Source: Parasitella parasitica (taxonomy: Eukaryota > Mucoromycota > Mucoromycetes > Mucorales > Mucoraceae). Taken from it: 41,308 nucleotides of DNA. A program made the translations under genes and the position numbers. Below, one piece after another: positions 1 to 41,308 of the stretch; the first letter of the stretch is position 1, and the number at the start of each line of letters is the position of its first letter. The notes under the pieces are model-generated. The model saw only the letters and a list, made by a program, of their open reading frames with translations. It was not told the DNA's origin and did no database searches. Location of the stretch: contig MU619358.1 of assembly GCA_025201805.1 (NCBI GenBank), positions 48,451 to 89,758 of the forward strand, given 5' to 3'.

Positions 1-2070
1 ATACACCTGTCGATTTGATAATAAAACCTATACCTTATCAAGTTGACTTTATTGTTTTTTTATTATAATTTTTTTCCGTGAATCCCTATAACAATTTATA
101 CCGATTCCACAAGGTTAATTACGGAACATAATATCACAATATTCCCAACAGTAACAAAACAACAAATTGTGCTAAAATCACCGTAGAACCATGATCTAAC
201 TTGGAAAACTTGGCGTTGACTCACCTCTATCTGGCAACAACGTTGGCTTCCATGTTTTTATTACTAACCATAAAGTTATCACATGATATCACAAATTTAC
301 ATATCAGAATTGCATATAATCCATCATAGGCTTCGATAAACAGCAAAATAAACACTGTCTTATGCGCCATAAAAGATCAAGCATGATCATCGCTATCTGA
401 GCATAACTTGGGTTCCACTGGGCAATGCCTCTATCAAAAGTTATCTGCAAAAAACAATTTGAAAATTTTGGTGTCGGAGTTGGAAATAGTATATCACGTG
501 ATATATCTGTGGTTAAATTAAAGAGGAAAGTAAACTTTATATGTGCAATTAAAGACATGTGGATAAAATATTGTCTTGAGGAAAGCTTTACTTTAATATT
601 TTTAAAAATTATAACCTTGTCAGTGCTCATTTCTACTTTTCAGTTTTACAAATGAACTTGATTAGAGATATTTTCTCACATAGTTTAATGATAGCTGAAA
701 TCTGTTTGATAAAATGGTCTATTTTACGATGCATTTAGTGGACATTGTAGTCATCATGATGTTTGTTACAAAATCAAACGAGCTTTTTATGGGGTTTCAG
801 ATTCGATATTATTGTTAATCTAGAATTAATCCAGCTGCTACTTCCATGAACAGACGCTTTATCAAATTATTGTTGTATCCATAGAATACCATGGTTACCA
901 CTATTTCAACTCAGTTGTCATGGCAACCGTTCCTGATCGGATCTAAGGTTAAATGGCATCGATTATTCTATCTAGTAAATAGAAGTATTCAATAGAATGT
1001 CTTGTATAAGAAACCATCTATTTGGGTTCTACTTATTCTAAATTGCGAAGCTCAACTTATCGATGAATGATTCACATTCATAACGATTAGCTGATTAAAT
1101 ATAGAAATAGGTCTTGCTCTGACTACTACTGTGTTATAATCATGTTTGACAATTAAATGTCAAACATGACCTGGTTGTATTTTATAGATTGATTTAGATA
1201 GATTAATTCTAATATAAATAGACATCTTCTTGTCAATCAATAAATCAATAGTTTTTGTATCTGGTAAACTAAATCTTTAATTACATTCTTATATTTTTAT
1301 ATCACATACAATCACCTGCTGTGTTCATTTTCAAGACCTGGCATAACAATCATGCAATCGAGCAAAATCAAGTATTGCTTATTTATAAAAGAGTATCTGA
1401 ATTGTGATAAATTGTACTTTGTTCAAAAGTTTCATCGCTCAGAGATACTCTGAATATCTAGCGTTACTTTTTTTCTGTGCCTGGAATTTAATGTGAATAT
1501 TTTATATAGATTTACTTGGATAATGATTTGACAATAAAAGGTATTGTTTCATTGCAAAAGGTCCCAGACAAATTTTTAAAAGGCTAGTTTATTTTGCATC
1601 AGCTCTAAGTGGTAAAGCTTTGATCTCATGCCAAATGTAATCATAGTAATATCGCATGAAAAATAGGGCCTGTTTAAATTGTGGAAGAAAAGAAAGTTCA
1701 ACCGACATTGTCCTCACGGTAAAGAAATGGGAACTAAAAGTATCAATGTTAAGGGTAGTGACAAGATATGACTATTTTAATCAACGAGGAGGGGGTGATT
1801 CTTACTAGCCTCTACTCGCATGGTTAGTTGCTCCTCACAAGTCTTACGAATACGGTTGTTGCCTCAAAGCATGAATTGAATATCACTAAAACTTGAGCAT
1901 TTGTTAACACCTGCTAAATTTGTCGCAAAAGTAAAATTTGCCCATGGGTCTGAGTGTCAGTACCGCTATCAATTGGTTCCACGGCGCATCAGATTGATGA
2001 ATGTACTTGAAAGAGTCACAAGAAGACGTGTGAATACACATTTATCTCTTTGTTTTGAATTATTTACAAT
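1..2070. other. Intergenic region without a recognisable gene
   Basis: About 2 kb of AT-rich sequence. The short open frames on both strands have no recognisable domain and no convincing splice structure. The only structure noted is a 12-bp palindrome near 1140-1169. The last part presumably holds the promoter and leader of the gene starting at 2071, but no clear TATA element was identified. Confidence 0.5.
1140..1169. repeat. Perfect 12-bp inverted repeat with 6-nt loop
   Basis: The arm TCATGTTTGACA is followed by a six-base spacer and its exact reverse complement. The repeat is AT-rich and lies far from any recognised gene. It could be a hairpin, a binding site for a dimeric regulator, or chance in AT-rich DNA. 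Confidence 0.6.
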
Positions 2071-2355
2071 ATGCTTAGATACAGTATTCGTCGTACATAC
2101 ACATCTTTGAACAGACCTGGTCCTTTGCCGCTGGGAAATAAGAAGCAACAACAAGAAATGTTGGATCTCATTCGCAAAAAGCAATCAAAAGACGCCGCAA
2201 GTGATATCAACGATATTCATGATGATGCTATCAAGAAGCCCGCGCCCGAATTTACTGGTGATGTAAATCCAAAAACTGGCGAAGTAAATGGACCGAAGAA
2301 CGAGCCTGTCAAGCATAATGATTGGAGTTTTGGTGGAAGAGTAACAGATTTTTAA
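2071..2355 (+). CDS. Succinate dehydrogenase assembly factor 4 (SDHAF4/Sdh8 family)
   Basis: Single-exon protein of 94 residues. Members of this family (DUF1674) bind the free flavinylated SdhA subunit in the mitochondrial matrix, help it join SdhB and limit oxidative damage by unassembled SdhA. The N-terminus is rich in Arg, Ser and Thr without acidic residues (MLRYSIRRTYTS), as expected of a mitochondrial presequence. The C-terminus carries the family hallmark: GEVNGPKNEP, then HNDW, then GRVTDF at the very end. The length is normal for the family. The first ATG that gives both the presequence and the family domain was chosen. The gene is convergent with the Spo7-like gene, with about 50 bp between the two stop codons. 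Confidence 0.93.
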   Translation: MLRYSIRRTYTSLNRPGPLPLGNKKQQQEMLDLIRKKQSKDAASDINDIHDDAIKKPAPEFTGDVNPKTGEVNGPKNEPVKHNDWSFGGRVTDF

Positions 2356-2404
2356 ATAAACATTTTACGGGTGCTGGGGAGGAGGGGGTATTTATTGACA
2401 ATAA

Positions 2405-3081
2405 CTAAGATGATGACTTCAACTTTGCTTGTCTTGCTTTTTTTCTTGAATGGTATTGTCTTCTGTATGATTCGAATCCATCCTGGAATTGTTTAGGAAT
2501 CTTGGTTAAAAAGCTTAGTCTACCCCCTTGTTCTTTGTTAAATTCCAAATTAAATGACGATAATGCAATGTTGCAATGAGGGATAAATCTAAACGAATGA
2601 ATAAACCATCTACTGCTATGCAAAATTTACTTACTTTTGTGCGAAAACAATCTTTTCAGAATACATGCCAGACCGATAGAAGAAGACTAGGCCGCCTGCC
2701 ACACTTAATAAAGCGATTGTATTCAATAAATGGAACATAAAAACCTTTCGCATCGTATTAATGAAAAACATCCTTCATATAAGTAGCATACTTACTTTGC
2801 TTGGATCGATAAAGACAGCATAAAAAAAATAAGCGAGCGACATAAATAATCCAACCAAAAGAGCTTGATTTGAGATTATGTTAGCTTATATTGTAAACTG
2901 ATGTTTACTAGGTAGCCTATTTACTCTCATATTTTCTCTTTCGCTTTAGTAAACGTGTCATGTTTCCCCGTAAACGCTCTTCAAAAATAACCAAATCCCT
3001 ATACGTTGCTGTATTGTTGCTGCTATTGCTGTTCGATGGCCTAGGCTGAGGCCTATTGTTGGCATCCTTTTTAGTATCCAT
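2405..3081 (-). CDS. Spo7-like regulatory subunit of the nuclear envelope lipin phosphatase
   Basis: Four exons by hand: 3081-2925, 2863-2796, 2744-2635 and 2588-2405, all with GT-AG introns that keep the frame. Spo7 family proteins (CNEP1R1 in animals) partner the phosphatase Nem1 at the nuclear envelope/ER and activate lipin (Pah1), which controls phospholipid versus triacylglycerol synthesis and nuclear membrane growth. Evidence is the conserved YRDLVIFEERLR block in exon 1, two hydrophobic segments (exons 2 and 3, the first followed by FIDPSK), and the C-terminal RFIPHCN...SFN...LTKIPKQFQDGFE block typical of fungal Spo7. The N-terminus is a Ser/Asn-rich linker. A start six codons upstream (3099) is also open. 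The family assignment is strong; the partner Nem1 is not in this window. Confidence 0.87.
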
Positions 3082-3206
3082 CTTCAAATTTGTTATCAAA
3101 AAAAGATAGAAAATGGGGTTTCAAATGATTGGAAATAAGCAAATATATTAGAACAGATGTCTGGTTTTGGTCCAGTCAAAATATTAGATGCTCATCCCTA
3201 CTTTAA

Positions 3207-3419
3207 TCAAGTGATGTTTATATTCGCTAATATCAAGGCATTGAGCAAGGCAATTGTTATACCCAAGGAGAAGAATAATACTAATATCGCCACATTAATC
3301 GACCTTCCCCTGAATAAAAGATCACAAGATTTCGGTACTTGTAGCAAACATTTAAAGTGACAATCAACACAAGTAAATGAGCTACTCGATATTGACACAA
3401 TCCGTGGTTCCCTAGACAT
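3207..3419 (-). CDS. Possible small Cys-containing single-pass membrane protein
   Basis: A 70-codon open frame on the minus strand, upstream of the Spo7-like gene and in the same orientation. It has a short Cys/His cluster (CVDCHFKC) and one strongly hydrophobic stretch of about 25 residues near the C-terminus, which would suit a tail-anchored protein. The ATG context is reasonable. I do not recognise a family, and another short frame overlaps it on the opposite strand, so this may be chance. Confidence 0.22.
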   Translation of the reverse strand: MSREPRIVSISSSSFTCVDCHFKCLLQVPKSCDLLFRGRSINVAILVLFFSLGITIALLNALILANINIT

Positions 3420-3718
3420 GGCGTCATTTCATTTTTAGTTATATAATACAATGCTCCATCATGAATTTACAGCTTATCACTTTAGGGACAAACTACTTCC
3501 CAGTTTTGTATCGATGCTATCACCATTTGTGCACTACTACTATTACCTGGTTAGTCCTAATTCCTTACGATCACCGCTGGCGACTATTATTAAGACCAAA
3601 CAGGTCGCACAGATGCATTGACAAAGGTATGATGCAGTGGATTGAGACACCGTCCGAATACATTGATCATCATGACATAACTGTGCAATTGGTTTATGCA
3701 AGGAAAATAAAAGTAAAA

Positions 3719-3727
3719 CATATAAAA
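3719..3727 (+). promoter_or_regulatory. TATA-like box of the LEA-like gene
   Basis: The sequence ACATATAAAAGCG lies about 65 bp before the ATG at 3789 and is followed by a 17-nt T tract and a C/T-rich leader (3742-3765). A strong TATA element plus pyrimidine tract is a common arrangement for highly or inducibly expressed fungal genes. Position and sequence are seen directly; the function is inferred. Confidence 0.55.
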
Positions 3728-3788
3728 GCGCCATTAACGAGTTTTTTTTTTTTTTTTCTCAATTCTCTACAAAATACTAAAAATCAAA

Positions 3789-4403
3789 ATGTCTTCCATG
3801 TTAACAAAAAGCACTCTTTTCGCTGCCATCGGTCGATCTACAGCTACCAAGGTCATCTATGTTCCCGCTGCTTCTTTGCATATGTCATCTGTCATCTACC
3901 GGGAAACCATTGTAGAAAAAGCAAAACATGTTGCTGAGGATTTGAATAAAAAGGTTGGAAAAACAATAGGCAATGCAATTGAAGGCGCTGAAAACGTTGC
4001 CCATACTGCTTCAAACAAGTCCGAAGAACTAAAGCAGTCTGCCTCCAATGTCAACAAGCAAGTAGGAAATAAAGTTGATCAAGGCTTTGAGGCTGCTGAA
4101 GAGCTGAAAAGACAAGCTACCAAGAAGTCTGAAGAATTAAAGGACTCTGCTTCCAGTATAAATAAGGATTTGGGTAAAAAAGCTAGCCAAGGTGTTGAAA
4201 CTGCCGAGAGCGTTGGTAATGCGGCCTCTAAGAAGGCTGAACAACTAAAGAGCGAAGCATCCCAAACTGCACAAAATCTAAAGAAAAAGGCCCCTAGTGA
4301 AAAGACTATCATTGACTCTGTTAAAGAAGGTGTTTCCGCTGTTGAAAATGTTATTGACAATGCAGCCAATGGAGCCAATGGAGCCAACAAAAAGTCAAAG
4401 TAA
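3789..4403 (+). CDS. LEA-like repeat protein, probably mitochondrial
   Basis: Single-exon, 204 residues. The first 37 or so residues lack acidic side chains and contain Lys, Arg, Ser and Ala, consistent with a mitochondrial presequence. Residues from about 40 to the end are Ala/Lys/Glu/Ser/Asn-rich and strongly amphipathic, with two clear copies of a block of about 40 residues built around 'KKSEELK..A' and 'N...G.K..QG.E.AE'. This resembles group 3 late embryogenesis abundant proteins and YtxH/apolipoprotein-like stress proteins, which are disordered when wet, fold as helices on drying and protect membranes and enzymes. No catalytic motif is present. A TATA box and T-rich leader suggest strong or stress-induced expression. 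It is convergent with the Tsr4-like gene (57 bp between stops). Confidence 0.75.
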   Translation: MSSMLTKSTLFAAIGRSTATKVIYVPAASLHMSSVIYRETIVEKAKHVAEDLNKKVGKTIGNAIEGAENVAHTASNKSEELKQSASNVNKQVGNKVDQGFEAAEELKRQATKKSEELKDSASSINKDLGKKASQGVETAESVGNAASKKAEQLKSEASQTAQNLKKKAPSEKTIIDSVKEGVSAVENVIDNAANGANGANKKSK

Positions 4404-4459
4404 AACGCTATATTTACGGAATAAATCTGTTACATTTGTACATAAAAAATCAGCTTTAT

Positions 4460-5846
4460 TTAATCTGCCTCGTATTGAACTAGTATAGTTTCTTCCATAT
4501 AAGACACATCCTCTATTGCGCCTTGATGGCAATCTTTTTGGCATACAAAAACTAAAATAGTGCCAAATTCCATACCGACATTCCAGCTATCTAATACAGT
4601 TTTGGTATCTATTTGTTTTACTTGGGCATGAATTGGTTTGGGAGCAGACTCTTTGGAAGCAAATTCAGTTGTGGGTAAAATTGATAGAATATTGGGCATC
4701 AACTGAAATTCGAATACTCGGGGCCCTTTACAGTATTTACAAGGACTTGTGATGAGTTGTTGGTCTTGAGGTCTCAAGGCAGAATAAAAGAGGGGCTGGC
4801 CGTTGAATTCGTATCGAACACACTGTGAAGGTGCGTGTTCAACCCTCTCTGTAAACCTTTGAAAATGTTTATCAACGCCTTTGGGTAAATGCTGCTTTTC
4901 ATAGGTCTCTCCTTGCCATGTTTCTCCACTATTTCCTTCGTCAATATCCATCAACATGTCCTTTTCCATATCCAAATATTCTTTATAGCGGCTCATGTCA
5001 ATGTTCATCGAATCGTAGGCGTCTGTCTTTTCTTGATCAATATATAGATATTGTCCAGGAAACTGCGGCAACTTGGCTGTGTCAACAGGATCCTCGATGC
5101 CTAATTCGTTCATTTGCTGCAAAAGATCTTCATGATGGATATCCTTCTTTGCTGATGCTGCTGTTCCAAATGGTGTTGATGCGACTATGGATGCTGCACT
5201 CGTAGTGGATGGCTTCTTCATACCAAATCCGTTTCCCGTAGAGGGGGCCGAGCCAAATGAACCTGGTGAACCTGATGAACTGCCCCATAAGTCTCCCAAT
5301 TGAAATCCATTTCCAAATGCTTTTTGTTGCTTGGCAGCCGCTGCCTTTTGCTTCTCCTCCTTTTTTCGTTTTTCCTCGTCTTTTTGACGCTGTGCTTTTA
5401 AATAAGCTTGATCTACAACATGGGCACGAATGGCTGAAAAACTAAAAAGCCATTCGATTGAATAACCAAATTCCATCAGCTATAAAATGTTTGATGCCTA
5501 CTTACCTTCCGGCTTTTCTCATACATGAACGTCGATTACAAGCCCATACATACAAAACTCGATGGTAGGGGGACTCTTGTAGGGGAACATAGCTTTGGAA
5601 AACCAAGTACATGGGTTTGCGACAAATGCGACATTCGCAAACCTTGACAGATGGAGGTTTGCTTGGCTCAAGCCATAGCTATAAAAGACATGTCAGCTGC
5701 AAATCAAGGGCAATATCTAGATGTTTACGTACAGGTAGCCCACCTAACTTGGTAACATAAGCGTCGTTGTCAGTTTCAATGTCTCCATCTGGAATACCCA
5801 GCAGAATACAGGACTCCTTTTTGGTTTGTTGCTTTTTGTTTGACAT
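4460..5846 (-). CDS. PDCD2/Tsr4-family ribosomal protein uS5 chaperone
   Basis: Three exons: 5846-5733, 5678-5506 and 5441-4460, giving 422 residues. Yeast Tsr4 and animal PDCD2/PDCD2L bind nascent uS5 (Rps2) and deliver it to 40S pre-ribosomes. The N-terminus has the family motif 'YVTKLGG.P.WL', followed by a Cys cluster (CECRIC ... ACNRRSC) expected to bind zinc. A charged Lys/Glu/Gln-rich linker and a Gly/Ser-rich region follow, then the PDCD2_C domain: FQRF..RV...P.QC.RY, QPLFYS, and CKYC....FEFQLMP. It ends near EFGTI.VFVC..DC. The start ATG at 5846 gives the family-typical N-terminus; upstream in-frame codons have no family similarity. Orthology to Tsr4 is supported by the linker architecture. 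Confidence 0.9.
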
Positions 5847-6005
5847 GGAGTATATTTTAGAAAGAGGTTTTTTTTCACAATCGTTTGTCGTGACTAGGTA
5901 AGCATTGTGTGTAGAAAGATGAAGCCACTTTAGGTGACAGGCCAAATCGAGGTTCATGCAAATCGAGGCCTCCATAAAAATTTGATGCATCGGGTTATAG
6001 CACAT

Positions 6006-6393
6006 TTTAAATCAAGCTGCAATTTCTATCCGAATCAGTATGACAAACCCAAATATTCCTCCAAAGTATTTTACTTTACTGTACTGAATGTAGATGGTAT
6101 ATACAATATAACATCATCAAATTGATACAATACCTATTCTTCAAATATAAAAGTATTTAATTTCCTTCAATTAAAATTCAAAAAAGTCGAAAACCTTCCA
6201 AATTCAGAAGGTAATAACCGAATATTTCCCTGCATTTGAGACAGTAAAATTAAATCCTGATTTGCCACGAAATCTCGTTATTATTAGAGCCCTGAAGTTA
6301 GAAATCATGTATGAACCTTCACATTTTCGATTTATTCTATTAAAAAACAATACATATCAACCACTATTTTGCTTGTTAATAATGTATCATCTA
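6006..6393. other. AT-rich intergenic spacer
   Basis: Spacer between the Tsr4-like gene (transcribed leftwards) and the degenerate 6.4-7.7 kb region. It must hold the Tsr4-like promoter. No conserved element, repeat or RNA gene was recognised. Confidence 0.45.
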
Positions 6394-7340
6394 TGTCATT
6401 CGCTTTTAATGGTCGCAAAAGACGCCTTATTGCTATTAATGATGAAAAAGAACAAATACCAGATCAGTCGTAAGTCTTGCGGACAAATCAGCACTTGAAC
6501 AGCCAGTTTACTTTCATGATGCATACACTCAACAACAATCATAACCAAGAAGTTGGGCATAACTTTGACTACAATTCCGTGTTAAATGCAATGTCTTTTC
6601 AGTTACATCTGCAAAATCGATGACTAAAAGCAAGACAGCAACGAGACATAATCCAAACATTGAAAACAAGTCAGCGATTCCTGAAATTGCAGCTACAGCT
6701 TGCTTTGGGAGGCTAGGGATACGGTAGATTGATGAATTGAGAATTTGGACCAACAAAGGTAAAAACTGGTTGCAAATACGACATCCCTTCCAAAACTAGC
6801 AAGTTTTCTTTTCTTAGCTTTATTGTACGCCTGCCGCCAAACATGAAGTTCAAAAAAAGACAGTTAGAATGTTATGTTGCAGGCTCAACTATCATCAATC
6901 CTCCAGCTTCGTTTCTAAAGCCATCCAGCGGGCTTCGAAGCAAAGTCCAGACATCCAAAGAGAAAACGGATTACTGGAATGCCCTGTAGTTGCAATTTCG
7001 AATCTGTCTTCTACGCTCAATTGTACATTGCAGAAAGAAAAATGGAGACTATGATGGACTGTATTTCTTTTTATTAAAAATTACTAGAATACCTAAAGGT
7101 GTAGTGCAAGAAGCAAAAGCAAAAATCAAGAGTCTAGGAAAAATCACAATAATGTTAAACACCGTATATACACAGAATACAAAGGCTGGAAGTCCAAAGA
7201 AGAATTATAAATACTGGACAGAATATGCGGAAGCTGATGTTTTCGAACACTCGACTCTACCCCGCGCTCTCACTTTAGGCTCCAAGCAAATCAATCAAGA
7301 TACCGGCTTGTCTACTTTTACAAATTCGGCTCTCGCATAA
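6394..7340 (+). pseudogene. Candidate spliced gene of unknown function, probably degenerate
   Basis: An ATG at 6394 opens a 26-codon exon ending at a good GTAAGT donor. Further right, a frame runs 6603-6723, then joins by GT-AG introns to 6818-6985 and 7034-7340 without a stop codon, ending in TAA. Both later introns have a pyrimidine tract and acceptor, and the second removes an in-frame TAG. The join between the first exon and the 6603 frame is one base out of phase whichever acceptor is used, so exon 1 may belong to something else or the gene may be broken. The product is Lys/Ser/Thr-rich and I do not recognise it. It lies directly upstream of the TnpB/Fanzor-like fragment and may be its degraded N-terminal part. 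Confidence 0.33.
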
Positions 7341-7409
7341 AGTGGCTCAGACGATTTGGTGGGTTCCGGAAACACCAGCTGCATGGCCGCTATACACCAA
7401 CGCTGATAA

Positions 7410-7679
7410 CAAATAAGACATAATACGTCGCAAACGTGTGTTTTCTGCTTCCACAAGCTTTGTCATCCTGTGGTTGCTCTCAATAGCAAAATGCAGCGAA
7501 CAGCCGGTTCATTTCTTTGCTTAAATCCCGAATGCCCCAATGCCTTCAAGACAATGTGCCGCGACCAAGTCTCAGCACTTGCAATTGGTCTTGCTGGTCT
7601 TGGTTGCCTTTTGTTTGGAGGAGTTTTCCCCTGCTTCGACCCAAACCCCACCACTGCCAAGCGCATACAATTCAACTAG
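7410..7679 (+). pseudogene. TnpB/Fanzor-like C-terminal zinc ribbon fragment
   Basis: A 90-codon frame without an initiating ATG. It reads TSQTC, giving CVFC (CxxC), then CLNPEC (CxxxxC) about 35 residues later, then CRDQVSALAIGLAG and a C-terminal PCFDPNP. This is the layout of the OrfB zinc ribbon followed by the third RuvC catalytic Asp (the D of RDQ), as in IS605-type TnpB and eukaryotic Fanzor proteins. The frame just upstream (about 7300-7407, shifted by one base) reads a basic stretch with WLRRFGGFRK, compatible with the segment that usually precedes the zinc ribbon. The rest of the nuclease is missing or scrambled by stops and shifts, so this is a relic. Family resemblance is by motif only. 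Confidence 0.55.
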
Positions 7680-8068
7680 TTAGCCCTATGTTTTTTGTAC
7701 AGAAAACAGATACTGGGCTCGCCTTTCGATGGAGGCAATACTTTTTGAAGGTTAGTAAACAAATATAAAACGTGGAGATAACTCAATATTAATGGAGCGC
7801 TGCATTTTTGACTTTGACCTTTTAATACTATTGGGTAAGTGACATTACCATTTATAAATTGTTTATAAAAAGTAACCAAAATCATCTGTTTCTTCTTTCG
7901 GAATTTAGCTTGATATACCGTTACAGTATTAACGCTCTAAAGTTTCGCACTAAAGCTGTGTGCAAAGGTTAAATCAGATAAAACTAGCTTCAATGACTAT
8001 TTTTGACAAATTAAAATTATTTATTTAAGTAGCACAAGAAAGTGCAAAGCAATGTGGTTTATACGTTT
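7680..8068. other. Intergenic, includes ODC 3' region
   Basis: AT-rich spacer between the TnpB/Fanzor-like relic and the ornithine decarboxylase stop codon. It presumably includes the decarboxylase 3' untranslated region. No gene, repeat or RNA was recognised. Confidence 0.45.
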
Positions 8069-9438
8069 TTAACAAAAGGTATTTGTGTAGAGTACGTCAG
8101 ACTTCCTGAAGCCGTTGAACTGAGACGCAGCACAGATGGTATACGCACCCATGTTTTCATAATAGAGCCAATCTCCTGGCTCAAGCTTAGGCAGCTGAGT
8201 AGACTTATTCAAGCAATCGATGGAGTCACAAGTAGGCCCCCAAACACTACTTTCGTACTGAGCTTCGGGAACATCTTGGCCAAACATGAACAATTCGTTT
8301 TTTGACAAGACTTTTGGGTGTACAACTTGATGATCAAAAATGATACAATTGAAGGACCCATACATACCATCGTTGACGTAGTACATGTACTCTGGATTGG
8401 CAGTAGCCTTGCAAGTCTCCGTAGCTGCATTGGTGGTTCTTCTGCCAATAACGTTGGTGGCAAGAGTGAAGGCAGACGCTACATAGTAGCGGCCTGGTTC
8501 CGCAATGACACGGACATCCTTTGGAAACAGGTGATCGACAATAGGACCCAATACAGCGGCGACCTTTTCAAAGGTGATGCCATTCTTCACATCAGCACCA
8601 GGGAAACCGCCTCCAACATCGAGAAACTTGAAGTCATAGCCCATGGATTTAGCTTGGTCGAAAACGTTCTTTGCACGAACCACAGCATCACTAAAAGCAT
8701 TCTCATCAAGACAGCCACTGCCGACATGGAAGCTGACACCAACGACGTTCAAGTCCAAGTCCTTTGCAGTTTGCAGCAAATGCTGAACAGTGTGCAAGGG
8801 AGCACCAAATTTGAGTCCTAACTGACACAAGGACATGGAGTCATCTGTCAGAATGCGCAAAACGAGTTCGGCATCGGGATAGTACTTTTTGATTTTTAAG
8901 AGCTCCTCAGCGTTATCAAACGTCATACGACAGACGTTTTGTTGAGCAGCATATCGGATAAAAGAGGCTTGCTTACAGGGATTAGCGTAAATGATACGAC
9001 TGGCATCGACACCAACATCCAAAACCTGCTGGATTTCTTGCTTGGAAGCACAATCAAAGCCGCAGCCTAGAGAGGCCAAAAGCTGGACTACCATAGGATC
9101 TGGGTTGCATTTGATTGCTTTTTTTTTGTGTGTGTCGCTGTTAGTTAATCACTGAAAAAGATCTGTGATCACCTAAACTTACCGTAAAAAGGTTCGATTC
9201 TAGGAAGCAGCGATTTCCAACGAAAGTGTTGTCGAAGAACTTCGCCTAAATCAGCCACGAAGAAGGCATTCTCTTGATCGGATTCCCATTTCTGGTTGGT
9301 AATGACATCCAGTCTCTGTTGAAAGACTTCGGGGACAGAGCGATTGAAGACATCGATATCCGGAGAAGTAGGAGCGGCTTTGAAGAAAGCGCCGTTAGAA
9401 GGAGGATTGATAATAACAGTTTCGAGTTCAGTGCGCAT
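8069..9438 (-). CDS. Ornithine decarboxylase
   Basis: Two exons (9438-9183, 9117-8069) joined across a 65-nt intron, 434 residues. The enzyme converts ornithine to putrescine, the first committed step of polyamine synthesis, in the cytosol. The intron splits the PLP-lysine motif: exon 1 ends in FY and exon 2 starts AIKCNPDP, so the Schiff-base lysine is Lys88. Other hallmarks are SFHVGSG, DVGGGFPG, EPGRYYVASAF and WGPTCDSID (catalytic Cys near residue 382). The C-terminus ends in YTNTFC with no long PEST-like tail. Length is normal for fungal ODC. Fungal ODC is usually controlled by antizyme; no antizyme gene is visible here. The 5' side has a TATA-like TATAAG about 50 bp upstream of the ATG on the minus strand. 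Confidence 0.95.
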
Positions 9439-9988
9439 TTTGAGAAAAGAATTTTTCGAATGAAATAAGGTCGTTGTGGGCTGGTACTTATACGTTTGTG
9501 ACGAATTCGCTGGCGAGTTTGTCAGGAGAAGGGTTTTGATTTGTTGGTTAATCGATGGTCAGTAAATATGATGTGATGTTGTCTGATGAACAAAAAATAA
9601 TTAAGAGTTTTGAAATGCACGAATTTGGTGAGTTAAGAGTTTTAAGAAAGCCAAGGAGGAAAGCCTCGCCGGTCAAATAAACTGTCTGCAAGTCTTGTTT
9701 CTGAGGCCGTGATGGGCAAGGACGGACTGAGTGCTGGCGCAGTCCGATAAAGGGTCAAAACTATAGTAAAAAGGATGATGATGTAAAACTGAAAATACTT
9801 TATAAAGGAGTATTACAGTATTAGTTAAGAGGTGGGGAAATAAGTGAGTTGTTTATATGCGTGAATGAGGTTCTTTTGCCTTTGAATTGGAGAAAAAGAA
9901 AAAAGTGCGAGAAGGGGCAAAAGACTTGAAAAAGTTTTCATCGCTTTCAATTATGTAGGCGCTTCAAGTTTATTTGTGTTTCTTGCTG
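9439..9988. other. Spacer between ODC and the polyprenyl synthase gene
   Basis: About 550 bp that must carry the decarboxylase promoter and leader and the polyprenyl synthase 3' region, since both genes point left. No gene or repeat was recognised. Confidence 0.45.
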
Positions 9989-11525
9989 CTATGATCTACG
10001 CGTCAGCAGCTTTTCCGTAATCTGTACTAGGGCAGATCTAGCGTCAGAAGCTGGTAGCTTGTACAAGGCATCAGTAGATAATTTGCAATGAGTCTTTGCG
10101 AGATCCAAAGTCTTTTTCAAGCCGTTGCTTTTATAAACCAGGTCTCTTGCCTGTTTCGAAAACAACATGTTGTAAATAATTAAATATGTATGATATAATA
10201 TCACCTATCAGGTTACCTTTTCCTCATCCCCTTGGACGGAGAATTTCCTTTTGATCAGCGGCTCCAGCTCTGGATACTCTTCCCAGGCAAATAAAACCGG
10301 TGCTGTAGCTAATCCTAGTTTGAGATCTGCTCCTGCTGGTTTACCTAACTCTGCGGCAGTTACGGTAAAGTCAAGCATATCATCCACAAGCTTATATATG
10401 AGAAAGTGTTACAAGGGTTGGATCTGTTTTCTTCTTTTTTTTTCTTTTTTTTTTTCGTATTACCTGAAAGGCTAGACCCAAATTCTTCCCAAAATCATAT
10501 GCTATTGTAGCAACTTCCATAGTTGAGCCGCCCAAAATGGCAGATGCTTTGCAGCTCTGTGCAATCAAACTACCCGTCTTCATGTACGTTTTCACCATGT
10601 AATGATCAAATGTACTCAATTTCTTCGCCTTGCCTTGTTCTCCTTCCTTTGTGTTTCTCAATTGCATAAATTCACCTTCTACCAGGTTTGCAATACACGT
10701 TGTCATCGCTTCAATGCATTCAGGATTTCGGAGTCTTGCCAGTGCCAATGATGCCCTTGCTAATAAGAAATCGCCACCCAGCACCGCCATTTTATTACCA
10801 AACGATGCGTTGGCTGATGGCAAATTCCTACGTGTCATGGAAGCGTCAATCACATCATCATGTAGTAATGATGCAGTGTGAATCATTTCGGATATTTCTG
10901 CCAATCGACGTTGTGTAGGCAAAATAATGCACCCTTGGTCTGTTACCGAAGGTGTATAGTGTAATTTGTGGTCAAAAACGTTGTTGGCCGTGATATTCTC
11001 AAGACCGTGCGATATTGGTGTGTCGATGGATTTATAGTCAAAGTCATTGGCAGGCGATTTCTTGTTTGCTATGCTGGTTGCTTGTGCAATCAACAGCACT
11101 AATAGCGGCCGAACATGTTTCCCTTCTCCACTGAAGTAGTGTCTAGCAACAGTATTGAGAAATGGGTGTCCACTGCCCAGTAATTTGGAAATGTTGTTCT
11201 TGATTTCTTTTAAATCGTCTCCAACTAATTTGGCTGGGTCAATTATGCGATCATTGCTATCTTTGACCAGGCTTTGAGCTTCACTTAGTGCTTGGTTCCA
11301 ATTAGCTGCTTCGCCAGTGAACGGCGTATCTACGGGCATGGTGATATGACGAAGAGGAGGTGCCGCCAGTACGGTGCTCTTGAATGAATTGAGTCCATAT
11401 GCAATCTTTTCAAAGGGTGATGTGTCGGCTTCTTTAGCCGGTGCGGCCAGTAGTATGCGCGTTGTATGTAAACTAGCTCTATGGTATATAGGCAATAATG
11501 CTTTTGATTGACGTACGATATACAT
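9989..11525 (-). CDS. COQ1: Mitochondrial polyprenyl diphosphate synthase (coenzyme Q side chain, COQ1 type)
   Basis: Three exons (11525-10464, 10390-10217, 10150-9989), 465 residues. It condenses isopentenyl diphosphate units on an allylic primer to make the long prenyl tail of ubiquinone in mitochondria. The N-terminus (MYIVRQSKALL...HRASLHTTR) is a typical presequence. The substrate-binding GKHVRP motif is at about 135-140. The first Asp-rich motif, LLHDDVID, has DDxxD at 223-227. The second, DDMLD at 357-361, is encoded at the start of exon 2, followed by GKPAGADLKLGL.TAP. Between GKHVRP and DDVID there is an insertion of about 45 residues (roughly 155-205), as in other fungal COQ1 proteins. 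Intron 1 carries an A/T-rich run. The chain length of the product cannot be read from sequence. Confidence 0.94.
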
Positions 11526-12511
11526 ATTCCTATTATGCAATATGAAAAAGAAAAAGTTGGATTACACCCGGCCTCTCCCCCCTCCCCTCCCCGCCTTTTT
11601 GCAGCCAAATGGACAAGGGCAATTTGCCTTGTTTGGGAGGCTTTGTTTTGCGAAATGTCAAAACGTCACGTAAACCAATGCACGGTATCTTGATTTTACA
11701 TGGTGCTTTGCCGAAGGCTCATTAGAAAAGACGAGAGTGATATAAAGCTGGTAACTGATAGTCTAGATGCTGCTCGATTTAATCTGTAATAACCGATGTT
11801 TTTGTCTTTAAAAAAAAAGCTTGCACACCAAGACAAACTAGTGATGAGCTTTCAAATTGGGAGCGTCTATACAATCTGATAGTCGGCATATACCTTCTAA
11901 TACTGAATAAAAAAGGGGTTTATTTTCGTGTGTTGCATGTTTGTATTTCTCTAGGATTGCAATGTAATATTAGATACACAGCCACAGCTATCACACAATG
12001 TAGCCGACCGTGCAATCATTAGGTGTTTATATGCTCGCAAATTACCCACGAACAGCTTTTATTTCCAAGGTAGACCCTTGACCTAATTTATTTTTTTGAC
12101 AGGCAATACTGAGAAACATTTCAACCGGCAAACACAATAGCATCTTAGAACCCTTACTTCAGTCTGAAGTCTGTATTGTCAAAACAGGCTGCATATGACA
12201 TAGGCTAGCGCCCATATCATAGAGCTGATCGAGTGTGATTTTGAAATTAAAAATATTTATTTAAAGTAGTAATATTGTTGGCAGAGTGAGTTGGTACATT
12301 CATTTCCTTTTCTTTTTTTTTTTTTTTTTTTTTTTTTATTTGCAATAACTCCACAATCTACTCACAGATGTTGAATTTTAGCGACTAAAGCTTTCAGATG
12401 ATTAGATGTTGCATTAATTTGCTGTAATTGATATCTCTATATATGTTTGTTTTCTTACAGGTAAAAAAAAAAGGTATGTGTGTGTTGTTGGAATAAGAAG
12501 AAGCAGGCCGT
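11526..12511. other. Intergenic region, no gene seen
   Basis: About 1 kb holding the COQ1 promoter and the kelch gene 3' region. A run of about 27 T lies near 12311-12337. No domain, RNA or repeat pair was recognised. Confidence 0.45.
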
Positions 12512-15500
12512 TTAATGATCTTCCGCTTGATAAGCAATGTTAGGTTGATACGGAGCGGGGTGTTGTGAAAGTAAGACTTGAGACGAAGAAGCGCCCTCAG
12601 TTCCCTGTCTGGGATACTGGGGATAATCATCAAAAGTCTGATCCTTGGCGTTATTCTTGCCATAGACGTTCTCGTCTATTTTCTCGCTTCTAGGAGCTGC
12701 TCCATTCCCAAAGCTGGTGGGTGGAGTGAATCTACCACTGTCGTTTAGGCTACTACTGGATATGACATTATTGTGGTGATTGCCTATTGAAGCAAGCTGT
12801 CCACCACGATTGGCGTCATCTAGAGATCTAAATACTTCATCATCGACATAGTATGCCTTGAACAGCATTTCCAGCATTTGCATGCGCTCCTCAACACGAG
12901 TGATACGATTAGGATCTGACTCGTCATAGCCCAAATCCTGTGAATTAGCGAAACGATAGTGCACTGGGTGAACGAGGGGAATGCCAGATTCGGTGATTTT
13001 GAATTTAGATTGAAGACCACGCAACAAAGAGCGTTTCATGTCACCAACAGACCATCGATGAACAACACCCCAAGGAGATCTGGGGCGATAACCAAAGAGC
13101 CATGCTTGGAATGTAATCAATAAACCAAAGACACCGCCTACAAACCCAAGGGCATTGACCAGTGTGTACATTTTAACCTCACGCTCGACAATAGTGGAAA
13201 AGGCTTCGGGGAACACAGCCAATAAACCAAGATCAAAATGCGTATTGACGTAGTTTGGATTTGCTCCTTCTTGACGGAAATTAGTAACGATTTCAGGAGT
13301 AGAATTCGAGATGGGCAAGAAGCCGACATAGTTCCATCCGACATCTTGAAGATATCTGTGATCAACCAAGTTGTACGATAAAGCACTGTAAGTGGAGGGC
13401 TGGAGCGTATACACATTGGTAGCTTGAATGTCGTTTCTTTCATTGATTTGCCAATTCAAAACAGCACTTTTAGACATTAAACTGCCTATGGTGTCATTGA
13501 TTCCGTAAACTATGGTATTGGGGTTCATCTGTTTCGGGTAAACAGAGGTATGTACTCGAGCATAATTGATGGTCTGATCTCCCCAGAAAGTGAAAAGCAA
13601 TCTTGAGCCGTTGTTGGCACCAGAAGTCGAGCTTAAAACGAAGTCTGTGGTGGATCTGAACATGAAGCAGTTGACGTCGCCCAAGTTGTCAGTATAGGTT
13701 GGTTCAAACACTGACATGTTCAAAGGTTGAATGAATCTTGTGCACGAATAGCCAGTGTCAGTTTGGCATGACACCCCTGGAGCTCTGCTATCAGTTGCTG
13801 GGTACGAAGGATAGCCGTCGAAACAGAATCTCACATCTGTATACAAATAAGTTGGTGTTAACAACTGAGTCATGGTGGGATTTAAGGTAGAATATACAAA
13901 CCTGGAACCTGGACCTCAGCAGCGGCTGTTTTAATGACTTGCGTGACATTTGGACTATCAACTGCCTGGCGAACAACAAATGCCAAAAATACGAAGAAAA
14001 TAAACAGCAAAAAGACTTGGAATACGATACGAGTAGTTTCTGCCCAGATAGGCTCACCAGTACTATAGGCAGCGGATTAGCCAAAAACTACATATACGGA
14101 TAGTGCGACTTACCGAGGCTTCCAAATGTCATGATGAATGCGGTTGATAATGTAGCGAATGTAGGCTTGGAATCTCCAGAATAGGAACCCAATGGCGACC
14201 ACTACTGCTACACAGCCGATGGTAACACCAGCAATCACACCACCGGATATGCCAGAATTAGAACCGTTGTTTGTTGTGGCTGCGAATGATTGAAGCCACT
14301 TGTTGGATTCAAGGTCAAAAACGTTGATATCGTTGTAGTATGTGTCACTTGCAGAACCTAATATATAATAGTTGAGTAATCTATGATCACATGAAGCGCT
14401 AATATAAACACTCACCAAAGGCAACAGTCAGGTATTTATTATTGAACAGGCCAGCAGAAGCATAAGAACGTCGGGATGGCAGGATACCGTCGGCATGAGG
14501 TGAAGTCCACTGCCATGTCTTTGTATCCAAGATGCTGATGCTGTTCAGAAAGGCTTTGGTTCTAGGGCCCTCTCCATTGTCACCTGTTGACAGAAAAAAG
14601 AAAAAAGCTTAATATATACATGAAACTTGCATTTATAGTTCTAAAAATGCCTTACCACCAAAAACGATGATTTTGTCATCCGAAGCTAATAATAGAAAAT
14701 GGTGAGGACAACATATACACATGGAGCGCATTGTAAAACTACTTACTGACGATGGCATTATGCACTGATCTAACGGAGGGAAGAGGGTTGCCATCTGCTG
14801 AAGTAGCCACCTTGGTGTCCCACTGGTTTGTTTTTGTATCAAACACACGGATGCTGGCCATCGAAGCTAAGCCAAGTTGGCCAGTCGTGCGATCTTGACT
14901 CACTCCACCAATGACAACGAGCTGGCCGTTGCTAGAGTCTAGTGCGTTAGCACCTGTAAAAATAACAATGACCACACTACAATAAATGGGTTACCTTAGC
15001 AACGAGGTTGTGTGAGCATAGGTTGAATCCGCAGCTGGTGGTAATTGTGTAAATTGCTGTGTAGTAGTGTCAAATGACCAGAGATCGTTAAAGACAAGTG
15101 TCTGGTTCAATGAGCCACCAAAAATGTAGATCTTATTGCTGGAGCTCTCGTAGTTTGCGCTGAATAACTTTCTATTTGCCGGTATAGTGATGTTAGAAGA
15201 CACGTTTGCATTTGTTGTCGCTGCAGTCCATGTGTTGGTGTCAAAAGCGAATCGATAGTATTGCAAGGGAAGTACTCTGTTTTCGGTTGCATTTGCCATC
15301 CCTCCCATGAGATACATCTGGCTCTCGTTGTTTGTCATTACGGCTTGGGCGTAGTAGGTGCCAGGTGGTGTATTTATCTGAGTTACGGTCTCCCAGGAGA
15401 ATGTGCTTGAAAGTTGATCCAGTCTATAAAACTCGTTTTTGTAATGATTTGTAGCGTTTTCACCGCCAAACATGTACAATGAATTATTTCTTTGTGCGGT

Positions 15501-15614
15501 CGCCATTCCTCCCTGAAAAGGCAGATGTGACATGAATGTGTCCACATAAAAGTACGCTTCAGTAGGCGTTAGCAATGAAAATATTAGTAAACATGTCGAC
15601 AGTAGTAGCAACAT
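12512..15614 (-). CDS. Kelch-repeat multi-pass membrane protein
   Basis: Seven exons: 15614-14995, 14953-14747, 14685-14656 (30-nt micro-exon), 14583-14416, 14357-14114, 14062-13902 and 13836-12512; about 918 residues. A signal peptide (MLLLLSTCLLIFSLL) is followed by a kelch propeller with repeated [YF]xFGG/xxGG strands (MFGGEN, LMGGMA, IFGGSL, VIGGVS, VFGGDN, VAFGS) and many N-glycosylation sequons. A transmembrane helix near residue 380-400 and a second hydrophobic helix near 425-450 follow. Then comes a second Cys/Asn-rich domain (CFDGYPSYP, CQTDTGYSC), a third helix near 705-730, and a charged cytosolic tail with a short coiled coil (VEERMQMLEMLF). All introns join in frame except the first, which is one base off. 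Its ligand is unknown; a surface receptor or wall-sensing role is a guess from topology. Confidence 0.78.
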
Positions 15615-16120
15615 TTTTAAGATGTGTCTAGGATAGAGAAAGTAAAGATTAGAAAGAGGAAGAAAAAGAAAAAGAAGGAAAAATCAAGGAGCATCTCATA
15701 AATAGCCAAATTTCTAAATATGATTTCTGCCTGTTTATATTATCTTGAGTCGAGACTCGTCGTGTGAGCATAATAAAATGTAGTGATGGTTGGATGCCCC
15801 GAATTTGTTTCGACATATCCCAAGTTAAAGTGATCAAGTACGCAAATCAGGTCTCCAAAAACAGAACCCAACAACAGCCTCTAATTGATGCACTATCACC
15901 ATCAGCGTCAGATGGAATACCTTGGCCTTCAATGTGTGCTCTCTCGGCTACAATAAACAATTAGCCACTGCCACAAGACCGACATTCCAGGAATGTTTTT
16001 TGATTCCAGAAGCAAGCAGCTAATTAAAGTGACCTCCCTTTCTTACAAAGAAACACTCAAACAATCAAAATTTTGCGACAATAAAACCATCTCGTTTTTT
16101 ACGTACGAAGCTGCAACGCA
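15615..16120. other. Divergent promoter region between kelch gene and unknown gene
   Basis: About 500 bp between two divergently transcribed genes. A short A/G-rich tract (about 15630-15690) lies just upstream of the kelch ATG. No gene was recognised. Confidence 0.45.
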
Positions 16121-16750
16121 ATGCCAAAAACAAGGAGTCAGCAACGAGAGATTGACAGGAAAGAGCGAGAAGCCAAACAGGAAAAAGAGTTGTTGCGAAG
16201 CGCTATTGAGACTTCTCTTGCTAAATGGCCAGCTTCTTTAGATCGTCTAGAGAAGAACATAAACACCCTTAGTACGAATGACGATCTATCATTTAACACT
16301 GCACCTCAAAACACAAAATACCATCAAGGCAGGCCTCTTGGCAGAGAGCATACTGATCCTATGAACCAACCTTTCAACACGGACCGTCCGAGCATTTCTG
16401 ACACTTCAAATGTTCCTAAATTTACCGCAGCAGCCGTCAAAGCATACCAAGCCCATCGCCGCGAATCCATGTTTAACGCATATGGTAGCGACACCGATCC
16501 CTCTGCGGAATCTGCAACATTTATATCCAACTCTTCAGGAGACAGCACCACCGTCCTTTCTTTACCCAGAGATCCATTGAGCAGCTTGACTGTTAACTCG
16601 GAACTTGATGAGTTGAGATTCAGGAACAATAGCAATGATCTTATCCAGATTGTCGAAAGAAGGCAATCCGTCTCTTCTGTGACATATCAAACAGATTCTT
16701 CCACAACTGAAAACTTTTCAATCTCTGACAGGCCCTCACCTGTCCCCTAA
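16121..16750 (+). CDS. Unknown, probably disordered 209-residue protein
   Basis: Single exon, 209 residues. I do not recognise it. Residues 1-50 are charged and helical (RSQQREIDRKEREAKQEKEL) followed by LLRSAIETSLAKW, which loosely resembles a ubiquitin-interacting motif but lacks the clear acidic patch and AL..S core. The rest is Ser/Thr/Asn/Asp-rich with several RRxS motifs (HRRESM, ERRQSV), suggesting basophilic kinase sites in a disordered chain. Codon use and length support a real gene; it is divergent from the kelch gene. No signal peptide or membrane segment. Confidence 0.6.
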   Translation: MPKTRSQQREIDRKEREAKQEKELLRSAIETSLAKWPASLDRLEKNINTLSTNDDLSFNTAPQNTKYHQGRPLGREHTDPMNQPFNTDRPSISDTSNVPKFTAAAVKAYQAHRRESMFNAYGSDTDPSAESATFISNSSGDSTTVLSLPRDPLSSLTVNSELDELRFRNNSNDLIQIVERRQSVSSVTYQTDSSTTENFSISDRPSPVP

Positions 16751-18530
16751 AGCGATATACACATACCTCTATAAACTTGATAGATGACAACCCGCCACCT
16801 AAGCCTTTTTTTTTTATTTTACAAGAAATACCTTTTTCTTGACGATATAATGCTGCAAAAAATAAAAGGGATTTGTCAAATATACTTGGATGCGCATTTG
16901 ATTAAAGTAATGTGATGCCTTGAATGTGTGGAGGTTAATAAATAGGGGCCATACCAGAGACATTTAAAAATTTAATTCCTTTCAATTAACATTCAATTTA
17001 CACCCATTCATTATTTCGAGATATACATAGGAACAACGAATATGGTCCTATCCATTACAAGTCATTTTGGACTCTACATGATGAAACATCCCTCCCCAAA
17101 ATCCATATCTTTTGCAACTTTGATCCAGTACTTTTTTTTTCTTAAAACAGTAATCCTTGTCAGTTGAATAAGCAGTCTGTTTTTAGCAAAACATGTTTAT
17201 TTGGCGCTGTGTGTTACGTGTCGTGAAAACAATGAATCACACCTACAACTTGGCTGAGGAGAGTTGGATATAGTCCTGAAAACACTATCCAACTTCACTA
17301 CCAACATGACATGTCTCTTGATTTTGAGTTTACCAGTCATTTAGACTCTTTGGTCTAACCGTTTCATTCGCAACCTTGCTATATTTAGCCTGTACTTGAT
17401 AGTTTTCCACCAGCCAAGATAGCAAAATCCTCGATTTCAATGTCAAGATAAGTATCTGGACATGGAAATACCATCCACCTGGAGATACTTAACCATCCTT
17501 TTTACAATCAAATGGTCTATTGAAAAACTCCATTGATCACTAATAAAGTTGATATTAATTTGTCTCCTACTAAGGAACGTACATGGTTGGCCAGCTTGCT
17601 CTGACAATTCGATTCTCTCTGCAGGGATAAAAGATGTGAACGATTTGTTCAGGTTGGCACGAGTTGGGTGTTGTTTAACCCCGGGACAATGATTTCTGAC
17701 TTTTTTTTTTTTTTTTTTTTTTTTAATTAATGTCGTGAAAGGAGTTGCTTAATATAAACAAATGATGTCTCTTTCGTTGTCTATTTCTATAAATAAATAA
17801 ATCGACAATTATAGCTCTGATTTTGGACCTCAAATTTAATATGTAAAGATGATGATTTCAACAAAACCAAAATGTCAGTATCTGACACAACGAGACGCCA
17901 AACTTTTGAGTAAGTTTCTCTTAACTCCAGGTGGTACCCTATGATGGATTTTATAAATTTATAACTTCTTCCAGTTGTAATCAAGAGGTTTAAATAGACA
18001 GGCCTTGGAATTCTCAATATGCTGTAAAAATGTGTAAAGTCTATTTGTAAAAAAGCCCAAGACCTTCCAGTAAATGACTATAATGAGAACAAGCCTTTAC
18101 TTGCGCGAGAAAAATAAGTCTAGTCTTGATAAATCATGGCTATAATAGCTTTCAAGAAATACAAATCAAAGCTATATAAATCATGGCTTGGCTACTGGCT
18201 GATGGTCTGATCGTGATCATAATCTTGAAATCTGTCCGCAATGGTACTACTATTCATTCCATTATTGTAATAAAGAGCCTAGCGACAGCAGCTAGTAACA
18301 ACGCTACAGCAATAACAGTAACTGTCTCCTTCCAGTCATTATTGTTAGTACTGATACGTGCAAGTAGACGTTGTGAAGCTTATAGGTTACACATCTTTTT
18401 ATAGAAATTGATCTCACTGCAGGTTGCATATGATCTTTCTTATGCAAACTTAGCTTTACATACATTCTCTATAGTGTATATTTATTTACATTAAATAGAA
18501 CTAGTTTTTTTTATACGAATTTATTATATC
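16751..18530. other. Long intergenic region without recognisable genes
   Basis: About 1.8 kb of AT-rich sequence. It contains a 24-nt T run at about 17701-17724. The short open frames are chance-like. No splice-joined coding frame, tRNA or repeat pair was identified. The right end abuts the inverted-repeat element at 18531. Confidence 0.45.
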
Positions 18531-18626
18531 AACAGCTTTTATGGGACGATGTTGGGATGATGGGGAGGGGGAGTAAATGTAGTATAAATATACATATGGA
18601 GGAAATGTTCAAGCTTCTTCGTCAAA
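18531..18626. repeat. Left terminal inverted repeat (96 bp)
   Basis: Near-identical to the reverse complement of 20271-20366. On the minus strand it encodes the terminal residues FDEEA and stop of the left gene, followed by its 3' untranslated region, which includes a C-rich run (the plus strand shows GGGGAGGGGGAG). Confidence 0.85.
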
Positions 18627-19268
18627 GTAAATCTCATAGTTGGAGGCGTACTTTCAAAGACTCCAGCATGACGACTTGGGCCATTCCTATGCAATATGCC
18701 CATGTCAAAAAGGATCATTTTATAGAGGTTCCCATACCTTTGATGTTGACATAACCCGCTCTTTCAAATGAAGCGGAAGAGCCCACAAATCAAGTATTCA
18801 AAAAAAAAAAAAGTTGAAAGAAAAGCTTTTAATATAAAAAAAAAAAAAAATCAAGACCAACGTTGTAGTTAGAGGGCTTGAGCATACCATCGGGTTGACC
18901 AGCTCTGTACACTGCCTTCCACCTAAAAAACAACAAAACGAGCAATAGCAAGGGGCGAGCACCACAGTCTAACAAAAAAAAAAAAGGTGTGTCAGCGAGT
19001 TGTAGGTGAAATCATTACCTGAATGTTCCGCAGAGCAATGTGGCAATGTACCATAGTGGGGATACTATATGTCAGTTGGCCATGAAGGAGTCCCTGATTG
19101 GCACAAGTACACTAAACCTTCTCTTTTTCCCTCTGACCTTAGGGCAATCATCCTGCCTATGCGTCAGCCCATACTTGAAAGAAGGACATTGCTTTTTGGA
19201 ACCAATTGTGTGGATGGGTATTCAAGGGAGAGGACCTCGTAACAATGCGCGGCGTACGGACAGAGCTT
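18609..19268 (-). pseudogene. Unknown element gene reading left, broken by two TGA codons
   Basis: Reading the minus strand, a frame from about 19268 contains blocks such as KQCPSFKYGL, CPKVRGKKRRF, VLVPIRDSFMAN and WYIATLLCGTF. Through an intron that opens GTAATG and ends TTTTAG it continues as RWKAVYRAGQPDGMLKPSNY, then after a T-rich stretch as DLWALPLHLKERVM. A GT-AG intron (18737-18651) leads to YASNYEIYFDEEA and stop. Two in-frame TGA codons interrupt the first part (after GPLP and after SFMAN). I do not recognise a family. The frame is too long and its splice sites too well placed to be chance, but the exon before DLWALP lacks a clear acceptor. It is likely a decayed gene of the inverted-repeat element. 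Confidence 0.45.
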
Positions 19269-19472
19269 AGAAATAACCCACGTAAAAGCCTTCCAGTTTC
19301 TTTCTGCACCTCATAGCTTCCATCTCCAAGCGAGGGAAGAGATACTCACGGAAGGCCACACAACATCATACTTGGGAAGGAGAAGATGGAAGAAGAAAAT
19401 TATTATTTTTAGAGAATCCAGAAAACATACGTCACCCGCTCAAAAAAATGAAGGTTTGTCATTGAATTACAA

Positions 19473-20288
19473 ATGCCTCCCATTCCACACGGCTTGCCAG
19501 AGTCGTTCAGTATCACTGAAGAAGAATGCGAAACTCTCAATATTCCTTTACTTTTCAGCACACTCACTCTGCAGATGAATGGACGGATGTTGACAAGGTC
19601 GTGGATGAGTTGTGGAAGATGACCAGTTTGCGTGCCAAGGATGCCAAAAAAGGCCAAAGGCATATTTGTTCAATCGATTAACGTTGTGGTATCGAATCGA
19701 AAGAACTGGTTCCAGTTGGTATCCTACTGCCGCCAGCTGATTGCTTATTATAAATTCAAGGATACTACTTCAGCATTTGATGCTGCATGGACTCTGAGGA
19801 TGCAAAAGCAGCATGCCCTCGATCTAGAACACAATCCCAAGAAGGCCATCTCGCACATTCAGCAAATCAAGACACGCTGTCTGGACACAGAACGGCTGCT
19901 TGCAGCACTGGCTAATTTGATCAAGATTATAGACACCAATGTGTTTCTGCTCAACCCTGATAACAAGGCCCGCGCGAATTCGGCTATGAACCGCCATGTT
20001 GACCCAGAAAATTGCCTTGATGCCAACTCTTGGCTGTTGTTCGCACGACCGACATTTTACGACCCTTCACGAGACCAAATATCATTAGCTGTTCTTCCTG
20101 CCGGCTTGTTTGGCACTGCAAACACAGCCTCCGTACCATCTGTGCCGTCTTCCCCTCACCGTACCGACCTGGAGCCCGACTTGGAACCGGACGAATATGG
20201 TTGGGTCGCCATGGAGAATGGCTTGTTGTTCTATAACGTTTATGCCGGCATCGCTGCAGATTGCCATCCATTTGACAAAGAAGCTTGA
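19473..20288 (+). pseudogene. Unknown element gene reading right, intact main frame 19632-20288
   Basis: The main open frame (19632-20288) encodes 218 residues with evenly distributed polar and hydrophobic residues, ending DCHPFDKEA with the stop inside the right inverted repeat. Upstream, an ATG at 19473 opens MPPIPHGLPESF...CETLNIPLLF, and a frame shifted by one base (about 19565-19650) reads SADEWTDVDKVVDELWKMTS before rejoining the main frame at an A run. This looks like one protein of about 270 residues with two compensating single-base shifts, or an unusual splice. I recognise no domain. The C-terminal part has an Asp/Glu/Pro-rich linker (DLEPDLEPDEYGW). Confidence 0.5.
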
Positions 20289-20366
20289 ACATTTCCTCCA
20301 TATGTATATTTATACTACATTTACTCCCCCTCCCCATCATCCCAACATCGTCCCAAAAAAGCTGTT
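20271..20366. repeat. Right terminal inverted repeat (96 bp)
   Basis: Reverse complement of 18531-18626 with about two mismatches. It includes the last codons (FDKEA, stop) and 3' untranslated region of the right-hand gene. Confidence 0.85.
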
Positions 20367-20509
20367 CAAATAAATACCATTTCTCGCTATCAACGATTTT
20401 TTTTCCAAAAATTTATTTCGTTCCACTTTACTATTGACACCTCACCAGGATTGCTCAACTGGGAGAAGATATAGTGTATATTATAAAATGGACAAACAAA
20501 CATGCTCTA

Positions 20510-21180
20510 GTGCTTGTCTCTCTATTTCATTATAGTTTCTAAAGTTATTAGAGATTGTAAACTAAGCCTCTAAGCGCGGAAAAGGTAATATTTCAGATTT
20601 GCTAGTATTTATTTCATCCAAAAATGAAGATATATAAACATAGTTTTTTTTTAGATCGTATAATACAGTATCTCAGCTATCGCTTCATACCAAGAAATGA
20701 CCAGATTGCTTATGGAGTTCAAGTTTTGCTCCTCAATTGAGAATAAGAGGTAGACTAATTTATAGCAACAAAATAGGCTGTAAATTGAATCCCAGCAGTG
20801 TGTTTCCATTTGGCCCATACCAGATTCGCAGTTTTTTTTGCATAGTTCATTGCTGGATATCTCAAGAAAGTAATAGGTATATCCGATATGCTGCGTTCTA
20901 AATGTTTTATAACAATAAATAAAAGCTGCATTCAACCATATAAATTACAAGGCTATCGAAACACATTTTCTTATTACCAATTTTCAAATATTCAAAAAAC
21001 GCCCTTTTTGATAGTTTTTGAGTAAAATCAAGCATATTTTGAGCACATTCAACTCTATAGAGTTGACCAAACAAACCATCTTGTCAATATCTACACGTCA
21101 ATATTTTGTTCATGACTGTAGCTTTATTATTTCTCCCAAAAATTAAATTTTTGTCTTGACCAAAACCAATCAACATTTTT
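20510..21180 (+). repeat. Dispersed repeat, copy A
   Basis: The first part (about 20512-20760) aligns with 22003-22240; shared landmarks are TAGTTTCTAAAGTTATTAGA, TTTCATCCAAAAA/TTCATCCAAAAAA, ATCTCAGCTATCG and TTTTGCTCCTC. The second part (about 20800-21160) aligns with 27535-27870 next to the transposase; shared landmarks are ATATCTCAAG.AAGTAATA, AAATTACAAGGCT, TTTTGAGCACAT/ATTTGAGCACAT and TGTCTTGACC/TGTCTCGACC. It is probably non-coding sequence of the same transposon family. Confidence 0.6.
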
Positions 21181-21999
21181 TCGTCCCTAGACTTACAGGG
21201 CCAAAATGGAGCCATTCAAAAGAGTAAAAAAGTCATACTGTTTTTCGCCATTATCTCGCTCAAAAATTGTCATTTTTTAGCCAAACAAAAACCATTCCGT
21301 AGCTATTTTGTAGCTCTATGTTTGTATTGCTATATCATGGATCTTCAAATACTTTCTTTTGCTTTGAAAGTGATAAAAATAAATCAAGCCTCTGCTAAAA
21401 ACATACGAAAAAATATTTTTTTCGACATTTCTATCTAAAAACTTACACATCTAGTAGAGAATTAAGTTTCAAAAAGATTTTAATAATAACTTAAGCCAAA
21501 GTGTCTTAGTGGTTTGTTGAGAAACAGGCAGACCAAATTTACCGTAAAAAGACAAAATTGGTTGAAGCTTGTCGAATTCGAGCTTGAATACGCCATGTTT
21601 GATACCAGTAGGTGTGCCAAATCGTGCTTTATTACATTACTTAGAAACTTGAACATGATTTAATTGAAAAATCTTATACTTGTTATAAGAACATATGCTG
21701 TAAAATCTGCAAAATCTGAAAAATCTGGTTTTGGCAATATCTCTACAGCAAAAATAGATATCGAGAATTGGAAGACGTAGTGAGGTACAGTTATCGTATT
21801 ATTATTAGCCTGTATTCTTAGTTTGAACCCCAAATCCGTACCTAAAAATGACCCTGAAGAGCGACCCAAACTTGAAAACTGAAAATCGAATATGAGTTTG
21901 GGGTCCAAACATAGCAAAACCTTAAAAATGGCCAGAGGTGCATAAAACTCGGATATGTTGTAGAATAGTGCAGAAGAAAAAGATTTTAGCTAAAGGTTA

Positions 22000-22240
22000 T
22001 CTCTCTATTTCTTGATAGTTTCTAAAGTTATTAGAGATTGCAAATTAAGCCTTTAAGCGGGGAAAGAAGTAGAGATTTGGTGGTAATTAGTTCATCCAAA
22101 AAACGAAGATATAATGTAAAAATGGTTTTTGAGACCATTATATATAACATCTCAGCTATCGATTCATACCGAGGTATACCCATGTTACCTATTTGAATCA
22201 TGCTTTGCTCCTCTGTTGAAGACAGTGACTATACAGAGAC
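22000..22240 (+). repeat. Dispersed repeat, copy B
   Basis: Diverged direct copy of 20512-20760 in the same orientation (identity roughly three quarters by eye). It shares TAGTTTCTAAAGTTATTAGA and the ATCTCAGCTATCG block. No coding potential. Confidence 0.55.
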
Positions 22241-22678
22241 TGTAAATCCAATCGCAGCAGTACATACCTTTCTGTTGCATCGATTCTATTGTAATTAGCT
22301 GTTATTAGACTGGTAACATGATAACTCGATGAGACAAATATTAGGCCTTTATTTGGGTGAAGAGAAAAAGTGTCAGACACGATAAAAAAGCTCTTGGTAA
22401 TTCGCTACCGATAATACCCGCATACAAGCAGTGTTCATATACAGCGATATTATCTCACTCGGGTTGCCACAGAAGACCTGAAGCTACTCTTGGAAAGCAT
22501 TGTTCGCCAGAGATTCCCTTGCCTTGAAGGAAAATAAAATAAAATAAATTGGCTAGGGTAGCTAATAAGTCGATCGGAGTACAAATGTATAAGTTTTTGC
22601 TGTGATGACGTGTCTTCAACCGGCTTTTCAAGTTTTTGTGTGGTCATTTTAAGTTTTGTCCTGTTTCAAAATCTACAA

Positions 22679-25600
22679 TGTTGGAAGAAAAAAAGCGCCT
22701 TCGACCTTCATCGTCAGGCGAAAATTTAGGATGTTTATTAATATGTAATAGAAGAATTAATAAAGCAAATGCTATATTGCATTCGATCTTTTGATCATTT
22801 TTGCAAGCATTGGGAAACAAAAAGGTTGGGATCAGGAACTATGTCCGAAAAGAAAAAAAAGGAAGCAAAAGATATCTCAGACCAACAATGACATCTAGGA
22901 TGGTCAGGGTGGTGGAGGGGATGCATATGGCTATTAAGGAAGGTCAATGACAACATGGATGCCCTCGCATCGTGCATAAAAAAAAGATTGTAGCAGAGGA
23001 GGGACAAACAGAGGAAGCAAATCACAACCGGTTCACCATAGATAAGGAAAGTATTAGGACGCTTGTAAGGCCGGGGAAGCCCACAATTGTCCAGGCGGAG
23101 GATCCGTTGTGTAATCCCCATCGGGATTACAGAGTTGGTCGAAATGCCAAAGAAGAGTACAGAGATCAGTCCACCAGGGTGGACAGTTGGAGGAGGAGGG
23201 AGAGGTCGGCAACAGATTCAGTGCATGGTCGATAATCGTGCCATGAAAGGAATCTGGTAGTGGTGGCAGTGTGACGAGAGCAAATGAGGTGGCAGGGTGG
23301 GACACTCATGGAGATGGCGGCGAGAGGTGTGATCAGTGTTGTAGATGCAAGGTCGAGGTTTACCAGGTAGCCAGCCCATGCGGTACCGAACAAGTCGGCT
23401 ACGGCAGCGACCTTCATCGTCAGATGGTAATGAGCCTGCTGGCAGAAATGGTAAGCCCTAGATAAATTAAGTTTTATCTTCAAGAATCCTTTTTTACTGA
23501 CAGCATATATACTGTTGAAAGAAAAAAAACGCCTTCAACCTTTATCGTTAGATAATGCTGTGTATGCTGGCCAAAATGGTAAGCCTTAGATTAAAAGTAA
23601 TATACCGATACTTAAAGTAAACCAACATAAATAGAATTGGAAAACTACATTGCTTCTACCAAAAAACCGCGTTTTAGCAACTTTGTTGTTGAAAACAAAC
23701 TTTTTTGATCAAGATCAGTTATTTACACTTTGGAAACAAAGATTTGCTTTGGTATTTAGATCATCTGGAAAAGAGATGATGAAAGACACGTAAGTCGCCA
23801 AGATACTTCTTGACATCATGTCAATCTAATCTGGTTTTTTTCATAAAGACTGAAGACAAGTAAGACAGATAAAGAACTACTATTCGCGAAACGGTCGCTG
23901 CCAAGGTAAGTTCAGAGTTTTGAAACAATTTATACAGGTAATAATGGCGTTCAAATTAGAAAAAAGTACATGACAGATTCACTATCGCTGGTCTAAATAC
24001 TCTGGGAAGCATGAGCCAGATTGTTGAAAGAAGCCAAGCCGACTACATCAAATCACTAGAGAAGCAAATCAGTACTCAGGAAATCGATGTTAACAATACT
24101 CAAGAAGTCGCTGATACCACTACTCAGGAACTTGATGATAAACGCAATGATAGTATTACGCAAGAAGTTAGTGATGAATCTGATGCTACCACTTATTTCC
24201 ATTAAGCTCATCGTCTAGCATACATCAAGGTATTAGGAAAATATGTCATGAAACACGTTTCCTGAATTTTAACCATCTTTTTGCTTCTTAGTTGAACGGG
24301 AATACACTGAAAAATGAAGAACTAGCTTCGTTAAATCAACTTATGGTCAACGCACCGGTAAACATCATCACATCTTTAGTCACTCTGGGTGTCAAATATC
24401 TGAAGCAAGAGACTATCAATACAGAAGAATCCTTAATAACAATGTAAGATAGTGCTCACAATTTTACTGTAGATAGAAACTTATTCTCCATCCACCGTAG
24501 GTTATCTATTTCGGGTATTATTAATCTCTTGGACATCAAAATGATGGATATATACAGAAAATCGCTTACAGAAACACAATGGCAGCATGTTCTAGATGAA
24601 GAAAAAAGCATGATTATTAACAACTATTCTGGCTTAAACGATAAATCGAACAATATCTTGGATCGCCTGTTAGCCTTGAGAAATACAGATGAGATTTTGG
24701 AATATATTGACGAGCAAAAACATGTTCTTTCTAAAAGCAAGCAAAGCAGCCAACAGCCATAAATTATGCTTTTAATAGCTGAACAAATGTAAGTCGAGAA
24801 AGTGGAAAAGTACAATACATGTATATCTAAAAATGCAGTATCCACCTTTGATAGTGTTAGGAATTTCGCACGCTGGTCATCATCCAAAGATGAATCTGAA
24901 CTACCTGTCTACCGAAGATTCGCTGCACTATTTGACATATTACTTGATTCCACAAATATTGAGATGATTGAGTAAGTAGATAAAAGCAAATGAGGTCAAA
25001 CAAACAGATAATTGATGAATATATGGTTATATTTGTAGTGGCGAGAATACTAGTGAGGCAACAAAGGTGTCTATTGATATGAGCAAATCAATATTTGGGT
25101 TGGGTGAACAATCAAGTTCGTATGGTCGCAGAATTGATCTTATTCTTGGTGTAAGTCATTGGAAGAAACGAGTAGAAATTTCATCAAACGAATGGAAAAG
25201 AAACGCCGCTAGCCAAGAAGTTGTACAGAAACAACAATGCAAAAATCTAAGAACCAATGCATGTATTATCCAGCAGATAATGACAAGATATAAAATTAAT
25301 ACATCTGTTATGGCTATGGATTTTGTTGGCAGCTGTGGCTGCCTTTACATGATGAAAAAAACTCAAGAACAAGTCTTTATTGCTAAGCCCGTGGCAAGGT
25401 TGGCGACCCCGTATCATGTTGATCATCTTAGTACCTTAAAACCAACATTGAACGCTCTATTTCAGATGAAGGTAAGTCAACAATGTCTATTAGTAATTGG
25501 TGTATTTCTCTTATTTTTCTATTGCAATTTAGTCTTTTCTCATTGACCAAACAAGAAATATTAATGAAGCAATGTTTGAACTGGATGTTAGCAATACGCT

Positions 25601-25706
25601 CCCCTCTCTAAGCCTTCCAAGTCTGTCCATTGCCTCTCCCTCAACAATCCCCGCCTCCTATATATTTTGGGAGACCAAGTGCAAGAATGAGCCTGCTCAA
25701 AAATAA
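22679..25706 (+). pseudogene. Nine-exon gene, possible PD-(D/E)XK nuclease-like protein, interrupted
   Basis: Exons by hand: 22679-22717 plus 23424-23450 (one exon, split by an insertion), 23504-23578, 23678-23789, 23849-23905, 23977-24229, 24292-24443, 24501-24971, 25039-25471 and 25533-25706. All joins keep the frame. The N-terminus (MLEEKKRLRPSSS) is basic and exon 2 repeats it (LKEKKRLQPLS). The middle is helical (LFTLWKQRFALVF, GLNTLGS). The C-terminal half has YGRRIDLIL, then EISSNEWKR and QCKNLRTNACI, where D and ExK are spaced as in PD-(D/E)XK nucleases. Three in-frame TAA codons (24203, 24760, 24790) and the insertion make it a likely pseudogene. The nuclease reading is an inference from a short motif; the family may be a lineage-specific mobile-element or effector protein. 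Confidence 0.55.
22718..23407 (-). mobile_element. 690-bp insertion flanked by a 16-bp target-site duplication
   Basis: The 16 bases CGACCTTCATCGTCAG occur at 22702-22717 and again at 23408-23423. Removing one copy plus the intervening 690 bp restores an uninterrupted exon ending at a GTAAG donor. The insert is less AT-rich than its surroundings. On the minus strand it has open frames of 84 and 105 codons without recognised domains, and an AATAAA about 20 bp from its end, as expected of a 5'-truncated LINE or other retroposed transcript, although no poly(A) tail is visible. Orientation is inferred from that signal. Confidence 0.65.
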
Positions 25707-26099
25707 TGCTACTTTTCAATTCTCTGCATCTTCCGTGATTATGTAAATAAAATATCTATAGCTTCTTGTTCAATTCTGTCCAAATAATATCTGTTTTTTC
25801 CGAATCATTAGAGCCTAGTTCATGCATAAATCAACTGGTGTACACTTCATTGTTGCAACGAAGTAAGAGTTTTTGTCTGAAAAAGATCGTGGTTATTCTC
25901 CTCTTGATCCGTGGCTTCACTTTCATCTTTGTCATCTTCTTTGGAAAAACCTTAAGCTCGATGCAGCTGTATTTTTGAGAAGAGAGTAAACGATTATGGA
26001 TCTCATGCTTAATAAAGTTTGCGCTTATACGGAACCGGAGGCACTGTAGTACTTGAATAAAAAACGTAGAAGTGCATTCAATTTCTTTGATTTTCGCTT
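25707..26099. other. Spacer between the nuclease-like gene and the transposase
   Basis: It contains an AATAAA at about 25747 that fits the 3' end of the gene to its left. Near 26050 the minus strand reads TACAGTGCCTCCGG, which resembles a Tc1/IS630-type terminus pointing left. Nothing else was recognised. Confidence 0.4.
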
Positions 26100-27488
26100 T
26101 TACTTAAAGTTTATTTTCAAAGCGTAACACTGTATTTTCTTATTAATTGAAATGAACAATGTTTTTAATGGTTCACCACGTAAGCAAATCTCAAAACAAT
26201 TAGTAGAGTGCTGAACAAATGCTTGGAGGTGCTTAGGAGGAACACCATTACAAGCTTCAGCAATCCGAGTAGCCAAGTCTTCAGTAGCTTCGAATGAACT
26301 TCGGTTGACCTTATTTTTGACAATTGACCAAAACTGCTCTATTGGATTAAGCTCAGGAGAGTAAGGAGGAAGGTACCCTCTTGCAACTATCATTTTATCA
26401 ATTTGGCCCGCTGTATGAATGGGTGCATTATCCATTACAATATAATAGCCTTTGAGTTCAGGAAAACAATCCATCTCATCCATGGTTTTTTCAAGAAACT
26501 TCAGATAGTGACCAGTGACAATACCTTTTGAAGTTGACTTTTTCTTTTGAGCTGGTGCTTTCCTTTCACGATTACTAAAGTCAATTTAGATTCGTTTTGA
26601 GGTTTCTTCTTGGGGATTTCGAAGTTCGATAGAAACAACAAACTTTGCCGTGATAGCACCTAATACAGTATGAGAAACAGCTCTGCCGGTAGGAGTATCT
26701 GTGACAGCTGGCTTTCCTTTCAATGACCATCCACTAGGTGGCCTCCTGTTGATATTAAACCCGGACTCATCGACAAAAACACAATTTTCCAAATAGTTCA
26801 TATCCGTTGCACTCCACTTAGTAACCCAATCCTTGCGATCTTGAATTTTGGTTGGATTATTTCTAGCAGCTGGTTGAGTTGTCAGCTTTTTGAAGGAAAG
26901 ATTGCACTCAGTTTTCAAAAAGTTATGGACAGTGCTCTTCTTCACACTAAGATCCGAGAATTTTTGTGTGAGAAAGTTCATTGCATCAGCTATTCGTGCT
27001 TGTGGCCGGTCGTCGTAAAAATCTAGAAGGTGAAGTTTGTGCCTATCATCTAATTGTGGTTTTGGTCTATTAACCAAATTGGTTTGCTTCTCAAAAATAT
27101 TCCAGTCCTTGTCCTCCTTGAGTTTTTTGGCCCATTTTTGTGCTGTTCGATCGTTTATACCGCCTGCGAAGCGCCCGGATTTTAGCTGCATTGAATAGCT
27201 TGATTCTGTTATAATACACAAATAGAAGCTTTTGCTCATTAGAGTAATTATGATAACTCTTTGTTTGTTTTTTAACTATGGCTATAACATCCTCCATATC
27301 AATATCAAATTTTTTAGGTCCTCTTGAAACGATAACTGTTCATCTTCTTGCTTTTCGCAGTACTCTCTTATACGAGTTAAAGTTTTTAAATGGAAAGGGG
27401 TAACTTCCTCAAAGCAATCCATAGCATCATTTCCTTGCTCATCAACCATTCCGCCTTGGCCGTCTTCATAATAAAAACGAGTAGTCAT
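26100..27488 (-). pseudogene. IS630/Tc1-mariner-type transposase, inactive
   Basis: Minus-strand reading frames together cover a DDE transposase. The N-terminal part starts at 27488; a helical DNA-binding region follows (GGINDRTAQKWAKKLKEDKDW). The catalytic core shows VFVDESGFNI (first Asp), IVMDNAPIHT (second Asp) and LPPYSPELNPIEQFW (Glu), the D-D-E arrangement of the IS630/Tc1 group, then an FVQHS tail. The gene is broken: the frame changes near 27300 and again near 27190, and a TAA (26586-26588) interrupts the core between KRI and IDFSNRERK. It therefore cannot make a full transposase. A dispersed repeat (27530-27895) sits immediately upstream of the start and has relatives at 20.5-22.2 kb. 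Confidence 0.85.
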
Positions 27489-27529
27489 CTTATCTCTTAT
27501 ATATAAAAAAAAAACGAACTTTGAGAATT

Positions 27530-27895
27530 AAAACCGGCTTTTGAGTGTATGTTTCCATTGAGCCGAAACAGATTTGGAAGGTTTCATTTGCTAAATATCT
27601 CAAGGAAGTAATATATGTATCGAATACATCTAAGAGTTTCCTGACAAAAGAAGAGTCCTGAATCCAACCATAAAAATTACAAGGCTTTACAAATACACCT
27701 TTAAATTGCCAATACTCAAAAAGCACTTTTCTGATAGTTTTTCGTTGAGTAAATGCGAATATATTTGAGCACATCCAATCCTTTAAACTCAACCAAACCG
27801 TTTATAGCGTTAGTATCTTAACATCAATATCCTGTTTAAAGCCATAGATCTGTAATTTTCGCCGAAAATCAAAATCTTGTCTCGACCATATTGAG
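27530..27895 (+). repeat. Dispersed repeat, copy C, upstream of the transposase
   Basis: It aligns with about 20800-21180 (copy A) with many small differences: TATCTCAAGGAAGTAATA, AAAATTACAAGGCT, TATTTGAGCACATCCAA and TTGTCTCGACCA match counterparts there in the same order. Its place just upstream of the transposase start suggests it is the element's untranslated or terminal region. Confidence 0.55.
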
Positions 27896-28870
27896 CAGGC
27901 AATGACTTTTGCCTATGTATACAAGGGATTTGGGACAGCTAATGTTGTAATATATAGAATGGAGATAATAATACCAGAATGATCTATAGGTATGTATCTG
28001 GTGTATGGTTGTAGCCATGTTGTTCTGTGGGCATAGAATAATATAGGAAAAGGATCAATTGATATGTTTCATACAGCTACAAAAATACCTGATTTTAAGT
28101 TTCTCTACACTTAAATGCGGTGCAATTTGAAGTCGTTGTAGCCATTTCCTTTATAAAACTGATGCCATCATTAGCATATTCTTCATATACTATTTCACAG
28201 TCGATTATAGCTCTGTCTACATACGTTATCGGATAATTGATCTAGCCGCTGGTAATTTGCCTACTCTTATTGATAAAATATTATACAGGAACAAAACTAT
28301 TGTTGTACGAAATCAAGGAAAATGACGGAGCACATGTAAATACCACCTATCATGCTTCCTTTCTTCATTGCTACAGTGCATCAAGTGGCATCTTATATGT
28401 TAAGCAAAGCCATTGACAGAAGCACGATTTTTCTGTAGTTTGGCAAGTCGCAATCACTGACCACCAGCTACACCAACAAACTTCAGCCCATTGCAGAGAC
28501 AAGCTTTTAGTCGACTTTGTAGCTATTTAATTATTCATTTTTATTGTTTATATACTAGAGGGGAAGATTACGAGACGGCAGTTGCAACGATAGAGGAACT
28601 GATTATCTTGTACCCTATCCGCTCTATGCATACCTTACTAAATAAGATAGACCATCAGGTTATGCTTTTTGATTAAACGAGTTGCTATACCGGCTGATTT
28701 GTCACTGATTGTTTAAATTATGGCCCTTTTTCTTTCTTTTCATGCTTGGTTACGGTCAGGTATCTTTCGTATTTGTAAGTTACATAAGCTGCATAAATCT
28801 ATGCTCGTATTAAAAAAAAAAAAAAAAAAAAAGGAGTGTATCAGTATAAAGGCAATTAACGTCCAAGATG
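27896..28870. other. Intergenic region, no gene seen
   Basis: AT-rich sequence between transposon debris and the small membrane-protein gene. A run of about 22 A occurs near 28811-28832. No supported gene, RNA or repeat pair. Confidence 0.45.
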
Positions 28871-29573
28871 CTAGGCTACCTGCTGCAAATAAATACTCGA
28901 GGCTGTAGCTCCTATAAATACAATGATAATGGTGATCATATTATTGAGATTTGCAGGCATATCTAGATTGTCAGGCATGCTAATCTTGGACCATTCAGAT
29001 GACGAAGCCCATATGCATTCAATCAATGTCAAAGGCGTACTTAAGATATCAAAGAATAATAGATATTTGTGATACTTGACAAGCTTGGGAGATTTCTATA
29101 TACATATTTATCAGTCAATAGTAATATTTCATAAATGACACCTTATGTACCTTGTAGCTTCCAATCATACCAATGATGTAAGTACTTGCAGAAATAATAG
29201 AAAACACATTTATTGGTCCATTGATGTAAGGGATTCTGATATGGAAATATCTATCAGGATAATCCTGTACTAAACGTTGCAAATTTAGCAAGTTAAATTG
29301 CACATTAAACCCAAGTTTTCACTAACCAGGTAAGCTTATGTCTGTTATACCAGCTAATTCTGCATTAGTGGCATTCATAGAACTAACATAGTTTGCTGTG
29401 GCAAGTTCGATCAAATATGGAAACGTCTACGACAAGGTGAACATTTTAGTATCTTGAATGATAGAATCGTCCAAAGAGATTACCAAGGAGCAAAAGGAAT
29501 TGAGAAAAACGCCAGCCCTTAAGGAGAGGCAACAGTAACATCTGTTGAAACAGGCTAGAATTTCCTTTGACAT
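28871..29573 (-). CDS. Small multi-pass membrane protein of unknown function
   Basis: Four exons: 29573-29484, 29426-29327, 29269-29151 and 29095-28871; 177 residues, all joins in phase with GT-AG sites. The N-terminus has a Cys cluster (CFNRCYCCLSLRAG) of the type found before the first helix of LAPTM/tetraspan-like proteins. A weakly hydrophobic stretch and a hydrophilic loop (NATNAEL, QDYPDRYFHIRIPYI) follow, then helices VFSIISASTYIIGMIGSY, YLLFFDILSTPLTLIECIW and NMITIIIVFIGATASSIYL. No gene track would show it whole because each exon is short. No close family is recognised; the first helix looks short. A CAG/GTAGCC just before the stop could be a donor, so the C-terminus may extend further. 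Confidence 0.62.
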
Positions 29574-29973
29574 ATTGAGATGAAAATAAATGCTTATGCA
29601 AAGAAGTGGATTTTGTGTTTTTATACCTACCATAGTTTACGCTTGTGTCACTTTGCAAAGACTTTAATTGTGAATAATGTTCTGTATTCAATCAAGAAGC
29701 TCAGTAGTTTGACTCATAAAGTATTTGTGTTTCCCGACTTGATATCACAAAAAAAAAAAAAAATACTAAACTAAACATCAGACACTAAACATTTGCACGA
29801 TGCATTCACTTCTGATGGTAGAGAAAATATTTGGCGTGAGCCCACATCTTGTTTTGTGCAAGGCACGATCAATATGTAATCAAAATCACAGCGAAATCAA
29901 GCAAGCAGAATTCCATCTTGAATTTATTCANNNNNNNNNNAAAAAAAAAAAAAAAAAAAAAAAAAAAGAAAAG
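29574..29973. other. Spacer with assembly gap
   Basis: About 400 bp between the small membrane-protein gene (its upstream side) and the Ugo1 3' end. It contains poly(A) tracts and ten N at 29931-29940 directly followed by an A tract. Confidence 0.6.
29931..29940. other. Ten-base N gap
   Basis: Ten undefined bases precede a run of 27 A (29941-29967). A homopolymer that defeated assembly or base calling is the likely cause. It lies just downstream of the Ugo1 stop codon and does not touch coding sequence. Confidence 0.95.
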
Positions 29974-31673
29974 TTAAAAATCTTCATAATCATCTATCAA
30001 AATCAACGGATCATGTTAAATCGTACCATTGTTGTTACAAAAAAAAAGTTCCTTACCTTCTATACCATTAATTGCATGCAAGAAGAACAAGACAATATTC
30101 GATGTACATTGCATATTAAAACCATGGTACAAACCTCGCAGGCTCCAATCTGTCAAAATGCTCTTCTTTTGGAACTTTTTACTACCCATCTTCTTTCTAA
30201 GGTGAGGATGTCCTCCTTCCTCCTTGATGATGCAATAAGCAGCGTTCGCCATGCCTGTGTATGGTACAGTTCGCATAGCTACTACAGGCTCAAACCTCTT
30301 ATTTCCAGGAGTTCTAGTTCTAATTTGACATTGCAGACGTTTGCGAATGGTGTCCAGTGGCAGCGTTATTAACACCTCTAATGTGTTCAAACTTAACTCT
30401 GCAAGACTATACAGGAATGGTGAATCATTGGCAGAGATGCGAAGTCCACGGTCGATGATTAAAGGTGTGATATTTTGCAATAATGGAGTTATGGTATGGA
30501 AGACGATGGTCGGTAAGAAATTGTGCGACAAGTAAAGGCCCTTGATGCCTCCTTCTTCCTGAATGATTGTTCGAAGTGCGTGGAAAGGACCCTTGTACTT
30601 TCTCTGTAAAGGTGAAGCAGATTGAACCTGCAGTCTAATGCAAATCAGCTGTTAACTGCTAATCCTTAATTTTCGTTGCTTTTCGATAAATGTTTACCTT
30701 GTTCTAATTAACTCTAAAGGACTAAGCACAAACCCAACAATGAGATTACTAGCCACCAACGTAGCCAAATTGGGGCCGACATGATCCAAATGAACAAGAG
30801 GAATGGTATCGTCGTACAAGTCAAACATGTCGTTTAAGGTGCCCTCTAACGTGGGTTGCAGAAACAAATGTGAAATTTCGTAAATCCAGTTTGTGTATTG
30901 TCCCTTGAATAATGAGCGCCATCCTTCATGAGGTTGTTTCATCAGCTTTCCAATGCCTTGCCAAACACCGCCATCAAAAGGCTTCATCTGATGTGGCGGC
31001 CTGGTCAAATCATCGTATACACTTTCACGAATTACATATCCACTGGCATCCACAGTAACTTTCTTTTTAAAAGACGGATCATCTACATCAATTGTTCCTG
31101 AAATTAAAGGATCGTTCCCTGCTGAATAACGTCTTCTACGTCTCGAGCCATCCTCATCATAAAAATCCCCTTCTTCTGAATCCTCTGAATCGTACTGTAT
31201 GGAGAAATCATATATGAGTCAATTTGATTCATATTTCATGTAAAATAAAATAAAATAAAATAAAATTAAAAAAAAGGGCAAACTACCGTCTTTTCGTTTT
31301 CCAGATCATCTTCGTCTACATCTTCGTCGTCGACAGTTGTCATGGTCCGTGTAATTGAAGTAACCTCTGCGTCTTCTCGAGGCATATATTGAACTTGCAG
31401 CAAAGTTTTCGATACTTCAAATGGACTACTGACAGCAGTTGTTAGATATTTCAAGACAGCGAAATTGATCAGCTCTCTTGCAGCAGCTTTGGAGTCGATC
31501 AAATCGTCAACCTCGCTATTGTTATAATATGAAGAGGCTACAGTTTGAGCATCGGGGACGATAGTGTAGTTTCCATTACCAAGGCCTGGGGTATAGTAAG
31601 GTCTCAACCCATTTCCGCCTTTACCTACTGACGAGGGAAATGTTGCAAAAGGATGGCTTTGGTCCGCAGGCAT
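29974..31673 (-). CDS. UGO1: Ugo1-like mitochondrial outer-membrane fusion carrier
   Basis: Four exons: 31673-31287, 31194-30698, 30634-30057 and 29993-29974; 493 residues. The last exon is only 20 nt and adds an acidic end (EDDYEDF). Ugo1 is a modified carrier of the outer membrane that links Fzo1 and Mgm1 in mitochondrial fusion in yeast. The three carrier-type signatures are SPFEVSKTLLQVQ (near residue 93), SPLELIRTRLQVQ (exon 2/3 junction) and LPLDTIRKRLQ. Between the first two is a long acidic, disordered insert (DDEDVDEDDLENE ... DSEDSEEGDFYDEDGS followed by RRRRR) that ordinary inner-membrane carriers lack. The C-terminal helix ends at FFLHAINGIE. Intron 1 contains an (AAAAT)n repeat. 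The assignment is by architecture and motifs. Confidence 0.85.
31241..31266. repeat. (TAAAA)n microsatellite in Ugo1 intron 1
   Basis: Five tandem copies of TAAAA inside the 92-nt first intron of the Ugo1 gene. On the transcribed strand this is a T-rich stretch. Confidence 0.85.
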
Positions 31674-31929
31674 TTTTCAAATATATAAAAATCTTAACAA
31701 GGGGTGGTGAAGGAATGGCGTAGCGTTTCGTCCTCTCTCGCATCTGTCTGTGTTTCCTTCTATTTTGAATTGTAAATTTGACATCGACGTCACCTTCCAC
31801 TTTCTATTATGGCTCAAACAGCAGAACCAGAACCAAGAAGGAATCCCTATTGGCAATGTCAAATAAATGTATTACACTGCCTGGTGTTCTCTTCATTTTC
31901 CTAAAGAAGAGACGAATTTGATCTAATAG

Positions 31930-32162
31930 TCATCTTATGCCATCATCGTCTCCATTTGCTAATGGATCTGTTTGTGGTAAAAGCAAATAAGGCATTTCAG
32001 CATCGTCATGATGATTCTGTGATTTTCCATTTTTTTCGTAATAATTACTTGTTTTGCCTTTTGGGTTATTTAAATCATAGTTTGCGACTATTTCATGCTG
32101 TAATGTACTGATGCTAGCAGCATTTAATGGGCTCGACCAATTTGAAGAGCCGGAGAAGTTGC
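31930..32162 (-). CDS. Orphan 3' exon of an unknown gene
   Basis: On the minus strand a frame of 76 codons runs from a good acceptor (CTAAT branch site, then TTCAAAAG at 32163) to TGA. It reads NFSGSSNWSSPLNAASIS, then YDLNNPKGKTSNYYEKNG and PYLLLPQTDPLANGDDDG. It is Ser/Asn-rich, looks coding in composition, and contains no stop. There is no ATG and no matching upstream exon before the divergent gene at 32358. It may be the end of a gene whose 5' part was lost, or its first exon may be small. No family recognised. Confidence 0.33.
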
Positions 32163-32280
32163 CTTTTGAAGATTAGACTCGAGGGAATGACATAGAACAA
32201 TCGTCGATCTTTAACAACGTCATGATGATTCTGAGAATTATGAAATGCATGAAATCATTGTCAAACAAAAGAACAAAAAG

Positions 32281-32288
32281 TATAAATA
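32281..32288 (+). promoter_or_regulatory. TATA box of the His-rich repeat protein gene
   Basis: TATAAATA lies 70 bp upstream of the ATG at 32358, at normal spacing for a TATA-driven fungal gene. Confidence 0.6.
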
Positions 32289-32357
32289 CGCTGCTGATCG
32301 ACTTCAAACATTATTAAAAATTATTCTTGTATCGAATTTAAAACAAATATATATAAC

Positions 32358-33350
32358 ATGTCTGCCTTCAATAACAATAACACCTCTGTCAACAACGCTG
32401 GCGTCGATCCCACTCGTCGTCCCAACGCTGGTCAATTGAATGAAAACCATGGTATTGCTGCTACTGGTTTGAATGAGCCTCACACTCATGCTACTGTCCC
32501 TGCTACTCAAGGCACCACTGCCGAACGACGCTCTGATCACCTGAACTATTCAGGTGCCCCAATTGCTGCCAACAAGGTTGATCAAGCTAGTACTCAACAC
32601 CCTTCTTCGACCAACTACGCTGCCGGTACTGGTATCCCTCCTGTAAATAATTCCGAACATACAAGAGAAAATGCTATGTCAGGATCCCATAATGTGCAAA
32701 ACCCTTCCCCAACCAATCGCACCGCCGCCACTGGCATTCCACCTGTAAATACTGCCGAACATGCAAGAGAAAATGCCTTGTCAGGATCTCATAATGTGCA
32801 AAACCCTTCCTCAACCAATCGCACCGCCGCCACTGGCATTCCACCTGTAAATACTGCCGAACATGCAAGACAAAATGCTGCTCAAGAAGCTCTTTCAGGA
32901 CATAACGGTCATCATCATAACGCTGGTACTGGTGTAGGCTCCCATGGTAGTGCCACTGCTGCTGCTGGTGCAGGACATGCTGCCGCTGACAGACTCTCTG
33001 ACAACAATCACAGAGATGGCAATCATCACATAGATAGCCATACTTCCGCTGTCAAGGGCGACCACGGTGCATCCCACCACACTGATCATCACATTCCCGG
33101 TGTTACTGGTACTACTGGAATGAGACATGCTGGCGAACCTCAACATGATGGACTTCTTCCCAACAAGAAACATAACCACTTGGATGACAATACTACATCG
33201 GGCGCCCATCCTGCCACTTCTGATGGTGTTGAAGGCAAGCCCTCTGCTGGTGACAAGATCAAGGGTAATCTTGAGAAGATGGCTGGCAAGATCTCAGGCA
33301 ACGAAGCTAAGGTCATCGCTGGAGAGAACAAAGCAGCTGGCCGCACTTAA
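32358..33350 (+). CDS. Repetitive His/Asn-rich hydrophilic protein with CsbD-like C-terminus
   Basis: Single exon, 330 residues, without signal peptide or membrane segment. Residues about 75-175 hold three tandem copies of a 34-residue repeat (TNRTAATGIPPVN.AEHAREN..SGSHNVQNPS); the DNA period is 102 bp, for example 32689 and 32791. A His/Gly-rich central region follows (HNGHHHNAG, DHGASHHTDHH), with potential to bind metal. The last 35 residues (GDKIKGNLEKMAGKISGNEA.....ENKAAG) resemble the CsbD-like stress-protein motif. The composition is that of a desiccation- or stress-type disordered protein. A clear TATA box suggests inducible expression. Protection against stress is an inference from composition, not from homology. 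Confidence 0.72.
   Translation: MSAFNNNNTSVNNAGVDPTRRPNAGQLNENHGIAATGLNEPHTHATVPATQGTTAERRSDHLNYSGAPIAANKVDQASTQHPSSTNYAAGTGIPPVNNSEHTRENAMSGSHNVQNPSPTNRTAATGIPPVNTAEHARENALSGSHNVQNPSSTNRTAATGIPPVNTAEHARQNAAQEALSGHNGHHHNAGTGVGSHGSATAAAGAGHAAADRLSDNNHRDGNHHIDSHTSAVKGDHGASHHTDHHIPGVTGTTGMRHAGEPQHDGLLPNKKHNHLDDNTTSGAHPATSDGVEGKPSAGDKIKGNLEKMAGKISGNEAKVIAGENKAAGRT
32587..32890 (+). repeat. Three tandem 102-bp coding repeats
   Basis: The second and third copies are almost identical in DNA (ACCAATCGCACCGCCGCCAC occurs in both, 102 bp apart); the first is more diverged. They encode the 34-residue repeat of the His-rich protein. Recent expansion by slippage or unequal exchange is likely. Confidence 0.8.
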
Positions 33351-33772
33351 ATTACTATATCCACACTTTTTTACTGTATTATTTTTCTGTGAATGCCTTG
33401 TAAATGAAAACCCCCTTAAAGAAAATCATAAATTTGTAATAAAAAATATTTTTGTCAAACAAAAATTACCTTTTGAACTTGCTGTAATGAAATGTATCAT
33501 TTTGGAATGAGGTATATATATCACAGAGTAATAAAAGAGGTATAGAACGCATTTCAATGAGTTCATTGTTTATTACAGCTATTGTCTTTGTGTAAATGCT
33601 GAAACTGGATGCTTTCAATGTGATTTTTCACCAAAAGTCCAATAACATTTGATGAAATAGCGTAAAGCCATCTGGGAACTCCATAACTAGCCTGTGCATA
33701 AATACATATGGTAGCGCTTCAAGAGGTTTATTTAATAATATACACGGATAAAAACAAAAGATAAATATTGGA
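33351..33772. other. Convergent 3' spacer
   Basis: About 420 bp between the stops of the His-rich protein gene and the reductase-acyltransferase gene. It holds only presumed 3' untranslated regions. Confidence 0.5.
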
Positions 33773-36700
33773 TTATGATTTCAAATTATACGCTTCAGAC
33801 ACCCTCCTTGAATGTTTTCCAAAGCCATCATCTGATAATACGGGAGTGGTTGACGCTGCCTTGAGAGAATATACGAGCTGAATCATTTGATCCTCGTCTT
33901 TATCCAAGTTCATGCCATGTTGCGAAGCATAGCTTTGATCAGCTCGTAAGATGGATCGAATTTGATTCTGACACTTGTCAAACACTTGGGCATTATGCTT
34001 CGAATTGGATTTATCAGTGACAAATCTATACTTTTCAATCTCATGGCAAAGCGATGCAATGTCATCTAATTTCAAAATAATGTTTTCGCTTTCGTGTGCG
34101 CCGGAAGACTATCGAAACAATTTTCTATTAGACATCCTATGATTCGTGGGCGGACAGCAGGAAACTTACTAAATCACCCAATTCTTCATTCTTTCTGCTT
34201 GATACCATGACTAGATCCTCGTTGGTTGTCACACCTAATTCGAGCAATAGAATTTGAGCATCAGGAGAGAGCTTCGTCTTTGGATGCACAGCATCAATAA
34301 AGCCAATAGCCAAAAAGTTATCGACTGCATTCTGGCTGGCTTCGGTGGACAAGACTTCACGGTAGACTGTTCTTCTGCCAGTAATAAGATGGGCAGCTAT
34401 CCACTGGGACAGAACGGGTACGATCTTGCGAGGCATGAATGGTAAATCGCGAAGTGCTGACAATGAGCATGATGTGATCCAGTAAGCATCTAGAGTTGGA
34501 TATATGAACGAGGCGAGTAAACAAACTCTGGTATATTCAACTTCATTATTCTCAATGGTAACTGCCTTGGTATATTGCCCTTCTTCATTCACAACAAGCA
34601 AATTCTTTTTGACAAACCATTCCAAAAGGAGGTCAAATTTCTATGATACATGTACATGGTTCAGAGTTATATACAAAGCAATAGCAAAATATGGACAATA
34701 CCTCTTTTCTGCTCCAAGGATAGATGAACTCATGCTTGAACAAGCGAACCAAAAACGTGAATTGGGCGAAAAGGTCTTTTTTGGTGGTTTCCTTGACGCC
34801 TGAGAGATAGACTACAGCAAACAGAGCTTCAGGCAAGAAAATTTCAATCAGTTGACTAGCCATGAAGGAGAGATCCATGACGTTATCTGCGTGCTCCACA
34901 ACTCTGACGATGGTTTGATCGCTGATACGCTTGCCATCCATTGTGACATTGCTACGGGCATCTAAAAGATTCATAGAGTAGGCAACAATGGTAGATACAT
35001 CTTCGTCAGCTTGCCAGTCAATATTGATGTACTTTTCCAAAAGCTCCTCACGCAGCCAAGAGACATGCTTGTTGATCTTCCCCATCGAAATACCTCCTGT
35101 AGCTCGTCCAAACAAAATTGTCGCAGCAACAAGGGTGACAGGACTTACCACAGCAGCCTCATGTTGGCCTCTCTGTACTTTGCGGGCAACATAATCTGCT
35201 ACTGCGTCTTCATCCTTGACGGCCACAGTACTATAATGATATTGCATGAGTTTTTATATATATACGGCACCCGCCCCCGCCCCCGCCTCCGCCCCCGCCC
35301 CCTCAAGTGTCAATGCTGTACCTTAATCGTTTGTTGCTGTTTGTAGGCAAGCTAGCTTCCTTGACAGCCTGTCGAACATCAATCACATCACCAAAACCAA
35401 CAAAAGCACGGCCATATTTGCCTTTTTCAGCCACCCCGTTGTCTTTGGTAGCTGCTCTGTCAGCAACAGAAGCACTAGGACGAAGAAAAGAAGATGTCAC
35501 CGTTAAACTGCGAGGCTTCTGGTCCAAAACCTGGTCGATGAGAGCCCTCAATTCAGGAATCTTTTCGTAGGTAATGTTGACTGGAACTAGAACAGTTTCT
35601 CTCTCTGTAGAGAGAGAGGAAAAGGACGCAGAAGGCGTGGGCAGTGGCGATAGCTGCTTGGGCATTTCCTCCTGTTGTTGGTTACGTCCCAAAGTGCCTT
35701 CAATAACCATGTTCATTAACCCATCGTGATATGCAGTCTGCAGTCTGCCAGTACGAGAACGAGCTCTTTCAATCACCATGGATAATGCTCCGTGCTCTTT
35801 CAAGAGAACTTCTGTATAAGCAGCGGCAACAGCAGTATTCAGAGGAGAGCGAGAAGTAAGATCTCGGCGGACAAAGTAAGCGCCTGAAATTCTTAAAATA
35901 TCAGAGATGGGGCCAAGCAAAGCAAGAGCTAGAGAGTAGAATAGAATGGGATTAAAACTAGGGCAAATTGCTTCATGAAAAAAAAAAAAAAAACCAACAT
36001 ACCCTCATCACAGACAATAGCAGGTACAGGCAGATGGTATCTCAGGCAGATGTACCACACTAGCAGTTGATCTATGATAGTCTTTGATACAGGAACGTAA
36101 ACCACATTCTTGTCTTGAATTTGTTCCTTCAGCCGTGCAATATCTAGTTCATTGACACGCAAACTGGCAAAGAGACGTTTAAACAAGGCATTAAGAAAAG
36201 CGCCGGCAGACCAAATATAAGGGAGTTGTGTTCTTTCCTTCATTCTCTGAAGGATCTTTAAGGACTCACCCACCACAGTATTCTGCGGCACTCCTGAAGT
36301 CTCAATAATCTAGTTTTTTATATGAGTTTTTTTTTCTTTCTTTCTGCAAGCTGAATGTATGTTCTCTCAGTTTACCTGTCGAATACTTTGGCCCACTCTT
36401 CTATCGTTGAGGACCTCGATCCTAATATGCTCCTCATGGGATTCAGACTGCTTAGCCCAGTGGCCCAGGTTGACCATATTGTCCTTGTTCTTTAAGATGT
36501 CTGAATCATCATGACACCAGTCATCAAGGCTGGCATCAAAGTCATTCACCCATTCTTCCATCTTTTTCTTGTCTTTGAGCTCCTGCCCTGGCTTTTCTAG
36601 AGACAGCACGAGCTCGTTCAACATGCGCTCTGTTCTTTTTTGGATATCAGACGCGCTAAATACAACAGATTCGATCTGTCTGTCGATGATCGAGTGCTGT

Positions 36701-38290
36701 GCTGCTCCAGGATGCAAATAAAGGGAGCAGGCCCATCCCTCAGGCACAGTGATGTTCCTCAGCTCCAAAGGTGGCGAGGGTGTGATGTAAGCATGCACAC
36801 CAAATGCAAAATTGTTCATATATGTGTCCCAGTTCATGTGCTTGAAACGACTCAGGTTGAACTGTGCGTCATTGAGCATATCTTGGTCCATCTGTTGTAC
36901 ATTCTGATGATCAAAGACCCAGGAATGACGCAGAAATGGCTGCAAGGACTCGACCACTCGAGAAGCAAGCTCGATTGTTCGATTCAACAAGTTAGCATCA
37001 GATGCTGCACCAGCTTTCCCACCTATACCACTGCCGTTGCTGATAGCATTGGTCACCGAAGAGAGCGACTGCGGTAAGCTGTACTTCATGAAAAATTTGG
37101 CCTTGAACAAGGATCGATTCGCAACAAAATATTCCTGAGCAGTAGGTAATACTTGTTTGGTATTGCGTAGCCAGTACGAACGCACCCCATCATATGCTCT
37201 ACGCCAAGTTGTTTCATCAAACCCAGATGCTGATACTTGGTAGATATACGGGAAATACTGCATATTGGGCACAATAATGCTGTTTGCACTGTCACCGTCT
37301 GCCAACACCTCGTTGTAGGGCAACAAAAAGCGATAGCCAGGCTGTGTCATGAATGCCGCGCTCCCAAGTACTGTTCTGACGAGATAATCCACTGGCACAA
37401 TGTCGGCTACCAATCCACCCATGTCAGGCTGCAATACCTGAATACCTTTCCCCATTAGAAATACTGCCGCATTAGCACCTGTGACACCATCCACCTACTC
37501 AGTAGACAGCAGACAACTGTTAGCTTACCCAGCCAGGGAGTGGCTCGAAAGCGCCAGCGCCCACTTGGGTTGCTCTAACAATGGCAACTGGCCACTGCGT
37601 TTTCCCGCCCTGCGCTTCCTCAATGCGATTCAAATCAACACGTTTCATGATCAAGTGCTCAGTGAGAGATTTTGTGAATGTGTAAGTGTTTGGATAGTGC
37701 ACCAAAATACGTTGAGTCATCTTTGGTATGTCTTGAAGCTCCAGATCAACTATTTCAGTTAATAATTCTTCAGGATCGCCCACCTGCATTGGATAGACTC
37801 GTTCCTGAATATGGCCATTAGGCAAATTGGGATCGGTGTACGCCAATGACATGTGAATAAACGCCTCTATTACGATAGTGTGTGTTGAGTATTCGCTGAT
37901 TTTCCGGCTCCTTTAACGCCTCTATTTACCCATGTGTTTACATTCGTCTGCCAGATCCATCATTCTAAGCGTACCCAAGGTATTTGTCTAGGCAAAGGAA
38001 TAAGCACGCCATCGCAAACACGCCACGGCTGTATATGTAATTGTCTCACCTCTAAAGCTAGATCCAATCTTTCACTATAATTCAGTGTGGCTGCGCAATG
38101 TATCACAACATTTACATTTTCAGTAATCTTTTCTCTATCCTGTTCAGACATGGATAAATCTGGCGAGATGATATCACCAGAAATGGGAATGATTTTATTC
38201 TTGACGATAGAGTCAAATGTTGCTTTTCCCATCATACGTCGAAGGATCAAGAATGCCTGCATAAAGGAGGTTAAAAAATGACCATGCCGT

Positions 38291-38325
<35 letters not shown>

Positions 38326-38934
38326 CTGCATCTCTCAAGTTACCTTGTTGTTAAATACTTCATTTCGTAGCCTCTCTGATGGTCTGCCAATTTTGCTGCG
38401 TTTGATGCTGCCACTGCGGACCAAAATGTAGATGTGCCCCAAATCCTGCCTCAAGGCCTGAATCAACTTCCACAAGATGGCCTTTCCAACAAAACCAGTT
38501 ACACCTGTCATTAAAATATTCTTGTTTCGATAGAAATCGATGACTGGGCCTTGGAAATAGGATTCGTCCATGGGCGTTGGCTTTGTGTCGTCATTGTGCA
38601 AGGACTCTGGTGTGAGAGTAGAATGTGATGAGGTGGTGGATGTTTCATCAGGTATGTTGCTTTCGGATATGATGGAGGCATCTGTTGGCAGCGGCGTTTG
38701 TGGTTCATCCAGTATCAATTCATCACCGTTTATAGCTGATTCAGGAGCTTCCGGCTCATTGTTGATAGTGATTTGGGGCGGTGAAGGTGGGCTCGGTGCC
38801 TCTGGAGCTTCATTAATGTCGTTTTTCTCTTCAGGAACCGCAGTTTCTTGGCTTGTTGTCAAAGCTGGCTTAGCAGCTTCAATTTGCTCTTGTTTTTGTT
38901 GCTGTGGGCTTTCTTCTTGCTTGATTTCCGACAT
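33773..38934 (-). CDS. Fatty acyl-CoA reductase fused to a GPAT/DHAPAT-like acyltransferase
   Basis: Ten exons: 38934-38344, 38256-38050, 37987-37930, 37866-37529, 37494-36376, 36309-36003, 35928-35322, 35230-34702, 34640-34170 and 34108-33773. They sum to 1,521 codons with every join in frame. Residues 1-130 are a Glu/Pro/Ser-rich disordered leader. A FAR-type reductase follows: TGVTGFVG nucleotide-binding loop at 143-150, CAATLNYSE, and catalytic YTFTK (Tyr347/Lys351). From about 772 comes a glycerol-3-phosphate/DHAP acyltransferase-like part: SKTIID (846-851) in the place of HX4D, GAYFVRR (889-895), ERARSR (927-932) in the place of EGTRSR, and LVPVNITYEK, then a helical C-terminal region. 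The first domain makes fatty alcohol from acyl-CoA; the second resembles the enzyme that acylates DHAP. Both are needed for ether-lipid synthesis. It is divergent from Eaf6. The altered acyltransferase motif leaves its activity open. Confidence 0.85.
35264..35303 (-). promoter_or_regulatory. G-quadruplex-type run in intron 7 of the fusion gene
   Basis: The sense (minus) strand of the 91-nt intron between exons 7 and 8 reads repeated GGGGGC units: four G5 runs separated by single C or GGAGGC, then GGG. In an AT-rich locus this is striking. Such a run can fold as a G-quadruplex in RNA or DNA and could influence splicing. The sequence is seen directly; folding and effect are inferred. Confidence 0.6.
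38298..38325. repeat. (TA)n microsatellite in intron 1 of the fusion gene
   Basis: Fourteen TA units within the first intron (38343-38257). Likely polymorphic in length. Confidence 0.9.
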
Positions 38935-39184
38935 TTCAAGGCTGTAAAATGTTGGTTTGAAAGAGTTTTAAACTAGAAAACGACCTGAATTGGTACCTTG
39001 AATGTGTATCTAAACTGGACTATAGACGAAAGAAGAAGGTTAGGATATTTAAAAGACTAGCCTCAGCCCACATTGCTTATTTATATGGTACAACGGAACT
39101 TTAATAGATTGTTTGTGCTAAGGGAAGTTTTTTTTTATTTTATTTTTTTGGTCGTTTTTCATCATTGCTTATATCAAAACAACC
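38935..39184. promoter_or_regulatory. Shared divergent promoter of the fusion gene and Eaf6
   Basis: Only 250 bp separate the two start codons. A T-rich tract (39126-39149) lies just upstream of the Eaf6 ATG. No clear TATA box was identified. Co-regulation is possible but not shown. Confidence 0.5.
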
Positions 39185-40104
39185 ATGCCAGACGTTACAG
39201 AGACTAAAGATGTGAGTAAATTCAGCGTAGGGCTTATGTAGAGTTTATTCTAACAACAAGTATCGCAGACTAGTGCTGCTGCCGCTACTGTGAATTCCAA
39301 CAACACATCAACAAATGATACAGCCCCAACATCTACTACTACTAAAGCTACAACAACTGCCTCCAACACCACGCCTACCACCACTGCTACTGCTACCGCT
39401 ACTGCCACTACCAATGCCACCAACACTGCCACTACCACTACCACTGCCACTAACACTGCCGCTAACACTGTCACTAACACTGCCACTGCCACCAATAATA
39501 ATAAAAATACCACGACACCAAGTACGGAAACGCCAGCTGTGGAGCCACCTCAAGTAACTCGTCAAAAGTACGAAGAAGCCAAGCTCGAACTACAAGCACT
39601 GTTAGCAAGAAAGAAACAGGTGGATACAAATCTGGTAATTGAGGATTCAATCATATATTGGATCCCTGCGAGCTGCTAACTTTCGCTGGTAATAGATCAA
39701 CTTGGAAAACGCCATCTATTTGTTCGAGGGATCTTATTTAGAAGATACGCAACAGAATGGCAACATCATCCGTGGTTTTGATGGCTACTTGACCAATAGA
39801 CCTGATCGAAGGAAGCCAAAATTCACTGAATTAGACAGGCTCTTTTCGTTGTCATCATCTACATATCAAAAAGTACGTTGACAGTATACCGGCAAGTGCC
39901 AAAGTTCTAACTTTTAAGCTTGGTTTATTATAGGCTCTGGCACAAAAGGAGGAGAAAGATCAAGATTCTAGTCAAGATGATAGATCCGCTTCGAGTTCAT
40001 TAGCAGCCAGGAGGGAAAAGAAGCGTAGACTTAAAGCACATGAAGGAATAAGGAAGAAAAAGAGCTCTGCAGGCAGAGATACAGAGGATGAGCTAGATGT
40101 TTGA
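39185..40104 (+). CDS. EAF6: Eaf6 subunit of NuA4/MOZ-type histone acetyltransferase complexes
   Basis: Four exons: 39185-39211 (only nine codons), 39269-39634, 39696-39872 and 39934-40104; 246 residues. Eaf6/MEAF6 is a small subunit of MYST histone acetyltransferase complexes in the nucleus. Recognition rests on the conserved block at the exon 2/3 junction: a coiled coil ([17 protein letters not shown]) then [18 protein letters not shown] and [11 protein letters not shown]. The C-terminus is Lys/Arg-rich ([17 protein letters not shown]), fitting nuclear import. Between residues about 15 and 95 sits a long Thr/Ala/Asn-rich tract that has no place in the family core and is encoded by repeated ACN-GCN codons. 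The core spacing is normal. Confidence 0.9.
39290..39520 (+). repeat. Low-complexity ACY/GCY codon repeat in Eaf6
   Basis: An imperfect tandem run based on ACTGCC/ACTACC hexamers encodes the Thr/Ala/Asn tract of Eaf6. It produces long open frames on other frames and the opposite strand that are artefacts. Confidence 0.8.
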
Positions 40105-40432
40105 TTTGAATTGAAAATAAAAACTTTGGCATCATGCAAAAAAAAAAAATGGACGTCAATCGTCTCAACGACTCAAACTCTGTTTTACCTTCGCTCAAGC
40201 TAAACACCCTTCTTTAATTCGATCACCAACAAATGCTCAAGTTTTAAAGGGAATAATCGGCTGAATTTACTTTGTAGACAATACTAAAGGTTGAGCGCGA
40301 CACTAAAATTACACAAAGTCGCAATCAACTTGTTGCAATCAAAGAATCAAAGTCTCCATCCAGAAAATATCGATAGAGGAGAACATCCAGATTTTTAATC
40401 TCCCCATAGTCGTCTCTCTTTCGTTTGTCATA

Positions 40433-41148
40433 ATGATTCCCACAGTTGCATTAAGATCTCCTAAACTAGTAGACAAAGTGTTGAAGGTACAGACAAAGTT
40501 GAAAAGAGAAAAGCAAAGCAGATGCACTGATCTAATGAGTTTCCTAAAGAGTTTTATGGCTGCAGGAGGGTACGATTCACTTGTATTGCCAGGGGTAATG
40601 TTCTGAGTGCCGTGTTTACAACCGTAATTTAACAGCAACAGCCTATATTTTAGCTCAAAGTAATCCACAGCGAAGATGGCCGAGTTTCCGCTGAATTTCG
40701 TGTTGAAAAGCAACATTTGGTAAAGATATAGTTGGACATCTTGCAAAAACTTCAAGAATTTTAATGTGATCATGTTTGAATGTATAGAATAGACTCGAGT
40801 CTGTTCATGGTGGGTTGCTGGCAACAGTCGTAGACGTTGGAGGCTCTCTGGCTATAGCCTCAAAGGGCCTCTTTGCAACTGGCGTTAGCACAGACATTAA
40901 TATCAGCTACATTTCGGGCGTTAAGCAAGGAGAAACTATCACTGTAGATGCACGAGTTGACAAATTGGGTAAAACTTTGGCCTTTACCACTGTAGAAATG
41001 TCGAGCAAAGGCCGTTTGGGTAATTACATGGTGAACTCGTTTATTTTGATTACAGCGTGCTAATTCATTGAGTGCAGTTGCATTGGGTAGACATAATAAA
41101 TTCGTCGCGCAGGCTTACAACCACCCAGATAACCTGATTAAAAAATAA
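40433..41148 (+). CDS. Hotdog-fold acyl-CoA thioesterase (ACOT13/THEM2-like)
   Basis: Five exons: 40433-40486, 40550-40594, 40654-40719, 40788-41019 and 41078-41148; 155 residues. The family hydrolyses medium- and long-chain acyl-CoA; the animal member is mitochondria-associated. The hotdog signature is intact: SVHGGLLATVVD (HGG loop with the active-site Asp), VSTDINISYISGVKQGE, ARVDKLGKTLAFTTVEM and the C-terminal VALGRHNKF. The first intron was chosen because it aligns the N-terminal helix (VDKVLKSF..AGGYDSL) with the family; without it the frame is also open and adds 21 residues. It is downstream of Eaf6 on the same strand. Confidence 0.88.
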
Positions 41149-41277
41149 AATATTCGAGAAACGAGTAACTTTGGCAACCGAGCCATCACTATATCATTTT
41201 TGTTATTGAGGCTAAAAGGTGCCCAGACCTTGTTTAGCACTGAAATCTAATGGTTTCACAAATAATAATGTGTAGTT

Positions 41278-41308
<31 letters not shown>
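41149..41308. other. 3' flank ending in a T homopolymer
   Basis: The remaining 160 bp contain an AATAAAAT-like signal right after the thioesterase stop and finish in a T tract (from 41277) interrupted by one C. The window or contig may end here because of the homopolymer. Confidence 0.6.

What the first reader, a model, noticed from the sequence alone, without database searches (positions are those of the whole stretch)
33773..38934. Reductase-acyltransferase fusion suggests fungal ether-lipid synthesis
Ten exons join in frame into one 1,520-residue protein with a fatty acyl-CoA reductase (Rossmann TGVTGFVG, catalytic YTFTK) followed by a GPAT/DHAPAT-like domain. In animals FAR1 and GNPAT are separate peroxisomal proteins that together feed plasmalogen synthesis; a similar FAR-acyltransferase fusion is known from Dictyostelium. 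Such a fusion in a Mucorales-type fungus would channel fatty alcohol and acyl-DHAP production in one chain. Fungi are usually thought to be poor in ether lipids. The C-terminus (NLKS) is not a clear PTS1 signal, so localisation is open.
Basis: partly seen in the sequence, partly recalled or inferred. Interest (0 to 1): 0.82.

Follow-up and report, generated by a model that had tools for sequence, protein, structure and literature searches.

The report
Reductase fused to dead acyltransferase
A large protein of a mould joins a probable fatty-alcohol-making enzyme to a second enzyme-like half that has lost its key catalytic residue in its relatives among these moulds, so it probably does not make ether lipids as first proposed; why the silent half is kept so strictly is an open and testable question.

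Summary
In detail: ten exons (33773-38934, minus strand) give a 1,520-residue protein identical to annotated Parasitella parasitica protein P0001, a fatty acyl-CoA reductase followed by a PlsB/GPAT1-type acyltransferase fold. The ether-lipid reading is not supported. (1) Catalytic His of motif I (HX4D) is Ser here; it is absent in 85 of 85 alignable Mucoromycotina relatives and present in 55 of 55 alignable others, one of them a fungus outside the group, Massospora. (2) PTS1-like ends: 0 of 86 Mucoromycotina, 46 of 56 others; 79 of 86 carry a shared RR[VI]S tail instead. (3) No alkyl-DHAP synthase was found, though the assembly looks incomplete. The genome has three such fusions and one separate PlsB-type acyltransferase with intact motifs. 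The disabled half is about as conserved as the reductase in clade A, more so in clade B. Best reading: a reductase coupled to a pseudo-acyltransferase that binds or regulates rather than acylates; a new variant of the known FARAT fusion. No activity was tested.

The parts
33773..38934 (-). Whole gene: FAR + PlsB-type pseudo-acyltransferase fusion, 10 exons, 1,520 aa
   Evidence: Spliced model; identical to annotated P0001
38344..38934 (-). Exon 1 (low-complexity N-terminus and Rossmann start)
38485..38508 (-). TGVTGFVG, NAD(P)-binding motif (residues 143-150)
37370..38508 (-). NAD_binding_4 (fatty acyl-CoA reductase) domain, residues 143-439, across introns
   Evidence: Pfam E 7.6e-51
37670..37684 (-). 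YTFTK, reductase YxxxK motif (residues 347-351)
37495..37528 (-). Intron 4, only 34 nt; its removal keeps the frame
   Evidence: protein then identical to P0001
36784..36990 (-). Sterile (FAR C-terminal) domain, residues 567-635
   Evidence: Pfam E 3.5e-10
35699..36129 (-). Acyltransferase domain PF01553, residues 832-950, across an intron
36070..36087 (-). Motif I: SKTIID where active relatives have HX4D (Ser at residue 846 in place of catalytic His, Asp 851 kept)
   Evidence: profile alignment to GPAT1 8e4y
35861..35884 (-). Motif II: GAYFVRRD (kept)
35747..35776 (-). Motif III: VIERARSRTG (E and RSR kept; EG changed to ER)
35573..35587 (-). Motif IV: VPVNI (Pro kept)
34293..35425 (-). GPAT_C domain PF19277, residues 1042-1368, across introns
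   Evidence: Pfam E 7.8e-36
33782..33808 (-). C-terminal tail RRVSEAYNL in place of a PTS1
   Evidence: pattern in the last 60 residues of 79 of 86 Mucoromycotina-type proteins, 0 of 56 others

Best explanation
The gene encodes a fatty acyl-CoA reductase whose C-terminal PlsB/GPAT1-type domain is a pseudo-acyltransferase. Inferred mechanism: the N-terminal Rossmann-plus-Sterile unit reduces acyl-CoA to fatty alcohol with NAD(P)H. The C-terminal half keeps the fold, the motif I Asp and most glycerol-phosphate-binding residues but has no catalytic base, so it binds ligand (acyl-CoA and/or glycerol-3-phosphate or DHAP) without transferring the acyl chain, and serves as a tether or as a sensor that controls the reductase, with the RRxS tail as a possible phosphorylation switch, outside the peroxisome. 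Shown here: domain content, loss of His, loss of PTS1, conservation of the disabled half, three paralogues. Inferred: reductase activity, ligand binding, regulation, location.
Against: No biochemical, expression or localisation data were available. Residues nearly invariant in the 68 Mucoromycotina rows but mostly absent in 13 others (C871 67/68, H919 68/68, H1189 66/68, C1310 68/68, H1336 68/68) could form a new active site. In clade B/C rows, 6 of 34 lose the reductase Tyr or Lys and one is gapped there, so reductase activity may not be what all paralogues conserve. Paralogue C lacks the RRxS tail (P0079; the C67 frame), so the tail is not general. Ligand binding and regulation are inferences from residue retention.
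Confidence: 0.6

Rival explanations
1. One reading: a working FARAT that makes fatty alcohol and acyl-DHAP in one chain for peroxisomal ether-lipid synthesis.
For: Same domain order as Dictyostelium and Tetrahymena FARAT (PMC7375469 and PMC9113324, passages). Motifs II and IV, the motif I Asp and the motif III E/RSR are kept. Massospora, a fungus outside the group, has a fusion with the His.
Against: Catalytic His in 0 of 85 alignable Mucoromycotina relatives; PTS1-like end in 0 of 86. AGPS not found with PF02913 or two AGPS queries, although Dictyostelium AGPS scores 184.6 bits against PF02913; the four genes found read GEHG or AEHG, not the SHHHG of AGPS. Authors state that fungi lack or largely lack ether lipids (PMC13256971, passages; PMC4207751 section 13).
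Confidence: 0.06
2. The acyltransferase half is not dead but remodelled: a new catalytic site built from residues special to these fungi performs a different acyl transfer or hydrolysis, for example on fatty alcohol made by the reductase half.
For: C871, H919, H1189, C1310 and H1336 are nearly invariant in 68 Mucoromycotina rows and mostly absent in 13 others; the core is more conserved than the reductase in clade B.
Against: The former His column itself takes S, A, T, C and Y, so it holds no shared new catalyst. Proximity of the new invariants to the pocket could not be checked, as no model coordinates were in the script box.
Confidence: 0.22
3. The protein supplies fatty alcohols for a wall polymer or surface lipid of spores or zygospores, as plant MS2/DPW reductases do for the pollen wall (recalled); the second half is a scaffold.
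Against: No expression data; the one paper search for it returned 1 paper, on charophyte algae (listing only). The fold match reflects the reductase family, not the role.
Confidence: 0.12
4. Artefact: a mis-joined gene model or two neighbouring genes.
For: A 34-nt intron is unusually short. No transcript data were available here.
Against: Same protein annotated in a public record; full-length relatives in many Mucorales and in Umbelopsis; two paralogues in the same genome.
Confidence: 0.01

Closest known systems
FARAT of Dictyostelium discoideum (fatA; PMC7375469, passages; P0097) and TtFARAT of Tetrahymena (Dittrich-Domergue 2014, seen only as cited in PMC9113324 and PMC7375469)
   Same: FAR at the N-terminus, PlsB-type acyltransferase at the C-terminus, one chain
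   Different: Dictyostelium FARAT keeps HRSYID and EGKRSR and ends in SKL; the Mucoromycotina proteins lack the His, the motif III Gly and PTS1, mostly carry an RRxS tail, and occur as three paralogues
Fungal GDPAT of Smart et al. 2014 (PMC4207751: abstract, sections 9, 11, 13)
   Same: PlsB/DHAPAT/mitoGPAT superfamily in fungi
   Different: GDPATs have H[+]SHxD and putative PTS1; the text has 0 hits for 'reductase'. The separate gene on contig C31 fits GDPAT, the window gene does not
Human GPAT1 (8e4y)
   Different: Catalytic His replaced; 17% identity; fused reductase
Animal FAR1 / plant MS2-DPW reductases
   Same: NAD_binding_4 + Sterile, TGxxGxxG, YxxxK
   Different: Those lack the acyltransferase half (recalled)

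Membership tests
FARAT (bifunctional ether-lipid enzyme) | N-terminal FAR with TGxxGxxG and YxxxK | tested here: met
   TGVTGFVG, YTFTK; Pfam NAD_binding_4 and Sterile
FARAT (bifunctional ether-lipid enzyme) | C-terminal PlsB/DHAPAT-type acyltransferase fold | tested here: met
FARAT (bifunctional ether-lipid enzyme) | Catalytic HX4D motif | tested here: not met
   SKTIID; His in 0 of 85 alignable Mucoromycotina relatives, 55 of 55 alignable others
FARAT (bifunctional ether-lipid enzyme) | Peroxisomal targeting signal PTS1 | tested here: not met
   Ends in NLKS; PTS1-like in 0 of 86 Mucoromycotina relatives, 46 of 56 others. Targeting by another route is not excluded
FARAT (bifunctional ether-lipid enzyme) | Alkyl-DHAP synthase in the same genome | tested here: inconclusive
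   Not found, but proxies suggest an incomplete assembly: proteasome matches on 13 contigs where 14 subunits are expected, seven strong chaperonin places where nine are (expected numbers recalled)
FARAT (bifunctional ether-lipid enzyme) | Makes acyl-DHAP and fatty alcohol; cell has ether lipids | not testable with these tools
   Needs assay and lipidomics
Fatty acyl-CoA reductase family | NAD_binding_4 plus Sterile domain above cut-off | tested here: met
   173.2 and 40.4 bits against cut-offs 20.1 and 35.4
Fungal GDPAT (Smart 2014) | Motif I H[+]SHxD and PTS1 | tested here: not met
   SKTIID and NLKS; definition from PMC4207751 sections 9 and 11

The most novel reading that the evidence does not exclude
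In Mucoromycotina an ancient FARAT was turned, once and before its split into three paralogues, from a bifunctional ether-lipid enzyme into a reductase governed by a non-catalytic acyl-CoA or glycerol-phosphate-sensing acyltransferase domain, in two of the paralogues with a phospho-switch tail: a new kind of lipid-flux regulator in oleaginous moulds, or the same fold carrying a new active site.
Probability: 0.35. Interest if true: 0.75.

Novelty: new variant of a known kind. Interest (0 to 1): 0.55.

Why it matters
Mucoromycotina include important oleaginous moulds. A three-member family that joins a probable fatty-alcohol enzyme to a GPAT-fold domain without its catalytic base, kept under strong constraint, would be a good system for asking why pseudo-acyltransferases are retained. 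It also corrects an inference that databases invite: domain hits alone would assign these proteins to ether-lipid synthesis or GPAT activity, and several entries carry the name 'cyclin-dependent kinase inhibitor far1'. It makes directly testable whether a fungus of this group makes ether lipids, since the expected fusion is present but looks disabled.

Tried and rejected
Ether-lipid synthesis was tested through motifs, targeting signal and AGPS and rejected as the best reading. The alkenyl-desaturase family PF10520 was searched in the own genome: nothing, but the control rang nowhere either, so this says nothing. An AGPS search of the large protein database listed 120 of 3,519 hits; no row that carries an organism name is a fungus, but most rows carry none, so it is inconclusive for fungi. 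A search with Dictyostelium FARAT added protist fusions and bacterial PlsB and no named fungus in the 120 listed of 156. Foldseek hits beyond rank 3 are above E 0.001 and were not used. Ten paper searches (open-licence PubMed Central only) showed in their listings no report of this fungal fusion or of its lost His; I opened passages or sections of seven papers only (PMC7375469, PMC9131029, PMC10629195, PMC13161914, PMC9113324, PMC4207751, PMC13256971). PMC10629195 on Mucoromycota lipid metabolism has 0 whole-word hits for 'ether', 'plasmalogen' and 'alkyl'. The sporopollenin idea found no support. Massospora P0087 keeps the His but has a very long branch (4.13); its place is unsure and it was left out of the second tree. 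Alignment A1 used 81 of the 120 proteins listed; one search added the other 39 and P0121-P0142. The domain identities used 30 clade A and 26 clade B rows picked by hand. Clades A and B were set by identity to P0001 or P0062, so the clade C row P0079 counts there as B. Two chaperonin-family matches in very long frames (contigs C72, C15) were not counted as chaperonins. Whether the RRxS tail is phosphorylated, and whether C871 or H919 lie near the pocket, could not be tested.
Full report
WHAT IS THERE. On the minus strand, ten exons from 38934 to 33773 join through nine GT-AG introns into 1,520 codons and a stop. My first automatic model missed the right intron 4 because it allowed none under 45 nt; removing a 34-nt intron (37528-37495) restores the segment EPLPGWVDGVTG. 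The resulting protein equals, letter for letter, the annotated Parasitella parasitica protein P0001. The genome held is 30.7 Mb in 232 contigs.

THE KEY RESULT. The acyltransferase half has no motif I histidine. Published motif definitions for this superfamily are H[+][S/T]Y-phi-D (DHAPAT) or H[+]SH-phi-D (mitoGPAT, fungal GDPAT) for catalysis, with motifs II and III for glycerol-3-phosphate or DHAP binding (PMC4207751, Table 1). The window protein reads VPVSKTIID. The other, P0040, is a truncated entry. Of 56 further relatives (the fungus Massospora, dictyostelids and other amoebae, ciliates, unnamed environmental proteins), 55 have His; the remaining one, P0119, is an insect protein with no acyltransferase-type Pfam domain listed. 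The motif III Gly is Arg or Lys in 84 of 85 and Leu in P0079; among the 56 others it is Gly in 54, Ser in Massospora and Val in P0119. The spacing from the motif I Asp to the motif II Arg pair is 42 residues in 68 of 68 Mucoromycotina rows and in 12 of 12 others (Massospora left out), while the stretch from motif III to motif IV is 28 in those 12 and 23-93, median 63, in the 68. The register is therefore not in doubt.

TARGETING. Dictyostelium FARAT is peroxisomal and ends in SKL (PMC7375469, passages). A broad PTS1 pattern of my own fits the last three residues of 46 of 56 relatives and of 0 of 86 Mucoromycotina-type proteins. Massospora, with SRS, is among the ten without it. Instead 79 of 86 have RR[VI]S[EQ][AV]Y[NHS]L within the last 60 residues, 0 of 56 others. 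The seven exceptions are P0027, P0034, P0039, P0040, P0079, P0085 and P0086: P0039 is named partial and stops inside the motif, five are short entries of 836-1169 residues, and P0079 belongs to clade C and ends without the motif, as does the last long frame of the contig C67 gene. RRxS resembles a basophilic-kinase site; that is recalled and untested.

CONSTRAINT. The disabled core is not drifting. Mean pairwise identity of residues 771-1000 is 71.8% in clade A and 75.1% in clade B, against 73.8% and 53.7% for the reductase domain; between the clades it is 53.7% against 40.5%. Five columns (W856, C871, A910, P998, D1009) switched from one near-fixed residue in 13 relatives to another in 68 Mucoromycotina rows. 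Further residues fixed in these rows include H919, C1310 and H1336 (68 of 68 each) and H1189 (66 of 68). These leave room for a new function. Reductase Tyr and Lys are both intact in 31 of 34 clade A and 27 of 34 clade B/C rows, one of the latter being gapped there.

FAMILY HISTORY. In a tree of 45 acyltransferase halves the Mucoromycotina fusions form one clade at 96/98, with Massospora just outside on a branch of 4.13; in a second tree of 26 rows without Massospora the clade stands at 100/100. Paralogues: Mucorales A (window gene) 100/100, B with Umbelopsis 96/90, C 100/100 (two rows); the Umbelopsis row P0038 is unresolved at the base. The same genome holds A (window), B (contig C68, P0062) and C (contig C67, VPVSKTTLD). 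One loss of His on the stem is the simplest reading. That Massospora keeps His fits a loss after the fusion arose, but its place is unsure. The separate C31 gene does not join the fusions.

ETHER-LIPID PATHWAY. PF02913 finds genes on four contigs (C49, C112, C94, C89). Two AGPS queries find only the same four, at 22-34% identity and not over the C-terminal part. All four read GEHG or AEHG where AGPS reads SHHHG. Dictyostelium AGPS scores 184.6 bits against PF02913, so an assembled AGPS should have been seen. Completeness proxies: proteasome matches on 13 contigs where 14 subunits are expected, and seven strong chaperonin places where nine are expected (expected numbers recalled). Absence of AGPS is thus probable, not proven. 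Papers read in passages or sections say fungi apparently or largely lack ether lipids (PMC13256971; PMC4207751 section 13) or plasmalogens (PMC9131029).

A BETTER CANDIDATE FOR ACYLATION. Contig C31 carries a separate PlsB-type gene with HKSHID, EGTRSR and, if its last long frame is the last exon, a C-terminal AKI. That fits the fungal GDPAT class, described as having a likely PTS1 (PMC4207751). If this fungus acylates DHAP or glycerol-3-phosphate with a PlsB-type enzyme, this gene is the likely one.

VERDICT. Observation confirmed; ether-lipid interpretation not supported. It is a new variant of the known FARAT architecture in which the acyltransferase half has become a conserved pseudo-acyltransferase, or less likely a remodelled enzyme. 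The reductase activity, the ligand and the cellular role remain to be shown.

Noticed in passing
37495-37528, minus strand: Intron 4 of the gene is only 34 nt long, much shorter than the other eight (61-91 nt); its removal gives the protein identical to P0001.
   Followed up: yes
35231-35321, minus strand (intron 7): Intron 7 carries a run of GGGGGC-type hexamers on the transcript strand, which might form a G-quadruplex; intron 1 holds a long (TA)n run.
   Followed up: no
L025 (contig C31:108500-115500), about 2555-4994, plus strand: Separate PlsB-type acyltransferase with intact HKSHID and EGTRSR motifs and a probable C-terminal AKI, fitting the fungal GDPAT class of PMC4207751.
   Followed up: partly
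P0007, P0014, P0021, P0037, P0043, P0046, P0053, P0059, P0079: Public orthologues are named 'cyclin-dependent kinase inhibitor far1', apparently a name clash between FAR reductases and yeast Far1.
   Followed up: no
L026 (contig C67:15500-22500): Third FAR-acyltransferase paralogue in the same genome, also without motif I His (VPVSKTTLD), with motif III further changed (LDKVRSRTG) and apparently without the RRxS tail.
   Followed up: partly
P0049, P0050, P0071, P0074, P0078, P0079: Six clade B or C members also lose the reductase Tyr or Lys of YxxxK while keeping the acyltransferase core; in those both halves may be non-catalytic.
   Followed up: no
39185-40104, plus strand: Divergently transcribed neighbour is a NuA4 histone acetyltransferase subunit (PF09340, E 1.8e-25 on joined open pieces) with a long Thr/Ala/Asn repeat near its N-terminus.
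   Followed up: partly
32298-33347, plus strand: Neighbouring His/Asn-rich open frame with repeated 'TGIPPVNTAEHARENA'-like units; no Pfam match at E 0.01.
   Followed up: no
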